A stretch of 64,000 nt of DNA from Thermodesulfobacteriota bacterium (lineage in GTDB: Bacteria > Desulfobacterota_D > UBA1144 > Nemesobacterales > UBA2774): the NCBI GenBank assembly GCA_040754335.1, contig JBFMCV010000005.1:1-64000 (forward strand), written 5' to 3'. Under the pieces are notes generated by a model that was given only the letters and a program-made list of their open reading frames with translations, was not told where the DNA came from and ran no database searches. Below, one piece after another: positions 1 to 64,000 of this stretch. How positions within the stretch are numbered: the first letter of the stretch is position 1; each line of letters begins with the position of its first letter. The position numbers were made by a program, and so were the translations under genes.

Positions 1-154
1 CCTTCGTTACCACGGGAGCTCCGAACGTCTTCTCTATAAGAACGTTCCTCCCCCTCGGCCCCAGCGTCGCCTTCACCGCGTTCGCCAGCGTGTTCACGCC
101 CTTAAGTATCGCGTCCTGCGCCGCCCTTTCGAATTTTATCTCCTTCGCTGCCAT
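1..154 (-). CDS. groEL: Chaperonin GroEL, N-terminal fragment (runs off window)
   Basis: This is the 60-kDa chaperonin subunit that folds cytosolic proteins in an ATP-driven double ring with GroES. Only the first 51 residues are inside the window, and the gene continues past base 1. They read MAAKEIKF, then [20 protein letters not shown], then [12 protein letters not shown], the standard GroEL amino terminus including the [10 protein letters not shown] segment. The ATG at 154 follows a strong AGGAGG ribosome site near 165-170. It lies 55 nt downstream of groES on the same strand, so the two form the usual groES-groEL operon. Identity is certain; only completeness is lacking. Confidence 0.96.
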
Positions 155-209
155 TTCTCTGTGACCTCCTCAGATGTTTTCTGAATGTTTTCTATTGACT
201 TCTATTAAT

Positions 210-497
210 TCAATCGACTACGGCTAATATGTCTTCTTCCCTGAGTATCAGGTAATCCTCTCCGTCTATGCTGATGTCAATTCCCCCGTACTTGCTGAAG
301 AGCACCTTGTCGCCTTTCTTTATATCCAGCGGCTTTTTCGTACCGTCCTCGAGAATTCTCCCCGTCCCGACTGCTACCACCTTGCCTTCCTGCGGCTTCT
401 CCTTCGCTGTATCGGGAATTATAATTCCGCCCTTCGTCGTCTCTTCGGTGTCGAGTCTCTCTATCAAAACCTTATCGTGCAGCGGCCTTACCTTCAT
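210..497 (-). CDS. groES: Co-chaperonin GroES
   Basis: This is the 10-kDa lid of the GroEL folding chamber. The 95-residue product has the normal family length and features: [14 protein letters not shown] at the start, the mobile-loop region with [15 protein letters not shown], the [13 protein letters not shown] segment, and the C-terminal [15 protein letters not shown]. The ATG is preceded by AAGGAGG about 8 nt upstream. It is first in the groES-groEL operon. A sigma70-like promoter and a degenerate inverted repeat lie upstream, so heat-shock control is plausible but not of the textbook CIRCE form. Confidence 0.97.
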
Positions 498-558
498 TGC
501 AAACTTCCTCCTTACAAGGTTATTATCTGAAATTTATTGTTGGCTGGAAATTCTGCGT

Positions 559-576
559 TTACTCTAAATGAGCTAA
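559..576. promoter_or_regulatory. Imperfect inverted repeat in groES leader (CIRCE-like position)
   Basis: On the plus strand TTACTC (559-564) and GAGCTAA (570-576) form an imperfect palindrome separated by 5 nt, between the groES -10 and its start codon. CIRCE is TTAGCACTC-N9-GAGTGCTAA. This site keeps the TTA..CTC and GAG..TAA outlines but has shorter arms and a shorter spacer. It sits where an HrcA operator usually lies, but the match is weak. Confidence 0.3.
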
Positions 577-589
577 CTTACCGCGAATT

Positions 590-617
590 AAAATAACCAT
601 ACCGACTGCTTTGTCAA
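590..617 (-). promoter_or_regulatory. Promoter of groES-groEL
   Basis: On the minus strand there is a perfect -35 TTGACA (612-617), a 16-nt spacer and a TATTTT -10 (590-595). The start site would fall near 583, giving a leader of about 85 nt before groES. The form is housekeeping sigma70-like rather than sigma32-like. Confidence 0.55.
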
Positions 618-808
618 GTTTAAACCATATAATATACCGAAAGAAAATCATAAATTAAAGACAACCTGCCAATTCTTGAAAATCCGACACAAAAGCGATA
701 TGTTAAGTCTTCAGACCGTAGCCGCCGGAAGGCGGGTTTTGACGAACACCGGCGGTACAGTGGTCAATGGGAATATCGAATATCATTGAGGGCCGGGGAT
801 AGAGCGCG

Positions 809-1441
809 ATAGTTAAATCAAGAGTTTCAACCGAAGTCTTCAAGGCTTCCGACCCGGAAGCGCCCCCGAAAGCGGCATCCGTACTGAAGGGCGGAGGGCT
901 AATCATATATCCGACCGAGACACTCTACGGGATCGGAGCCCTTGCATTGAGCGAAAAACCGGTAGAGAGGGTCTTTGAAATCAAGGGACGGCCCCACGGC
1001 AACCCCATACCAGTCCTAGGAAGGGATATAAAGATGCTGGAGGAGCTGGTCGAATTCAACGAAGCGGCTCTGGCTCTCGCCGAGAATTTCTGGCCGGGAC
1101 CGCTTACGCTCGTATTAAAGGATAAAGGGAAGCTCCCCCGGCTTATAACGGCGGGTACCGGCAAAGCGGCCGTACGGGTCTCCGCCAGCCCTTTCGTAAT
1201 AAGTCTTTTTAACGAGCTCGACGGTCCGCTGACATCGACGAGCGCCAACCCCAGCGGGAGTGAAAACCTGCTGGTATTCGACTATATTTACCGTATATTC
1301 GATGGTAAAGTTGAACTTATAATAGATTCTGGTAACATTCCGCCCTCGAAAGGGTCTACTATAGTGGACGCGACGACTACTCCTCCCATGATATTGAGAG
1401 ATGGTGACTTAACTCCCCGTGAATTAAAGGAGTTCTTCTGA
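809..1441 (+). CDS. tsaC: Threonylcarbamoyl-AMP synthase, TsaC/Sua5/YrdC family (non-canonical start)
   Basis: It makes threonylcarbamoyl-AMP from threonine, bicarbonate and ATP for the t6A37 modification of ANN-decoding tRNAs. The reading frame contains the family signature GGGLIIYPTETLYGIGALAL, then KGRPHGNP, WPGPLTLVLK, AAVRVSASP, PLTSTSANPSG and the C-terminal STIVDATT/ILRDGDLTP, in the normal order. The frame is open from the stop at 800-802, yet no ATG, GTG or TTG occurs before the PTET motif. The first ordinary start, TTG 947, lies after it and would remove the active-site region. I place the start at ATA 809, preceded by GGGGAT at 795-800, because it restores normal length (about 210 aa). 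CTG 884 is an alternative. The stop overlaps the next ATG by one base. Family certain, start uncertain; a base error at the start codon is possible. Confidence 0.82.
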   Translation: MVKSRVSTEVFKASDPEAPPKAASVLKGGGLIIYPTETLYGIGALALSEKPVERVFEIKGRPHGNPIPVLGRDIKMLEELVEFNEAALALAENFWPGPLTLVLKDKGKLPRLITAGTGKAAVRVSASPFVISLFNELDGPLTSTSANPSGSENLLVFDYIYRIFDGKVELIIDSGNIPPSKGSTIVDATTTPPMILRDGDLTPRELKEFF

Positions 1442-2664
1442 TGCCGACTGTAAGAGGGTTCAAGGGGATAAGATATAATCCCGACAAAATCGAAGACTTC
1501 GGCAGCGTCCTGGCGCCGCCCTACGACGTTATCAGCCCCCGTGAGCAGGAAGAATTCCACGAGACGCATCCGCTTAACGTAATACGTCTCATCCTCCCCA
1601 AAGGTGAGGGCGACGTTAAATATGAGCGGTCGGCGAAGACGTTCAGGGACTGGTTCGTAAACGATACGCTCATACAGGACAAGGAACCGAGCATCTATCC
1701 TTATTATCAGGATTTCGAGGAAAACGGAAAGAAATTTACGCGGAAGGGGTTCATCGCCAGGGTCAAGCTCGAGGACTTCTCGACGAAAAAAATACTGCCC
1801 CACGAGATGACGTTCCCCAAGCACAAGCTCGACAGGCTCAAACTGAATACCGCGTGCAGGGCCAATATGAGCCCCGTATTCTCCGTCTACTCTGACCCCG
1901 AGGGGTCCATCGAAAATCTGATAGACAGTAAGCTTCCCGAGAAGCCCATATTCGACGTCGTATACAAGGACGGCATCAGGAACAGATTATGGAAGATTTC
2001 CGACCCAGAGACGATCTCGCTCATAACGGACAGGATGGCAGACATGAGCTTCCTTATCGCAGACGGCCATCACAGGTATGAGACCGCTCTTGAGTACAGG
2101 AGGATACAAAGGGAGAAAAAGGAAGGGACCGGGGAAGAGCCCTTCGACTACGTTATGACGTATATCGCGAGGGGTGAAGGCCAGGGGCTCATCATCAACC
2201 CCACCCACAGGGTCATAAAAAACCTCGGCCGATATACGGCGGAGGGATTTCTCGAGAGGCTCGGCGAGGAATTCAGTGTCGAAAAAATGCCTTTAAACAA
2301 AGGGGTCTCGGACATCGGCTACGAAGAATTCGCGGTTGTTACGGGGGATGACGGATTCGCATACAGAGTATCCGAACCTAAAGCCACCCAGACGGAATAC
2401 GCGAGACTTGGAGTGATGCTCCTCCACAATATCGTGTTCAAGAAGATCCTGAACGAAGAGGAGGCAGGCATATTCTACACGAAGTATCTGGATGAGGCCC
2501 TCGGGCTCGTCAGGAGCGGCGAGTATAAGCTCGCATTCATTCTCCCCGAACTCAGGGCGAACGACATATTCAAGGTCGTCATGACTGGCGAGAGGATGCC
2601 CCACAAAACCACCTATTTCTACCCGAAGATACTATCCGGCCTTACGTTCTACCCACTCTGGTAA
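1441..2664 (+). CDS. DUF1015 family protein
   Basis: This 407-residue cytosolic protein matches DUF1015: a start with RGFKGIRYNP, the SVLAPPYDVISPREQ motif, HPLNVIRLILPKGE, a central HEMTFPKHKLDRL and the strongly conserved FLIADGHHRYETALEYR. Biochemical function is not established; members often sit near serine or other housekeeping genes. The IADGHHRYETA motif, with adjacent histidines and a charged cluster, looks catalytic or metal-binding. It is translationally coupled to the preceding Sua5-type gene (TGATG overlap), so the two are almost certainly co-transcribed. No membrane segment or signal peptide is visible. Confidence 0.9.
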   Translation: MPTVRGFKGIRYNPDKIEDFGSVLAPPYDVISPREQEEFHETHPLNVIRLILPKGEGDVKYERSAKTFRDWFVNDTLIQDKEPSIYPYYQDFEENGKKFTRKGFIARVKLEDFSTKKILPHEMTFPKHKLDRLKLNTACRANMSPVFSVYSDPEGSIENLIDSKLPEKPIFDVVYKDGIRNRLWKISDPETISLITDRMADMSFLIADGHHRYETALEYRRIQREKKEGTGEEPFDYVMTYIARGEGQGLIINPTHRVIKNLGRYTAEGFLERLGEEFSVEKMPLNKGVSDIGYEEFAVVTGDDGFAYRVSEPKATQTEYARLGVMLLHNIVFKKILNEEEAGIFYTKYLDEALGLVRSGEYKLAFILPELRANDIFKVVMTGERMPHKTTYFYPKILSGLTFYPLW

Positions 2665-2749
2665 AAAACGCCCTATCCGGCGACTCATTCAAAACCCCCG
2701 GTAGGGGACGGGGATATGCGGACTAAAATGCTATTTTCACCAAGACATC

Positions 2750-2778
2750 TTCGCTCCGACTCCAATTTGATTTATAAT
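2750..2778 (+). promoter_or_regulatory. Possible promoter of lemA-DUF2207 operon
   Basis: A perfect TATAAT (2773-2778) lies in the 182-nt gap before lemA, 17 nt after a weak TTCGCT -35 (2750-2755). The leader would be about 60 nt. Confidence 0.4.
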
Positions 2779-2846
2779 TTATCCGGCAGCAGCAATTCGC
2801 AGGCGATATTCGCAAATCGAACCGGCTATCGCGGAGGGAGAGAGAC

Positions 2847-3404
2847 ATGTCGGCATTTCTGATACTGCTGGTAATAATAGCACTCATAGTACTGGCGTTC
2901 GTCGGGATTTATAACGGGCTTGTAAGACTGAGAAACACATCGGAGCAGGCGTGGTCCGATGTGGACGTGCAGCTCAAGAGGAGATACGACCTTGTCCCCA
3001 ACCTCGTCGAGACCGTGAAGGGTTACGCGTCGCACGAAAAAGAGACTTTCGAAAAGGTCGTCCAGGCGAGGAACCAGGCGATGCAGGCCACGTCCCCCGC
3101 CGACAAGGCACAGGCGGAGAATTTTCTCCAGTCCACGTTGAAGAGCCTCTTCGCACTTGCCGAAGCGTATCCCGACCTCAAGGCGAACCAGAACTTCATT
3201 CAGCTGCAGTCGGAGCTCGCCAATATAGAGGAGCAGATACAGCTAGCCCGCCGCTACTATAACGCCGTGGTGAGGGACTTGAATACGAAAATAGAGTCGG
3301 TACCGAGCAACCTCGTAGCGAACATGTTCAATTTCCAGAAGAAAGAGTATTTCGAGCTCGACTCCGAAGAGGAAAGAAAGGTCCCTCAGGTGAGCTTCAG
3401 CTAG
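2847..3404 (+). CDS. lemA: LemA family protein
   Basis: This is a 185-residue membrane-anchored LemA protein. One N-terminal hydrophobic helix (about residues 2-24) is followed by IYNGLVRLRN, the SEQAWSDVDVQLKRRYDLVPNLV signature, a helical region rich in Q/A, and the C-terminal NTKIESVPSNLVANMFNFQKKEYFELD, all family hallmarks. The topology is a short periplasmic tail with a cytosolic coiled helical domain, or the reverse. The molecular role is unknown. The SD GGAGGGAGAG precedes ATG 2847. The DUF2207 gene starts 33 nt downstream, an association seen widely, so the two products probably work together at the membrane. Confidence 0.94.
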   Translation: MSAFLILLVIIALIVLAFVGIYNGLVRLRNTSEQAWSDVDVQLKRRYDLVPNLVETVKGYASHEKETFEKVVQARNQAMQATSPADKAQAENFLQSTLKSLFALAEAYPDLKANQNFIQLQSELANIEEQIQLARRYYNAVVRDLNTKIESVPSNLVANMFNFQKKEYFELDSEEERKVPQVSFS

Positions 3405-3437
3405 AGATATGCGCGTCTGAAACGGACGTTCCGACGA

Positions 3438-5135
3438 ATGAACAGAGCAACCGCACTGGTATTATTGATTCTCTCCTCTCTCTGGTTTTCATTTTCAGGC
3501 GTATCCCAGGCCGAGGAAATAAGGGGCTTCCACTCGGAAATATTCATAAACCGGGACGGGACGATAGACGTCCGGGAAGACATAGAGTACGACTTCCAGT
3601 ACGCCGAGCGCCACGGCATCTACAGGGACATCCCGTACAACTACGACTTCGGTTACAAGAGGTACAGCATCAGGCTCGACGTGACGGACGTCACGGATTT
3701 TAACGGCACCCCGTATAAATACGAAGTCAGCAGCGGAGGCGGATATGTCCATATCAGGATAGGCGACCCCGACGCGACTGTCACGGGCGTGCACGGATAC
3801 AGGATCGAATACAGAGTGAGGGGGGCCATAGCGTTTTTCGAAGACCACGACGAGCTCTACTGGAACGTAACGGGGGACGAATGGAGAGTCCCGATAATGA
3901 GAGCGGGCGCAGAGGTCTTTTTCGAAGTAGAGACGAACGAAGGCGTGAATGCCGAATGTTATACCGGCGGGAGAGGCTCGAAGGCTCAGGACTGCAGCCA
4001 TAAAATCTCAGCGGGAAGCGTGAGCTTTCAGACGAAGAATCCGCTCTGGGCCGGCCAGGGGCTTACAGTCGCAGTCGGACTGCCCAAAGGGCTTATAGAG
4101 GAACCCTCGGCAACGACGAAAGCGATATGGTTCTTATCCGACAACTGGTATTTCGGCCTCCCGTTCCTAACCTTTTTCGTCGTAGCCTACATATGGAACA
4201 GCCGCGGGAGGGACCCCGAGGGAAGGGGAGTGATCACCGTCCGGTATGAGCCACCCAAGAACCTCACGCCCGCAGAGGCGGGTACGCTCGCGGACGAAAG
4301 GGCCGACATCCTCGACATCACATCTACAATAATAGACCTCGCAGTGAGGGGATACCTGAGGATAGAAGAGATCGAGAGCACGAAATTTTACTTCTTCACG
4401 GACAGGGATTACAGGCTAGTAAGGACTAAAGAGCCCGCGCCCGGAGAGCTGAAGCCCCACGAAGAGAAGATATTTTCGGGCATCTTCAAAGGGAAGGAAA
4501 AGGTCCTCGTTTCGGACCTCAGGAATAAGTTCTATACCGAGCTTCCACCCATCAAGAAAGCGCTCTACGGAGAGCTCATCGGCAGGAAATACTTCCCCGC
4601 AGACCCCGAGAAGGTCAAGGGTATTTATAAATGGATCGGAATCATAATCCTAATTCTTTCGTTCGTCCTGTTCAGCAACTTCCTTTTAAAGCTCTCGATC
4701 GCGCTTTCGGGTCTGATAATACTCGTCTCGTCGAGATACATGCCGAGGAAAACAAAGGAGGGTGCGCTCCTTAACGAAGAGCTCCTCGGGTTCAGGGAGT
4801 TCATAGACAGGGCGGAGAAGGACAGGATCGAGGCTCTCGCAAAGAACGACCCGACGCTCTTCGACAGGATACTGCCTTTCGCGCTCGTATTCGGGCTCGA
4901 GGACAAATGGGCGGACGCGTTCCGGGATATGTACAGGGAACCGCCGTCCTGGTATTCCTCTCCCAACTACAGGGGCTCGTTCTCGCCGAACGCGTTCGTT
5001 TCAGACCTGGGCAGGAGCCTGGGAGTGATGAGCAGCACGCTCTCCTCAACGCCCAGGAAATCGGGCGGGAGCGGACTTGGGGGAGGCGGCTCGAGCGGCG
5101 GCGGCTTCGGCGGGGGCGGCGGCGGGTCCTGGTAG
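3438..5135 (+). CDS. DUF2207 domain membrane protein
   Basis: This is a 565-residue DUF2207 protein. It has a cleavable signal peptide (MNRATALVLLILSSLWF, cleavage near SQA-EE) and an extracytoplasmic beta-rich domain opening with FHSEIFINRDGTIDVREDIEY and ERHGIYRDIPY. A transmembrane helix near residue 240 (NWYFGLPFLTFFVVAYIW) follows, then a cytosolic part with TPAEAGTL and ITSTIIDLAVRGYL. Two more hydrophobic helices lie near residues 395-435, and the tail is composed almost wholly of Gly and Ser. That Gly-rich end (about residues 540-565) is typical of the family. It is the second gene of the lemA operon. Function is unknown. Confidence 0.9.
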   Translation: MNRATALVLLILSSLWFSFSGVSQAEEIRGFHSEIFINRDGTIDVREDIEYDFQYAERHGIYRDIPYNYDFGYKRYSIRLDVTDVTDFNGTPYKYEVSSGGGYVHIRIGDPDATVTGVHGYRIEYRVRGAIAFFEDHDELYWNVTGDEWRVPIMRAGAEVFFEVETNEGVNAECYTGGRGSKAQDCSHKISAGSVSFQTKNPLWAGQGLTVAVGLPKGLIEEPSATTKAIWFLSDNWYFGLPFLTFFVVAYIWNSRGRDPEGRGVITVRYEPPKNLTPAEAGTLADERADILDITSTIIDLAVRGYLRIEEIESTKFYFFTDRDYRLVRTKEPAPGELKPHEEKIFSGIFKGKEKVLVSDLRNKFYTELPPIKKALYGELIGRKYFPADPEKVKGIYKWIGIIILILSFVLFSNFLLKLSIALSGLIILVSSRYMPRKTKEGALLNEELLGFREFIDRAEKDRIEALAKNDPTLFDRILPFALVFGLEDKWADAFRDMYREPPSWYSSPNYRGSFSPNAFVSDLGRSLGVMSSTLSSTPRKSGGSGLGGGGSSGGGFGGGGGGSW

Positions 5136-5325
5136 CCGCTCCTACGAGCTCGATCCGATTCTAAAACTACCAAAGCACTGCATCATCCCGGCCGGATTGG
5201 AGATTCCGGACATGCACCGGGAACCGACAGTAATCATTAATAATATGCACCTGCAAAGATTGTCCCAATTCCAGACGGAAAGGGATTATAATTTATAGGG
5301 GGAATCGAAAACCGCAGGCAAGAGA

Positions 5326-8300
5326 ATGCAAGACAAGCACACTCCGAAAAAACAGGCAACAGACGGACCGGGCCCGCTAAAAAACCGCTCTGGAGCGCGC
5401 GGCGGAAAGGAGGGCCGGCGCCGGCTGATTCCCGAATCTCAGCCCGACCAACACCTTTTATACAAATCCTTTTACGAGTTCAGCCCGCTCATGTTCTTCA
5501 CCATAGATAATAAAGGTACGGTCAAAGCCGTAAATTCAGTAGGCGCGGAGCATCTGGGGTATTCGGCGGATGAACTGATTGAACAGCCGGTGCTGAAGGT
5601 GTTTTATCCCGAGGACAGAAAAAGCGTACTCGCACAGATGAAGAAATGCCTGAACAATCCGAACCAGGTGCATACATGGGAGATCCGCAAGGTCAAAAAA
5701 GACGGCACTTTGATCTGGGTCCGGGAAAACGCCGAGGCGGCACCAAGCGGCGGGAGAAAAACCCGCATAAATATAGTATGCGAAGATATAACGGACCAAA
5801 AGAACGCGGAGTTTTTGCTGAACACGGAAAACAAAGTGCTCGAGTTGATCACACGCAACACTTCGTTGAACCGTATTCTCGACTACCTCTGTCGCCAAGC
5901 CGAGAGTCAGGCTCCCGGCATGCTCTGCTCGTTCCTTATACTCGATGAAGCAGGGAAGCACCTCAGGCACGGCGCGGCGCCGAGCCTGCCGAGGGAGTAC
6001 ACAAGGGCGATAGACGGTGTCCAGATAGGGCCCGGTGTAGGCTCGTGCGGCACGGCTGCCTACCTGAAAAAGCCCGTAATCGCGAGCGACATAGAAACCG
6101 ACCAGCGCTGGGCGGATTACAAGCACCTTGCGCTAAAGCACGGCCTCAAGGCCTGCTGGTCAACGCCGATACTGTCGACTGAAAAGAACGTACTCGGCAC
6201 CTTCGCCATGTACTACGATCACTCCCGTTCTCCGAATTCTCACGAAAAAAAGATAATAGAGGCGGCGACGCACCTGGCCCGCATCGCGATCGAGCGGATG
6301 AAGGCCCAGGACCTCGCCAAGCAGTTCGGCGAAATCCTCGAAGAGTCGCTCAACGAGATTTACATAATAGACGCCGAGACGTGCAGGTACCTCCAGGTAA
6401 ACAAAGGAGCCAGGATCAATCTCGGATATACGTACGAAGAGCTTCTCGACACGGACACTGTCGAAATTAACCCGGACCTCACGCCGGACTTCCTCGGCAG
6501 AGCCGAAACGCTGATTTCGGGCGACCGCAAAAAAATACGGATCGAAGGCGTTCACAGGCGAAAGGACGGCACGCGGTACCCGGTCGAAACTTATCTCCAG
6601 CTGTCGAGCTTCAATGGCAAGAAGGTATACATCGCCGACGTCATCGATATGACCGAGCCGAGAAAGCGGGAAGAAGTGCTGAGGGAGCACGTCGAGCAGC
6701 TATCGAAGAAAAACAGGTACGAATCGATAGTCCGGGCGGTGACAGAGAGCGTGCACCAATCGCTCGACTTGCAGGACGTGTTCGAAAACGCCGTGGACGC
6801 GCTCAACAAGAACGTGGAAGGAGCAAGCAGCGTCGTCATATTCATGGCCGAGGGGAACGACGCCGTACTGAAAGCCGACAGGGGCCACTCGGACTGGTAC
6901 ATAGAGCGTCTCAGAAAAATTCCTTATCCCAAGGGCGCCACGTGGAAAACTATCCTGGACGGTGTACCGAGATACGTTCCCGACACCGACGAGGACGACG
7001 TACTGGGTCCGGCGGGAAAAGAATTCGGCACGAAGAGTTATTTGTCCATGCCGATACAGTCGGAAGGGACGACAGTCGGATGCATCCATATCCATTCCCA
7101 GGAAAAGCAGAGTTTCAGCATCGAGGACCTCGACATGCTGCAGATCGTTGCGCGGCAGCTTGAGTCGGCCATCAAGAACGCGAACCAGGCGGAGGCTCTG
7201 AAGAAATCCGAGGAAGACATCAAGCAAAAACTGACCGAGCTATCCAAGAAGAAAAGATACGAAGAAATTATCGGCACGATCACGAGGAGCGTCCACAGCT
7301 CCATAGACATACAGGAGGTCCTCGAGAACGCAGTCGACGCGATGAACAAGAACATAGAAGGCGCAGACAACGTCTCAATTTACTTCGTCGAGGGGGACGT
7401 GGCAGTTATCCAGGCATACAGGGGATATCCGGAGTGGTTCCTCAATAAAACGAGCCGTATTCCGCGCCCGAAAGGCTTCACCTGGAAAACGATACTGGAA
7501 GGGAGACTGATCTATAGCCCGGATATCGAGAACGACCCTGTCATCGGCCAGGCCGGGAGAGATGTGGGAACCAAGAGCTACGCCTCCATGCCGATCAAGT
7601 ACGACGGCAAGACCATAGGATGCATAAACATAAATTCATTCAGGACGAACGCGTTCGACGAGGACGAGCTCGACCTTCTCGAGATCATCGCGGCCCAGAT
7701 AGAAATTGCCGTAAACAACGCGCGGCAGGCGGAGGCGCTTAAAGAATCCGAAGAGAGGTACAGGATATTATTTGCACAAACGCCCGTCGGAGTATATACG
7801 TACGATAAAAACCTGGTTATTACCAACGTAAACGAAAGGCACGCGGAGATAATGCACTCTTCGCGTGACAAGATAATAGGTCTCGATATAAACGACCTGG
7901 AAGACAAATCATTCAATTACATTCATGAACAGGCGGTACAGGGACAAAAATCGAGACACGAGGGTTATTACAAATCAACGACAGGCGATGCGGAGCTTTA
8001 CATACTGGTGTCCGCTACGCCGCTCAAGGACGCACAGGGCAATATTGTGGGGGGAATGTCGGTAGTGGAAGACATCACCGACCTTAAGAACGCCGAGGAC
8101 TTGCTCAAAGAGAGCGCCAGCAGGTACCGGACACTGGTCGAGAATATAAGCGACCTGATCGTGGAGACGAGCGCCGACGGCAGGTTTATTTATCTAAGCC
8201 CGAAACACGAGGATGCTCTCGGATACAAGCCCGAGGAGCTTGTAGGCAGAGATATTTTCGAGAACGTTCACCCGGAGGACAGACCGCACGCCATGAAAGA

Positions 8301-9621
8301 ATTCGGCAGGGTCGTAAGCAGCCAGACAGCGGGCAAAGCAATTTTCAGATACAGACACAAGAACGGCGGCTGGAGGTGGTTCGAGAGCACGGGCCAGACG
8401 GTCGAAACCGCGTCCGGGGAGCCCGCGTGCGTCATTGTATCCCGCGACATCACGGACAGGAGGAGATTCGAAGAAGAGCTCTTCAAAGCGGAGAAGCTGG
8501 AGTCTCTAGGCGTCCTTGCAGGCGGGATAGCGCACGATTTCAATAATCTCCTTACCGTTATCCTGGGCAATATCTCGGTATCGAAGATGAAGCTCGATCC
8601 TAAAGACAAAATATACGGAAGACTGGTAGAAGCGGAGAACGCGTCGTTCAGGGCGAGGGACCTGACCTCGCAGCTCCTCACCTTTTCCAAGGGAGGGGCC
8701 CCCGTAAAGGAATTCGTGCAGTCGCTCGGCGAGCTGATCGTCGACACGGCAAATTTCGTGGTAAGCGGATCGAAGGTAAAGTGTGAATTCGAAATCGAAG
8801 ACGGCCTCTGGCCCGTGGAAGTCGACGAAGGCCAGATAAGCCAGGTCATACACAACCTCATAATCAACGCCGACCAGGCGATGCCCGACGGAGGCATAGT
8901 CAATGTGAGCGCCCGGAACGTCGAGCTCGAAGCGGACAACGAATTCCATCTGAGAGAGGGCAGATACCTGAACATTACGATCGAGGACTCGGGTATAGGG
9001 ATGACGGAAGACCTCCTGGAAAAGATTTTCGACCCCTATTTCACGACCAAGCAGAGAGGGAGCGGCCTGGGATTGGCAACCGTATATTCGATAGTCAAAA
9101 ACCATGACGGCTACATCAGGGTCTCTTCGAATATAGGGGCAGGCACCAGGTTCGATATTTATCTTCCGGCTGTTACGGGAAAACCGGTTATTCAATCAAG
9201 CACCGGAAATCTGCTGACGGGGAGCGGGAAAATACTCGTAATGGACGACGAGCAGATGGTGAGGGAAGTAGCGGGGGAAATGATAAGCCAGCTGGGGTAC
9301 GAGGTCGGCTACGCCTCGGACGGGCGTGATGCGATAGAAAAATACACCAGAGCCATGGAAGAGGGAAGGCCCTTCGACGCGGTGATGATAGACCTCACGG
9401 TGCCCGGGGGTATGGGAGGACAGGAGGCCCAAAAAATCCTGCTCGAAATAGACCCCGCGGTCAGGACAATCGTATCGAGCGGCTATTCGAACGACCCGGT
9501 GATGTCGAAATACGACGAATACGGGTTCAAGGGCGTGGTAACGAAACCGTATAACATCGAAGTGCTGAGCAAAGCCATACATACAGTCCTGAATGATACG
9601 GGCAAGATCAAAAATCGTTAA
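5326..9621 (+). CDS. Hybrid sensor histidine kinase, multi-PAS/GAF with C-terminal receiver
   Basis: A soluble 1431-residue sensor kinase with no transmembrane segment. Approximate domain order: PAS (50-165), GAF (175-335), PAS (345-445), GAF (468-640), GAF (646-815), PAS (815-930), PAS (930-1050), HisKA with phospho-acceptor His1070 in GGIAHDFNNLL, HATPase with the N-box IHNLIINADQAMPDGG, DSGIGM and GSGLGLATV boxes, and a receiver (1303-1425) with acidic pair DD and phospho-acceptor Asp1356. GAF 2 and GAF 3 are an internal duplication, sharing phrases such as ENAVDA.NKN.EGA and the PKG.TWKTIL motif. There is no output DNA-binding domain, so a separate histidine phosphotransfer protein or regulator must exist elsewhere. 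It stands alone; a TATAAT at 5287-5292 lies upstream. The ligands are unknown. Confidence 0.95.
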   Translation: MQDKHTPKKQATDGPGPLKNRSGARGGKEGRRRLIPESQPDQHLLYKSFYEFSPLMFFTIDNKGTVKAVNSVGAEHLGYSADELIEQPVLKVFYPEDRKSVLAQMKKCLNNPNQVHTWEIRKVKKDGTLIWVRENAEAAPSGGRKTRINIVCEDITDQKNAEFLLNTENKVLELITRNTSLNRILDYLCRQAESQAPGMLCSFLILDEAGKHLRHGAAPSLPREYTRAIDGVQIGPGVGSCGTAAYLKKPVIASDIETDQRWADYKHLALKHGLKACWSTPILSTEKNVLGTFAMYYDHSRSPNSHEKKIIEAATHLARIAIERMKAQDLAKQFGEILEESLNEIYIIDAETCRYLQVNKGARINLGYTYEELLDTDTVEINPDLTPDFLGRAETLISGDRKKIRIEGVHRRKDGTRYPVETYLQLSSFNGKKVYIADVIDMTEPRKREEVLREHVEQLSKKNRYESIVRAVTESVHQSLDLQDVFENAVDALNKNVEGASSVVIFMAEGNDAVLKADRGHSDWYIERLRKIPYPKGATWKTILDGVPRYVPDTDEDDVLGPAGKEFGTKSYLSMPIQSEGTTVGCIHIHSQEKQSFSIEDLDMLQIVARQLESAIKNANQAEALKKSEEDIKQKLTELSKKKRYEEIIGTITRSVHSSIDIQEVLENAVDAMNKNIEGADNVSIYFVEGDVAVIQAYRGYPEWFLNKTSRIPRPKGFTWKTILEGRLIYSPDIENDPVIGQAGRDVGTKSYASMPIKYDGKTIGCININSFRTNAFDEDELDLLEIIAAQIEIAVNNARQAEALKESEERYRILFAQTPVGVYTYDKNLVITNVNERHAEIMHSSRDKIIGLDINDLEDKSFNYIHEQAVQGQKSRHEGYYKSTTGDAELYILVSATPLKDAQGNIVGGMSVVEDITDLKNAEDLLKESASRYRTLVENISDLIVETSADGRFIYLSPKHEDALGYKPEELVGRDIFENVHPEDRPHAMKEFGRVVSSQTAGKAIFRYRHKNGGWRWFESTGQTVETASGEPACVIVSRDITDRRRFEEELFKAEKLESLGVLAGGIAHDFNNLLTVILGNISVSKMKLDPKDKIYGRLVEAENASFRARDLTSQLLTFSKGGAPVKEFVQSLGELIVDTANFVVSGSKVKCEFEIEDGLWPVEVDEGQISQVIHNLIINADQAMPDGGIVNVSARNVELEADNEFHLREGRYLNITIEDSGIGMTEDLLEKIFDPYFTTKQRGSGLGLATVYSIVKNHDGYIRVSSNIGAGTRFDIYLPAVTGKPVIQSSTGNLLTGSGKILVMDDEQMVREVAGEMISQLGYEVGYASDGRDAIEKYTRAMEEGRPFDAVMIDLTVPGGMGGQEAQKILLEIDPAVRTIVSSGYSNDPVMSKYDEYGFKGVVTKPYNIEVLSKAIHTVLNDTGKIKNR

Positions 9622-9769
9622 CAAATACGGAATGTTATCAAAGAGCTCCGCGGAATGAATCAGCAACCAGGCCAGGACCGCGAATTTCCGGGCTCAAGTT
9701 GAATATAATCGCTTATCCTATATACTTAGCTCTTTCCCGCAATCTCGGGCTATATTTCAGCACAACCTT

Positions 9770-11563
9770 ATGGAATCAAAATATATAAGGAATTTTTCCA
9801 TCATCGCCCACGTGGACCACGGCAAATCCACGCTCGCCGACAGGCTCCTCGAATTCACGGGGACGCTCAGCGAAAGGGACAGGACAGAACAGTTCCTCGA
9901 CAATATGGAGATCGAGAGGGAGCGGGGTATAACCATCAAGGCCCAGGCGGTGAGGATCTATTATAACGCCGACGACGGGATCAGATACGAATTCAACCTC
10001 ATAGACACCCCCGGGCACGTGGATTTCAGCTACGAAGTCTCTAGGAGCCTAATGGCATGCGAAGGGGCGCTCCTAGTGGTCGACGCCTCGCAGGGCGTAG
10101 AGGCGCAGACGGTCGCAAACGCGTACCTCGCCTCGGACGCCGGCCTTGAGCTCGTCCCGGTAATCAACAAGATCGACCTTCCGGCGGCGGACCCGGAGAG
10201 GGCGAAAACGGAGATAGAGGAAGTGATAGGCATAAGCGCGGAGGACGCGATACTCGCGAGCGCAAAGGAAGGCATCGGGACGAAGGATATACTCGAATCG
10301 ATCGTCAGGAATATCCCTCCGCCGGCCGACAAGTCTCACCTGCCCCTGAAGGCGCTCATATTCGACAGCTGGTTCGACTCCTACCAGGGTGTCGTGATGC
10401 TCATAAGGGTATTCGAGGGCAAGATAAGCCTCGGAGAGAACATCAAGTTCATGTCCACCGGCAAACCGTACGAAATAAAAAAGATCGGCGTCTTCTCGCC
10501 GAGGGCCGTCGAGGTACAGGAGCTCGGGACCGGGGAGGTCGGGTTCGTATCGGCCTCGATAAAGGAGATAAGCGAAGCCAAGGTCGGCGATACGATCACT
10601 AGCGTATCGAGGCCTACGGACAAGCCTCTCGCCGGGTTCAAGGTCATGAAGCCCATGGTCTTCAGCGGTCTTTATCCGATCGACCCCGGCGACTATGACA
10701 AGCTGAGAGAGGCGCTCGAAAAACTTGGACTCAACGACTCATCCCTCGTATACGAGCCCGAGACCTCCATTGCTCTGGGATTCGGGTTCCGATGCGGCTT
10801 CCTGGGACTACTGCACATGGAGATAGTGAAGGAGAGGCTCGAGCGCGAGTTCGAGCTCGAGCTCATTACGACGGCTCCGACGGTCGTATACAGGGCGACT
10901 AACAATAAGAGGGAGGTCTTTTACGTCAACAATCCGAGCGAGCTGCCCACGCCAGACAAGCTGGAGACGGTCGAAGAGCCCTACGTCCTGGTTTCGATCC
11001 ACACGCCGGGGACTTACCTGGGTGCGATATTCGACCTGTGCATAAAAAAGAGGGGCATACAGCGCGACATCAAGTACGTAACGCAGGACAGGGTCATCGT
11101 GGAATACGAGATACCGCTTTCCGAGCTTGTGTTCGATTTCTACGACAAGCTTAAATCCGTATCGAAGGGATACGCCTCGATGGACTATGACCCCGTAGGG
11201 TATAAGGAATCGGACCTCATAAAGCTGGACGTGCTCGTAAACGGCGACCCCGTAGACGCGCTCTCGATAATAGTCCACAAGGAAAAAGCGTACGAGAGGG
11301 CGAGGGACCTTATCGCGAAGCTGAGGTCGCTCATCCCCCGCCAGCTGTACGAGGTCGTGATACAGGCAGCCATAGGGAACAGGATCATCGCACGCGAATC
11401 GGTCAAGGCGCTTAGGAAGGACGTGACCGCAAAATGCTACGGCGGGGACGTGACGAGGAAAAGGAAGCTCTTAGAGAAGCAGAAGGAAGGCAAGAAGCGC
11501 CTGAAACAAATCGGCAAGATAGAGATACCGCAGGAAGCGTTCCTGGCCGTGCTCAAGACCTAG
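9770..11563 (+). CDS. lepA: Elongation factor 4 (LepA)
   Basis: A ribosomal GTPase that acts on stalled or mistranslocated ribosomes. The 597-residue product has family length and all G motifs: [10 protein letters not shown] (P-loop), [10 protein letters not shown] (switch I), DTPGHVDF and NKIDLP. These are followed by domain II, the EF-G III/V-like regions and the LepA-specific C-terminal domain with [29 protein letters not shown]. The ATG lies 13 nt after a TATATT -10-like box and has no Shine-Dalgarno sequence, so the leader may be very short. It is monocistronic here; the downstream gene is convergent. Confidence 0.97.
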
Positions 11564-11597
11564 AAAGATATACCGAAGGCTCTCACGGCCGTCATTC

Positions 11598-13292
11598 TTA
11601 TCTCTTGCTCGCCGACATCATCATCTCGGTAATCGCATAAGTAGCGCCGCTCACGGCTCCGGGGTCTGTGACGACGTTTATAAGCGCGGGGACTCCCGAA
11701 GAGAAAGCCCTTTCGATCGCGGGCTCGAGATCGCGGGGGTTTTCAATGAGCTCTCCGTATCCGCCTAACGCTTTCAGCACCTCGTGAAATGGGATCATGC
11801 CGAGCTCGACGCCCTGCGCCTTGGCTCTTTTACCATATGTTATCTCTATCTGATGTTTCGTCATACCCCAGGCGCTGTCGTTGCACACGACGGCGACGAA
11901 GGGCAGCTTGTGCCTTAGCGCCGTCTCGAACTCCATAAAGTTCATACCCGCGGCGCCGTCGCCCGTGATGAGCGCGACCTGCTTATCGGGCCTCGCGGCC
12001 TTAGCCCCTACGGCGAACGGCACGCCCACTCCCATGCATCCGAGCGGACCGCCTTTCACGTAATGCCCCGGCCTCCTCACTCTATAATTACCGTCCGTCC
12101 AGGCCTGCGTGTCGCCCCCGTCTACGACGAGTATGCCCTCTTCCCCAATGACACCCTCGACCGCCTTAGCCACCCTGACGGGGTGTATGGGGGTCCTGGA
12201 GGATTTCCTCAGTTTCTCCGCCTCCTTCCACCTTTCCATGCGCAGTCTCTGAGCCATTTTCATCCATGAGGAGTAATTCAGCCTTATCGAGTTTTCTTCC
12301 AGGTATTCCGTCAACTGCGATAACACCATTCCCAAGTCACCCGCAATGCCGAGGTCAGCAGGCCTGTTCCTCCCTATCTCGCCAGGGTCGATGTCGACCT
12401 GGACTATCTTCGCCTCGGGGTTGAATGTCCTTCCGAAGCCGATGTATATGCTGAGCCTCACGCCTAGAAGGAGTATGAGGTCGGCCTCGCGGGTGATTTC
12501 CTTAAAAGCGTTCGGAGCCGACGGGCTTGCCGCGCCGAAGGAGAACGGATTATCGTCAGAGACGATCCCGCGCCCGAAGTTGAGCGTGTATAGAGGCATC
12601 TTCGTATTCTCGACGAACCTCAGAAGCTCTTTATCCGCTCCCGAATACCATGCGCCGCTCCCCGCTATTGCCACGGGCTTCTTCGAACGCGTCAGCAGCT
12701 CCGCAATTGCCGCGACCGACTCTTCCGGGGCGGCTGTTTTATAAAAAGGAATGTCGGTGTTATACGCCGAGACTTCATTTTCCTCGCACCCGGTATAGAG
12801 GACCTCGTACGACATGCCGAGATAAACCGGCCCGGGCCTGCCGCTGACCGCCTTTTTGTACGCCGAAGCTATGTACTCGGGTATTCGCTTCGTATCGAAG
12901 ACAGTCCTCGCCCACTTGGTGACGGGGGCGGCCATGCCCTGCTGGTCTATCTCCTGAAGCGACAGCCTGTCGTTCTCCTCGACCCCTGAGCGCCCTGAAA
13001 TGACCATGAGCGGGGAGTTCGCAAGGTAGGCGCTCGCTATGCCGGTTATGGTATTAGTGAATCCGGGACCGGCCGTAACGATGCAGACCCCCGGCTTCCT
13101 CCCAACCCTCCCGTAGGCGTCGGCAGCCATGGAAGCCCCTTGCTCATGATGGGTGTCGATTATCCTTATGCCGAATTCAGAGCAGGCCTTGTATATGGGA
13201 TTTATGTGCCCGCCGCCCAGGGAGAATATCTCCCTGACGCCCAGCTTGTGAAGCGTCTTCACCGCAAGCCATCCCCCCTCCGCAATCGCCAT
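11598..13292 (-). CDS. Thiamine diphosphate-dependent enzyme, acetolactate synthase/2-hydroxyacyl-CoA lyase-like
   Basis: A 564-residue ThDP enzyme with the three usual parts. The N-terminal PYR domain carries catalytic Glu50 in THHEQGASMAADAYGR and the AGPGFTNTITGIASAY motif. The central Rossmann-like domain has PVAIAGSGAWYSGA and LGVRLS. The C-terminal PP domain has the ThDP/Mg motif GDGAAGMNFMEFETALR ending in ND. It is closest in style to acetolactate synthase large subunits, oxalyl-CoA decarboxylase or 2-hydroxyacyl-CoA lyase. There is no ilvN or ilvC neighbour, which argues against branched-chain biosynthesis. Good SD (GGAGG, 7 nt) before ATG 13292. Substrate not assignable from sequence alone. 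Confidence 0.87.
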   Translation of the reverse strand: MAIAEGGWLAVKTLHKLGVREIFSLGGGHINPIYKACSEFGIRIIDTHHEQGASMAADAYGRVGRKPGVCIVTAGPGFTNTITGIASAYLANSPLMVISGRSGVEENDRLSLQEIDQQGMAAPVTKWARTVFDTKRIPEYIASAYKKAVSGRPGPVYLGMSYEVLYTGCEENEVSAYNTDIPFYKTAAPEESVAAIAELLTRSKKPVAIAGSGAWYSGADKELLRFVENTKMPLYTLNFGRGIVSDDNPFSFGAASPSAPNAFKEITREADLILLLGVRLSIYIGFGRTFNPEAKIVQVDIDPGEIGRNRPADLGIAGDLGMVLSQLTEYLEENSIRLNYSSWMKMAQRLRMERWKEAEKLRKSSRTPIHPVRVAKAVEGVIGEEGILVVDGGDTQAWTDGNYRVRRPGHYVKGGPLGCMGVGVPFAVGAKAARPDKQVALITGDGAAGMNFMEFETALRHKLPFVAVVCNDSAWGMTKHQIEITYGKRAKAQGVELGMIPFHEVLKALGGYGELIENPRDLEPAIERAFSSGVPALINVVTDPGAVSGATYAITEMMMSASKR

Positions 13293-13455
13293 GATGATTC
13301 CTCCGGTCTTTAAGCTCTAAATACTTTTACACTTTTGGATTTCCAAATCAACTAAATCGGCAACTGAATGTAAAATTAAATGGGCATGACAGGGGGTTTC
13401 GGCTTTAAAATCGATTTGTGTTAGAATAAACCTTTGAAAACAAGGAGGTAGAGAG

Positions 13456-13848
13456 ATGACAGACCAGGGACTTCCGCAGGGCGGCGGACACGAGGGCGAG
13501 CTCGGGAGCATCGCGAGCTCAATCTTGATGGCGTTTAATCTCGGGGTTTCCTATAACCAGCAGACGGGGGGTATAAAGAGTGTCACCGATGCAGTCGCTG
13601 AGCTCGGGACCACGATCTATACCAACCTCTCGCAGGTCTACGGGACCCGGTTCCAGGACGATTTCCTCAGGGCCAACACCGAATATTTTCTCCAGATCGC
13701 ACTGCTCGGATACATTATTCCTTCCGTATGCGCTTACGACGAGGAGTTCAAGAACAGGCTCCTTGAGCTTATTGAGATGAGGGCCGTGAGAACTCAGCAG
13801 CAGATGTCTCCTCAGAGTAACCCGGGCGGAGGCATCATAACCCCATAG
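13456..13848 (+). CDS. Hypothetical protein, 130 aa
   Basis: Unrecognised acidic soluble protein. It starts at ATG 13456 after an excellent AAGGAGG site, and a TAGAAT box (13422-13427) just upstream may be its -10. It has a Gly-rich N-terminus, a mainly helical body (SSILMAFNLGVSYN, YFLQIALLGYIIPSVCAYDEEF) and a Q/P/G-rich tail. No signal peptide. It ends 13 nt before the nitrilase-family gene, which lacks its own clear SD, so the two are probably translated from one message and may be functionally linked. Confidence 0.75.
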   Translation: MTDQGLPQGGGHEGELGSIASSILMAFNLGVSYNQQTGGIKSVTDAVAELGTTIYTNLSQVYGTRFQDDFLRANTEYFLQIALLGYIIPSVCAYDEEFKNRLLELIEMRAVRTQQQMSPQSNPGGGIITP

Positions 13849-13861
13849 CCGCGCACCGTAT

Positions 13862-15001
13862 ATGAGCAAGAAGATTCTCGGAGGGAAAGAGAAAGTAAAA
13901 GCCGCCGTCGTTCAGGCTTCCCCCGTTTTCATGGACAAGGGGAAGACCATAGAGAAGGCGTGCGCGCTTATTAGGGAGGCGGGAAGGAACAATGCGGAGC
14001 TCATCGCCTTCTCCGAGGCATTCATTCCAGGCTACCCCGCGTATTACACCGTCGGTTACGAAACCCCTCCCCACGAATGGACCGACTACATGATAGCGCT
14101 CCAGGAGAACTCGCTCGTCATACCGGGCGACGATACGCATACGCTCGGGGAAGCGGCCAGGGAAGCTGGCGCGTACGTGGTTATCGGGTGTAACGAGCTC
14201 GACGACAGACCTGGGAGCCGGACCGTCTACAACACGCTTCTTTTTATAGATAAAAACGGCAAGGTGATGGGAAGGCACAGGAAGACGATGCCCACATACA
14301 CCGAGAGACTGTACTGGGGCATGGGGGACGCGTCCGACATAAGGGTTTTCGATACGGAGATAGGCAGGATCGGGGGATTAATCTGCTGGGAAAACCACAT
14401 GACGCTTATCAGGGCCGCGATGATACACAGGGGGGAGGAGTTCCACATAGCCGTATGGCCGGGGAACTGGAAGAGGGGCGAGGAACGTCTTCTGGACGCG
14501 GACACGAGCCCCGGCGGGGCGCTATGCAATCTGCAGTCTCTAATAAAGGTGCACGCATTCGAGGCAGGCGCGTTCGTGCTCAGCGGATGCGGGTATCTGG
14601 ATGCGGACGATTTCCCCGAGAGGTGGCATAGTCTCAGAGACGGAGACCACATAAACTACGACTGGGCGCGCGGCGGGAGCTCGATTGTCAACCCCGCGGG
14701 CAGGTATCTGGCCGAGCCCAATTTCGAGAAGGACGCGATACTCTACGCCGAATGCTTTGCTAACCAGATAAAGGCCGTAAAAGCGGTGTTCGATTCGCTG
14801 GGGCACTACTCGCGCTGGGATATAGCGCAGTTATCGCTCAGAGAAGGCCCGTGGGAGCCTGAGGTCGCGGCCGGCGGGAGGCACATTAGCGACCCAGAGC
14901 TACCGGCGAGCGAGCTCAAACGGATATCGGAGAAATACGAAATCAGCGTGGAGAGCCTGGAGTCCATCCTGAGAGACGTCGGAAGGCTCGGAAGAAACTG
15001 A
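13862..15001 (+). CDS. Nitrilase-family carbon-nitrogen hydrolase
   Basis: A 379-residue member of the nitrilase superfamily, which hydrolyses nitriles, cyanide or amides through a Glu-Lys-Cys triad. The triad is visible: Glu52 in AFSEAFIPGYP, Lys141 in HRKTMPT and Cys175 in GGLICWENHM. The WEN/CWEN context and the AAVVQASPVFMDK start fit the true nitrilase branch (aliphatic or aromatic nitrilases, cyanide hydratases) rather than amidases or NAD synthetase domains. A C-terminal extension (residues 320-379) is present, as in filament-forming nitrilases. A paralogue lies at 29984-30991. Substrate unknown; translation is probably coupled to the upstream hypothetical gene. Confidence 0.9.
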   Translation: MSKKILGGKEKVKAAVVQASPVFMDKGKTIEKACALIREAGRNNAELIAFSEAFIPGYPAYYTVGYETPPHEWTDYMIALQENSLVIPGDDTHTLGEAAREAGAYVVIGCNELDDRPGSRTVYNTLLFIDKNGKVMGRHRKTMPTYTERLYWGMGDASDIRVFDTEIGRIGGLICWENHMTLIRAAMIHRGEEFHIAVWPGNWKRGEERLLDADTSPGGALCNLQSLIKVHAFEAGAFVLSGCGYLDADDFPERWHSLRDGDHINYDWARGGSSIVNPAGRYLAEPNFEKDAILYAECFANQIKAVKAVFDSLGHYSRWDIAQLSLREGPWEPEVAAGGRHISDPELPASELKRISEKYEISVESLESILRDVGRLGRN

Positions 15002-15196
15002 GGGCCCGCGTCCGAACCCGGCAGCTCCGGAGCGCCCGAGACAATCCCTCCGTTGTAAACTTCCTGAAAAAGAGAAATATCCGCCTTCATTCTCGACTAC
15101 AGCCTTATCATTAACCCTTGACACGGATTCAAATAAGTTATATAAACGAATGGGAACTAAAGGTGTTGGCTTCCAGTGTTTTTAAAGGAGGAACGG

Positions 15197-15430
15197 ATGA
15201 TGAATTTCAGGGTGGAATACGGGGAGTACTCGGCCCAGGAAGCGGTGGACGCCATACTGGTAATACTTAAGAAAAACGGGGTCGAGATAGACGAGAAGAG
15301 TTTCACCTGGACTCTCGTGGGCGCCCTGTTCGAAAAGGGCATAATAGCCAAGCCCGAGTTCGAGCGCATATACCTTTCACTCAAGAACCACGAGAACAAC
15401 GGCCGGAAATCGAAAGAGAGTGTTTTATAA
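15197..15430 (+). CDS. Hypothetical protein, 77 aa
   Basis: A small unrecognised protein, MMNFRVEYGEYSAQEAV at the start. I chose ATG 15197 over the upstream GTG 15176 because AAAGGAGG (15184-15191) sits directly before it; ATG 15200 is equally possible. The predicted fold is helical with alternating charges (VDAILVILKKNGVEID, FEKGIIAKPEFERIYLSLK), which could be a small DNA-binding or protein-interaction domain. There is no cysteine cluster or signal. It is a single gene convergent with the phosphohexomutase gene. Confidence 0.65.
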   Translation: MMNFRVEYGEYSAQEAVDAILVILKKNGVEIDEKSFTWTLVGALFEKGIIAKPEFERIYLSLKNHENNGRKSKESVL

Positions 15431-15439
15431 TATCGCTTG

Positions 15440-16807
15440 TTAACCGGATAAATTAGCCATCGAGGCCTGGAGCTCGCTCTCTATGAGCGACCTTATCTCG
15501 CGGAGCCTCACCTCCGTCTGGGCCTCGAACCTTAACACGAGCGCGGGCTGAGTGTTGGAGGCCCGAATCAGCCCCCATCCGTCGGGGAATTCGACCCTGA
15601 CGCCGTCTATGTCGATAATACTGTACGACTTCCGGAGCTTCTCTTTCACCATGTCCACTACCTGAAACTTTATGGCCTCGGGACAATCGACCCTGATTTC
15701 GGGCGTGGATATAGCCGGGGGGATACCATCGAGCAATTTAGAAAGGGGCTTGCCGGTCCTGGATATTATCTCGAGAATGCGGAGCGAGGCGTAGAGTGCG
15801 TCGTCGTAGCCGAAGAATTTATCGGCGAAGAATATGTGTCCGCTCATCTCCCCGGCGAGTGCGGCCTTTTCGGCTTTCATCTTGTCTTTTATAAGCGAGT
15901 GCCCGGTCTTCCACATTATCGCTTCCCCGCCGGCCTCGGTTATGCCGTTAAAGAGCCGGTTCGAACATTTTACGTCGCCGAGTATCTTCGCCCCCGGTTT
16001 ACGCGATATGACGTCCTTTGCGAAGACGAGCACGAGCATGTCCCCCCATACTATATTTCCCTTCTCGTCGACTACTCCGATCCTGTCACCGTCGCCGTCG
16101 AAGCCGATGCCGAGCTCGTACTTCCCGCTCCTCACGGTCTCGATCAGTTGAGCCAGGTTCTCTTCCACGGTCGGGTCCGGGTGGTGGTTAGGGAAGTTGC
16201 CGTCGGGGGTGACGTAAAGCTCGGTGACGTCGCAGCCGAATTCCCTGAACACGCGGGGGCCGATAGAGCCCACCATTCCGTTCCCGTAATCGACTACGGC
16301 CCTGAGGCCGGGCTTCATCTCGATATTTTCCTTGAGGAACCCGACGTAGAGCTCCTCGATATCGGTTTCCCTAGATGAGCCTTTCCCCGAAGCGAATTCT
16401 CCCGACTCGGCGATCTCCCTTATTTTTTGTATCTGCGCCCCGAATACGGAATCCCTGCCGCGGCAGAGCTTTATACCGTTGTATTCGCCCGGGTTGTGGC
16501 TCGCCGTTATCATGACGCCGCCCCCGACTTCGAGGTTGTAAAGAGAGAAGTAGAGCATGGGCGTCGAGACCATGCCTATATCTATTACGTCTATCCCTGT
16601 CGAGTTGATGCCCCTCGTCATCGCCTTGGAGTAGGCAGGCGAGCTCAGCCTGCAGTCCCTGCCTATGGAAACGACTTTGGCGCCGAAGTCCTTCATGTAC
16701 GTGCCGTACGCCTTGCCGATCCTCTCGAGCACGTCCTCGTTAAGGTCCTTGTCTACTATTCCTCTTATATCGTATTCCCTGAATATCTGGGGGTTTATGT
16801 AAGCCAT
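15440..16807 (-). CDS. manB: Phosphomannomutase/phosphoglucomutase
   Basis: An alpha-D-phosphohexomutase of 455 residues, interconverting hexose 6- and 1-phosphates for sugar-nucleotide, LPS and exopolysaccharide synthesis. The four family blocks are present: the catalytic phosphoserine Ser103 in TASHNPGEYNGIK, the Mg loop in GIGFDGDGDRIGVVD, the sugar-binding GEMSGHIFF, and the C-terminal phosphate-binding RASNTQPALVLRFEA. The opening PQIFREYDIRGIV is typical of the AlgC/ManB (dual-specificity PMM/PGM) group. It is monocistronic, with an intergenic hairpin-rich repeat region upstream. Gene name by family only. Confidence 0.93.
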   Translation of the reverse strand: MAYINPQIFREYDIRGIVDKDLNEDVLERIGKAYGTYMKDFGAKVVSIGRDCRLSSPAYSKAMTRGINSTGIDVIDIGMVSTPMLYFSLYNLEVGGGVMITASHNPGEYNGIKLCRGRDSVFGAQIQKIREIAESGEFASGKGSSRETDIEELYVGFLKENIEMKPGLRAVVDYGNGMVGSIGPRVFREFGCDVTELYVTPDGNFPNHHPDPTVEENLAQLIETVRSGKYELGIGFDGDGDRIGVVDEKGNIVWGDMLVLVFAKDVISRKPGAKILGDVKCSNRLFNGITEAGGEAIMWKTGHSLIKDKMKAEKAALAGEMSGHIFFADKFFGYDDALYASLRILEIISRTGKPLSKLLDGIPPAISTPEIRVDCPEAIKFQVVDMVKEKLRKSYSIIDIDGVRVEFPDGWGLIRASNTQPALVLRFEAQTEVRLREIRSLIESELQASMANLSG

Positions 16808-17154
16808 ATTTAATGCCCTCTATCATAAAAGGTTGTAATACTATCTCTGAAAATCGGTGAAAGGCAAGAAGAGGGTGAGATTGCCGCGCTTCGCTCGCAA
16901 AGTCAGGAAAATGATAAAGACGAGATCCTGAACTTGTTTCAGGATGACAAAATATTTGGATTCCCGATTAAGACATTCGGGAATGACAAAGAAAAGCTAA
17001 AAGAAATAACTAAGGGGCGGTGCGTCGCTACAGATGTACGGAATAATATCCGTTCAACCCTTCGACAGGCTCAGGGCGAACGGGTTTGGCTATCGTTGTT
17101 GGCTGGGTGGATCGAGCCTTGACTTTAACCCCGCTGATTTTATTCTTTGTTGCC
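16808..17154. repeat. Intergenic region with hairpin-forming short dispersed repeats
   Basis: No gene seen. Three unrelated short repeats follow each other: a hairpin ATCCTGAA/TTCAGGAT (16925-16945), a hairpin ATTCCCGA/TCGGGAAT (16960-16984), and the unit CCCTTCGACAGGCTCAGG with flanks (17051-17084), which many bacteria carry and which translates as FDRLRANG-like peptides in spurious ORFs. A relative of the last unit also occurs near 49990-50040. The apparent upstream extension of trpE runs through this unit and is therefore rejected. Confidence 0.7.
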
Positions 17155-18630
17155 ATGATTTTACCGTCTCTCGCCGAATTCAGGAAAAAGTTAAAGAAGG
17201 GGAACCTCATACCCGTATGGAAAGAGGTGCTGGCCGATTTCGATACGCCTGTCTCGGCGTTCAGGAAGATAGAGACTGGCGACTATGCTTTCCTCCTCGA
17301 AAGCGTCGAGGGCGGGGAAAAATGGGGCAGGTACAGCTTCCTAGGGACCGAGCCTTCCGTCATTTTCAGGTCGAAGGGCAGGGACATAGAGATCATGGAG
17401 GACGGGAAATCGAAAAAGATAAAGGGCGACCCTATAGACTCGCTCAGAGAGCTCATGTCGAGGTATAAACCCGTGCATACCGAGGAGCTTCCGCGTTTCC
17501 ACGGGGGGGCGGTCGGCTATTTCAGCTACGATATAGTCAGGTTCGTCGAAGACCTCCCTGCCCTGAAAAAAGACGAGCTGGGACTCTGGGACTCCCTCTT
17601 CATGATCACCGACACGGTGCTCGTCTTCGACAACGTAAACCACAAGATCAAGATAATCTACAACGCGTACGTGTCTCACCCGGAGAAAGCCGAGGAGGCC
17701 TACAACGGCGCAATCGAAAAGATAGAAGATATAATAAAGAAGCTCAGAAAACCGCTCAGTTTCTACGACGAAAGGTGCGCGGGGATGAACGGAGGGCCTG
17801 AGCTCGTATCGAATTTCAAGCCCGGTGACTACAAGGAAGCCGTTAAGAGGACAAAGGAATACATCACGGCCGGAGACATCATACAGGCGGTCATATCGCA
17901 GAGGTGGAAGACGAAACTCGACGTCGATCCGTTCGACCTCTACAGGGCGCTCAGGGTGCTGAATCCGTCGCCTTATATGTTCTACCTCAAGACCGATACT
18001 GAAACCTTGGTCGGGTCTTCGCCGGAGGTCATGGTCAGGGTTGAGGACGGAGAGGTAGAAAGCCGCCCCATCGCCGGCACTAGGCCCCGCGGGAAGACCG
18101 AGAGCGAAGACCGCGAGCTCGAAAAAGAGCTCCTCTCGGACCCGAAAGAGCGCGCGGAGCACATAATGCTGGTTGACCTTGCGAGGAACGACCTCGGAAG
18201 GATATCGGAGACGGGCTCGGTAAAAGTCGACGAGCTTATGGTGATAGAGAAGTATTCCCACGTCATGCACATAGTGTCGAACGTCGTATCGAAGCTGAGA
18301 GCGGACAAGGACGCATTCGACGTGGTCAGAGCGACATTTCCCGCGGGCACGCTCTCAGGCGCGCCAAAGGTGAGGGCGATGGAGATAATAGAGGAGATGG
18401 AGCCGAGCAGAAGGGGGGCGTACGGGGGGGCCGTGGGGTATTTCAGCTTCTCGGGGAACATGGATACGTGCATTACGATCAGAACGTTCGTGATCAAGGG
18501 CGGAGAAATATTCATACAGGCGGGAGCCGGAATCGTGGCCGACTCCGACCCCGGGCGCGAATATCAGGAAACAGTGAATAAGGTGAAGGCCCTCGTCAGG
18601 GCGATCGAGGTCGCAAAGACGGGGCTTTGA
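17155..18630 (+). CDS. trpE: Anthranilate synthase component I
   Basis: Catalyses chorismate plus ammonia to anthranilate, the first step of tryptophan synthesis. With the start at ATG 17155 the product is 491 residues, the usual TrpE length. It shows the N-terminal Trp-binding lobe (IPVWKEVLADFDTPVSAFRK, LLESVEGGEKWGRYSFLG) and the chorismate-binding core (GDIIQAVISQRW, PSPYMFYL, VGSSPEVMVRVEDG, RPIAGTRPRG, HIMLVDLARNDLGR, PAGTLSGAPKVRAMEII, and GGAVGYFSF). The frame is open back to 17086 but that segment lies in dispersed repeats, so the longer start is unlikely. trpG follows 49 nt downstream, while the rest of the trp pathway is not nearby. No leader peptide or attenuator is evident. Confidence 0.95.
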   Translation: MILPSLAEFRKKLKKGNLIPVWKEVLADFDTPVSAFRKIETGDYAFLLESVEGGEKWGRYSFLGTEPSVIFRSKGRDIEIMEDGKSKKIKGDPIDSLRELMSRYKPVHTEELPRFHGGAVGYFSYDIVRFVEDLPALKKDELGLWDSLFMITDTVLVFDNVNHKIKIIYNAYVSHPEKAEEAYNGAIEKIEDIIKKLRKPLSFYDERCAGMNGGPELVSNFKPGDYKEAVKRTKEYITAGDIIQAVISQRWKTKLDVDPFDLYRALRVLNPSPYMFYLKTDTETLVGSSPEVMVRVEDGEVESRPIAGTRPRGKTESEDRELEKELLSDPKERAEHIMLVDLARNDLGRISETGSVKVDELMVIEKYSHVMHIVSNVVSKLRADKDAFDVVRATFPAGTLSGAPKVRAMEIIEEMEPSRRGAYGGAVGYFSFSGNMDTCITIRTFVIKGGEIFIQAGAGIVADSDPGREYQETVNKVKALVRAIEVAKTGL

Positions 18631-18679
18631 TTCCGGGGACCGTATAATAATATAGAGAGAGCAGTAACCGGATGCGGAC

Positions 18680-19264
18680 ATGATATTGATGATAGACAAC
18701 TACGACTCGTTTACATATAACCTCGTTCATTATCTCTCGGAGCTGGGCGAGGAGGTCGTAGTCCACAGGAACGACAAGATCACGCTCGAGGACGTGGGGA
18801 AGCTCAACCCTGATATGATAGTAGTGTCCCCCGGGCCGTGCACTCCGAAAGAGGCGGGCATCTCGGTCGACGTCATCAAGGAGTTCGCGGGACGGACGCC
18901 TATCCTCGGAGTCTGCCTCGGCCACCAGTCGATGGCCTATGCGTACGGGGCCGACGTAGTGAGGGCGGGAAGGCTCCTTCACGGGAAGACATCGCAGATA
19001 CACCACGACGGAAAAGGGATATTCAAGGACATCCCCGACCCTTTCGAGGCCACGAGGTACCATTCACTTCTGGTCGACAGGGAGACCCTGCCCGATTGCT
19101 TCGAGGTATCCGCATGGACGGACGAGGGGGAAATAATGGGGATAAGACATAAGGAATACCCTATGGAAGGGGTACAGTTCCACCCGGAATCCATTCTGAC
19201 GAAATACGGAAAGGACATACTCAGAAATTTCATATCTATCGCGCGGGGGAAAAGACCCGCTTAG
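18680..19264 (+). CDS. trpG: Anthranilate synthase/aminodeoxychorismate synthase glutaminase
   Basis: The class-I glutamine amidotransferase subunit that supplies ammonia to TrpE (and often also to PabB, as PabA). The 194-residue product has [19 protein letters not shown], the oxyanion-region PGPCTP, nucleophile Cys79 in [10 protein letters not shown], and the catalytic His-Glu in [10 protein letters not shown]. It follows trpE by 49 nt in the same direction. With no second copy in view, an amphibolic role in folate synthesis is possible. Confidence 0.95.
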
Positions 19265-19327
19265 AGACGTCCCCCTAAGCCTGCCCCGTTTAATACGCCT
19301 GCGCGCATCCGTGCATAGTTTCGTCAG

Positions 19328-19357
19328 TTGACAAATAAACACCTGATTCTTTATATT
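19328..19357 (+). promoter_or_regulatory. Promoter of first acyl-CoA ligase gene
   Basis: A perfect -35 TTGACA (19328-19333), 18-nt spacer and TATATT -10 (19352-19357), followed by a leader of about 28 nt with GAGGAGA before ATG 19392. Confidence 0.6.
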
Positions 19358-19391
19358 CCTAAACGTCCGATATTAACAGAGGAGACGGGAT

Positions 19392-21113
19392 ATGATCCTT
19401 CTTTTCAAGCCGCGGGATAACCAATACGTCGGTAAAGGGGGCCTTCCTTTCGGGAGCTTCGACGACACATCGAAATGGCTGCCCATCACGAAATATTTGG
19501 AAGAGGGCGCTGTCTCGTTTCCCGACAAGACGATGTTCAGGGTTGCCGACAGAGAGGGAAACCTGACGGAAAGCTACACGTACGATGAAACCAATAAATG
19601 GGCTAACCGCGTCGCGAACGGCCTTATCACGAAATTTAAAATACGGAAAGGTGACAGGGTCGGCATCTACATGCTGAATTCGTCCGAATACATAATTTCC
19701 ATACTCGCCATACACAAGACCGGCGCGGTGCAGGTGCCGATAAACAAGGACGAGAAAGGCGAGAGGCTCGCATACATAATCGACTACTCCGAGATGAAAG
19801 CGCTCGTTATCGACCGGGAGAGCATTCCCATGGTCGAGCAGATCGCCGGAGGGCTGAAATTCCTCAAGCACATTTTCGTCACCGGGGAAGGCGGCCTGCC
19901 GGGCGATATCGGGGGCATAGAAACCCTTCCTTTCGGTAGCTTCGATGAATTTTCCGCCGAGAACCCCGGAATCGACGTCAAGACCTCGGACGCAGAGCGC
20001 TGCATGTTCACCTCAGGCACGACGGGTATGCCGAAAGGGGTGTCGAGGAACCACGGAGGGGTCATACTGACCGTGCGGGGATACATCCAGCAGCAGGGGG
20101 TGAGGAGCGGGGACGTCCTCATGAGTGTGTTGACCCTCGGTCACGCGAACGCCCAGGTAATGTGCCTCTTCACTTCAATAGGCGCCGGAGCGACGGCGGT
20201 GTTTTATCCGCGGTTCTCGGCGTCGAGCTTCTGGAAGTGGGCGGCGGAATGCGGGGCGACCTGCGTCAACATGCTGGGCGCAGTCGCCGAGTACCTCTGG
20301 GCCGCGGAGCCGAGCGAGTGGGACAGGAAGCACGGCGTCAGGCTGGTGCTCTCGGGGCCCGCGCCCCGGAACCTGAAAGAGTTCCAGGAAAGATTCAACA
20401 CGCGCGCGATAGACGGCTACGGCTCGACGGAAATGGGAATGGTGCTCTGGAACGACCCCGAGGACACGAGACCAGGTTCTTCCGGCCGTCCTATGGAGGG
20501 ATACTACGTCGAGGTCAGAGACCCCCTGGATACTTCCAGGGTCATACGCCCTTTCTGGGACTCGTCCGAGAGCCCGAAGCCGCCCGAGGAGGCCAAGGGG
20601 CTCCTCTTCATAAAACCCCTCATACCGCACACGACGCTCAACGAATACTTCAAGGATGAGCGGAGGACGAGGGAGGCGTTCGACGACGACGGATTCTTTA
20701 ACTCGGACGATCTGTTCGCCCAGGGAATAGACGGCAGGTACTACTTTCAGGGGAGGTTCAGCAGGATAAGGGTATCTGGGGAGAACGTGGACCCGATAGC
20801 GGTGCAGGACTTCGCGATGCAGTACCCGGCCGTACAGGAGGCGGTGGCCGTGGGTATCAGGCTGCCGAACGTATCGGACGACGAGATCAAGCTCAATATA
20901 ACCCTGAAAAAGGGCGAGAAGTTCGATCCTGTCGAGTTCTCCAAGTGGATGGCCGGAATTGCACCTGTCTTCATGGTGCCGAGGTTCATCGAGGTCTATG
21001 AAGAGGGGTTCCCCGTAACGGCAACCCAGAAGATAAGGGTCGCCGAGATAAAAGAGATCACAGACAAGACCTGGGACAGGAATAAGACCGGGCTCAAGTT
21101 CAAGGTCCGCTGA
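19392..21113 (+). CDS. AMP-forming acyl-CoA synthetase (copy 1)
   Basis: A 573-residue ANL-superfamily ligase that activates a carboxylate with ATP and transfers it to CoA. Motifs: A3 P-loop FTSGTTGMPKGV (about 205-217), A5 DGYGSTEMGM, A8 RIRVSGENVDP, and the catalytic A10 lysine in TATQKIRV (about 546). The usual A7 TGD is replaced by NSDDL, keeping the ribose-binding Asp but with Asp in place of Gly. The same change is in copy 2, so it is a subfamily trait. It resembles carnitine/crotonobetaine- or medium-chain-type ligases; the substrate is unknown. A near-identical paralogue follows 206 nt downstream with its own promoter. Confidence 0.9.
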   Translation: MILLFKPRDNQYVGKGGLPFGSFDDTSKWLPITKYLEEGAVSFPDKTMFRVADREGNLTESYTYDETNKWANRVANGLITKFKIRKGDRVGIYMLNSSEYIISILAIHKTGAVQVPINKDEKGERLAYIIDYSEMKALVIDRESIPMVEQIAGGLKFLKHIFVTGEGGLPGDIGGIETLPFGSFDEFSAENPGIDVKTSDAERCMFTSGTTGMPKGVSRNHGGVILTVRGYIQQQGVRSGDVLMSVLTLGHANAQVMCLFTSIGAGATAVFYPRFSASSFWKWAAECGATCVNMLGAVAEYLWAAEPSEWDRKHGVRLVLSGPAPRNLKEFQERFNTRAIDGYGSTEMGMVLWNDPEDTRPGSSGRPMEGYYVEVRDPLDTSRVIRPFWDSSESPKPPEEAKGLLFIKPLIPHTTLNEYFKDERRTREAFDDDGFFNSDDLFAQGIDGRYYFQGRFSRIRVSGENVDPIAVQDFAMQYPAVQEAVAVGIRLPNVSDDEIKLNITLKKGEKFDPVEFSKWMAGIAPVFMVPRFIEVYEEGFPVTATQKIRVAEIKEITDKTWDRNKTGLKFKVR

Positions 21114-21141
21114 CCCTCTTGAAAGGATATTAAACCGTGCG

Positions 21142-21157
21142 CCCGCGGAGCGGGTTT
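21142..21157 (+). terminator. Weak hairpin after first ligase gene
   Basis: CCCGC (21142-21146) and GCGGG (21150-21154) form a 5-bp GC stem with a GGA loop followed by only three T. It may attenuate read-through between the two paralogues, but the T tract is short. Confidence 0.25.
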
Positions 21158-21232
21158 CGCATACCGAGGTGGTGATGTAACTAAGCGGAGAAACGACAAA
21201 TTTGTCCTCATGATTCCGCAGGAAATATCAGG

Positions 21233-21261
21233 TTGACAAATTTATGCTACTTTTTTATTGT
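21233..21261 (+). promoter_or_regulatory. Promoter of second acyl-CoA ligase gene
   Basis: A perfect TTGACA (21233-21238), 17-nt spacer and TATTGT (21256-21261). Both paralogues have TTGACAAAT at the -35, suggesting the promoter was duplicated with the gene. An AAGGAGG site precedes ATG 21320. Confidence 0.55.
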
Positions 21262-21319
21262 AATAGGGCTTGTTTTAAATTTCTTGTATTCCAATTAAGC
21301 CAACACAAGGAGGGTTGTT

Positions 21320-23047
21320 ATGCTTTTATTGTTTAAACCCCGTGACGCGAAATACCTGGGCAGCGGTACGCTCCCGTTCGGCACATTCGATAATACCGCG
21401 GAATGGAAGCCCATAACGAAATGCCTGGAGATGGGAGCCGAGCAGTTCCCTGACAAGACCATGTTCCGAGTGGGGAACGGAGAAGGAGAGATAGTCGAGA
21501 GCTACACATACAAGCAAACAAACGAATGGGCCAACCGCGTAGCGAACGGCCTCAAAGACGAATTCGGTGTAAAAAAGGGCGATAAGGTCGGAATGTACAT
21601 GATCAACTGCTCCGAGTATGTCGTATCGATAATTGCCGTTCATAAAACCGGAGCCGTGCAGGTCCCGATCAATAAAGACGAGAAGGGAGAGAGGCTCGCT
21701 TACGTTATCAATTACTCGGAGATGGTGGTACTGGTCATCGATCCGGGAAGCCTGCCCTTCATTGAAGAAATCGCCAAGGATTTAAAGAACCTCCGTGTCA
21801 TATTCATGACAGGCGACCCTAAAAAGGTCCCGGCGGAGATCGGAGGCATAAAGACACTACCGTTTGCGACGTTCGACAAGTTCCCTTCTAAGAACCCCGG
21901 GGTGAATGTAACGACGCACGATATGGAGAGGTGCATGTTCACGTCCGGCACGACCGGCATGCCCAAAGGTGTCGCCAGGAACCACGGAGGCGTGATATTG
22001 ACAGTCCGCGCGTATCTCCAGCAGCAGGGAGTGAGGAGCGACGACGTGCTCATGAGCGTACTCTCGCTCGGTCACGCGAATGCGCAGGTCATGTGCCTTT
22101 TCAGCGCTATGGGCGCGGGCGCCACAGCCGTGTTCTTTCCGCGGTTCTCCGCGTCGAGTTTCTGGAAATGGGCGGCTGGGTGCGGCGCCAACTGCGTCAA
22201 CATGCTGGGTGCGGTCGCCGAGTACCTTTGGGCTGCGGAGCCCTCCGAATGGGACAGGAAGCACAAAGTAAGGATCATGTTAGGCTCCCCGGCCCCACGG
22301 AACCTGCAGGAGTTCCAGGAGAGGTTCGGTGTGAGGGTGATAGACGGATACGGATCTACGGAAATGGGGATGGTGCTCTGGAAGGACCCTGAGGACCACC
22401 GCCCCGGATCGTCGGGCTTCTCGATGGAAGGCTATTATGTCGAGTTGAGAGACCCGCAGGACCAGCAGAAGGTGATGAGACCGTTCTGGGACCCGTATGA
22501 AGACCCTACTCCGCCCGATGAAGCGAAAGGGCTGCTTTATATCAAGCCGCTTGTCCCGCACACAACGCTCAACGAATATTTCAAGGACGAAAGGAGAACC
22601 AGGGAGGCGTTCGACGACGACGGGTTCTTCAACTCCGACGACCTCTTCGCGAGGGGGATAGACGGGCGGTACTACTTCGTCGGGAGATTCAGCAGGATAA
22701 GGGTGTCCGGAGAAAACGTAGACCCGATAGCCGTTCAGGACTTCGCGATGCAGTACCCGGCAATACAGGAGGCGGTAGCCGTAGGCATAAGGCTGCCGAA
22801 CGTCTCCGACGACGAGATCAAGCTGAATATCACTCTCAAGCAGGGCGAGAAGTTCGACCCGGTCGAGTTCTCGAAGTGGATGGCCGAAAGGGTCATGGTC
22901 GCAATGGTCCCGAGGTTTATCGAAGTCTATGAGAACGGGTTCCCGGTAACCGCCACTCAGAAAATTAAAGTCGCGGAGATCAAGGAAATAACCGACAAAA
23001 CCTGGGACAGAAACAAGACCGGACTCAAATTCAGCGCAAGGAAATGA
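21320..23047 (+). CDS. AMP-forming acyl-CoA synthetase (copy 2)
   Basis: A 575-residue paralogue of the preceding gene, colinear over its full length and close to identical in the C-terminal half (long shared runs around EYFKDERRTREAFDDDGFF and RIRVSGENVDP). Motifs: FTSGTTGMPKGVARNHGG, YGSTEMGM, the same NSDDL variant, and the A10 lysine in TATQKIKV. Differences concentrate in the substrate-binding N-terminal half, for example CSEYVVSIIAV against SSEYIISILAI and the 140-185 segment. That fits duplication followed by substrate divergence. Separate promoter. Substrate unknown. Confidence 0.9.
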   Translation: MLLLFKPRDAKYLGSGTLPFGTFDNTAEWKPITKCLEMGAEQFPDKTMFRVGNGEGEIVESYTYKQTNEWANRVANGLKDEFGVKKGDKVGMYMINCSEYVVSIIAVHKTGAVQVPINKDEKGERLAYVINYSEMVVLVIDPGSLPFIEEIAKDLKNLRVIFMTGDPKKVPAEIGGIKTLPFATFDKFPSKNPGVNVTTHDMERCMFTSGTTGMPKGVARNHGGVILTVRAYLQQQGVRSDDVLMSVLSLGHANAQVMCLFSAMGAGATAVFFPRFSASSFWKWAAGCGANCVNMLGAVAEYLWAAEPSEWDRKHKVRIMLGSPAPRNLQEFQERFGVRVIDGYGSTEMGMVLWKDPEDHRPGSSGFSMEGYYVELRDPQDQQKVMRPFWDPYEDPTPPDEAKGLLYIKPLVPHTTLNEYFKDERRTREAFDDDGFFNSDDLFARGIDGRYYFVGRFSRIRVSGENVDPIAVQDFAMQYPAIQEAVAVGIRLPNVSDDEIKLNITLKQGEKFDPVEFSKWMAERVMVAMVPRFIEVYENGFPVTATQKIKVAEIKEITDKTWDRNKTGLKFSARK

Positions 23048-23084
23048 GCGCGCTCCGGACTCAATAATTCCGCTTAGCCTATTA

Positions 23085-23546
23085 ATGGCAAAGAAAGACG
23101 ACGAAAAATTCATGCGTCTGGCTATCGAGCAAGCTCAAATAGCCGGGCGCATGGGCGAGGTGCCAGTCGGCGCTGTCATAACCGACGGATCGGACAGTGT
23201 CGTCTCGAGCGGATACAACCTCCGCGAAGCCGGAAACGACCCCACGGCACACGCCGAGATAATCGCGATAAGGGAAGCCGGCCGGGCTTTCGGGAGCTGG
23301 AGGCTCGAAGGCGCAACCATTTACGTTACGATCGAGCCCTGCCTCATGTGCCTGGGCGCCATCATACTCGCCAGGCTGAACAGGCTGGTGTTCGGCGCGA
23401 GGGACCCGAAAGCGGGTGCTGTTTTTTCGCTTTACGATATTGGAAACGACCGCAGGCTAAACCATACGGTCGATGTTACGGAAGGCATATGTATGGAAGA
23501 ATGCTCGAATCTGCTTAAAGATTTTTTCAAGACTCTCAGGAAATAA
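23085..23546 (+). CDS. tadA: tRNA-specific adenosine deaminase
   Basis: Deaminates A34 to inosine in tRNA-Arg(ACG), allowing one tRNA to read CGU, CGC and CGA. The 153-residue protein has the zinc-deaminase motif: His56 and Glu58 in DPTAHAEIIAIREAG, and the Cys86/Cys89 pair in PCLMCLGAI. It also has the TadA-typical N-terminus with RLAIEQA and PVGAVI and the GACCIASE-like GAVFSLYDI segment. It is 37 nt after the acyl-CoA ligase gene and may be read through from it. Some free-nucleoside or guanine deaminases look similar, but length and motifs favour TadA. Confidence 0.92.
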   Translation: MAKKDDEKFMRLAIEQAQIAGRMGEVPVGAVITDGSDSVVSSGYNLREAGNDPTAHAEIIAIREAGRAFGSWRLEGATIYVTIEPCLMCLGAIILARLNRLVFGARDPKAGAVFSLYDIGNDRRLNHTVDVTEGICMEECSNLLKDFFKTLRK

Positions 23547-23557
23547 TCGTACCCGGC

Positions 23558-23875
23558 TTATTTCTTCCCGCTGAAAAAGCCGAGCACATCGGATATGACG
23601 CTCTTGTCCTCCGTCCCGGCCAGCTTTTCGAGCTCTCCGTTGTCGAGCCATACCCCGCCGCACGTGCTGCACCTGTCGATCCTTATGCCCCTGAACGCCA
23701 CTTCATGCAGGTTCCCGCCGTCTTTGGGGCATCTCATATAGCACGTCGCCTTGATCCTCTCCCTCTCCTCCTCCTCGGTCTCATGCTTTACCTTCTCTTT
23801 GAGCCTCTTCGACTTCTCGGCTTCTTCCTTGGCGAAATATTCTTCTTCAGTCTTGGAGGGCTTCTCTTTCGTCAT
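23558..23875 (-). CDS. zf-TFIIB domain protein
   Basis: A 105-residue protein with a highly charged N-terminal half (Lys/Glu-rich coiled segment, residues 1-45) and a C-terminal zf-TFIIB-type zinc ribbon: CYMRCPKDGGNL, then RIDRCSTCGGVWLDNGELEKL. Cysteine pairs CxxC-type at CPKD and CSTC would bind one zinc. Such proteins are common and uncharacterised; roles in transcription or metal handling are guesses. It is convergent with tadA (11 nt apart) and downstream of jag. Confidence 0.88.
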   Translation of the reverse strand: MTKEKPSKTEEEYFAKEEAEKSKRLKEKVKHETEEEERERIKATCYMRCPKDGGNLHEVAFRGIRIDRCSTCGGVWLDNGELEKLAGTEDKSVISDVLGFFSGKK

Positions 23876-23963
23876 TTGAATCTCCTGTAGATGAACTTTG
23901 CATTACAAGCCGGAATCATAAATATATTACGGGAGCCTCCGGTCCTGCCGAGCTGCGTACCGC

Positions 23964-24617
23964 TTAACTCTTTGTCAACGGAGTTATTATTATCCTCTTC
24001 TCTTCCTGCTCGATCTTGGTCTCATAGCTCACACCGCCCTCACGTTTGAGGGTAAGGTAAGCGATTCTTCTCTCGGAAGCCGACATCGGCTCGAGCGAAA
24101 CCGGCTTCTTGATTTTCCTGACTCTCTTTGCCGTTTCCTTGACGAGCTTGGAAATGTCGTCCTCCCTCCGTCTCTTATATCCGTCCACGTCTATCGCGAC
24201 CCTCTTGTCCCGGCCGTCTTCGCAATTCCGCCCGGCGATCTTGCCTACGATGTACTCGAGGGACTTTATCATCTCCCCCCTTTTCCCAATAAGGAGGCCT
24301 TTGTCGTTGGTGTCCTTGATATCGAGCCTGATTTTCTCAGGGCCCTCCCTGAGCACGACGGAGAAAGTGGGGATGAGATAGTTGAGGATCGATTCCAGCG
24401 CTTTTTTCGACCTCAGCCCCTTCTCGCTCAGGTTCTCGTTCTTGACCCTGACCCTGATCCTGGCGTTCCTGCTCCCGATCCCCAGAACCCCTTTGGAGCC
24501 CTCATCGAGCACCTCTATATCGACTTCGCTCCTCGGAATGCCGAGCTCCTCGCATGCGCTGATAGCCGCTTCCGACACCGTTTTCGCTTCACGTTCTATT
24601 ACAATAGCCATCGTCAT
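23964..24617 (-). CDS. jag: RNA-binding protein Jag/KhpB
   Basis: A 217-residue Jag (KhpB, EloR) protein with a Jag_N domain (1-55, KTVSEAAISACEELGIPRSEVDIEVLDEGSKGVLGIG), a KH domain (75-150) with the GKRGEMIKSLEYIVG RNA-binding loop, and a C-terminal R3H domain (150-212) with REDDISKLVKETAKRV and PMSASERRIAYLTL. It binds RNA and is linked to cell-envelope growth in Firmicutes. Its start overlaps the yidC stop by 4 nt (ATGA), the conserved yidC-jag arrangement. The usual next gene, mnmE, is absent. Confidence 0.94.
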   Translation of the reverse strand: MTMAIVIEREAKTVSEAAISACEELGIPRSEVDIEVLDEGSKGVLGIGSRNARIRVRVKNENLSEKGLRSKKALESILNYLIPTFSVVLREGPEKIRLDIKDTNDKGLLIGKRGEMIKSLEYIVGKIAGRNCEDGRDKRVAIDVDGYKRRREDDISKLVKETAKRVRKIKKPVSLEPMSASERRIAYLTLKREGGVSYETKIEQEEKRIIITPLTKS

Positions 24618-26296
24618 CCTCCTTTAGGAGTGTTTACGAGACGGTTAACGTAAATCTGCTGTCCTATCGAAAGTATATTGCTAACCGTCCAGTACAGTAT
24701 CAAGCCCGAAGGCAGTCCCCAAAACATCACTGTGAAAATTATAGGCATAAATTGCATCATTTTCATCTGCAGCTGCATATTTTCATTCCCGGCCGTAGGA
24801 GTCATCGGCGTCATCTTCTGGGATATGAACCATGAGACGCCCATCACGAGGGGGAGAATCCTGAAGGGTATCCCTATGCCGGGTATGTCGAACAGATGCT
24901 CGGGCTCGGAAAGGTCGTTTATCCATAGAAAGGAGCTGTGCCTCAAGTCTATGGAATGGAGGAACACGTCATAAAGCGCAACGAAGACGGGCAGCTGTAT
25001 GAGGAGAGGCAGGCAGCCTCCGAGACTGCTGAGAGGGTTGATGCCGTTACTCGTATAAAGCTTCATGAGCTCGGAATTCTGTTTTGCCTTGTCGTCCTTG
25101 TATTTCTCTTTGAGCGCGTCCATCTTGGGCTTGATCTTTTCCATCTTGACCTGCATCTGCTTCATGGAAACCATGCTCTTGATAGTGAGAGGGAGGAAAA
25201 TCAGCCTCATTATCACCGTGATCACAATTATGGAGATCCCGTAATTGTGAAAATAACTGTTGAGCCATTTGAGGAAATCCAGGAGAGGCTTCGCGAGAAA
25301 CTCGACCCAGCCGTAGTTGATCGATTCCTGGAGATTGTAGCCTACCGCCTTAACGGTATCGTACTCGAGCGGCCCGAGATACACATCCCAGTTCTTGACC
25401 GAGGTTTTTCCGGCGGGGACCGTGTCTCCTGGATATCTGTAGAGCGCCTTCACGAGGCCTTTGTCCCCGACAGGGCTCAGCGTGACCGTCGTTGCCGCGC
25501 CGGTCTCAGGGAGGAAGCTCGATATGAAGTATTTCTGCGAGTACCCGAACCAATCTATGACCCCGCTCCAGCTGCGTGCTTCCTTGGGCATCTTGGTTAC
25601 CCTCTCGACGTCGCCCGAAACGAGTGCGGTGAAGCTCATCGTATTGCCCTCCCTGCCGTGCTCCTCCACCCTGCCGAACCACTTTATTGCGACGTCCTGC
25701 TTGATCGGAGAAGTGCCGGGATTGGTCACCTCGAACCTCTGCTTTAATACGTAGCTTGAGGAATCTATGCCGTATACCTTCTTGACGGTCATGCCTTCGG
25801 GGGACTGCCAGGTGAGGGTCAATTCCGCGGTCCCGTCAGTTACAGACACATTGTCCTGTCCCGAGTACTGAAAAGGTATGAGATCGGGGACGTTGTAGCC
25901 CTTCATCCTGAGGAGCGTGCTGAACCCGGGCGGGGAATCCTTAAAAAGGTTTACGGGGGCTCCGCCATTTGTGCTCTCTTTAAACTTCTTCAGCTCCCAT
26001 TTGTAAATCCTGCCGCCAGCGGTGTCTATAACACCGTGATAGAGGGGGGTGTCGACCGATATGAGCCTGCCCTCTGGTGAAAAGTGGATGTTGTCGGAGT
26101 CGGCCTCTTCCTGGAAGTCTTGAGACCGGCCGGCCTCTTCAGCGCCCGGGGCGGGCGAGGACTCTGTGGATACCTCCGTTCCCGCCGGTTTCTTCACCTG
26201 CTTCTTGTCCGGCGTAGAAAAGAAATACGTGTAGCCGAAGAATATTAAAATCGATAGTACGAAAAATATGATTGTATTGATCTTGTTGTCAGTCAT
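24614..26296 (-). CDS. yidC: Membrane protein insertase YidC
   Basis: Inserts inner-membrane proteins with or without SecYEG. At 560 residues it is the Gram-negative form: one N-terminal TM helix (about 8-24), a large periplasmic beta domain (60-350), then five TM helices from about 355. The C-terminal conserved region includes the cytosolic hairpin KMEKIKPKMDALKEKYKDDKAKQNSELM, which carries the motif region, and the INPLSSLGGCLPLLIQLPVFVALYDVF segment. It sits in the conserved rpmH-rnpA-yidD-yidC-jag order, 11 nt after yidD. Positions were read from motifs, not from an alignment. Confidence 0.97.
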   Translation of the reverse strand: MTDNKINTIIFFVLSILIFFGYTYFFSTPDKKQVKKPAGTEVSTESSPAPGAEEAGRSQDFQEEADSDNIHFSPEGRLISVDTPLYHGVIDTAGGRIYKWELKKFKESTNGGAPVNLFKDSPPGFSTLLRMKGYNVPDLIPFQYSGQDNVSVTDGTAELTLTWQSPEGMTVKKVYGIDSSSYVLKQRFEVTNPGTSPIKQDVAIKWFGRVEEHGREGNTMSFTALVSGDVERVTKMPKEARSWSGVIDWFGYSQKYFISSFLPETGAATTVTLSPVGDKGLVKALYRYPGDTVPAGKTSVKNWDVYLGPLEYDTVKAVGYNLQESINYGWVEFLAKPLLDFLKWLNSYFHNYGISIIVITVIMRLIFLPLTIKSMVSMKQMQVKMEKIKPKMDALKEKYKDDKAKQNSELMKLYTSNGINPLSSLGGCLPLLIQLPVFVALYDVFLHSIDLRHSSFLWINDLSEPEHLFDIPGIGIPFRILPLVMGVSWFISQKMTPMTPTAGNENMQLQMKMMQFMPIIFTVMFWGLPSGLILYWTVSNILSIGQQIYVNRLVNTPKGG

Positions 26297-26307
26297 CCAC
26301 TCGTCCT

Positions 26308-26532
26308 TTACCGAACCGGATCATATCCGCCGGCACTCAACGGGTGACATCTCGCGATTCTTTTGAGAGTAAGCCACGAACCCCTCCATGGGCCGTATTT
26401 CTTGAGGGCGTCTATCGCATACTCCGAACAGCTGGGATAGAATCTGCAAGAAGAGGGTAATATAGGAGAGACCGCATATTTGTAAACCTTTATCAGCAAG
26501 GTAGCCAGATACACCAATAAATTCGAAATCAT
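26308..26532 (-). CDS. yidD: Membrane protein insertion efficiency factor YidD
   Basis: A 74-residue YidD family (UPF0161) protein. It has an amphipathic N-terminal segment, then the family signature [49 protein letters not shown] with three conserved cysteines. It assists YidC-dependent insertion. Its start overlaps the rnpA stop by 4 nt. Confidence 0.95.
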
Positions 26533-26882
26533 GATAACTTAGACCCGAGTGTTTCCTCGATCTCTCTTTTCGCCGAAGAGTAATCGAGCTTTTCGCTTCC
26601 CTTTTTGGCAACAAAGACCACGTCCTTCGATCCGAAGAGGGGTTTATTCAGCCGGAATACTTCCCTCAAGACCCTCTTTACACGGTTCCTCTCAACAGCG
26701 CCGGGCACCGCCTTTTTACCGACCACGAGCCCCAGCCGTGGATAACCGAGCGAATTGGGAGCGCACAGTATGCTGAAATGCTCTGTATTGAGCCTTTTGC
26801 TCTTCCCAAAAATCTCTTCGTATTCAGAGTTTGTACGGATTTTTAATTCTTTTGGGAAAGATAAACTCACCACAAAGTTCAT
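26529..26882 (-). CDS. rnpA: Ribonuclease P protein component
   Basis: The basic protein subunit of RNase P, which helps the catalytic RNA process tRNA 5' ends. The 117-residue product has the RNR motif in [15 protein letters not shown] and the central LGLVVGKKA segment. It is slightly extended at the N-terminus ([12 protein letters not shown]) because its start is fused to the rpmH stop by an ATGA overlap; an internal start near the SEYEEIF segment is less likely. Conserved cluster position confirms the call. Confidence 0.93.
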
Positions 26883-27028
26883 TTCTTCCAGCGCTTAACC
26901 GTGAGACTGTGCCTGCCCTTGGCGATCCGTCTCTTGAGAGTGCGCCTTCCGCCCGTAGTGCTCATTCTTTCGCGAAACCCATGCACCCTTAATCTTTTCT
27001 TTTCGTGAGGTTGATATGTTCTTTTCAT
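26879..27028 (-). CDS. rpmH: 50S ribosomal protein L34
   Basis: A 49-residue very basic ribosomal protein, beginning [20 protein letters not shown] and ending with [13 protein letters not shown], the L34 consensus except that the usual PSNRKR is PHEKKR and the middle has [11 protein letters not shown]. It starts at ATG 27028. Its TGA overlaps the rnpA start. A TTGACC-17-TAATTT promoter lies so close that the mRNA leader can only be about 6-8 nt. Confidence 0.96.
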
Positions 27029-27040
27029 AACGCGCCCTAA

Positions 27041-27069
27041 AAATTAACACGAAAAGTTTTTACGGTCAA
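27041..27069 (-). promoter_or_regulatory. Promoter of rpmH-rnpA-yidD-yidC-jag
   Basis: On the minus strand, TTGACC (27064-27069), 17-nt spacer, TAATTT (27041-27046). The start would be near 27034, leaving a very short leader before the rpmH ATG at 27028 and no room for a full Shine-Dalgarno site. Confidence 0.55.
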
Positions 27070-27255
27070 GAAAATAGCCCTCGTTCCCCGAGACGGATAT
27101 TCCTCTCCACAACCCCCCGGCATCGCCTCAAAACCAGCAACGCCCTTTTTTATAAAAATAGCATACTTGTACGCTATTGCAATATAAGATAGTAATATCA
27201 CTTAGAATTACGCCTAAATCAGGGGGTTTTCATCTCGCAATTGCGTATATATTTC

Positions 27256-27283
27256 TTGACAACCGGAGACTCCCCCTTATAGT
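27256..27283 (+). promoter_or_regulatory. Strong promoter, start at or next to a GTG codon
   Basis: TTGACA (27256-27261), 16-nt spacer, TATAGT (27278-27283). Transcription would begin near 27290-27292, exactly at GTG 27292 of the small ORF that follows. The same transcript can continue into the transglycosylase gene at 27586. Confidence 0.6.
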
Positions 27284-27291
27284 ATTTGACC

Positions 27292-27477
27292 GTGAAAATA
27301 AAAAAGTTATGGAAAACGCAAAACTCAACGGGAATACTTAGAACAAATCGTTTTAAAGAAAACACACCGTTTGAAGTGAAAGATTTGATTGACGAGCCGA
27401 TTTACGCAAAAGCAGCCGTGAAAGAAGCATACATAGCGGACTTCGATTCGCTCAAGCCCTTCGGACGAGAAAGCTAA
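27292..27477 (+). CDS. Small hypothetical protein, 61 aa, possibly leaderless
   Basis: Unrecognised basic N-terminal, acidic C-terminal protein (VKIKKLWKTQNSTGIL at the start, ending DSLKPFGRES). The frame is open from TTG 27286. I prefer GTG 27292 because the promoter places the RNA 5' end there and no Shine-Dalgarno site exists, so translation would be leaderless. There are no cysteines or membrane segments. It lies 108 nt before the lytic transglycosylase. It could instead be a non-coding leader of that gene. Confidence 0.45.
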   Translation: MKIKKLWKTQNSTGILRTNRFKENTPFEVKDLIDEPIYAKAAVKEAYIADFDSLKPFGRES

Positions 27478-27585
27478 TTTAAAACGGGGTCTGAAAACAC
27501 TTTTAAATCCGCGAAATCCAAATAAACCGACTTTCCGCCGCAGAGCACAATTACTGTCTCAATCCCACTCAGCGAGGAGATATAT

Positions 27586-28338
27586 ATGATACGGAACCTC
27601 TACGATTTCTTTATGATTTCCCTTTTTGGACTGGTCAAGGTCACCTTATTTATTCTTTTCTTCTGCGTTTCGATGTTATTTCTGGATAAATCGAACGATC
27701 CGTTTATGGATGAAAAACCCGCATTCGCGGGCTCGCTCGCGAAGCCGGGCGGAATCGAGTACCTGATGGCGGGATCCACCGTAAAAGAGCCGAAGGCGGC
27801 GGAGTCGTCAGAGCCCAGGATAGAGGAGATGACCTCCGAGGAAGCAGAGATCTACTTTTTCATATTGAGGTTATCGGATTCGATAAACCAGTCAAACGCG
27901 CGCAAGCTCGCGAAGCTGATCGTCAAGGAATGCGACAATTACGAGAACCTGGACCCCTACCTGATACTCGCCGTAATTCAGGTCGAGAGTGAATTTTCTC
28001 CGAAAGCTATTTCCAAAAGAGGCGCGATCGGCCTCATGCAGGTCATGCCCGGAACCGCGGAATACATCGCGAAGGAGATGGGAATCTATTACAGCGGCAG
28101 AAAATCATTATACGACCCCTTACTAAACGTCAGGCTCGGCATTCATTACCTGTCCTTGCTGACCGAGCGGTACGATTCCACGGAGAACGCTCTCGACGCG
28201 TATAACTACGGCCCATCCAATTTCGAAAAGGCGCAGGCCTCCGATTCGGACAGGAAGCCGTCGAGATACGCGAAGAAAGTTCTTAATTTCAAAAAAAATC
28301 TCGAAGAAGAAAGCCTAATTCTGGCCAAGAACAGCTGA
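27586..28338 (+). CDS. Lytic transglycosylase, Slt/MltE type
   Basis: Cleaves peptidoglycan glycan strands with formation of 1,6-anhydro-MurNAc. The 250-residue protein has an N-terminal membrane anchor (about residues 10-34) and a periplasmic linker. The Slt domain (about 118-240) carries the catalytic Glu134 in VIQVESEFSPKA, the ISKRGAIGLMQVMPGTA motif and the DPLLNVRLGIHYL and DALDAYNYGP-like NALDAYNYGP motifs. SD GAGGAG before ATG 27586. It is probably an envelope-remodelling enzyme anchored in the inner membrane. Confidence 0.93.
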   Translation: MIRNLYDFFMISLFGLVKVTLFILFFCVSMLFLDKSNDPFMDEKPAFAGSLAKPGGIEYLMAGSTVKEPKAAESSEPRIEEMTSEEAEIYFFILRLSDSINQSNARKLAKLIVKECDNYENLDPYLILAVIQVESEFSPKAISKRGAIGLMQVMPGTAEYIAKEMGIYYSGRKSLYDPLLNVRLGIHYLSLLTERYDSTENALDAYNYGPSNFEKAQASDSDRKPSRYAKKVLNFKKNLEEESLILAKNS

Positions 28339-29022
28339 GGGCTCCCCGCGGAGGTAAGCAAGTAATTCGGGGACAGAGGATGATGCAGGGAACGGGGTTA
28401 TAAGCTGAGAAAGATTATGATCTTTGTTAGCTCTGAGCTTGCTTAAGGACTTGGAATACATAAAGAAAGCAACATATATTTTCTTCTTTTATCTTCTTCT
28501 TTTCCATTCCTGAATCGAATCCTGAAAAAGGTTCAGGTCGTGGTTCAGGATAGGCCGGGACATGGTTCAGGATGGGTGGATGGAAATCAAAAAACAAACA
28601 ATAGATTTCTCACCTTCGGTTCGAAATGACATCCGTTGATGACTCGACAAGCTTCCCCCTTCACTAATGCTTCGGGGGACAAACGGAGCAAACGGGAATG
28701 GTATAATTGATGAGAGGAAGGTATCCCCTCACCCTAACCCTAACTTGGTTTAGGCAGCATTGAGGCTGAAGTCGATAGGCCGTATGAGCTCCGTTGTAGA
28801 TCCGACCGGTTCTTGTGCACGCTCAGAACCGTTCCACGAAGGGGAGAGGGAATTTTTTTGCATGTGTCCGCCCGCCGCCGATTCCGTAATGACGGGGAAA
28901 CAACCCCCCCTTCATTTCTTATCATCCAGGAGAATTCCACACCGAATTATTTTACGTCTACGACATAGAACAGCCGGGCATTTTATTTCAATCACGAGAC
29001 GTGATGTTAAAATTAATGCCGG
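28339..29022. repeat. 684-nt intergenic region, mosaic repeat copy A
   Basis: No gene seen. It contains modules shared with the gaps at 40.2-40.9 and 49.5-50.4 kb: CAAGTAATTCGGGGACA (28361-28377); a left-end module TTGGAATACATAAAG..GCAAC (28441-28490) running into a CT-rich tract; TCCTGAA/TTCAGGA inverted units (28510-28580); a CCCCTCACCCTAACCC box (28725-28741) whose GGGGAGAGGG partner is displaced about 110 nt (28841-28850); and a right-end module CCGAATTATTTTACGTCTAC (28922-28967). All shared modules are in the same order and orientation in the other copies. The coordinates of the internal units are read by eye. Confidence 0.7.
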
Positions 29023-29901
29023 ATGAAATTCGGAATAGCCGTCCCCAATTTCGGCAAGTACGCGGGCAGGGAGCAGATACTCGAGGCGTCGGAGCTCGCA
29101 GAAGAGCTCGGCTACGACTCCCTCTGGGTCAGCGACCATGTGGTGATCCCTTCCTCTCATAAGGTGTTCGGAGATACCTTTCACGACCCCCTCGTTATTC
29201 TCGCCTATATAGCGGCAAAAACGGATAAAATAGAGCTCGGGACGAGCGTGATAATACTCCCTTACCGAAACCCGCTGGTCCTCGGGAAGATGGTCTCGAC
29301 TCTCGACACGCTTTCCCGGGGGAGGGTCATTCTGGGTGTGGGCGCGGGGTGGCTCGAGGAGGAATTCGACGCGCTGGGGGTGAGTTTCAAGGAGCGCGGG
29401 AAGATAACGGACGAATATATAGAGATACTGAAAGAGCTCTGGACGAGCGAAAACCCGGAATATCGCGGTGACTATCATGCATTCTCGAATATCAAATTCC
29501 TTCCGAAACCGTTAAGCAAGCCCTACCCCCCGATCTGGGTCGGAGGGATGAGCCCGAGGGCCGTGGAACGCGCTGCATTATATGGGGACGGCTGGCACCC
29601 CTTCGGGCTGACTCCCGGGGAGTTCCGCGAGAAGGCGGAGTATCTGAGATCAATCCTCCCGCCCGACAAAAAAGATATGTTCGTCATGTCGCTCAGAAGG
29701 AACATCGAGATAAACGAGGAGAGGGAATTCAGTCCGGACGACACGCTAAGGGGAGGGAAAGAAAAAATAACAAAGGGGATAAGGGAATACATGGACGCAG
29801 GCGTCGAGCACCTTATACTATATATATTAGCGGGGGACTATAAAGGGATTCTCAAAACGCTCAGGGTCTTCGCCGGGGAGATTAGGCCGGGGTTCGAATA
29901 A
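29023..29901 (+). CDS. LLM class flavin-dependent oxidoreductase
   Basis: A 292-residue luciferase-like monooxygenase-family protein (F420- or FMN-dependent). It has the N-terminal MKFGIAVPNFGKYAG strand, SELAEELGYDSLWVSDHV, KIELGTSVIILPYRNPLVLGKMVSTLDTLSRGRVILGVGAGWLEEEFDALG, and PPIWVGGMSPRAVERAALYGDGWHP. These are hallmarks of the TIGR03619-type F420 group. The substrate is unknown. The ATG follows TAAAAT by 9 nt with no SD. The second nitrilase gene starts 82 nt downstream, so the two may form an operon. Confidence 0.92.
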   Translation: MKFGIAVPNFGKYAGREQILEASELAEELGYDSLWVSDHVVIPSSHKVFGDTFHDPLVILAYIAAKTDKIELGTSVIILPYRNPLVLGKMVSTLDTLSRGRVILGVGAGWLEEEFDALGVSFKERGKITDEYIEILKELWTSENPEYRGDYHAFSNIKFLPKPLSKPYPPIWVGGMSPRAVERAALYGDGWHPFGLTPGEFREKAEYLRSILPPDKKDMFVMSLRRNIEINEEREFSPDDTLRGGKEKITKGIREYMDAGVEHLILYILAGDYKGILKTLRVFAGEIRPGFE

Positions 29902-29983
29902 TTATACGTCCGTTGACAGAAACTTCGGGTTCGTGGGATAATGGGGTTCGGGACAAATCCGGAAAACAGGGGGGAATCGTAAA

Positions 29984-30991
29984 ATGGAAAACGGGAGCAG
30001 GAAATTCACCGCGGCGGCCGTGCAGGCGTCGCCCGTGTTTTTAAACAAGGCCGAGACGATCGGGAAGATCGTGAGCCTCATCGAGGAGGCGGCCGGCAAC
30101 GGAGCGAGTTTCATAGTGTTCCCCGAGGCTATCGTCCCCTGTTACCCGTACTGGCCTAAGGACATCGGCACCGCAGAAGGGAGAAAGCACATCCTCGACG
30201 CATACATCGAGCTGCACAAGAACTCGGTCGATATACCGGGGAACGATGCTGACAAGCTCTGCGAGGCCGCGAAGAAGGCGGGGGCCTACGTTGTAATAGG
30301 CGTGAACGAGAGGGAGGGCGGCACTCTTTACAACACAATCCTGTATATAGACAAAAACGGCGGAATCCTGGGGAAACACAGGAAGCTCATGTCTATAGAC
30401 AGCGAGAAGTGCATCTGGGGGAACGGAGGCGCGGAGGATTTGGGAGTGTTCGATACGGACATCGGGAAAGTGGGCGGGTTTTTCTGCTACGAGCACCACA
30501 TGACGCTCGCAAAGGCCGCGATGTTCATGAAGGGGGAAGAGATACACGCGGGGCTCTGGGCGGGGCACGGGTTCGTAAAACCGACCATGGATTTCGCGAG
30601 CCGCGAGTACGCGTTCGAAGGGCAGGTGTTCGTGGTCGCGTCCTCGGGACACATCACGGAGGACATGGTGCCCGACAGCTTCCCGCTGAAAAAATATACT
30701 ATGTGGGACTATCCCGGCGGAGCGGGCATCATAAACCCGAGGGGGGAATACCTTGCAGGTCCCATTTACGGGAAGGAAGACATAGTCTACGCCGACATAG
30801 ACACGGACATGATAATTCGCGCGAAAGCGGTCATAGACGGCGTCGGGCATTTTTCGAGGCCCGACATACTGACGCTCGAGATCAAGGGATATGACCCCGG
30901 TAAAGAGAAGGCGGGGAACGGAAGCCGGAGCCGGCGGCAGAAAAAATCCGGGAAGCCGTCAGCAGCGGAAAAAGTCAGGCCGCAGTCCTGA
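29984..30991 (+). CDS. Nitrilase-family carbon-nitrogen hydrolase (paralogue)
   Basis: A 335-residue nitrilase-superfamily enzyme with triad Glu48 (VFPEAIVPCYP), Lys134 (KHRKLMS) and Cys168 (GGFFCYEHHM). It shares AAVQASPVF and the EAAKKAGAYVVIG block with the 13.9-kb enzyme, but CYEHH replaces CWENH and the C-terminus is shorter. The tail is a Lys/Arg/Ser-rich, probably disordered extension (residues 303-335). A weak SD precedes ATG 29984. Different Cys contexts suggest different substrates for the two paralogues. Exact reaction unknown. Confidence 0.9.
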   Translation: MENGSRKFTAAAVQASPVFLNKAETIGKIVSLIEEAAGNGASFIVFPEAIVPCYPYWPKDIGTAEGRKHILDAYIELHKNSVDIPGNDADKLCEAAKKAGAYVVIGVNEREGGTLYNTILYIDKNGGILGKHRKLMSIDSEKCIWGNGGAEDLGVFDTDIGKVGGFFCYEHHMTLAKAAMFMKGEEIHAGLWAGHGFVKPTMDFASREYAFEGQVFVVASSGHITEDMVPDSFPLKKYTMWDYPGGAGIINPRGEYLAGPIYGKEDIVYADIDTDMIIRAKAVIDGVGHFSRPDILTLEIKGYDPGKEKAGNGSRSRRQKKSGKPSAAEKVRPQS

Positions 30992-31038
30992 AATTCAGGT
31001 CTGATTTCGGGGGAACTAGCCGGGCGGTTATCAAATTA

Positions 31039-32583
31039 TCAGACGCTTTCCTTCTCTATCGACTCTATTAGCTCCTGCTTCAAGTTCCAGAGCTTCTCGG
31101 AAAGAGAAACGTGATAGATGTGAGGATTCATGATCCTCCTCACTCCCGAATCGAGTCTCTCTATATCTTCGATTCTCCTCACCCTGATATCCTCTATGGA
31201 AGGAAAATCGTAAACGAGCCTGCCCTCGTCGAGCACTTTTACCAGAAGCGGCTCCGTCCTGCTTATCTCGCTATGCTTCATTATCCTGAACTTTGTGTGG
31301 TCTGAAGGGTGGTGCATCTTTAATAAGCCCGCCTCCCCGGGATCGCCTTCGTCTATCGTGAGCAGGTCTGCCGTCGCATACCCCCTCCTGTCATATATGC
31401 GCCAGGCCATTTTATTGCCCGGGTTGAGCGTCTTTTTCGGGGTTTCGGACAATTTTATAGCCGGCACCCACTCGGACCTCTCCCTCACGGCGACGAGCTT
31501 GTATACACCGTCGAGAGCGGAATCCCCCCTGGAGGTAATGAGCTTCGTCCCCACCCCGTAGACCAGGCGCTTTATGAGGCTGTCGGGGTCGAGCCCGTAA
31601 CGGGGCGCCTCTTCCTCGATCTGTGTTATCACCTGCCAGACGACGAGCTCGTCGAGCTGGTTCGAGAGCACAATCTTCGTATCGGTGAAGCCTGCGCTGT
31701 CGAGCATCTTCGCCGACTGTATGGAGAGATACGCGAGGTCGCCCGAATCTAGCCTGATGCCTAGGGGCTTGTGCCCTTTCCTCCGGAGCTCCTCGAATAC
31801 CTTTATTGCGTTAGGCACGCCGCTCTCGAGCGTGTTTATGGTATCCACCAGCAGGAGACAGTCATCCGGATACACATCGGCGTAAGCCCTGAAGGCGCCT
31901 AACTCACCCTCGCCCAAAGCCATGAACACCTGCACCATGCTGTGCGCGTGCGTGCCCTTGGGCGGAAAACCGAGAACGTGCGAGATGCCGACCGTCGATG
32001 AAAAGTCGGCCCCGCCAATGAGCGCAGCCCTTATGCCGGCATTGACCCCGAGGTCGGGCCCTCTCCTCATTCCGAATTCGAGTATCGGCTGCCCGCGTCC
32101 CGCCTCCCTTATACGCGCGGCTTTCGTGGCTATGAGTATAGGGTAGTTGAGCTTGTTGAGGAGAGGCGACTCCAGTATCTGAGCCATGGGAAGGGGACCC
32201 TGAATCACCGTCACGGGAGCGTTCGGATGGACGACCCTGCCCTCGGGAACGGATAGCATCGTTATCCCTTCGAAATTGCCGTGCTTCCTCAGCCATCCGA
32301 GAAAATCATCCGCAAATAGAGGCTCGCCGAGCTGCCCGGTCTGCGTCTTGAGATAGCTTATCTCCTCGTCCCCGAACGCAGCGTCCTTCATCCACTCCGC
32401 CAGCCATTCGAGCCCGGCGTTCACGCAGTAACCAGCCTTGTGGGAACCGTAATCCGGATAGCTCCTGAAGAAGTGATCGAACTGAGCGTGCGTCTCGTGA
32501 AGCCCGAACCTGAAATAGAGCTGGGCCATCGTGAGCTGGTACTGGTCGGTAAAGAGTATCCCTTCAGCTATTCTGTTATCCAT
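31039..32583 (-). CDS. pncB: Nicotinate phosphoribosyltransferase
   Basis: Converts nicotinate and PRPP to nicotinate mononucleotide in the Preiss-Handler NAD salvage route. The 514-residue product has the family start [13 protein letters not shown], the EFGMRRGPD motif, the PRPP/phosphate-binding core [12 protein letters not shown] with the autophosphorylated His region, [12 protein letters not shown], the GVGTKL motif, and [18 protein letters not shown]. It is the longer form similar to bacterial NAPRT2/eukaryotic NAPRT. Convergent with the nitrilase gene. Confidence 0.95.
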
Positions 32584-32797
32584 TTTGAAACAGGGCCATG
32601 GATTATTTATTTTTTAGCGGGAATCTACGGGTCTTAAAACGTAATCGAAAGCCCGTCCATTAATGTATAGTTTTTTTTTAATCCCAAGTCAACAATGAGT
32701 GCCCGTTTGAGAATGCTCTTTCGATGGACAAAAGGGCAGGCTCAAGTAAATGCCAACATTACAATTTTTGGAATAATATGCCGTAATGCTAAATTTA

Positions 32798-32836
32798 TTG
32801 ACAATCTACGATATTCCTTATAATATTTGTTATAAT
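32798..32836 (+). promoter_or_regulatory. Promoter upstream of GEMM-like riboswitch
   Basis: TTGACA (32798-32803) is followed by TATAAT at 32819-32824 (15-nt spacer) and a second TATAAT at 32831-32836. Transcription starting near 32831-32843 would place the aptamer close to the 5' end of the RNA. Confidence 0.6.
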
Positions 32837-32882
32837 AGGTCGATACGGGTAAAGATGTAATAATTATTGTCAAAATCCGTAT

Positions 32883-32963
32883 GAAACGGCAAACCACTCG
32901 AAAGGATGGGAAGAAAAGCATAGGTCTGAAGGGATAGTAACCCAATGGCTGCAATGCCGCCGA
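32883..32963 (+). ncRNA. GEMM-like (c-di-GMP-I type) riboswitch aptamer
   Basis: The RNA reads GGCAAACC, a hairpin with a GAAA tetraloop (CCACTC-GAAA-GGATGG), GGGAAGAAAAGC (consensus GGGACGCAAAGC), a second arm starting GCATAGGTCTGAAGG, and a closing TGCCG that pairs with CGGCA at 32887-32891 (P1, 32955-32959). The order and spacing of P1, P2 with GNRA loop, and P3 match the GEMM-I fold. The nucleotide equivalent to Vc2 position 20 (the third base before AAACC) is G, as in c-di-GMP-specific members, not the A of cGAMP-specific ones. P3 is imperfect, so a covariance-model test would be decisive. Confidence 0.6.
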
Positions 32964-33087
32964 AACGGGAAAAAACACAGCGTCTATCTCGAATTTCACC
33001 GACCGCCCTGATACTGATTCCCGAAATAAAATTACCGTCCAACGAGAACGTTGCCGATGAGGGCGCGGTTAGTACGGATAGGGCGAG

Positions 33088-33579
33088 ATGGAAACCATCG
33101 GAAAAGTTCTCTGTATTACCCTGCTCACCGTCTTCGGCTCGGCGGCTGCAACCGTCTACATCGTCGATTCGGATATATTACCTTCCTACCTCGACAAACC
33201 CACCCCTGTCTACACATCGGACGTAAAGGAGCAGGAGAAACCCGCTGATTTCCAAAACGCCACTTACTCAAGAGAGAGGGAAAGGATAAATTACGCAGAC
33301 GCGGAAGAGGAAAGCTACGAAGCCGAGGAATATTCGGATGTAAAGCCCATCTGGGGGCAGAGCTACGATTCTCATCCGGCCGCGCCTCTGAGGAGCGAAG
33401 AGAGAGCGCGGGAGCTCGCCCAAAACAACTCCCTAGACTCTATCATTCAGAATATCGATTACTGGAGCGACCAGTATTCGAACGCAGTAAGCTCCGGAAG
33501 GCAGGCGAGCGCCGATAACGCGCTGCGCAACTATTCCGAATATAAGAAAGCCCTCGATATAAAACAATCCGGTCAATAA
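33088..33579 (+). CDS. Hypothetical exported protein under the GEMM-like leader, 163 aa
   Basis: Unrecognised. It has a short N-terminal hydrophobic stretch (about residues 5-25, IGKVLCITLLTVFGSAAATVYIV) that acts as signal anchor or uncleaved signal peptide. An acidic, low-complexity middle (residues 45-95, rich in Glu, Tyr, Asp) and a helical C-terminal third (SLDSIIQNIDYWSDQYSNAVSSG) follow. It is probably periplasmic or membrane-tethered. It is the only gene downstream of the riboswitch in this orientation, so it should respond to c-di-GMP if the aptamer call is right. The MlaE gene beyond is convergent. Confidence 0.65.
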   Translation: METIGKVLCITLLTVFGSAAATVYIVDSDILPSYLDKPTPVYTSDVKEQEKPADFQNATYSRERERINYADAEEESYEAEEYSDVKPIWGQSYDSHPAAPLRSEERARELAQNNSLDSIIQNIDYWSDQYSNAVSSGRQASADNALRNYSEYKKALDIKQSGQ

Positions 33580-33592
33580 GCCACAGCGTGCA

Positions 33593-33780
33593 GAAACCAG
33601 TCAGCGGATAAGGTCAGGAATGACGACGGCACAGAAAACTGCCTGATAATACGCACTTCGAGACGCTTCCGTCTTCGCCAAATGCTACGCCGGATCACGC
33701 TACGATTCAAAGCCTCCGGGCGACGTGCCGCAAGCAGGACGAACGGCTTGAGTCTTGCTTCCGAATCAGGCCAGAATTGA
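33593..33780. repeat. Fragment of mosaic intergenic repeat (copy D)
   Basis: It contains GCACAGAAAACTGCC, then CGCACTTCGAGACGCTTCC, GTCTTCGCCAAATGCTACGC and GCAAGCAGGACGAACGG in order. The same series (GCACAGAATATTGGC, GCACTTCGACATGCTTCC, GTCTTCACCAAAGGCTACGC, CAAGCAGTACGAACGG) occurs at 40370-40450. It lies between the convergent 33088 gene and mlaE. No gene seen in it. Confidence 0.65.
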
Positions 33781-33805
33781 TTAACTTCTGAAGCGATGAT
33801 CCAGG

Positions 33806-34588
33806 CTAGAGAAGGAGAAAGAGCTTCGTAAGGAAAAAATCTCCGATTATTATGAGGAGGAGAGCTACCACGACGGTCGTTGTCGTCGCCCTTCCGACGC
33901 CCTGCGTCCCGCCTTCGGCCCTCATCCCGACATAGCATCCGGTGATAGCCACTATTATCCCGAAGAAGAATGTCTTCGAGATACCGCTTACGAAATCGTC
34001 TATGGTCACCCACTCGAGTATGCTTGAAATAAAGAGCCTTGGCTTCACGTCGAGGTCGATGTTCGCCATTATCATCGCGCCTAAAATCCCCGTGAAGTCG
34101 GATATTATCGCGAGGAAGGGGAAAGAGATGACAGCCGCCACGAGCCTCGGTACGACGAGCTTCCTCAAGGGGTCTGCGCCGAGCGTCCTTATGGCGTCTA
34201 TCTGCTCGGTTACTTTCATCGACCCTATTTCGGCGGTAATACCGGAGCCGACCCTGCCCCCCACGAGGAGAGACGTTACGACGGGGCCGAGCTCCCTGAC
34301 GAAAGAGAGGGAGACGACGGGGCCGACGACGCCCTTTGCGCCGAACCACGCGAAGCCCCATGCGAGCTGGACTACCATGACCATGCCTATCGCCATTGCG
34401 GACGCTATAACAATGGGTATCGATTTAAAGCCGATCTCGTCGAGCTGCTCGAGCACGAGCCTGTAATTAAACGGCCGGGTGAAGCTCGCATAGACAGACC
34501 TATAGAGGAACAGCCAAACGTCACCCAGCTGCTCGATGAAGGATACGCATGAAGACCCGAGGCGGGATATGTAGCTATAGATGATCAT
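33806..34588 (-). CDS. MlaE-family ABC transporter permease
   Basis: A 260-residue MlaE/TrbE-type permease of lipid-transport ABC systems (Mla, Tgd) that keep outer-membrane lipid asymmetry or move lipids across the periplasm. It has several TM helices, with the family motifs LVLEQLDEIGFKSIPIVIASAMAIGMVMVVQ, FVRELGPVVTSLLVGGRVGSGITAEIGSMKVTEQIDAI, and PLRKLVVPRLVAAVISFP. The ATPase (MlaF) and MCE protein (MlaD) genes that usually follow are missing; downstream is only a repeat fragment. The start overlaps the preceding lipoprotein gene by 4 nt. Confidence 0.92.
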   Translation of the reverse strand: MIIYSYISRLGSSCVSFIEQLGDVWLFLYRSVYASFTRPFNYRLVLEQLDEIGFKSIPIVIASAMAIGMVMVVQLAWGFAWFGAKGVVGPVVSLSFVRELGPVVTSLLVGGRVGSGITAEIGSMKVTEQIDAIRTLGADPLRKLVVPRLVAAVISFPFLAIISDFTGILGAMIMANIDLDVKPRLFISSILEWVTIDDFVSGISKTFFFGIIVAITGCYVGMRAEGGTQGVGRATTTTVVVALLLIIIGDFFLTKLFLLL

Positions 34589-35148
34589 AGCACCCTGAAC
34601 TGAGAAATAAATTCGTTAAATACCTGCGCCCCCGTATCGAACCTTGCAGGAGACGAGGCGTATGTAAAATCATACACGCAATTGTTCATTTTAAATACGC
34701 GCGTCTCTATCTTGACGGGAGTGTTGTTCAGGCTTCCCGTATATACGGTCATAAGCGCGGGCTGCCCGTCTATCTGAGTCTCCTGCCTCGACTCAGCCTT
34801 CTTGTCCTTCACGCCTACTATGAGCGATTCCGAGAGCGCCTTTAAGCTGTACTTCATCTTGCGCTCGTCGCATGTCGAATTCACGGTTATCGTGGAATCG
34901 TTGGAGGGGTTACTGAATGCGAGGTCCCCTCCCTCGATGTCTATCCTTTTCCACCCGTCGGGCAAAGAGCCTATCCGGTATGACGTCGAATCGGACGTAT
35001 AAACCTGCCCGTCGAGCTTCCCTTTATCGCCCGAACCCGCGGAGGCGTAGTAGCCCACGAACTTTCCGATAGAGCAGGAACCGAGAAACACCGCAGCAGA
35101 TATTAATAAAAATATGCCCTTTATCTTTGGATAATTTAGCTTGTACAA
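34585..35148 (-). CDS. Predicted lipoprotein coupled to mlaE
   Basis: A 187-residue protein with a lipoprotein signal peptide (hydrophobic IKGIFLLISAAVF, lipobox LGSC, Cys near residue 25), then a Gly/Ser/Lys linker and an alpha/beta domain of about 150 residues with no motif I recognise. It starts at TTG 35148 after an AGGG site. Its stop overlaps the mlaE start (ATGA), which strongly implies a shared operon and a role in the same lipid-transport system, perhaps as an outer-membrane or periplasmic partner such as MlaA or MlaC analogue. That role is inference from context. Confidence 0.75.
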   Translation of the reverse strand: MYKLNYPKIKGIFLLISAAVFLGSCSIGKFVGYYASAGSGDKGKLDGQVYTSDSTSYRIGSLPDGWKRIDIEGGDLAFSNPSNDSTITVNSTCDERKMKYSLKALSESLIVGVKDKKAESRQETQIDGQPALMTVYTGSLNNTPVKIETRVFKMNNCVYDFTYASSPARFDTGAQVFNEFISQFRVL

Positions 35149-35564
35149 GATTTTCCCTATAAAACCGAGGCGGGCCGCAACAATCGGGCCGACGGGTTCT
35201 CAATAATACTCAAAACATTCAATAAAACCAAACAAATCTCAACACCGAGTAATTGTATCCCCTATTTCGAGGAAATAAAACGAGCCGGAGAATTTTAAAT
35301 ACATATAACGTACCCCCGAATCAAGTTTTTCTATCCGAATTCCTCCGATTTTAAACGGTCAAATTTTCCGGGGTTCACCGGCCTATTCTTAGCGGGGAGG
35401 AGCGGTATGGAAAAAAATTAAGACTACTTATACTCATTCCGGCTTTCGATAAATAGACAGCACAAAAGTATGCTAAGATATTCAGGAGATTAAGAAATCT
35501 CTTATTTTTCAGGATGAGCTCCTGGGTAAACGCCATAGATCACACAACGCCAAATTAAAGGTTC
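35149..35564. other. 416-nt AT-rich intergenic region
   Basis: No gene seen. Base composition shifts to AT-rich compared with both flanks. It holds an AT-rich hairpin with T tail (35486-35509). It marks the left edge of a foreign-looking segment that ends just before gltX. Confidence 0.6.
35486..35509 (+). terminator. AT-rich hairpin with T tract
   Basis: GAGATT (35486-35491) and AATCTC (35496-35501) form a stem with an AAGA loop, followed by TTATTTTT. It has the outline of an intrinsic terminator, but the stem is AT-rich and no gene ends close upstream on this strand. Confidence 0.3.
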
Positions 35565-37036
35565 ATGACTAACCTGAGATTATTCTCTTATATTGCCTTA
35601 ATATATTTTTTTACCTGGACTTTATCTAACTGGCCCGCATTACATGTAGCCTGGTGGCATTCAGATGACTATGCTTTTGGAGAACGCTCCTGTTCAAGTC
35701 TTTTTCATGAGGGTTTGATAAACGGTAGACCGGTTGCAGGACTATGGTTTACTACATTCTGTCCCGCTCAAGTATCTAACCTCGATATCTACAACATTTT
35801 GATCAGGTTTATTCAAGGAATTTTCCATTGCCTAGCCGCCTCAATAGCGGCACTTTTAATTTTGATTCAGACAAAAAAGTGGACAGCTATTATCGGGGTA
35901 ATGGCATTTTTGTTATGGCCTTTCAATGGAGAAGCTGTGCTATGGAGATCCGCCGGTCTTTATCCGTTAGGGGCATTCCTGGGTTTACTCGGAGTTTTTT
36001 CAATTCACCACAGTAAGAAATTTTCACTTACATACAATATTACGGGTTTTTTACTGATTGTTCTCGCAATGCTAACTAATGTGGTTTCTGCTTTAAGCGG
36101 CATATTAATCTGGAGCCTTATTTTAATCCTTGATACCGACGAGAAAGAAGAGGTTATCGGTAAAGGATTGATTTACAAAACATCTATACTGGCGCTCGGA
36201 TATTTACTTGGCGGGATACTGAGTTACGTTATCGCCTCGAACTACAATATCATAACTGACAATCGGGCTACTTTTGCCTCTTCATCATCCATTTTAACAA
36301 AACCACAATATTTTTTTGATCTGTACTATTCGTCAATTTTTAACAGAAATCATTACCCGATTTGGCTGGACATCTTGATACTCGTCATTGTATTAATTCT
36401 TATAACGAGGATTATAATCAAAATACGGAGCGGTCATATTCTTTAAAGCTGATTTCTCTTTACCTGATATTATCGGCATCTTTACTATTGAGTCCATTTT
36501 TTACCTTATTGTTGATTTCCGAGAATAATACTTCCTGGAGGGTGATGTATCTGGCTCCTTTCATTTTAACTTCTATTTTTGTTATTTTAGTGGAGCTCAT
36601 TCAGAATCGGAGAGCACAAGCCGTAGTCATAATTCTTTTTTGCCTGATTCTTTTAGCATTCATCAGAATATCGTGGACATTTTCATCCGAGTACCCCGAA
36701 TTATTTAAACAGGATCTTCAGGTTCTCGGAAACATTGAGAACTCTATAACCGCGGCACAAATCGAGGGCAACTCGATATTTGTTTCGACGAGAAAAGAAT
36801 ACATACAAAATACAAACCCATATAATTTGAGATACTTGAACGGTAATTCAAAATCTTCGGCTTTTTTCAGAAGCTGGTCGGCTCATCCCTTTATCCGCAG
36901 GTATTCATGGTTAGTACCCAAAGACGATATTAAAACGGAAATCGAATGCGACTCATATTGCAAATCAAATATAAAGGACAAGTCGTTTCAATTGTTTATA
37001 ATGAAGGACAACGAAACAACATGCGTCTGCCCTTGA
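35565..37036 (+). pseudogene. Frameshifted multi-spanning membrane protein, GtrII/GT-C glycosyltransferase-like
   Basis: Two overlapping frames together make one protein. The first (35565-36446, 293 aa) has about eight hydrophobic helices and an early HSDDYAF...GRPVAG arrangement like glucosyltransferase II (GtrII/GT-C) enzymes. It ends abruptly at TAA after RSGHIL. The second frame reads on from the same point (SYSLKLISLYLILSASLLLSPFF...) with two more TM helices and a soluble C-terminal domain, ending at 37036. A missing base in the ATTCTTTAAAG stretch near 36440-36446 explains the break. Codons are strongly AT-rich, unlike neighbours, which suggests horizontal transfer. Either a recent pseudogene or a sequencing indel; function is tentative. 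Confidence 0.55.
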
Positions 37037-37111
37037 AAATGAACTGCCGCTGTATGACTGTGCGATAAGTAAAGTTAGATTTTCAATACGAGGGAATCAA
37101 ACAGGAGAAGT

Positions 37112-37140
37112 TTGACTCCCCTCCGACTCTAAATTAACAT
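37112..37140 (+). promoter_or_regulatory. Promoter of gltX, leaderless geometry
   Basis: TTGACT (37112-37117), 17-nt spacer, TAACAT (37135-37140). Transcription would start about 7-9 nt later, at or next to ATG 37150. The bases before the ATG are TTTTACCCCC, with no Shine-Dalgarno match. Confidence 0.5.
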
Positions 37141-37149
37141 TTTACCCCC

Positions 37150-38556
37150 ATGACCGTAAGGACCCGATTCGCCCCGAGCCCCACAGGCTCTCTTCACATA
37201 GGAGGGGCCAGGACAGCCATTTTCAACTGGCTCTTCGCCAGGCACAGCGGCGGGCAATTCATACTCCGCATAGAGGACACAGACCGCTCACGTTCGACCG
37301 AGGAATCGATACTGGAAATCACGGACGCCATGAAGTGGCTCGGCCTCGAATGGGACGAGGGGCCTTTCAGACAGTCGGACAGGCTACATATATATAAAGA
37401 TCTCGCTGAGAAGCTCATCGCATCGGGGCATGCGTACAGGTGCTACGTAACGCCTGAGGAGCTCGACGGGAAGAGAAAAGAGGCCCAGGAAAGGGGAGAG
37501 GTGTTCCATTACAGACGCGAATGGGCGGACAGGAACGCGGGGCCGGACAAGCCCTACGCAATAAGACTCCTTACGCCCGACCAGGGGACTATAGAGGTGC
37601 ACGATCTTTTGCGGGGGAAGGTCGTATTCGACGCCGGGGAAATAGACGATTTCGTGATACTGAAGACTGACGGCTTCCCGACCTATAATTTCGCGGTCGT
37701 CGCGGACGACTCGCTCATGGGGATAACGCACGTCATAAGAGGGGACGACCACCTTATAAATACGCCCAGGCAGGTGCTCATATATGAAGGTCTTTCGCTC
37801 AAAGTGCCGGAGCTCGCGCACGTCTCGATGATACTCGGGCCCGACGGAAAGAGGCTAAGCAAGAGGCACGGGGCAACTTCGGTCGTGGAATACAGGAAAG
37901 GTGGTTACCTCCCCGAGGCTCTCGTAAATTATCTGACGCGGCTCGGATGGTCGTTCGGCGACCAGGAGATATTCACTACAGAAGAGCTCATAGAGAAATT
38001 CACTCTCCACAACGTGGGGAAATCGGCCGCCGTGTTCAATCCCGAAAAGCTCGACTGGCTGAACGGATGGTACATTCGTAACAAGCCGCCCGAAGAGACA
38101 GCGGAGCTCGTGCTCCCCATACTCCTCGATAAAGGCATAAAGGCCACGCTCGATCGGAAGCTCGTAATGATCGTAAAGGAGCTCGGTCAGAGGGCCAAGA
38201 CGCTTCTCGATATAGCCGATTCACTCGGATACTTTTACGCAGAGGACATCGAGTACGAGGAGAAAGCGGCTGGAAAGTTCCTCACACAGGATAATCTCGA
38301 CGTCCTGAAAGACCTGGCCGGGAAGCTTTCAGAAACGGGTTCATTCACGGCGGGCGATATACAAAAGGTATTCGAGGGCATAATGGAGGAGAAGGGGCTC
38401 AAGCTCGGAACAATCGCACAGCCAGTGAGGGTCGCGCTCACAGGGGTGACGGTGAGCCCCGGCATATTCGAGGTGATGGAGATAATGGGGAAGGATATGG
38501 TTTTAAAAAGGCTCAATAAAGCAATCGAATTTATATCCGCCGGGAAGCACGCCTGA
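37150..38556 (+). CDS. gltX: Glutamyl-tRNA synthetase
   Basis: A class-I aminoacyl-tRNA synthetase charging tRNA-Glu (or also tRNA-Gln in the indirect pathway). The 468-residue protein shows RFAPSPTGSLHIGGARTAIFNW (HIGH motif at 16-19), FILRIEDTDRSRS, the KMSKS-equivalent KRLSKRHGA near residue 235, and the C-terminal anticodon-binding helical domain. It appears leaderless. It is the first ordinary high-GC gene after the AT-rich insert. Confidence 0.96.
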   Translation: MTVRTRFAPSPTGSLHIGGARTAIFNWLFARHSGGQFILRIEDTDRSRSTEESILEITDAMKWLGLEWDEGPFRQSDRLHIYKDLAEKLIASGHAYRCYVTPEELDGKRKEAQERGEVFHYRREWADRNAGPDKPYAIRLLTPDQGTIEVHDLLRGKVVFDAGEIDDFVILKTDGFPTYNFAVVADDSLMGITHVIRGDDHLINTPRQVLIYEGLSLKVPELAHVSMILGPDGKRLSKRHGATSVVEYRKGGYLPEALVNYLTRLGWSFGDQEIFTTEELIEKFTLHNVGKSAAVFNPEKLDWLNGWYIRNKPPEETAELVLPILLDKGIKATLDRKLVMIVKELGQRAKTLLDIADSLGYFYAEDIEYEEKAAGKFLTQDNLDVLKDLAGKLSETGSFTAGDIQKVFEGIMEEKGLKLGTIAQPVRVALTGVTVSPGIFEVMEIMGKDMVLKRLNKAIEFISAGKHA

Positions 38557-38628
38557 AAATATAGACTTAACCCTCAATTTCCCGAACGAAAGTATTAAGG
38601 TCCTTCCCTCAGTGTACGCCGCTATATA

Positions 38629-39492
38629 TCAGTATTGAAAGAAGCCCTTCCCGGATTTGCGCCCGAGCCACCCTGCCCTGACCATCTGCCTCAGTAAAGG
38701 CGCAGCCCTGTACTTAGAATCCTGGAACTCCTTGTAGAATACGTCCATCACGTCTATGGTTACGTCGAGCCCTATCAGGTCAATGAGCGCGAGAGGGCCT
38801 ATGGGCTGGTTAGTGCCGAGCTTCATGGCCTTGTCTATGTCTTCCGCAGTCCCGACGCCGTCAGAATAAGCGAACACCGCCTCGTTTAGCATCGGTATCA
38901 GTATCCTGTTCACGATGAAGCCGGGGATGTCCTTCGTCCTGACGGGCTCCTTTCCGAGAGCAGTTGCAAAATCGAAGGCGAACTGCGCCGTCTCGTCCGA
39001 CGTCGCGAGCGTCTTTATTATCTCGACCAGCTTCATCACGGGAGCGGGATTGAAGAAATGCATACCGACTACCTTATCCGGCCTCCCCGTCCCGACGGCT
39101 ATCTCCACGATCGGGAGGGAAGAGGTATTGGTCGCGAGCACGACATCCGGCGACGTCGACTCGTCTAACTTCTTGTAAATCTCCTTTTTAACCTTCATGT
39201 CCTCGAAAGCGGCCTCTATCACGAGGTCAACAGCTTTAAAATCCTCATATTTCGTGGTCGTTTTTATCCTCGATACTATGGACTTGCCCTCTTCCTCGCT
39301 TATGGTCTCTTTCTTGACGAGCCTGCCGATACTGCCTTCTATCGCCTTCAAGCCCCTGCCTAGGGCCGCATCGGTTACGTCAACCAGCACTACGCTCCTC
39401 CCGCTCGAAGCGATTACCTGCGCGATACCCGAGCCCATAGTTCCCGCCCCTACGACACCTACCAGTTTTATATCCTCCGCTTTTTTGGACAT
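38629..39492 (-). CDS. 3-hydroxyacyl-CoA (3-hydroxybutyryl-CoA) dehydrogenase
   Basis: Oxidises 3-hydroxyacyl-CoA to 3-oxoacyl-CoA with NAD(P). The 287-residue product is the stand-alone HBD/PaaH form. It has the Rossmann motif VGVVGAGTMGSGIAQ, LVIEAAFEDMKVKKEIY, ATNTSSLPI, and the catalytic His in VVGMHFFNPAPVMKLVEII. PGFIVNRILIPMLNEA and the C-terminal dimerisation domain ending SGKGFFQY follow. SD GGAGGA before the start. It may serve fatty-acid or aromatic-acid degradation with the acyl-CoA ligases and carboxylase in this window. Confidence 0.94.
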   Translation of the reverse strand: MSKKAEDIKLVGVVGAGTMGSGIAQVIASSGRSVVLVDVTDAALGRGLKAIEGSIGRLVKKETISEEEGKSIVSRIKTTTKYEDFKAVDLVIEAAFEDMKVKKEIYKKLDESTSPDVVLATNTSSLPIVEIAVGTGRPDKVVGMHFFNPAPVMKLVEIIKTLATSDETAQFAFDFATALGKEPVRTKDIPGFIVNRILIPMLNEAVFAYSDGVGTAEDIDKAMKLGTNQPIGPLALIDLIGLDVTIDVMDVFYKEFQDSKYRAAPLLRQMVRAGWLGRKSGKGFFQY

Positions 39493-39591
39493 GGCGTCCT
39501 CCTTTTCTATTCGCAGTTGCGAAATACAGGATTATTATACCCAAATGATAATTTTATCAAGTTCCCCGGCTTATCGACCCGCGCAGCCGAT

Positions 39592-39620
39592 TTGAAAGAG
39601 CATTAGCGGCAAATTAAAAT
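39592..39620 (+). promoter_or_regulatory. Promoter of coaE, leaderless geometry
   Basis: TTGAAA (39592-39597), 17-nt spacer, TAAAAT (39615-39620). The predicted start is 7 nt after the -10, at 39627-39628, which coincides with the coaE ATG at 39628. No Shine-Dalgarno site exists in the ACCCCCG before it. Confidence 0.6.
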
Positions 39621-39627
39621 ACCCCCG

Positions 39628-40230
39628 ATGAAGGTCATAGGCCTTACCGGAAACATAGCCTCGGGCAAGAGCTCGGTCGCGCGGATGTTCGAGGAGCTGG
39701 GCGCGCGGATAATCGACGCGGACGATGTCGCCAGGGCGGTCGTCGAGCCTGGAGAGCCCGCCTGGAAAGATGTTGCAGACGTATTCGGGAAGGAGGTGCT
39801 CGATCCCGATGGGCGCATAAACAGGAAAAAGCTAGCTGAGATAGTCTTCAGCGATGAAGCCATGAGGGGCAGGCTCAACGATATAACTCATCCGAGGATA
39901 AAGGAGAGAATCAGGGATCTCCTGAGGGAGTACGAGGAGGAAGGAGCGTCCATAGCGATGATCGAGGCCACGCTGATCGTGGAGAGGGGGGGACTCAGAA
40001 GCCTGTTCGACGGTCTCATCGTAGTGACAGCGGATGAAGAGACGCAGATAGAGAGGCTCATCAGGGACAAGGGCTACACGAGGGAGGAAGCGGTCTCGAG
40101 GCTCAAGGCGCAGATGCCGGCAGAAGAGAAGATAAAACACGCGGACTATGTCATAGATAACTCTGGGTCGCTCGATGATACGAGAGCGCAGGTTGAAGCT
40201 GTGTGGGAAAAAATCCGCACCTCGGCCTAG
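39628..40230 (+). CDS. coaE: Dephospho-CoA kinase
   Basis: Phosphorylates the 3'-hydroxyl of dephospho-CoA, the last step of CoA synthesis. The 200-residue product carries the P-loop GLTGNIASGKSSVA, the IIDADDVAR substrate motif, HPRIKERI, and the lid region with the RDKGYTREEAVSRLKAQMP motif. It appears to be translated from a leaderless mRNA. It stands alone. Confidence 0.95.
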   Translation: MKVIGLTGNIASGKSSVARMFEELGARIIDADDVARAVVEPGEPAWKDVADVFGKEVLDPDGRINRKKLAEIVFSDEAMRGRLNDITHPRIKERIRDLLREYEEEGASIAMIEATLIVERGGLRSLFDGLIVVTADEETQIERLIRDKGYTREEAVSRLKAQMPAEEKIKHADYVIDNSGSLDDTRAQVEAVWEKIRTSA

Positions 40231-40930
40231 AGCTTATGCGAGTTGAGACAGCCCCGGATCTTCGGCTGCCTTCGGCTTTCTTAAGGAGTTGGAATACATA
40301 AATAAAGCAAAATATATTCTCTTCTTTCCCTTGATGAAAACACACGTAGTGTGGTCTTTCGAAAAACTGCACAGAATATTGGCTAAACATGCGCACTTCG
40401 ACATGCTTCCGTCTTCACCAAAGGCTACGCCGGACAAGCAGTACGAACGGGTGGGTTTGATTTATTGAACTGATGTACCCCCTCACCCTAGCCCTCTCCC
40501 ACGCTGGGGAGAGGGAAATTTTTGCGGGTGTTCAGCCGCCGCCAATTTTGTCAGCCCGGTTAGGAGAAAGACGAGATACTGAATATTTTGGTTTTATGAA
40601 CGAGTAAATTGAGAATAGTTACATCACCGGATTCAGCCAGTGGAGTCCGATTCTTGCGCACGTTCGAGAACGTAGTTCAGCATGACAAGCAAATTATAGA
40701 ATTTCAGCCTCGAATTATATAACGTCTACAATAAGGGATGAGTTGATGCCCGAAAAACTGCGCCTGACACCAGGCCCGTTTCCAGGATACCAGTACAGAG
40801 GAAACGCCCGACAAAATTCCTCATATTTTCGGGCTACATATGCAAATCCAGTCTCCGCCCTGCAAACTTGCCAATTAGGTATTTACGTAGTATTTTTTTG
40901 GATTCTCAAGAACCTTCAAAGGAGCCGATA
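40231..40930. repeat. 700-nt intergenic region, mosaic repeat copy B
   Basis: No gene seen. Modules in order: left-end CTTAAGGAGTTGGAATACA with AT-rich tail (40280-40327); hairpin CACAC-GTA-GTGTG (40341-40353); GCACAGAATATTGGCTAAA (40369-40387); GCACTTCGACATGCTTCC to CAAGCAGTACGAACGG (40393-40450); the CCCTCACCCTAGCCC hairpin (40481-40527); a GATTCTTGCGCACGTTC box near 40650; and right-end CTCGAATTATATAACGTC (40697-40733). The sets are shared with the gaps at 28.4, 33.6 and 49.7 kb. The last 200 nt lead into the carboxylase operon. Confidence 0.7.
40492..40525 (+). terminator. Strong hairpin with T tract inside repeat copy B
   Basis: CCCTCTCCC (40492-40500), loop ACGCT, GGGGAGAGGG (40506-40515), then AAATTTTT. 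It has a 9-bp GC-rich stem and looks like an intrinsic terminator carried by the repeat. It would stop coaE read-through before the carboxylase operon. Confidence 0.5.
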
Positions 40931-42475
40931 ATGAAGGATAAAATTGCCGTACTCGAAGAAAAGGAAAGAGAGGCCGAAGCCGGGGGCGGCGAAGCGAGGA
41001 TACAGAAACAGCACGAAATCGGCAAACTCACCGCTAGAGAAAGAATCGAACTCCTCATAGATAAAAACACATTCGTAGAGCTCGACAAGTTCGTCGTCCA
41101 CAGATGCACCGATTTCGGTATGGACAGCAAGAAGTTCCTCGGGGACGGAGTCGTCACCGGATACGGCAAAATAGACGGGCGTCAGGTCTTCGTCTACGCC
41201 CAGGACTTTACCGTTTTCGGAGGGTCGCTCGGAATGGTCCACGGAAAGAAGATATGCAAGGTCATGGACCTCGCAATGCAGGTGGGCGCTCCGATAGTGG
41301 GACTCAACGACTCCGGAGGCGCGCGCATACAGGAAGGCGTGGAGAGCCTCGGAGGATACGGGGAGATATTCTGCAGGAACGTGCTCGCTTCAGGGGTCGT
41401 GCCGCAGATCTCCGCAATAATGGGGCCATGCGCGGGAGGCGCTGTCTATTCGCCGGCGATAACGGACTTCACCGTCATGGTCAGGAACACGAGCTATATG
41501 TTCATCACCGGGCCCGACGTGATAAAGGCCGTCACGCACGAGGAGGTGAACTCCGAGGAATTGGGCGGAGCGATGGTTCACAACTCGAGGAGCGGTGTCG
41601 CGCATTTCGCGGTCGAAGACGACAAGGAATGCATAGCGCTCGTAAAAGAGCTCCTCAGCTTCCTGCCTTCGAATAACATGGAAGACCCTCCCAGACACCC
41701 GACGGACGACCCTTCCGACAGGAAGGCTACCGCGCTCCGGGCGATAGTCCCTGAAAACCCGAACAAACCGTATGACGTAAAGGACGTAATAAACGCAGTA
41801 GTCGACGAAGGTTATTTTTTCGAGGTCCAGGAGCATTACGCCCAGAACATAGTGATAGGGTTCGCGCGCATGGCGGGCAGGGTGATAGGCATAGTCGGAA
41901 ACCAGCCGAACATACTCGCCGGGTGTCTCGACATAGACGCCTCCGTAAAAGCCGGGAGATTCGTGAGGTTCTGCGACTGCTTCAACATACCCATCCTCAC
42001 CTTCGAAGACGTGCCGGGCTTCCTCCCCGGAACATCGCAGGAGTGGGGCGGCATAATAAAGCACGGGGCCAAGCTGCTCTACGCCTACAGCGAAGCGACA
42101 GTCCCGAGGGTGACGGTCATTACGAGGAAAGCCTACGGCGGGGCGTACGACGTCATGTCGTCCAAACACGTCCGGGGCGACATTGTGATGGCATACCCGA
42201 CAGCGGAAATCGCGGTCATGGGCTCGGAAGGCGCCGTCAATATTATTTCGCGCGCCCAGATCATGCAGGCCGAGGACCAGGAAGCGGAACGGGCGAAGCT
42301 CATCGAGGAATATAAGGAAAGGTTCGCAAACCCCTACAGGGCCGCAGACCTTGGATTCGTAGACGAAGTCATAAGGCCCGAAGATACGAGGCCGAGGGTG
42401 ATCTCGGCGTTCGAGATGCTGGACGGGAAAAGACAGTCAAACCCCCCGAAAAAGCACGGGAACATACCACTCTAA
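40931..42475 (+). CDS. Acyl-CoA carboxylase, carboxyltransferase (beta) subunit
   Basis: Transfers carboxyl from biotin to an acyl-CoA, most likely propionyl- or acetyl-CoA. With the start at ATG 40931 (AAAGGAG 7 nt upstream) it is 514 residues, the normal PccB/MmdA length; the frame extends upstream to 40868 but into untranslated-looking sequence. It has [17 protein letters not shown], the N-lobe [24 protein letters not shown] with oxyanion glycines, [18 protein letters not shown], and the C-lobe [47 protein letters not shown]. It is the first gene of a three-gene operon with biotin carboxylase and BCCP. Decarboxylase-pump partners are absent, so a carboxylase role is favoured. Confidence 0.93.
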
Positions 42476-42492
42476 TATAAAAGGATTATTTA

Positions 42493-43986
42493 ATGTTCAA
42501 AAAGATTCTCATAGCCAACAGGGGGGAAATCGCGGTAAGGATTATACGGGCCTGCAGGGACCTGGGCGTGAGCACCGTTGCCGTCTATTCGGACGCCGAC
42601 AGGCGCTCCCTCCACGTAGCGCTCGCCGACGAAGCGTACCACATAGGAGGCTCCGCCCCCGGAGAAAGCTACCTTAATAAAGAGAAAATAATAGACGCTG
42701 CAAGAAAGTCAGGCGCCGAGGCGATACACCCGGGATTCGGCTTCCTTTCCGAGAACGAGTCCTTCGCCGACATGTGCGAAAAATCGGGAATCGTGTTCAT
42801 AGGGCCCTCACCCGAGGCGATACGCCTGATGGGGGATAAAATAACGGCGAGAAAAATCGCCCACGACATTAAAGTGCCGCTCGTGCCCGGCTCGGACGGA
42901 GCTGTGAGCGATGTCGAGGCGTCCGTAATCGCCGACGAGATCGGATATCCGGTTATGATCAAAGCGTCGGCCGGCGGGGGCGGGAAGGGGATGAGGCTCG
43001 TGAGGAGCAAGGACGAGTTCGACAGCTCACTCCGCATGGCGAGGAGCGAGGCGCGCTCGGCCTTCGGGGACGATTCGGTCTTCGTCGAAAGGTTTATCGA
43101 GCGTCCGAGGCACATAGAGATACAGATAATAGCCGACGCGGAAGGTAATACTCTCTACCTGTTCGAGCGCGAATGCTCGATACAGAGGAGGCACCAGAAG
43201 GTGATCGAAGAAGCCCCGTCGTCAGCTATCAGCGCAAGAACGAGGAAGCGGATGGGCGAAGTCGCGGTGCGGATCGCAAAGGCGGTTAAATACAAGGGGG
43301 CCGGAACTATCGAGTTCATAATGGACCAGAGCCAGAACTTCTACTTCCTCGAGATGAACACGAGGGTCCAGGTGGAGCATCCGGTGACGGAGCTGATAAC
43401 CGGCTTCGATATAGTGAAGTGGATGATAAGAATAGCCGCGGGAGAGAAGCTCCCGTTCAAGCAGAAGAGCATCGCCATGAAGGGGCACGCGCTCGAGTGC
43501 AGGGTTTACGCAGAGAACCCCGAGACGAATTTCCTTCCGTCTCCGGGCGTGATCGAATATTTAAAAACACCGAGCGGACCGGGTATAAGGAACGATTCAT
43601 CCATATATAACGGCTGCGAGATAACCTCCTTCTACGACCCGATGTTATCCAAGCTCATCGTCTGGGCTGAAACGAGAGAAGCCGCGATCAGGAGAATGGA
43701 ATCTGCGCTGCGGGAATACGTTGTGCTCGGCGTGAAGACGAACATCGGATTCCTCATACGCGTCATGAACAACGAGGAATTCCGGAAAGGCAAGATCGAT
43801 ACCGGGTTCATAGAAAGACACCCCGAACTTTTAAAACCGCCGGTTCTGGAAATTGAACCGGCATTGATAGCAGCAGCACTCTCGATGAGCGGTGCCGAAA
43901 GCGCCGGTCAGCCGGCACAGAAACCGGCATCGAACTGGAAACTCTTTGGCAGAAGATCAGGCGTATCCAGGAGCCCCCTTGCATGA
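42493..43986 (+). CDS. Acetyl/propionyl-CoA carboxylase, biotin carboxylase subunit
   Basis: ATP-grasp enzyme that carboxylates biotin with bicarbonate. The 497-residue protein has the biotin-carboxylase N-domain (FKKILIANRGEIAVRIIRACRDLGV), the Gly-rich ATP loop ASAGGGGKGMRLV, the active-site EMNTRVQVEHPVTE, and the C-domain RVYAENPETNFLPSPG. Its C-terminal 35 residues (Ala/Ser/Gly-rich, with QPAQKPASNWK) extend past the usual end. Its stop overlaps the BCCP gene by 4 nt. It lies 17 nt after the carboxyltransferase gene. Confidence 0.95.
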   Translation: MFKKILIANRGEIAVRIIRACRDLGVSTVAVYSDADRRSLHVALADEAYHIGGSAPGESYLNKEKIIDAARKSGAEAIHPGFGFLSENESFADMCEKSGIVFIGPSPEAIRLMGDKITARKIAHDIKVPLVPGSDGAVSDVEASVIADEIGYPVMIKASAGGGGKGMRLVRSKDEFDSSLRMARSEARSAFGDDSVFVERFIERPRHIEIQIIADAEGNTLYLFERECSIQRRHQKVIEEAPSSAISARTRKRMGEVAVRIAKAVKYKGAGTIEFIMDQSQNFYFLEMNTRVQVEHPVTELITGFDIVKWMIRIAAGEKLPFKQKSIAMKGHALECRVYAENPETNFLPSPGVIEYLKTPSGPGIRNDSSIYNGCEITSFYDPMLSKLIVWAETREAAIRRMESALREYVVLGVKTNIGFLIRVMNNEEFRKGKIDTGFIERHPELLKPPVLEIEPALIAAALSMSGAESAGQPAQKPASNWKLFGRRSGVSRSPLA

Positions 43987-44477
43987 CATACACCTTTAAG
44001 ATCAGAGATCAAATCTATAAGATCAGCCTTGAAAAAGAAGACAGCCTGCTGCAGATGGAAATCGAGGGCAGGAGCGTTGACGTGGATTTCGAGAAAATCG
44101 AGGACAACCTTTACTCGGTCCTGATAGACGGGAAGTCCATGACCATAGGGGTTTTCAGGAGAGGCAAGAAAGTCCAGGTCTTTATCGAAGGAGAGCTTTA
44201 CGAGCTCGAAGCCGTCTCCGAAAGGGAGCAGCGCAAGACCTCGCACATCGTTTCGGGCGTCCAGGAGATCAAGTCGCCCATGCCGAGCAGGGTTGTGAAA
44301 ATCCTCAAGGGCGAAGGCGATGAAGTGGCGCCCGACGAGGGGCTCATCGTGATCGAAGCCATGAAGATGGAGAGCGAGCTCAAGTCACCGATCGCCGGAA
44401 CAATAAAGAACTTGATGGTCAAGGAAGGCGACGCTGTCGAATCCGGTACCGTCTTACTCGTAGTCTCGTCGGAATAA
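43983..44477 (+). CDS. Biotin carboxyl carrier protein of acyl-CoA carboxylase
   Basis: A 164-residue protein. The C-terminal biotinyl domain (about 92-164) has the biotinylation site Lys128 in VIEAMKMESEL, preceded by IKSPMPSRVVKILKGEGDEV and followed by SPIAGTIKNLMVKEGDAVESG. The N-terminal 90 residues (TYTFKIRDQIYKISLEKED...) form a beta-rich region resembling the BT-type linker of propionyl/methylcrotonyl carboxylase alpha chains. This gene therefore looks like the split-off C-terminal part of a PccA-type alpha subunit. Translation coupled to the biotin carboxylase gene. Confidence 0.93.
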   Translation: MTYTFKIRDQIYKISLEKEDSLLQMEIEGRSVDVDFEKIEDNLYSVLIDGKSMTIGVFRRGKKVQVFIEGELYELEAVSEREQRKTSHIVSGVQEIKSPMPSRVVKILKGEGDEVAPDEGLIVIEAMKMESELKSPIAGTIKNLMVKEGDAVESGTVLLVVSSE

Positions 44478-44556
44478 GGCCCGACTATAGAACCCGATAA
44501 TACCCGGGTGAACTCCGCTGTTCTTCGCAACTATCCAGGCGATTACAAGCCCGCCC

Positions 44557-45126
44557 TCACTCTTCCGGAGAGGAAAGAGGCCCCGAGCCGTGCGGATTCC
44601 TTGTCCAGACAGTGTCGTTACTCCACCTGATCCTGGTCGCGTCGTTATTCACGTATCCCGTAATGCCGAGTGAGGGGATGTAGAGCTCCCGGCTGCTCTT
44701 GGCGTATCCGTCGCTCGTCTGCCCGTTCTCGTTCGTGATGCTGAACCTCCAGCCGTTGTCATAGACCTGTATGGAGGTCGGGCTGTTATTATGGTACCAG
44801 GTGCCGCTTATATGCGTCTTGCCGCTCGGGTACCTGGTCCAGGTCGTGTTGTTCGACCATGAAATCTGAGTCCCGCCGTTCTGGATGTTGCCGACCACGT
44901 TCCAGCCGGGGACCTTTATCTGCCACGGGTCGATGAAATGCCCTACTGCCCTGTCGCCGTTCTCGTTTATCAATACAACGTGGGTGAAGTCCCTTACGTT
45001 TATATGTGTCTGCATGTTGTTGTGGTACCAGATTCCGCCGATCCCGAAATCCTGGGAAGACGATACAGAGGGCAGGGACAATAATACGGTAAGGAAAAAA
45101 ACCGAAGATGCGAGCGTATTACGCAT
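44557..45126 (-). CDS. Secreted protein with two tandem WYHNN/WSN repeats
   Basis: Unrecognised 189-residue exported protein. It has a signal peptide (SSVFFLTVLLSLPSVSSS-QD) and two repeats of about 70 residues. Each starts G(I/T)WYHNN, has an INENG or TNENGQ turn, a hydrophobic I/V-P.. segment, and ends I.WSN.T.WTR.P. The Trp/Asn-rich beta pattern could bind carbohydrate or water-exposed envelope polymers, but that is speculation. It is convergent with BCCP and upstream of rsmA on the same strand. Confidence 0.75.
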   Translation of the reverse strand: MRNTLASSVFFLTVLLSLPSVSSSQDFGIGGIWYHNNMQTHINVRDFTHVVLINENGDRAVGHFIDPWQIKVPGWNVVGNIQNGGTQISWSNNTTWTRYPSGKTHISGTWYHNNSPTSIQVYDNGWRFSITNENGQTSDGYAKSSRELYIPSLGITGYVNNDATRIRWSNDTVWTRNPHGSGPLSSPEE

Positions 45127-45190
45127 GGTATTAACCCTCCGCGGGAGCGCGATTGATTACTCAGGACGAATTATATAGCCTCACGGGGGC

Positions 45191-46075
45191 TCATTCAATG
45201 CCCTGTGAGCGGCCGGGAATAAGCTCGTCACTATGGCATCGCGCCACCTCCTCCGCGAGCCTGCCGAATTCCTCTATAGTGAGGGTCTCGGCGCGCCTCG
45301 TCCTGTCTATGCCGCACGAGTCGAGCACGCTATCGACGGCTTCTTTGGGCAATAACGAACGCAGTGAATTGCCGAGCATTTTCCTCCTCGATGAAAATGC
45401 GGCCCTCAGCACCCTCTCGTGGAGCCGTTCATCCGAAACAGGAACCCTGGGCCGGAAAAGAGGGACGAACTTGAGCACGACTGAATCGACTTTCGGCTTC
45501 GGCCAGAACGCCGAGGGCGGAACACGGAACAATATTTTAACATCCATGTACGTTTGAATCAGCACCGACAGGGAACCGTATTGCCTGCCTCCGGGTGAAG
45601 CGGTAATCCTCTCCCCGACCTCGAGTTGGAGCATCAGGATGAGGGACGAGAACATTTCCCGGTCTCCGAGAAGCTTTATGAGGACCGGCGTCGAAATGCT
45701 GTACGGGAGATTCGATACGACTTTCATCTTCCTGCCCCTGTAGAAATCACTGTAGTCGAGCTTGAGGCAGTCTCCCTGAATTATTCGCGTATCGGGGTAG
45801 CTTTCCAGGAGCCCGCGCAAGCTGTCTATTACACGTTCGTCCTTCTCTATCGCAACGACCCTCCCGGCCCTCTCCGCAAGCGCAAGCGTGAGCGCTCCCA
45901 TGCCGGGTCCGATTTCAAGAACCTCGTCCTCCCGCGAAATCCCGGCCGACTCGATAATCCTCTCTATCACCCTTTTGTCGGTTATAAAATTCTGACCGAG
46001 GCTCTTTTTCGGAAACGTTTTTCCGCCCTGGAAAAATTCCCTGGGGTTGAATTCTTTTCTTCGTTCGTCCGTCAT
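45191..46075 (-). CDS. rsmA: 16S rRNA dimethyladenosine transferase RsmA (KsgA)
   Basis: Dimethylates A1518 and A1519 of 16S rRNA during 30S maturation. The 294-residue product shows KKSLGQNFITDKRVIERII, SAM motif I VLEIGPGMGALTLAL, VVAIEKDERVID, the catalytic NLPYSISTPVLIKLL, and the C-terminal helical domain with FSSRRKMLGNSLRSL. The N-terminal 20 residues are an extra basic tail. It stands between two same-strand genes with gaps of about 65 and 105 nt. Confidence 0.96.
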   Translation of the reverse strand: MTDERRKEFNPREFFQGGKTFPKKSLGQNFITDKRVIERIIESAGISREDEVLEIGPGMGALTLALAERAGRVVAIEKDERVIDSLRGLLESYPDTRIIQGDCLKLDYSDFYRGRKMKVVSNLPYSISTPVLIKLLGDREMFSSLILMLQLEVGERITASPGGRQYGSLSVLIQTYMDVKILFRVPPSAFWPKPKVDSVVLKFVPLFRPRVPVSDERLHERVLRAAFSSRRKMLGNSLRSLLPKEAVDSVLDSCGIDRTRRAETLTIEEFGRLAEEVARCHSDELIPGRSQGIE

Positions 46076-46180
46076 GCATTACCGTGAAATATGTATGAGG
46101 GGAAGTATAACCATTAACCGCAGGGACTGCATAAACATGCAGAGCTAAATACTCTTCTTCGGGAATGCCGTTTCCTGTCT

Positions 46181-48319
46181 CTAGCTCCCAAGCTCCTCGA
46201 GCGATATGTCCTCGTAGTGCGTTATCTTGTTTTTACCGTGGTTCTTCGATTCGTAGAGCGCACGGTCCGCCTTCTCGATCAGTAATTCCTTACCGTTCGC
46301 ACACTGGGGGTAGGTCGCGATACCGATGCTGAATGAGACGGTTATGTCACGTGAATCCGATTTCAGAGAGACACGTTTCAGCCTGCTCCTGATTTTTTCA
46401 GCGACGGTGATCGATCCCGTTTTATTAGTGTTGGGGAGTATTACCGCGAATTCGTCTCCTCCGTACCTGGCGGGTATATCGACCTTTCTTAAAGTGTCGG
46501 TCAACAGCTCGCCGATCGAGGAAAGTACGGCGTCGCCCGCCTGATGTCCGTACGTATCGTTGATGACCTTCAAATCATCCACATCGAGCAGCAGCAGAGA
46601 AGCCTCCGTCGAGAACCTGTCGGAATGGGCCAGCGTATAGGAGAGCATCTCCTGAAAGTGCCTGTGGTTATATAACCCGGTCAGCCCGTCCCTGATCGCG
46701 AGCTCCTTCACCTTCTGGAAGTTCAGGGACGACGTCATGGACTTGGCCGACTCGCGGCAGATAATCTTTGCGAGGCTTATCTCGCCCTCGTTAAACGGGC
46801 TCTTCGTACGCCGACCTATGACGACACAGCCGAGGACGTCCTGGTCGTTGCTCTCGGCGTCCTGATAGGTCTCGTGGAACGGGTATATAAGGACGGACTT
46901 TATGTTCTTGATGCCGAGAGCGAAGTCGATTTCCTTCCCGAAAACGCTCCTGTATTTAGCCCTGGCCGATATGTCGTCGAAGTGGAAGTGGTTTCCGCTC
47001 TCCGCGACGAGCCCTATGAGCGTATCGCCGTGCGGGATCTCCTTATCGTGGAGATGCTCCTTCATGCCTTCGCTCACCCTTTTAAGACAGCTGTAGCCGC
47101 CCTCCTTATCAACGAGCGATAAGCCGACGAAGTCGGCCTCGAACAGCCTTACAAGCGTGTCGATAATATGATCCAGAATTACGTCCACGTCGCTCGTCGA
47201 ATTGAGCTTCTGGGTAAACTCGTAGAACGAATTCAGCTCCTGCGAGCTGAGATTGATCTTCTCCGAAAGCAGGAACCTGTCTATCGTTTCCACTATTCTG
47301 TCCGATACGAGCGAAACTATCATTTTCTCCTTATCGCCGAACGCGTCCTGCTGCAGGCTGTCGACCACGATCATGCCGAATATGCTTTCTTCGCCTTCCG
47401 GTTTGTCTCTTTCGCCTTTAAAAAAAAGAGGGGTCGCGAGGAGGGATTTGACGGGCACGTTTTTATTATAGTATATGAGATTCTTCCTCACGTTCTTTAT
47501 GCTCGTAATAAGGACCTGGGTCCTGGTCTTGAGCACCCAGCCCAGATACCCTCCGCGGAAGTTAAGCCTCTGTCCCCTGTCTATATAATCCCTGCTCTTG
47601 GATATGAAATCAGCTATGGCGTATAGCCCGTCGTCCATCTTCATATAGAGCACGATGCTGTGGTTGGGCACGAGGTCGCAAAGTATGCTGAGGGAATTCC
47701 TTATTTCGCTCTTGAGCTCCTTCAGGCCTACGGGCTCGCCATTGTCGTCTTTCCCGGTCCCCCCGGATATAAGCGCAGGCAGTACGACCTTCTTCCCCCT
47801 GTTCCTCTGGAATATGTATGAACCCATCCTCTCCGCCGCATTGCCCTTCAGTAAATATCCGATCACCAGAGCCGTGATCATGAGCAGGGAGACCTCGATC
47901 AGCGCGCCCATAGCCGGTTGAAGGGTTATCCGGAGAACCGTTATGATGAATAACGAGAGTATTCCGCCCGGCCATCCGAAACAATAGATCAGTACGGGGA
48001 CAAGCAGAAAGGAGAGGGGGAAGACATCGTTCCCGAAGATCTGTAAAAAGATTTCAAATATAAGCGTATAGAGAATCGAGAACTCGAGCCTTTCAAGGAG
48101 AGGGATATTCGTCGAGCCCGACCTTATGAAATGAAGCGTCCTGTAACCCGCCGTGGAAATCAGAAGCAGGGCTGCAAGAACAGAATAAAAATTGAGCGAA
48201 TGAAAGCTGTTTTTATAAATAAGAATAAATACGAGCGCGGAAAGTAAAAGAATGAACACCTTTCCGAGTAAAAAATTCGAGTACGATATTTTATTCTTTA
48301 AATCTGTATATTTTTTCAC
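46181..48319 (-). CDS. Membrane diguanylate cyclase with GAF domains
   Basis: Makes cyclic di-GMP from two GTP. The 712-residue product has about five or six N-terminal TM helices (15-165), two GAF-like sensory domains (about 205-365 and 380-540), and a GGDEF domain (about 545-705) with the intact active site RYGGDEFAVILP near 617-621. The allosteric I-site RKVD lies five residues before GGDEF, so product feedback inhibition is likely. The GGDEF-typical DGLTGLYNHRHFQ and LLLDVDDLKVINDTYGHQAGD motifs are present. It starts at GTG 48319 and overlaps the ftsB 3' end by 29 nt, with only a weak SD; it is probably coupled to ftsB. Confidence 0.93.
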   Translation of the reverse strand: MKKYTDLKNKISYSNFLLGKVFILLLSALVFILIYKNSFHSLNFYSVLAALLLISTAGYRTLHFIRSGSTNIPLLERLEFSILYTLIFEIFLQIFGNDVFPLSFLLVPVLIYCFGWPGGILSLFIITVLRITLQPAMGALIEVSLLMITALVIGYLLKGNAAERMGSYIFQRNRGKKVVLPALISGGTGKDDNGEPVGLKELKSEIRNSLSILCDLVPNHSIVLYMKMDDGLYAIADFISKSRDYIDRGQRLNFRGGYLGWVLKTRTQVLITSIKNVRKNLIYYNKNVPVKSLLATPLFFKGERDKPEGEESIFGMIVVDSLQQDAFGDKEKMIVSLVSDRIVETIDRFLLSEKINLSSQELNSFYEFTQKLNSTSDVDVILDHIIDTLVRLFEADFVGLSLVDKEGGYSCLKRVSEGMKEHLHDKEIPHGDTLIGLVAESGNHFHFDDISARAKYRSVFGKEIDFALGIKNIKSVLIYPFHETYQDAESNDQDVLGCVVIGRRTKSPFNEGEISLAKIICRESAKSMTSSLNFQKVKELAIRDGLTGLYNHRHFQEMLSYTLAHSDRFSTEASLLLLDVDDLKVINDTYGHQAGDAVLSSIGELLTDTLRKVDIPARYGGDEFAVILPNTNKTGSITVAEKIRSRLKRVSLKSDSRDITVSFSIGIATYPQCANGKELLIEKADRALYESKNHGKNKITHYEDISLEELGS

Positions 48320-48560
48320 CTGTTTTGATCATCCCCAGTTCTTCTCTTATAACTTTCTCCATATATACCTTGTCCGATTTTATCAAATCTATTCTCTTCC
48401 TAAGCTCGTTATTAGCCATTTCCAAGTCCTTTCCCTCTAGCTTTACTTTGTCATTCTCCTTGTGGAGAGCATAAACCTGAGATATTTCCCTGGCGAACAT
48501 ATAGACCAGGAACGAGACGACCGCCAGTATTACGATGATTCTGAATATTAGCCTTTCCAA
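48291..48560 (-). CDS. ftsB: Septum formation initiator FtsB/DivIC family
   Basis: An 89-residue bitopic division protein: one TM helix (about 6-24), then a periplasmic coiled coil (VYALHKENDKVKLEGKDLEMANNELRKRIDLIKSDKVYMEKVIREELGMI) ending in the family motif ELGMIKTGEKIYRF. It forms a complex with FtsL and FtsQ at the septum. It is between the MBL-hydrolase gene (2 nt apart) and the diguanylate cyclase gene (29-nt overlap), so the three form an unusual operon linking division and c-di-GMP signalling. Confidence 0.92.
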   Translation of the reverse strand: MERLIFRIIVILAVVSFLVYMFAREISQVYALHKENDKVKLEGKDLEMANNELRKRIDLIKSDKVYMEKVIREELGMIKTGEKIYRFKE

Positions 48561-48561
48561 T

Positions 48562-49206
48562 TTATAAGATAATCAAATCGCCGGTCAAGAACGGATTCGA
48601 TCTCCTTTCAATACCGATAGTCGTCGAAGGCCCGTGTCCGGGGTGCACTTTATAGGAATCCGGCAGCACCATGAGCTTCGTCTTGATCGAGCGGACGAGC
48701 TCTCTCATGGACGTCCCGCCCGTGAGATCGACCCTGCCCACGCTCCCCGCAAAGAGCGTGTCCCCAGAAATAACCTGATCATCTATGACAAGGCATATGC
48801 TCCCCCAGGTATGACCGGGGGTGTGCAGCACCTTCGCACTGAGATTGCCGATCTCTATCTCATCCCCTTCCTCTATATAACCCTCTATCTCCGGAACGCT
48901 TACGTCGCCGAACTGCGGGAACCTCATCGCGGACTCGGGAAGCGCCTGAAGCACGGGCTCCTCCTCGGGATGGATATAAAATCCCACACCAAGAGCCTCT
49001 TTCACCTCCACCGCACCGGCCACATGGTCTATATGGGTATGCGTATTGACGATCTTTGTGATTTTCAGTCCCGACCTTTTAACCTCATCCAGAATATCGT
49101 CGACCTGCTCCCCCGGATCGACGAGTATAGCCTCTCTCGTCTCCTCGTCCCCGATTATATAGCAGTTGGTAAGAAAAATACCGCCAGGTATGCATTTAAT
49201 TATCAT
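48562..49206 (-). CDS. MBL-fold metallo-hydrolase, glyoxalase II-like
   Basis: A 214-residue metallo-beta-lactamase-fold hydrolase. Metal ligands are visible: THTHIDHVAGA (HxHxDH), His in LHTPGHTWGSICLV, the bridging Asp in SGDTLFAGSVGR and the final His in VHPGHGPSTTIG. This is the short glyoxalase-II-like (YcbL/GloB2) type that lacks the long C-terminal domain. The physiological thioester substrate is unknown. The acylphosphatase gene is 24 nt upstream. Confidence 0.93.
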   Translation of the reverse strand: MIIKCIPGGIFLTNCYIIGDEETREAILVDPGEQVDDILDEVKRSGLKITKIVNTHTHIDHVAGAVEVKEALGVGFYIHPEEEPVLQALPESAMRFPQFGDVSVPEIEGYIEEGDEIEIGNLSAKVLHTPGHTWGSICLVIDDQVISGDTLFAGSVGRVDLTGGTSMRELVRSIKTKLMVLPDSYKVHPGHGPSTTIGIERRSNPFLTGDLIIL

Positions 49207-49230
49207 TCTATTATCAAGTCTCCGCTGTAA

Positions 49231-49506
49231 TTATTCGATAGTGAAATCGGTATATTCATCAATACACGGCTCCCAATCCACCTCGACGCTGGTTACGACT
49301 GCGTGTCTCGGACCCTGATAGGACCAGGCAACGAGCTTTTCGACGTCTTCTCTGGGCCCTTCCGCTACGACCTCGACAGAACCGTCCGGATTATTCCTCA
49401 CCCAGCCCGTCAGTCCGAGCGCCCTCGCTTTATCCATGGCAGATGCCCTGAAGAACACGCCCTGAACTCGCCCTTGGATCCTGAGATGCACTTTGCTTTT
49501 CAACAT
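49231..49506 (-). CDS. acyP: Acylphosphatase
   Basis: Hydrolyses carboxyl-phosphate bonds of acyl phosphates. The 91-residue protein has normal family length and the catalytic pattern [42 protein letters not shown], with the phosphate-binding loop Arg and the catalytic Asn in the NNPDGSV segment. The opening MLKSKVHLR is typical. It is first of the minus-strand series acyP-MBL-ftsB-DGC. Confidence 0.95.
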
Positions 49507-50060
49507 TAGACACGCTCAGATTACCGAAGCACCTATTTTGTGTCAACGAATGAGCAACTCTCGCTCCAATTATCACAAATCCCCATATACTTATGATCTA
49601 ATTTTTAGAATTTCCTTTAATTATACACACTACATTATTTTTGTAAAAAATACCAGTAGGGACAGTCGTCCACACGGGAAATTGCTCATTGTTGTAGATG
49701 TCAAGTAATTCGTGGACAAAAGTTGTCCCATCGGAATACATAAGAAAGCGATATATTATTCTTCTTTTCCTTTCCTGAAATGATCCTGAAACGAGCACAC
49801 ACAGTGTGTTTTATGGTTGTTAAGCAACAACAGTCGCAAATCTAACAATTGTAGAAATTTAGCGTATGTGGAGATTAGAGATCGTATGCCCGCGGGTGCA
49901 CACCCGCACAGAATCCTGGCTAAAATATCTTATTACGGCTACAATCTATCAGTTCCGCCCCGGACCTAACGGGAGTTAAACCCGTTCAACCCTTCGATCC
50001 TTCGTCCTTCGACCCTTCGACTTCGTTCAGGACAGGCTCGCAGATCAGTATTGTCCTTGC

Positions 50061-50312
50061 TCCGTTATTTGGCGAAAGCTGAGGAGTGACGGAGCAATCA
50101 TATATGAGCGCAGATTCTGCGTCTCAGGATGAACGGAGCTCAGGACGGGCGCGGTTCGGGATCGACTCCATCATTTGGCTAAAGCTAAGGAGCGACAGAG
50201 GAATCATATACCAGCGCAGGTTCTGCGCCTCAGGGCAAACGGGTTGGGTGCGGCGTTAGCTAAGCAGATGGGCCTGGGAAGAATCGAATATGAGCGCAGA
50301 TTCTGCGCCGAC
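50061..50312 (+). repeat. Three tandem degenerate repeats with conserved GCGCAG hairpin
   Basis: Units at 50061-50135, 50167-50241 and a shortened one at about 50251-50312. Each contains ATTTGGC(G/T)AAAGCT or a remnant, AATC(G)ATAT, and the hairpin GCGCAG-(A/G)TT-CTGCGY. Spacing is about 106 and then 85-90 bp. The hairpin is better conserved than the rest. Confidence 0.6.
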
Positions 50313-50434
50313 GATTCCGTGAATGTCGGGAAATACAAGCCCTCTCCATTACATGTCATCCGGAGAAATTCCAGCCGCGAATTATTTAACATTTACAATT
50401 GCTAGCCGGTAATAACGGCCTCGGGCGGCTTTGT

Positions 50435-50463
50435 TTGACAGTCAAAATACGAGGGGGTATTTT
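50435..50463 (+). promoter_or_regulatory. Promoter of threonine synthase gene, leaderless geometry
   Basis: Perfect TTGACA (50435-50440), 17-nt spacer, TATTTT (50458-50463). Transcription should start at about 50470-50472, at ATG 50472. The preceding GTTTATCT has no Shine-Dalgarno match. Confidence 0.6.
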
Positions 50464-50471
50464 GTTTATCT

Positions 50472-51809
50472 ATGAGCAATTACAGGGCCTGGTTCAGCTG
50501 TATCGACGAAAATTGCGGGGAAACATACCCTCTCAACGAGATTATTTACCGCTGCAGGAAGTGCGGAAATCTGCTGGAAGTAACCCATGATATCGACACC
50601 CTTAAGGAGAAATCCGCACAGGAATGGAAAAACCTCTTCGATAACCGTTACAGGAAACAGAGCTGGCCCCACGGGAGCTCCGTCTGGGGCAAGAAAGAAT
50701 GGGTATGCCCTTACGTAGACGACGACAATGTGGTGTCCATGTACGAAGGAGCGACCAACCTTTTCTGGGCGGAGAGGTTCGGCGAGCAGATCGGGATGGA
50801 AGATATATGGATAAAGATGTGCGGGAACAGCCATACGGGCTCTTTCAAGGACCTGGGGATGACCGTGCTCGTATCGGTCGTCAATCAGATGATAGCCGAG
50901 GGGAAGGATATTCCGGCCGTGGCCTGCGCGTCCACGGGGGACACATCGGCCGCCCTTGCCGCGTATTGCGCTTCGGCGGGAATACCCGCCATAGTATTCC
51001 TCCCCAAAGACAAGGTCTCCATAGCCCAGCTCGTGCAGCCTATCTCGAACGGCGCGCTTGTTCTGTCGCTGGATACGGACTTCGACGGCTGCATGGAGAT
51101 GGTGCAGAAGGTATGCACGGAGAACAACATATACCTGGCGAATTCAATTAACTCTCTCCGCATCGAAGGGCAAAAGACGATAAGCATAGAGCTATGCCAG
51201 CAGTTCGACTGGGAGGTGCCTGACTGGATCATAATCCCGGGCGGCAACCTGGGAAATATTTCCGCTCTGGGAAAGGGATTCCTAATCATGAAGGAGCTCG
51301 GGCTCATAGACAAGCTCCCGCGCCTCGTGTGCGCTCAGGCCGAGCACGCAAACCCCCTCTACCTAAGCTACCTTAAAAACTTCGAGGAGTTCCACCCCGT
51401 CAAAGCGAAGACAACGCTCGCGAACGCCATACAGATCGGAAACCCGGTGAGCGTAAACAAGGCCATAAGAATAATAAAGGAATTCGACGGCATAGTGGAG
51501 CAGGCAAGCGAAGACGAGCTCTCAAACGCCTGCGCGATCGTCGACAAGACGGGGACGTTCAACTGCCCTCACACCGGAGTCGCTCTCGCGGCGTTCCTCA
51601 AACTCAAGGAGAGAAAGGTGTTCAGGCCTTCCGACAGGATCGTGATAATATCGACTGCGCATGGGTTGAAATTCGTCGAGTTCAAGATCGGCTACCACAA
51701 GGGCGAGCTCGAAGGAGTTTTCTCAAAGTACGCGAACAAGCCTGTCGAGCTCCCGCCTGACTATAACGCCGTGACGGACGCGATATTCAAGGCCATAGGG
51801 AAGCATTGA
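50472..51809 (+). CDS. thrC: Threonine synthase
   Basis: PLP enzyme converting O-phosphohomoserine to threonine. The 445-residue product belongs to the plant/actinobacterial-like class with an N-terminal zinc-ribbon-like segment ([28 protein letters not shown], about 7-36). The PLP-binding lysine lies in [17 protein letters not shown], and the [22 protein letters not shown] substrate loop, the [12 protein letters not shown] glycine loop and the C-terminal [10 protein letters not shown] motif follow. It appears leaderless. No other threonine gene is adjacent. Confidence 0.95.
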
Positions 51810-51847
51810 AGGCTGCGGTCGAGCGGTAAAAACCGGCGCGCTTATAT

Positions 51848-52732
51848 TCAGCGGTCGCTTCCGAACTTTATCTGGAAATCCACCAAAAAATCGACGCCGG
51901 CGAAATCGCTTATCTCGTCGCTCCCGAAAGGAATCTGCACTCCCGCACCGAAAAAGTACTTTAAACCGCCAAGCCTCACGCCCGGGGTGACATAGACTCC
52001 CGTGACGTTCTTGTCGAAAGAAGTTGATGACGCGAGCAGGAGCTCGAGAAGAAATGAGGTCGAAAAGGGCAGGTTGAATCGGGGCGTTACGCTCGCCGTG
52101 CCGCCGTACTTGATGATGAGCTCCATATCATCGCGACCGGTATCGAACGGGCTCTCGTCTGCGTCCTTGGCGTTCGTCATTATGTCGAAGTCCAGATTGG
52201 CCTGGAATGCTAGCACGTCGCCGCCGATAGCGAACACGCCGTAAGGAACGAACGTATAGGCGTCGTCCGTAAAATAGGCGAAATCGCGGAAGTATGAGCG
52301 AGCGCCGAGAGCCCCGAAGTTATTCCCGGTCGTCGGCAGAATGGCCTCGAATCCGAATGTAAGCGCAGTGCTCGGAGAGTCGAGGAGCGTGTACTTCGTG
52401 CCGACGCCTATGTTACCGAAGTCGTAATCGCCATTTCCGAAGACATCGTCCGTCACGCCCGAAAACGGGAACTTCGCGTAAAGGCCGAATATGTTGTCGT
52501 TCAGATTGAGGTCGGCCCTCAGCTGGTTCATTACGAGAGCGCCGCCTCCGTCGACTGTAGCAATCTCCAGGTTCGCCTTGAGCCCCGTTCTCGTGTAAGG
52601 ATGCTCGAGGAAGAAAGAATAGGGGACATTGCTGCCGAAAGCGCCCGCTATATTCGGAGGCATGAGCATGAACGCGGTCAGGGTCAAAAAAAACGGTACA
52701 AACGCAGCCGATATAATTCTGCTCGCCGTCAT
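51848..52732 (-). CDS. Outer-membrane beta-barrel-like protein, 294 aa
   Basis: Exported protein with a signal peptide (ATG 52732, after AGGAGG; hydrophobic VPFFLTLTAFMLMPP, cleavage near AGA-FG). The longer GTG start at 52753 lies inside the SD and is rejected. The rest alternates polar and hydrophobic residues in strands separated by Gly/Asp/Asn turns, for example NDNIFGLYAKFPFSG, KYTLLDSPSTALTFGFEAILPTTG, FFGAGVQIPFGSDEISDFAGVDFLVDFQIKFG, with a terminal strand at the C-terminus. It fits an outer-membrane porin or transporter-like barrel. No specific function recognised. A related partial protein is at 63533-64000. Confidence 0.75.
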   Translation of the reverse strand: MTASRIISAAFVPFFLTLTAFMLMPPNIAGAFGSNVPYSFFLEHPYTRTGLKANLEIATVDGGGALVMNQLRADLNLNDNIFGLYAKFPFSGVTDDVFGNGDYDFGNIGVGTKYTLLDSPSTALTFGFEAILPTTGNNFGALGARSYFRDFAYFTDDAYTFVPYGVFAIGGDVLAFQANLDFDIMTNAKDADESPFDTGRDDMELIIKYGGTASVTPRFNLPFSTSFLLELLLASSTSFDKNVTGVYVTPGVRLGGLKYFFGAGVQIPFGSDEISDFAGVDFLVDFQIKFGSDR

Positions 52733-52868
52733 TTCGTCTCTGCCTCCTCGCACATTTTGCTAAGATTTTATTATGAGAGTATGAAGATTACAAATTGCAT
52801 CACCCGGCATCGATCCGGCTCGTACCGTATTTGCGCTTAGCAAAAAGCCCCGATAAGTTTCTAGCATT

Positions 52869-53543
52869 ATGAAGCATAGGCTGAAAGGGCTTTACGTGAT
52901 CACGGACAAGAAGCTCATACCGAGGGACAGATTCATCGAGACAGTGGAAAAAGCGCTTCGCGGCGGAGCGAATGTAGTTCAGCTGAGGGAGAAAGATACG
53001 CCCGCGGATGAGGTAGTCGAGCTCGGGAAAGCCCTCCTGAAATTGACGAGGAAATACGGCGTCCCGCTTATAATCAACGACTCCATCGAAGCGGCGAAGG
53101 AGATAGGGGCCGACGGCGTTCACCTAGGCGAAGAAGATGCGCCGGTCGATCGCGCTAGGGAGGTGCTCGGGGAGGACAAGATCATCGGCGTTTCCTGCTA
53201 CGGGAAGATCGAACGAGGAATCAATGCAGAGCGGAGTGGGGCTGATTACGTCGCCTTCGGGACCCCGTTCTTCACGCCGACCAAGCCCGAAAGGACACCT
53301 ACGTCGTTCGATGTCCTGAGAGTAGCTGTATCGAAAATCAAGAGCATCCCGATATTCGCTATCGGGGGTATAACCTCTAAAAACGTCGATTCCGTACTCG
53401 AAACAGGTGTCGACGGCATCGCTGTCATCACCTCCGTATTCGGTGCGGAGGATCCGGAGAAAGCGGCGAGGGGGCTTTCATCCATCGCCGAACGGTATTT
53501 GAAAAAAAAGGGATTGAATCCCGCTCCTAAACCACTATATTGA
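52869..53543 (+). CDS. thiE: Thiamine phosphate synthase
   Basis: Couples HMP-PP and thiazole phosphate to thiamine phosphate. The 224-residue TIM barrel has [92 protein letters not shown], and [35 protein letters not shown], all consensus ThiE motifs. Its 3' end overlaps the 3' end of leuS (convergent) by 17 nt. No TPP riboswitch is visible upstream, although the start is close to a TAAGTT box. Confidence 0.95.
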
Positions 53544-56013
53544 CTATCTTTTTAGGCACTACGAATACCTTCTTTGGCTCTTTTCCGGCGAGATAACCCT
53601 TTACCTTTTCATCGGCGAATGCGGCCTCTCTCATGCCTTCGTCACTCACGTCCGCGTCCATCGAAAGCTGCGCCCTGACCTTGCCGTTCACCTGAACGAC
53701 GACGGTTATCGCGGCTCCGGCCACAAGCTCTTTATTCCACTCGAGCCAGGGCTCGTCCACGAGAGATTTGCCGTAGCCGAGCTCGCTCCACAGCTCTTCC
53801 GAAACGTGGGGGGCGATCGGGTAAAGGAGCCTGACCATCGCCTCGACCGCCTCTCTTACGACCTTCTCGTCCTCGCCTCCGGAAGGCTCGAAGCGCGAGG
53901 TGTCGTTGAGGAGCTCCATGACGGCGGCGATTGCGGTATTGAACTGAAACTTCTCCAGGTCGTCACTGACCTTCTTTATGGTCTTATGCACCTTGGTAAG
54001 CAGGTCCTTTCCAGGGGCGGATATTTTATTCACGTCCGGGTTTTTGCCTTTAAGTTTTTCGATCTGAGGGAACCTGTCTGAGACGAGACGCCAGAGCCTG
54101 TTAAGGAACCTGTACGCCCCTTCAATCCCCTCGTCGCTCCAGTCAAGGTCCTTCTGAACGGGCGCGGCGAAGAGCATGAACAGCCGCACCGTATCGGCGC
54201 CGTATTTCTTTATCATGTCGTCGGGGTCTACGATATTGCCGACTGACTTCGACATCTTGGCACCGTCCTTTATGACCATGCCCTGCGTGAGGAGGTTCGT
54301 GAAAGGCTCGTCGAGCTTGCACATCCCCAGGTCCCGGAGGACCTTCGTATAGAACCTCGCGTAGAGGAGGTGGAGTATCGCGTGCTCGATGCCGCCTATG
54401 TACCTGTCGACGGGGAGCCAGTATCCGACCTCTTTTTTATCGAACATGGCTTTCTCGTAATGAGGGGACGCGTATCTGAGGAAGTACCACGAGGACTCGA
54501 CGAACGTATCCATGGTGTCCGTCTCGCGCCTCGCCTTACCGCCGCACTTCGGGCATACGGTGTTGACGAAGCTCTCCGCCTTGGACAGCGGCGAGCCGCC
54601 CTTCCCCGTAAACTCTATATCGAGCGGGAGCTCGACGGGGAGGTCTTCGTCCGGCACGGGAACTATACCGCACTTATCGCAGTAGACGATCGGAATCGGC
54701 GCGCCCCAATACCTCTGCCGCGAGATGCCCCAGTCCCTGAGCCTGTAATTGACCCTCCTCTTCCCTATCCCCTTTCCCTCGACAAATTCGATGACTTTTT
54801 CTTTCCCTTCTTCCGAAGGAAGTCCCGAGAACTGCTCCGAATTCACCATTATGCCGGTATCCTCAAAGGCCTGGGTCATGTCTTCAGCGCGGAGATGAGT
54901 CCCTTCGGGTTCTATCACGGGAACGATCGGAAGCCCGTATTCCTTCGCGAACTCGAAGTCACGCTGGTCGTGGGCGGGGACGCACATGATTATTCCGGTG
55001 CCGTATTCGATGAGCACGAAGTTGGCTATGTATATCGGGACGCGCCCTCCTGTGAATGGATTGATAGCGAAAGCGCCCGTGAAGACGCCCTCTTTCCCGG
55101 CCCCTTCCGCTATCCTTTCGAGGCTCGACTGCTGAGTGACTCTCTTTATGAATTCGAGCGCCGTCTTTTCCTCGGGTTTCCCTTTTATAAGCTCCGTTGC
55201 AAGCGGATGCTCGGGCGCTATGCTCATGTACGTGACGCCGAACACGGTATCCGGGCGCGTGGTGAATATGCTAAGCGCGCTATCGCCATCGACGGGCTCT
55301 GCAAGCGGGAATTCGATCTCGGCGCCGGTGCTCTTCCCGATCCAGTTCTTCTGCATGGCAAGTACCCTTTCGGGCCAGCCGTATTTGAGCTTTTCAGTGT
55401 ATTCGAGGAGCTCCTCGGTATATTCCGTCGTCTTGAAAAACCATCCCTCCATTACCTTCTGCTCGACTACGGAGCCGCAGCGCCAGCAGAGCCCGTCCTC
55501 CACCTGCTCGTTCGCGAGCACCGTCTCGCAGGAAGGGCACCAGTTGACGGTCGTCGATTTCCGGTAGGCGAGCCCTTTCTCATACATCCGGGTAAACACC
55601 ATCTGCTCCCACTTGTAATAAGCCGGGTCGCATGTGGCGATCTCCCTCGTCCAGTCGTAACTGAAGCCGAGCTGCTTGAGCTGAGCCTTCATCTGCGCGA
55701 TGTTGTCGTATGTCCACTCTGCCGGGTGCACGCCGCGTGCGATGGCGGCGTTTTCGGCGGGGAGGCCGAACGCGTCCCATCCGATCGGGTGGAGCACGTT
55801 ATAACCCCTCGTGCGCTTGTACCGCGCGACGACGTCCCCTATCGTGTAGTTCCTCACGTGGCCCATGTGTATGCGCCCGGAGGGGTAAGGGAACATCTCG
55901 AGGACGTAGTATTTCTCACGGTCCTTCTCGGTCCTGACCTCGTAGACCTTTCCCTTGTCCCATATGTCCCGCCACTTTTTTTCTATTTCTTCAGGCTTGT
56001 AGCTGTCTTTCAT
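53527..56013 (-). CDS. leuS: Leucyl-tRNA synthetase
   Basis: Class-I synthetase charging tRNA-Leu with editing. The 828-residue protein has the HIGH motif in [20 protein letters not shown] (49-52), the [22 protein letters not shown] zinc-binding segment, the CP1 editing domain with [14 protein letters not shown], the [17 protein letters not shown] motif, the SSWYFLRY catalytic segment, KMSKSVGN near residue 588, and a C-terminal anticodon/tRNA-binding part. It is divergent from the uracil-DNA glycosylase gene (140-nt gap). The reverse-strand frame opposite it is open for nearly 600 codons, but is a codon-bias shadow. Confidence 0.97.
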
Positions 56014-56153
56014 TGCGCGCTCTTCGTCTCCGGCCGTTTGATAAGGATAGAATTATTTACCATAACCGGAGGCTCAGGACAAAGAATACGTATATTCCCG
56101 GGATATGGATTTTTCGGCCTAAACCGTGTTTATTATATGAGGTATCGAGCGAC

Positions 56154-56957
56154 ATGAGCCGCGAATCGGAGCTTAAAGGCATTATCGAGGACTTAAAGAA
56201 CTACCTGGAATTCGAGAAATCGATGGGGGTCGGGAGGGTGTCCGTAATAAAAGAGGCGAAAGAAGAGCCGCCCCCGAAACCGCAAGATAGAGAGCCCGCG
56301 AGAGCACAGATGAAAGCGCCTGTAAAAACCGAAAAGAAGGAAGACGTCATCAAGGTAGAGCAGCAGATCGGCATATTCGACGCATCGGCCAAGAGAATGA
56401 CGCTCGAGGAGATAAGGGCCGAGATAGGAGACTGCACGAGGTGCAAGCTCTCTGAAGGAAGGACGAATATCGTGTTCGGGGAAGGGAACCCGAAGGCGAG
56501 GCTCGTGTTCGTGGGCGAAGGGCCCGGGAGGGATGAGGACTTGCAGGGACGGCCGTTCGTGGGGAGAGCCGGGCAGTTACTCAACAAGATCATAGAGGCG
56601 ATGGGGTTAAAGAGGGAGGACGTATACATTTGCAACGTGGTGAAGTGCCGCCCGCCCGACAACAGGACGCCCGAGCCCGACGAGATGGCGACCTGCGAGC
56701 AGTTCCTCTTCAAGCAGATTCGGTCGATAGAGCCCCAGGTTATAGTGTGCCTCGGGAGCACGGCCGCCCAGTCGGTGCTTAAATCGAAACTCAGCCTCGG
56801 GAGCCTCCGCGGGAAGTTCCATCAGTACGGAAGGGCGAAACTTATGGTAACTTATCATCCGGCTGCCCTTCTCAGGAACCCGAATTTCAAGAAGCCCCTC
56901 TGGGAAGACATGCAGGTAGTAATGAAGGAATTGGGAATCTCAAGACCGGGCGATTAG
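56154..56957 (+). CDS. udg: Type 4 uracil-DNA glycosylase
   Basis: Removes uracil from DNA; a family 4 (UDGa) enzyme with a [4Fe-4S] cluster. With the start at ATG 56154 the product is 267 residues: a flexible N-terminal tail rich in Lys/Glu/Pro (to about residue 80), then the core with CTRCKLSEGRTNIVFGEGNP (first cluster Cys pair), FVGEGPGRDEDLQGRPFVGRAGQLL (uracil pocket), CNVVKCRPPDNRTPEPDE (second Cys), VCLGSTAAQ and the VTYHPAALLR catalytic loop. The upstream in-frame extension to 56013 lacks coding character. Its last 10 nt lie inside tRNA-Arg, so the stop codon TAG is formed from tRNA D-arm bases. Confidence 0.93.
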   Translation: MSRESELKGIIEDLKNYLEFEKSMGVGRVSVIKEAKEEPPPKPQDREPARAQMKAPVKTEKKEDVIKVEQQIGIFDASAKRMTLEEIRAEIGDCTRCKLSEGRTNIVFGEGNPKARLVFVGEGPGRDEDLQGRPFVGRAGQLLNKIIEAMGLKREDVYICNVVKCRPPDNRTPEPDEMATCEQFLFKQIRSIEPQVIVCLGSTAAQSVLKSKLSLGSLRGKFHQYGRAKLMVTYHPAALLRNPNFKKPLWEDMQVVMKELGISRPGD

Positions 56958-57023
56958 CTCAGTGGATAGAGCGCAGGCCTCCGAAGCCTGAGGCCGGGGG
57001 TTCGAGTCCCCCATCGCCCGCCA
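56948..57023 (+). tRNA. tRNA-Arg(CCG), CCA encoded
   Basis: A clear cloverleaf: acceptor GGGCGAT pairs with ATCGCCC, the D arm starts GCTC AGTGGAT AGAGC, the anticodon stem CAGGC/GCCTG encloses loop CTCCGAA with anticodon CCG (reads CGG), and the T arm GGGGG-TTCGAGT-CCCCC is followed by ATCGCCC, G and CCA (57021-57023). It overlaps the end of the uracil-DNA glycosylase gene by 10 nt (56948-56957). Its 3' 47 bases are repeated exactly at 57876-57922. Confidence 0.95.
56977..57023 (+). repeat. Direct repeat copy 1 (attL-like), inside tRNA-Arg 3' part
   Basis: 47 bp from the anticodon-stem to CCA of tRNA-Arg, identical to 57876-57922. As the copy inside the functional tRNA, it is the attL-like end of cassette 1. 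Confidence 0.9.
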
Positions 57024-57383
57024 GGAAATAAACTATGAATAGTATGTAGATAGTGCGTAGTGTCCAAATTGGTGTCTACTCCTAAATTAATAGCTATCAG
57101 AATCGTTGCATTAACGCTTCTCTTTGCAACAGTTGGGAGCGGATTACCCGTGTTTTAAATTTCGCCGGTTTGCTGTATAACACTCTATATGGGATACTAT
57201 ACTGCATATTTACAGCCTAATTTGTAGTTATCCCGATTGTGCGAAGCACAGCGAAGAAGCGCCGGAATGATACGAATCTTGCCGTACACTTTGACGCGAA
57301 AATGTTTGTCGAGCCACTGCCCTTCGATTGCGAGCACATCGTTGACTCCGGTTTAGGGTGGCTCATTACGATGGAGAAGCGAC
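57024..57383. other. 360-nt non-coding left part of cassette 1
   Basis: No gene seen. It has a lower-GC stretch next to the tRNA and a small hairpin GTTGCA/TGCAAC near 57104-57131, then a GC-richer stretch before the VOC-family gene. It contains no integrase-like frame. Confidence 0.5.
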
Positions 57384-57869
57384 ATGATGAAGCAAGCAAA
57401 GAACACGATTTGCCTTTGGTACAATGGCGACGCCGAAGAGGCGGCGCGTTTTTACGCCGAGACCTTCCCCGATTCATCTGTTGGCGCGGTACTCCGCGCA
57501 CCGGGAGATTTTCCGTCGGGGGAGCAAGGGGACGTGTTGACGGTCGAGTTTACCGTTATGGGGATTCCTTGCCTCGGGCTCAATGGCGGACCCGCATTCA
57601 AGCACAACGAAGCGTTCTCATTTCAGGTCGCAACTGTTGACCAGGCCGAAACGGATCGTTACTGGAACGCGATAGTAGGCAACGGTGGCGAGGAGAGTGC
57701 GTGCGGCTGGTGCAAGGACAAATGGGGATTGTCCTGGCAGATCACGCCGATTGCTCTCATCAAAGCGATAACCGATCCCGATCGCGCTGCCGCCAAGCGC
57801 GCATTCGATGCGATGATGCAGATGAAAAAGATCGACATTGCTGCAATCGAGGCGGCGCGCCGCGGTTGA
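57384..57869 (+). CDS. VOC/PhnB-like glyoxalase-fold protein, foreign codon use
   Basis: A 161-residue member of the PhnB/3-demethylubiquinone methyltransferase-like VOC family: NTICLWYNGDAEEAARFYAETFPDSSVG, the DVLTVEFTVMGIPCLGLNGGP strand, and KDKWGLSWQITP, which ends each beta-alpha-beta-beta-beta unit. Function uncertain (metalloenzyme or ligand binding); the family includes antibiotic-resistance and unknown proteins. All seven arginines use CGT or CGC, while neighbouring genes mostly use AGG, evidence for transfer. The stop is 7 nt before the exact copy of the tRNA 3' end. Start ATG 57384 follows GGAGAAG. Confidence 0.87.
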   Translation: MMKQAKNTICLWYNGDAEEAARFYAETFPDSSVGAVLRAPGDFPSGEQGDVLTVEFTVMGIPCLGLNGGPAFKHNEAFSFQVATVDQAETDRYWNAIVGNGGEESACGWCKDKWGLSWQITPIALIKAITDPDRAAAKRAFDAMMQMKKIDIAAIEAARRG

Positions 57870-57875
57870 GGTTGC

Positions 57876-57922
57876 GCCTCCGAAGCCTGAGGCCGGGGGT
57901 TCGAGTCCCCCATCGCCCGCCA
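57876..57922 (+). repeat. Direct repeat copy 2 of tRNA-Arg 3' end (attR-like)
   Basis: A perfect 47-bp copy of tRNA-Arg positions from the anticodon stem to CCA, lying 7 nt after the VOC gene stop. It lacks the acceptor and D-arm 5' half, so it is not a gene. Distance from copy 1 to copy 2 is 899 bp. Confidence 0.95.
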
Positions 57923-58132
57923 CACATTCACTTTATGAATCGTTGAATCCTTCATATCCCTTCGGTTGATATTTATGACCGATGTACCCTATATTTTTCA
58001 TCTGATTTTCTATGAAGTTTTACGAAAGCCTGTCTAACCCGGAAACAGGGCAGGTATTTACACACTAGAACTGCTAAAATGGGAATGCGGATACGGAGAG
58101 AATGGTTTATACTTTATATGGGGGTGAGAAAA

Positions 58133-58291
58133 ATGGGTGCAAAAAAACCTTTTCTCACATACATGGGTAATAGAAAATGGAGAAAAGTCAGAAGTTCAAA
58201 AGCACCAGCGGGAAGAAATTACCTGAAATACGCCGGGCACAGGACATGGAAAAAAGTCAGCACTGACCACGCCCTTCATACCAAGCACTAA
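58133..58291 (+). CDS. Small basic protein, 52 aa, with repeated Y-(M/A)-G motif
   Basis: Unrecognised. I chose ATG 58133 because GGGGGTGAG lies 5 nt upstream; ATG 58079 in the same frame would add 18 residues. The sequence is Lys/Arg-rich and repetitive: TYMGNRKWRKV and KYAGHRTWKKV are clear repeats, and YMGVRKMGAKK in the extension is a third. The charge suggests nucleic-acid or membrane interaction. It ends 3 nt before a degenerate copy of the tRNA 3' end, mirroring the layout of the VOC gene, so it may be the cargo of a second cassette. Confidence 0.5.
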   Translation: MGAKKPFLTYMGNRKWRKVRSSKAPAGRNYLKYAGHRTWKKVSTDHALHTKH

Positions 58292-58293
58292 GC

Positions 58294-58315
58294 GTTCGAG
58301 CCCCCATGCACGCCA
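58294..58315 (+). repeat. Degenerate third copy of tRNA-Arg 3' end
   Basis: GTTCGAGCCCCCATGCACGC-CA aligns to the tRNA end GTTCGAGTCCCCCATCGCCC-GCCA with about 21 matches in 24 columns: T loop, 3' side of T stem, and CCA. It begins 3 nt after the stop of the 52-aa gene. No tRNA 5' part is present. Confidence 0.65.
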
Positions 58316-58415
58316 GCGTATTATTTAATATATTCAGTCAGTTAGGGCTTGAGTTCCCCCTTCATCACACACTATTCAATCCGAATCCCTAATTTGATAT
58401 TATTATTAGACGGCT

Positions 58416-58886
58416 ATGGGTAACAGGTTCGTGGTGCACGAGCATCATTCGTCGAGGCTGCATTTCGACTTCCGTCTGGAGATGGAAGGAGTGCTCCGCT
58501 CGTGGGCGGTGCCGAAAGGGCCGTCCATGATACCGGACGAAAGGAGGCTGGCTATCGAAGTGGAAGACCACCCGCTCGAATACATCGATTTCGAGGGCAT
58601 CATACCGAGAGGGATGTACGGCGCGGGGGCGGTCGTGATCTGGGACGAGGGGACGTACGAATTGATAACGGAAGAAAGAGACAAGATAGAGTTTATCCTT
58701 TACGGACAGAAGCTCCGCGGGAAATTCGATATGATTCGCTATAAAAGCAGGGGCGTTGAAAACCAGTGGCTGCTTATCAAGCAGAAGGACGAGTTTGCGG
58801 TCCGCCACTGGAAGCTCGAGACGTGCCTGACCAAATCTAAATTGTCCAAACTGGAGGAGCGTATCCCGCCCTGCGAGTTCCGTTAA
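58416..58886 (+). CDS. Stand-alone LigD 3'-phosphoesterase domain protein
   Basis: A 156-residue protein matching the N-terminal phosphoesterase (PE) domain of DNA ligase [73 protein letters not shown], and a C-terminal LLIKQKDEF. The PE domain trims 3'-phosphates and ribonucleotides at breaks in NHEJ-type repair. Ku, ligase and polymerase domains are not in this window, so it may act alone, as known for some archaeal and bacterial PE proteins. It is 101 nt after the tRNA-end repeat. Confidence 0.92.
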
Positions 58887-58894
58887 GCCGAGGC

Positions 58895-59320
58895 TCAGCT
58901 CTCGAGCGCCGCGTCGAGCGTGATCTCGGCGTTGAGCACGCGGGACACGGGGCAGCCCTTCTTCGCGTTATTCGCGGCCGTTTCGAACGCAGCCTTATCC
59001 GCACCCGGAACCTTCGCCTTGAGGTCCAGGTGAACGGCAGTGATCGTGAACCCCGCGTCCGTTTTTTCGAGAGAGACCGAGGCAGTGGTCCTTATTGTAT
59101 CCGCAGTCAGGCCGAGCTTCCCGAGCTCGGACGAGAGCGCCATAGAGAAGCAGCCCGCGTGGGCGGCCGCGATGAGCTCTTCGGGGTTAGTGCCCTTCCC
59201 GTCTTCGAACCGCGTCTTGAACGAATATTGCGTGTCCGAAAGCACGCCGCTATCGGTCGAAATAGCGCCTTTACCGCTTTTTAAATCCCCTTTCCACACA
59301 GCAGATGCATTACGTTTCAT
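58895..59320 (-). CDS. OsmC/Ohr-family peroxiredoxin
   Basis: A 141-residue OsmC-type thiol peroxidase. Peroxidatic Cys57 lies in [16 protein letters not shown] and resolving Cys123 in [11 protein letters not shown]. The N-terminal [18 protein letters not shown] and [13 protein letters not shown] motifs and the conserved TNPEEL are typical of OsmC rather than YhfA. It reduces organic hydroperoxides. Convergent with the LigD-PE gene (8 nt). Confidence 0.94.
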
Positions 59321-59507
59321 AGCTCCTCCTACTCTCAGAGTGATTTATAAACGGGCTCCGCAAGAGTTATATTTCTAGCTTACCAGTTGACGGCCGGGAA
59401 TCCCACCCGGCCGTCCTCCGGGGGGTGCGTATGCGTGATACCGGCGGAGCAGAGGGCGTATACCGAAAGTGAAATATTTACAAGCGGAGCGGGGCGCGTA
59501 AGATATT

Positions 59508-59523
59508 GAGTGAGCGCTCACTC
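59508..59523. promoter_or_regulatory. Perfect 16-bp palindrome, TetR-type operator candidate
   Basis: GAGTGAGCGCTCACTC is a perfect palindrome spanning the NnrS gene start. Its form, with a GAGTGAGC-half-site, resembles operators of several TetR-family repressors. It overlaps GTG 59510, so either repressor binding blocks translation initiation/transcription there or the true start is TTG 59540 downstream. No TetR gene is adjacent. Confidence 0.45.
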
Positions 59524-60736
59524 GATTACGGGGTTTGAATTGAAACGGATAATCACGACCGCCGACCAGGACTTCTCGATATTCGAATCCGCTTACAGGC
59601 CGTTTTTTATCTTGGCTGCTGTGTCATCGCTCTATTACATGACGCTATGGACGGCATTCTACACATTCAAGCTCAGGCTCAACTTTGAAAGCGTCTCCCC
59701 GACCATGTGGCACGCGCACGAGATGCTCTACGGCTACGCGGTAGCGGTGATAGCGGGCTTTTCGCTGACCATAGAAAAGTACAGGTTCGGCGCCGCGATA
59801 AGCAAAAAATCAGCGCTCATTATATTGGTAGTCCTCTGGATACTCGCGAGGGTGTTCATATCGCTTACTTTAATAACCGACATATCGTGGAAGACAGGGG
59901 CTGCGCTCGACTGCCTGTTCATGATTATCCTCGCCGCAAGGTTATTGTATCCGGTATTAAGGGGAATGGACCGGGAGAAAACGGGGCTCGCCGCTCACGT
60001 GGCGCTCCTGGCCGTAAGCGACGTCGTATTTTATCTCGGCGTGCTTGGAGTTCTGCCGGACGGCGAGCGCCTGGGCGCATATTCAGCCTTATTCCTTGTC
60101 GTATCCATAATCCTCCTGATGGGGCGGATGATGATTCCATTATTCATCAGGAACGGGCTCGATTTCGAATTCCAGCCCAGGAACTGGAGAGCGGTCGATA
60201 GGCTGAGCCTTCTCTTCTTCGTCTCGTTTTTCATTCTGGAGCTCTTTTTCAAGAGCGGACGGCCCGTCTTGATAATCTCGGGAGCGCTCGCGCTCATTTA
60301 TTCGGTCAGGCTGTACGGGTGGTATTCCGGCAGGATATGGGGCAAACCGATGCTCTGGGTGCTCTACGTCGCCTATGCGTGGATAGCAGTCGGGTTCGGC
60401 CTCAACTTCCTCTCCATGTTTTTGAATATCCCGGAGATGCCTGCGCTCCATAGCTTCACGTACGGGGCGATAGGGATGATGACGGTCGGGTTCATGACCC
60501 GCGTGACCCTGGGACATACGGGGAGGAACGTATTCGCCCCGCCTAAGGCCGCGTTCTGGATATTTACTGTGCTGCTTGCGGGGGCAGTCGTAAGGGTGTT
60601 CTTCCCGATTGCGGACAGCGGCAATTATCTCCTCTGGGTCGCCGTCTCGCAGATATTGTGGATCCTTTCGTTCTCAATTCTCGCAGCCGTATTCCTGCCG
60701 ATGCTGTGGGGACCTCCGGCGGAGAAAAGAGCATGA
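59510..60736 (+). CDS. nnrS: NnrS family membrane protein
   Basis: A 408-residue polytopic protein of the NnrS family, linked to nitric-oxide and nitrite stress. About 12 TM helices are apparent. Family motifs: SAYRPFFILAAV at the start, PTMWHAHEMLYGYAVAVIAGF (conserved histidine pair region), RMMIPLFIRNGL, and HSFTYGAIGMMTVGFMTRVTLGHTGR. These contain the conserved His/Arg clusters thought to bind heme/copper. The start is either GTG 59510 within a palindrome or TTG 59540 with GGGG upstream. It is a single gene; the downstream Ada gene is convergent. Confidence 0.92.
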   Translation: MSAHSITGFELKRIITTADQDFSIFESAYRPFFILAAVSSLYYMTLWTAFYTFKLRLNFESVSPTMWHAHEMLYGYAVAVIAGFSLTIEKYRFGAAISKKSALIILVVLWILARVFISLTLITDISWKTGAALDCLFMIILAARLLYPVLRGMDREKTGLAAHVALLAVSDVVFYLGVLGVLPDGERLGAYSALFLVVSIILLMGRMMIPLFIRNGLDFEFQPRNWRAVDRLSLLFFVSFFILELFFKSGRPVLIISGALALIYSVRLYGWYSGRIWGKPMLWVLYVAYAWIAVGFGLNFLSMFLNIPEMPALHSFTYGAIGMMTVGFMTRVTLGHTGRNVFAPPKAAFWIFTVLLAGAVVRVFFPIADSGNYLLWVAVSQILWILSFSILAAVFLPMLWGPPAEKRA

Positions 60737-60804
60737 GCCATGACTCGCTTCCCGCGGCCTGACGCTGCATTCAAGCGCTCGTCTGATGCAATGCCTCGCC
60801 GGAT

Positions 60805-61863
60805 TTAATGCCGGCCGTTGCCGCGGCGAGACTCCAGATCGAGTAGCCATTTTTTTCTGTAAATGCCCCCGCCGTAGCCGACCAATTGAGCGTTGGAGCC
60901 GATTACCCTATGGCAGGGAATAATAATGGCCACGCGGTTCTCCCCGTTGGCGGAAGCGACCGCTCTCACGCCCTTCGGATTGCCCACGGCTATGGCCTGC
61001 TGCTTGTACGTCCTGGTCTCCCCGTAGGGTATTTCCTGCAGGACTTTCCAGACCGATCGCTGAAAGTCAGTGCCGGGCGTGTGCAACGGGACGGTAAACT
61101 GCCGTCTCGTCCCCGCGAAATATTCCGACAGCTCCGATTGAACCTGACCCAGATGGTCATTTTTCCCCGGCAAAATGACGGCGTCGAGCCCCCTGCACAG
61201 GTCTTTGAACTCCGTCTCCAGCATTTTCCTGTCTGTAAACTCAAGGAGACATATGCCCTCCCCGGTAGCGCAGGCGAACATGGGGCCTATGGGTGTCGTA
61301 AAGCGGGCTATGTTGATCGTAGTCTTGTGTTTGCTCTCGGATGCGGGGCCGCCGAATATCGACCGGCAGCTGTCGTTAAATCCGCTAAGTGAGCCGTACC
61401 CGCTGCTGAATGCCGAGCTCGTGATAGTCTCGCCCCTTTTAATGTCATTGAACGCGCTGTTGATCCGCAGCATCCGCTGATACGCCTGGAAAGTCATGTT
61501 GTGATGTTTTTTAAACCACCGTCTGATCTGATTGGGCTCGACGCCCCTCTCGTACAAATCGTTATCCTTGATTCTAAGGTATGGGTTCTCATGGAGCTCG
61601 GCCAGAAGAGATTCGATATAGCCCGGGGTTTCGTCCATTTTTTCCATAGGCTTGCATATCTTGCATGGCCTGTAGCCGTGCTGTACGGCCTCACCGGCGG
61701 TATCGAAAAAGAGGACATTTTCGGGCTTCGGCTTCCTCGCGCGGCATGAAGGGCGGCAGAAAATTCCGGTCGACTTAACGGCCGTAACGAATACGCCTTC
61801 ATACAATTTGCTTTGCTTGCCTATGGCGTCGTATTTATCCCGGAAAGTCAGTTCGTTTTTCAT
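60805..61863 (-). CDS. ada: Bifunctional Ada: DNA-binding regulator and methyltransferase
   Basis: A 352-residue Ada-type protein: the N-terminal Zn/methyl-phosphotriester domain with Cys36, Cys40, Cys67 and Cys70 (GIFCRPSC, PCKIC), the AraC-like HTH (about 85-172), and the C-terminal O6-methylguanine methyltransferase with active Cys317 in PCHRVIG and the GETRTYKQQAIAVGNPKGVRAVASA arginine finger. It is self-methylated at Cys36 or similar and then activates its own regulon. It accepts methyl from O6-MeG and phosphotriesters. Convergent with nnrS. Confidence 0.96.
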   Translation of the reverse strand: MKNELTFRDKYDAIGKQSKLYEGVFVTAVKSTGIFCRPSCRARKPKPENVLFFDTAGEAVQHGYRPCKICKPMEKMDETPGYIESLLAELHENPYLRIKDNDLYERGVEPNQIRRWFKKHHNMTFQAYQRMLRINSAFNDIKRGETITSSAFSSGYGSLSGFNDSCRSIFGGPASESKHKTTINIARFTTPIGPMFACATGEGICLLEFTDRKMLETEFKDLCRGLDAVILPGKNDHLGQVQSELSEYFAGTRRQFTVPLHTPGTDFQRSVWKVLQEIPYGETRTYKQQAIAVGNPKGVRAVASANGENRVAIIIPCHRVIGSNAQLVGYGGGIYRKKWLLDLESRRGNGRH

Positions 61864-61937
61864 ACGATTAAGTATTAAGGAGTCAGCGTGAAATGGCTAC
61901 CGAAATATTGACAACTTAATTCGAATGCTCTGCGCAG

Positions 61938-62876
61938 TCACGGAAGCTTGTCGCGCTCGAGCGCGGGGCGGTCCCACTTCGCGAGATCCGCAGCCGCTTC
62001 GTATGTGCATTGGAGGAAGTCGAGAAGCACAGCATCGGGCTTCCCGGCACTTTTCACCTCGTCATAAGGAAGGAGGAACTCCCCGAGGTCAGCGCTGTAG
62101 AAAGCGCCTTTCGGCTTAACAGGGGCGTCCTTGAACCCTTCGGGGGCCGGGTAGGCGTATGAGTAGTAGACCGGATAGGGCACGGGGCCCCCGCCTGGCC
62201 AGAAGCCGCAGCTGCTCACCTCGTGCGAGTACGCCTCGCGCGCGACGACGTCGGGGAGGTGAGGAACCCCTCCTGGGTGCGGCGGGGCGGTGCGGCCGGA
62301 AAACCTGGTCACGGCCATGTCGAAGCTCCCCCAGAAGAAATGCACCGGGCTGCACTTGCCGATGAAGTGCGAGCGGAACTCCTTGAACATGCGGTCCGTC
62401 TGGACGAGGATGCGCCAGAAGCGGTTTGCGTATTCGGGGTCGTACGATTTATGCGTGACATCCTTCTCAAACGGGATAGGGTCCTGTACCTCGTTCGGCA
62501 GAGTGTGAATGCGAACATCGAGACCCAGGCCGTGGAGTGTGGACATAACCTCGCCGTAAAAATCTGATACAGTGCGCGGGCGGAGTTCGATAAAGCGGAC
62601 GTCGCCGCCGCTCGTCATTATCACGAGCTTCTGGTCTATGAAGTCGAAATCGATCTGAAAAGTCCTCTCGCCGTACGGAATTGGCGATGTAGTCAGACCG
62701 CGGCTTGTCACATAGAGCGTCACGTGCCATGAATGGTTGACCCACGGGGTCAGTGCGAACCTGACCTTGCCTACGATCTGAGTCCACATGTGGAGTGTGG
62801 CATACGTGTCTTTCCATTCGTCGAGCGGCAAGCTCGGCCACGCCTCTCTGCGCTGCGTTCTACGTTCTGACGGCAT
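61938..62876 (-). CDS. DUF5996 family protein
   Basis: A 312-residue cytosolic protein matching DUF5996: EAWPSLPLDEWKDTYATLHMWTQIVGKVRFALTPWVNHSWHVTLYVTSRGLTT, LVIMTSGGDVRFIELRPRTVSDFY, SPVHFFWGSFDMAVTRFSGR and the C-terminal GEFLLPYDEV. Function is not established; it is sometimes called a conserved hypothetical in many bacteria. Downstream of the PCu(A)C gene on the same strand, with a GC-rich hairpin between. High confidence in family only. Confidence 0.85.
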   Translation of the reverse strand: MPSERRTQRREAWPSLPLDEWKDTYATLHMWTQIVGKVRFALTPWVNHSWHVTLYVTSRGLTTSPIPYGERTFQIDFDFIDQKLVIMTSGGDVRFIELRPRTVSDFYGEVMSTLHGLGLDVRIHTLPNEVQDPIPFEKDVTHKSYDPEYANRFWRILVQTDRMFKEFRSHFIGKCSPVHFFWGSFDMAVTRFSGRTAPPHPGGVPHLPDVVAREAYSHEVSSCGFWPGGGPVPYPVYYSYAYPAPEGFKDAPVKPKGAFYSADLGEFLLPYDEVKSAGKPDAVLLDFLQCTYEAAADLAKWDRPALERDKLP

Positions 62877-62940
62877 AACGCACCTCCGTCACTTGCATAT
62901 GCGTATTTATATGCAGTATAGCACAATGATGGAACGTCAG

Positions 62941-62957
62941 GCGCGGTTACTCCGCGC
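62941..62957. terminator. GC-rich hairpin between PCu(A)C and DUF5996 genes
   Basis: GCGCGG (62941-62946) and CCGCGC (62952-62957) form a 6-bp perfect stem with a TTACT loop. It is followed on the plus strand by TTCTTAT, but on the minus strand, where both flanking genes run, there is no T tract. It may be a weak terminator or pause site only. Confidence 0.3.
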
Positions 62958-62996
62958 TTCTTATACAGTCATCCCCATCCGGTCACGAAGCAAACC

Positions 62997-63431
62997 TTAC
63001 TCGCCGAGCTTCTTGACCGGGGCCTCGACCTTCACATCGCCGGCGTTCTCGAACTTGAGGTCGAGCCCGATCTTCGCTTTCCCGGTGACGGGTTCTTTCA
63101 AGTCCATGAGCATGATGTGAGTGCCGCCCGGCTTGAGCACGACGCTCTTCCCCGCCGGGATGACGAGCGCATCGACCATATTCATCCTCGCGACGCCCTG
63201 ATCGTCGACGACCGTCTCGTGGATCATAGTGCTCCCCGAAATGCTGCTCGTAACGCTCAAGAGCTTGTCGTCCGACGTCCCTTCATTCTTTATCGTCATG
63301 TAAGCCGCGGCCACGGGGGAAGAAGGCGGGACTTCGCCCACCCAGGCTCCTTCCACCACGACCTTGCTCTCGGCGAATGACAATCCAGTCAAAAGAAATA
63401 ACACAGCAACAGAAAACACGTACTTTCTCAT
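62997..63431 (-). CDS. Copper chaperone PCu(A)C
   Basis: A periplasmic copper chaperone (DUF461) that delivers Cu(I) to CuA of cytochrome oxidase. I chose ATG 63431, giving 144 residues, because AAAGGAGATTGAA immediately precedes it and the signal peptide (MRKYVFSVAVLFLLTGLSFA-ES) then starts normally; the frame opens 33 nt earlier. Copper ligands follow the family pattern: His in MIHETVV, Met in GVARMNMV, and His/Met in GGTHIMLMDL. Whether SCO or CtaG-type partners exist cannot be seen. Confidence 0.93.
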   Translation of the reverse strand: MRKYVFSVAVLFLLTGLSFAESKVVVEGAWVGEVPPSSPVAAAYMTIKNEGTSDDKLLSVTSSISGSTMIHETVVDDQGVARMNMVDALVIPAGKSVVLKPGGTHIMLMDLKEPVTGKAKIGLDLKFENAGDVKVEAPVKKLGE

Positions 63432-63532
63432 TTCAATCTCCTTTGCAATATGATTTATTTTCAATCAATCCTTGAGGAAGCCGGGCCGCGACATCCCGGC
63501 CTGGCAAACTTATCAAGTCTAACATCATAACC

Positions 63533-64000
63533 TCACTTATACGGGAAGTGATAAAAGACCGAAGCTATCAGCCTGACCTCGAATTCCTCGTCGTGTGTGA
63601 CGGGGAAGCCCGCGCCGAAGCCTACGTGGAGCTCCTGGCTCTTGAACGGCTTGAACTTGACGCCGGGGTCGATGTTGAGGACGGACTCGCCTTCCTCCTC
63701 GCCGCTTAGCACCGTTTCGCCGTCGAACTCGAGCAGCACCTCGAGCCAGTCGGTCGCATGAACGAGCGTCGAGAGGTTGTAGCCGAGCTCGTTGCCCTCG
63801 TCCTGGCCGCCCTTCTGATTTACCGGGATGCCGAGATGAAGGAACGAGACTACTTCGAGTATCTTGTACTTCCAGCCGAATGACAGAAAGGGCTCGATCT
63901 CGAATATGTTGTCGCTGCCTATGCCCTTGTCATCGTCCCCGGTCGGAAGCCCGAACTCGAGCCCTCCGCCGAGGAGGACGCCGTATTCCTCTAAAATGAA
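63533..64000 (-). CDS. Outer-membrane beta-barrel-like protein, C-terminal part (runs off window)
   Basis: The last 155 residues of a protein starting beyond base 64000. The frame is open without a stop to the window edge and starts here with EEYGVLLGGGLEFGLPTGDD. Many Gly/Asp turns alternate with amphipathic strands (FEIEPFLSFGWKYKILE, LVHATDWLEVLLEFDG), ending in EVRLIASVFYHFPYK with a terminal aromatic, typical of outer-membrane barrels. The GLPTGDDD and FGFP/GAGFPV features resemble the 51848-52732 protein and other copper- or iron-transport-related barrels. It lies 101 nt before the PCu(A)C gene, so it is perhaps part of the same metal-uptake group. Confidence 0.7.
   Translation of the reverse strand, partial: FILEEYGVLLGGGLEFGLPTGDDDKGIGSDNIFEIEPFLSFGWKYKILEVVSFLHLGIPVNQKGGQDEGNELGYNLSTLVHATDWLEVLLEFDGETVLSGEEEGESVLNIDPGVKFKPFKSQELHVGFGAGFPVTHDEEFEVRLIASVFYHFPYK

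Follow-up and report, generated by a model that had tools for sequence, protein, structure and literature searches.

A selected family of small basic proteins, plausibly nucleic-acid binding, with one member in a probable decayed tRNA-Arg island

What does a strongly basic open frame of 70 codons (58079..58291, forward strand) encode, and how did it come to lie next to copies of a tRNA end? The frame lies in a 64,000-nucleotide stretch of a Thermodesulfobacteriota genome (the window; its genome is termed G000, and G001 and G003 are congeners). A preliminary description, made from the letters alone, placed a small basic protein of 52 to 70 residues in the frame. The frame is indeed open and highly basic; however, its start is most likely at 58133, so the product would be 52 aa long. 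Conservation across homologues starts at the ATG at 58133, which is codon 19 of the listed frame, and in 10 of the 11 relatives compared, the same frame runs into a stop codon at most 20 codons before the homologous start. TATACT, which resembles a promoter element, and a stretch rich in purines precede this start in the window and in five copies from other genera of the family; the same-genus G001 has no TATACT before the gene. Because the frame is closed upstream in nearly all of the relatives compared and the promoter-like block is conserved before 58133, the assignment of a 52-aa product is well supported, and the first 18 codons are most likely not coding. A promoter scan returned one consensus site (57966-57995), distinct from the conserved TATACT, and no more sites than shuffled sequences did. 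The features of the frame are as follows.

58079..58132, forward strand: upstream 18 codons of the listed frame, most likely promoter and ribosome-binding region, with the AGAATGGTTTATACTTTATA-like block found in the window and in five family copies
58133..58291, forward strand: conserved basic protein of 52 aa with two predicted hairpin repeats; homologues in 12 other genomes align from 58133
58151..58192, forward strand: repeat 1, FLTYMGNRKWRKVR, from self-comparison; AlphaFold strands at residues 7-12 and 15-19
58220..58261, forward strand: repeat 2, YLKYAGHRTWKKVS, from self-comparison; AlphaFold strands at residues 30-35 and 38-42

The product, MGAKKPFLTYMGNRKWRKVRSSKAPAGRNYLKYAGHRTWKKVSTDHALHTKH, contains 14 Lys or Arg residues and a single Asp or Glu residue, resulting in a net charge of +13 and a pI of 11.2. 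A net charge of +13 to +17 and the absence of Cys were observed in all 12 family sequences. Gapless self-alignment of the two repeat copies gave a score of 44, which was reached by none of 5,000 shuffles. The repeat is better described by (F/Y)LxYxGxRxWxK than by the pattern proposed earlier. That pattern, Y-(M/A)-G-x-R-(K/T)-x-x-K-K in two or three copies, fits exactly at none of the three places when compared by eye; two copies are real, whereas the third (YMGVRKMG, codons 13 to 20 of the 70) spans the promoter and start region and is not conserved. Repeat 2 of the window copy departs from the consensus (HRT instead of NRK) and its C terminus is unlike that of the other copies; because of these deviations, the window copy could be drifting.

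A profile search of 57 genomes of the window's phylum detected the gene in 13, with one copy each (E values down to 2.4e-27), and did not find it in the other 44, genomes of 97-98% completeness included. A search of 386 relatives, in which only part of the candidates was scored for some genomes (e.g., 17 of 31 in G000), returned the same 13 genomes and no others among the candidates scored. A separate contig scan recovered 8 of the 13 known copies and was thus not exhaustive. In a protein search, 20 of 100 relatives matched at an E value of at most 0.1; seven weak matches (G067, G094, G037, G091, G070, G092, and G007; E values of 0.005 to 0.1) were dropped as chance, since the phylum profile search gave nothing for G007 and G037 and since the search of 386 relatives, in which the other five may or may not have been included, matched no genome beyond the 13. 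Phages and plasmids yielded no match, and the sole match in three scans of viral contigs, a longer protein sharing only YLGNRRWKK, was judged to be due to chance. The preliminary description had held that a lack of homologues together with a frame disrupted in relatives would speak against the gene; instead, the frame is intact in 11 relatives and is truncated by a contig end in the twelfth. For 12 copies (the 13th, from G010, is cut by the contig end and was left out), pN was lower than pS in 65 of 66 pairs, with means of 0.20 and 0.52 over 38 aligned codons; the exception was the pair G013 and G015 (pS of 0.00, pN of 0.03). The dN/dS ratio of the window copy was 0.13 to 0.22 against the five copies from other genera and 0.20 against G001.

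That the protein belongs to no recognised family held up: nothing exceeded a curated Pfam cutoff, and NCBIfam gave no match. The EcoO109I restriction endonuclease family (PF14511) was rejected as a chance match (E values of 0.008 to 0.01; 16.1 to 16.4 bits against a cutoff of 22.5), its likeness consisting solely of a weak local match of about 30 residues in one of 11 family members that scores below the curated cutoff. The best PHROGs match (E value of 0.0082) was to families of unknown function and was unconvincing, and the best match among PDB sequences was a nitrogenase (E value of 0.28). The titles found in literature searches named no such protein, and a term search of a paper on Dadabacteria (PMC8115339) matched only "phage," in its references. 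The gene represents a real, selected small protein family that is narrowly distributed in what was searched and unnamed in the libraries searched, and that is short enough to escape much annotation.

AlphaFold modelled the window protein with four strands (residues 7-12, 15-19, 30-35, and 38-42; pLDDT of 70.8, pTM of 0.43) and the G015 protein with nearly the same four strands (pLDDT of 68.0, pTM of 0.41). In hairpin 1, L8, Y10, G12, R14, W16, and K18 had a mean entropy of 0.14 versus 0.86 for the intervening residues 7 to 17; in hairpin 2, the values were 0.15 for the alternating conserved positions and 1.20 for those between them. This residue-by-residue alternation, which is independent of the AlphaFold model, fits the pattern expected if one face of each hairpin were buried or functional. 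With moderate confidence, the protein can be described as two predicted beta-hairpins. Fold searches with the models, at a pLDDT of about 70, gave nothing significant (no Foldseek match at an E value of 0.001 or below), the VIA fold comparison gave only weak entries, mostly gelsolin-like (best Z score of 2.9), and chains of Hfq, Tudor, and PWWP proteins appeared in the fold search only at E values above 2. No significant match to nucleic-acid-binding proteins was obtained by sequence or by fold.

The surroundings of the gene differ widely. When frames of at least 90 aa within 7 kb were compared, adjacent genes were common only to G008, G013, and G015 (MutL) and to G026 and G034 (MreB); G022 and G028 have one gene in common, at a different distance and orientation. 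About 10 contexts were counted for the 13 genomes, several of them on short contigs. The upstream neighbours of G012 and G015 were discarded as shared synteny, being paralogous repeat proteins instead. The G001 copy lies within 1,409 bp where G003 has 53 bp and, in a more distant alignment, within 1,520 bp where G000 has 51 bp. This insert, about 1.4 kb long and lacking in both of these relatives, opens with 99 bp that nearly repeat (98%) the beginning of a gene located elsewhere on the contig. The window protein is identical at 32 to 33 of 38 positions to those of other genera of its family versus 22 of 38 for the same-genus G001, while the Usp protein neighbouring the G001 copy is 72% identical to that of G000 and 95 to 96% identical to that of G003. 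The gene changes its neighbourhood often, and the best reading is that it moves horizontally. Among 20 flanking proteins around ten other homologues scanned with Pfam, there were no integrases and one transposase, an IS110-type (PF01548) encoded about 0.8 kb from the G026 homologue (L053 25-759). No immunity, export, or bacteriocin family was found among these 20 neighbours apart from two general transporters, each beside a single copy.

A 62-bp noncoding stretch of the window (57166-57227) has 47 of 62 nucleotides in gapless identity with L052 5075-5136, a score reached by none of 300 shuffles. It is thus common to the window's first tRNA segment and to the homologue-bearing insertion of G001; no third copy was present in the sequences searched. 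This stretch could mark a common mobile element.

The position of the window copy is best followed from the upstream tRNA gene.

56948..57023, forward strand: intact tRNA-Arg(CCG), the putative integration site
57058..57078, reverse strand: probable relic of a tyrosine integrase gene, namely of its 3' end (VDTNLDT), with 20 of 21 nucleotides identical to the end of the intact integrase gene of G013
57384..57869, forward strand: gene for a protein like 3-demethylubiquinone-9 3-methyltransferase (PF06983; E value of 2.1e-49), cargo of the first segment
57876..57922, forward strand: exact copy of the tRNA-Arg(CCG) 3' end (47 of 47 nucleotides), left border of the gene's segment
58294..58315, forward strand: degenerate copy of the tRNA-Arg 3' end, 2 bases past the stop codon (score of 16)
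58416..58886, forward strand: gene with a DNA ligase D 3'-phosphoesterase domain, likewise missing from the interval between tRNA-Arg and OsmC in G006

Two segments thus follow the tRNA gene, the first ending at the exact copy and the second holding the basic protein gene and ending at the weak copy. The preliminary description placed the gene right before a tRNA-end copy; such a copy does follow it but is degenerate, and the strong one lies on its left. In the right copy, 21 of 24 alignment columns are identical, with two gaps, and its score was reached by none of 1,000 shuffles but by 2 of 240 real slices, each 1 kb long, taken from both strands of the window. Within 56900-58900, the tRNA was the sole Rfam match. 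According to ARAGORN, tRNA-Arg(CCG) adjoins a uracil-DNA-glycosylase gene in 10 of 11 loci, the window included; the 11th, in G009, reaches the contig end. On the 3' side of the tRNA, the nine relatives read carry mostly different genes, among them an SDR gene (G003), a tyrosine integrase of 371 aa (G013), and a 97-aa gene common to G007 and G014. In G006, the OsmC gene follows about 100 bp after the tRNA, an order seen in 1 of the 9 relatives, the other 8 having other genes.

None of the six PF00589 (integrase) matches in G000 falls within 57024-58890, where only the 21-nt match to an integrase end was found. This relic corresponds to the G013 integrase end at the same place, about 35 nt past the tRNA (E value of 5e-5), and G012 keeps 16 of 17 nucleotides. 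Taken together, the exact tRNA-end copy, the relic, and the weak right copy place the gene within the probable remains of an integrase-driven insertion. On the best reading, these are the remains of a tyrosine-recombinase island at tRNA-Arg(CCG), now decayed, which may have carried the gene in. The idea of a mobile unit is strengthened by the tRNA being followed by the next gene in one relative, by the exact left copy, by the likely integrase relic, and by the many contexts. None of the other homologues was observed to lie between tRNA-end copies: when their surroundings were scanned for perfect T-arms, an approach blind to degenerate ones, 2 of 11 loci had one T-arm within 6 kb. As no second case was seen, the link to an island may be specific to G000.

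Inserts bounded by tRNA ends were also observed elsewhere in the lineage. In G000, 7 of the 45 tRNA genes are followed within 6 kb by a second version of their 3' end, identical at 21 or more of 25 nucleotides (L153, L149, L158, L164, L136, L154, and 56948-57922 of the window); the inserts measure 0.3 to 3.2 kb, and several hold one main frame. With swapped tRNA ends as a control, 5 of 1,980 pairs passed, all five at the same true copies. The case at tRNA-Leu(TAG) is a longer duplication, since the copied stretch continues into the DNA downstream. One SDR gene, together with its upstream DNA (845 of 959 nucleotides identical), follows different tRNA genes in L136 (G000, tRNA-Thr CGT) and in L088 (G003, tRNA-Arg CCG); of 16 family genomes, these two alone gave a match at an E value of at most 1e-60. 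The gene seems to relocate from one tRNA site to another, although no tRNA-end copy was found behind it in G003. At the tRNA-Arg site of G014 (L093 2041-2646), an insert of about 0.5 kb with one 97-aa gene ends in a tRNA-end copy (24 of 28 nucleotides). At tRNA-Ala(CGC) of G000 (L149 6257-7420), two tandem tRNA-end copies lie beside a broken integrase fragment, and a similar sequence, CAGGGGGTTGCG (one variant), occurs after the tRNA and after each copy. The location of the basic protein gene points to such short inserts, often integrase-less, as one way in which this lineage gains genes.

Based on its charge, its paired aromatic and basic predicted hairpins, and its lack of cysteines, it is plausible that the protein binds nucleic acid, and it is probably intracellular. 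In each hairpin, L-x-Y-x-G-x-R-x-W-x-K would line one face, the opposite face bearing residues that vary more and are often basic; the two similar hairpins may form one small sheet or barrel that holds RNA or DNA through its Tyr, Trp, Arg, and Lys side chains. The gene would travel between genomes and loci, mostly with the same short upstream block, and in G000 may have entered in, or been trapped by, the tyrosine-recombinase island, whose integrase would since have been lost. To this joint reading, of a 52-aa, two-hairpin, probably intracellular mobile protein from a family absent from the libraries that binds nucleic acid and lies in an integrase-less island, we assign a probability of roughly 0.5.

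The nearest rivals to this reading, an accessory factor of mobile elements and a protein of the ribosome or nucleoid, both appear improbable. An accessory factor, for example a recombination directionality factor or the own protein of a minimal mobile unit, would explain the small size, the charge, and the movement; small basic proteins often travel with integrases, and the island, the many contexts, the G001 insertion, and the transposase gene near the G026 copy are in keeping with this role. However, the other homologues have that one transposase and no integrase among their scanned neighbours, selection was kept over 12 copies, Pfam showed no match to excisionase families, and the predicted structure is beta rather than a winged helix. 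A lineage-specific ribosome-associated or nucleoid protein with a housekeeping nucleic-acid-binding role would likewise agree with charge, size, and a single copy per genome, as is seen for small ribosomal and nucleoid proteins, but it is unlikely given that the gene was not found in most phylum genomes, nearly complete ones included, and that its genomic context is unstable. Still less probable is that, in G000, the gene is decaying as a passenger of a dead island, whatever its role elsewhere: the insert has no integrase, its right border is degenerate, and repeat 2 and the C terminus are altered, yet the frame is intact, the upstream block is kept, and dN/dS against the five family copies is low (see above). 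Least likely of all is an antimicrobial role, whether as a leaderless peptide that kills or is toxic or as the immunity protein against one; the antimicrobial-like product suggested in the preliminary description found no support. Length, charge, and Trp content do lie within the range covered by leaderless bacteriocins and the context is mobile, but no Pfam or NCBIfam family matched, the neighbours scanned include no bacteriocin, immunity, or dedicated export family, cysteines are absent, and the invariant residues lie on one face of each hairpin in a predicted beta structure.

Returning to the nucleic-acid-binding reading, Sso7d/Cren7, Hfq, and Tudor/PWWP proteins are nucleic-acid-binding beta proteins of small size and basic charge. 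The window protein is like them in size class, charge, and beta strands with aromatic residues but has no significant sequence or fold match to them, and to our knowledge tandem YxGxRxW hairpins are a feature of none of them. It is conceivable, though doubtful, that the family is a new minimal binder, built of two tandem 13-residue YxGxRxW hairpins within about 45 residues, whose promoter and frame spread as a compact unit through one candidate phylum, mobilised in trans by the recombinases of tRNA islands and of other elements. Present evidence does not make it a new kind of system, and the two-hairpin design should be simple to test as a minimal binder. With respect to the island, the site in the window differs from the tyrosine-recombinase tRNA islands mapped by Islander (PMC4383910), which are reported to require an encoded integrase: here none is left, the segments are very short (0.9 and 0.4 kb), and the second border is degenerate. 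It resembles those islands in the intact tRNA gene, the displaced copy of its 3' end, a relative with an empty site, and an integrase at the same tRNA in another relative.
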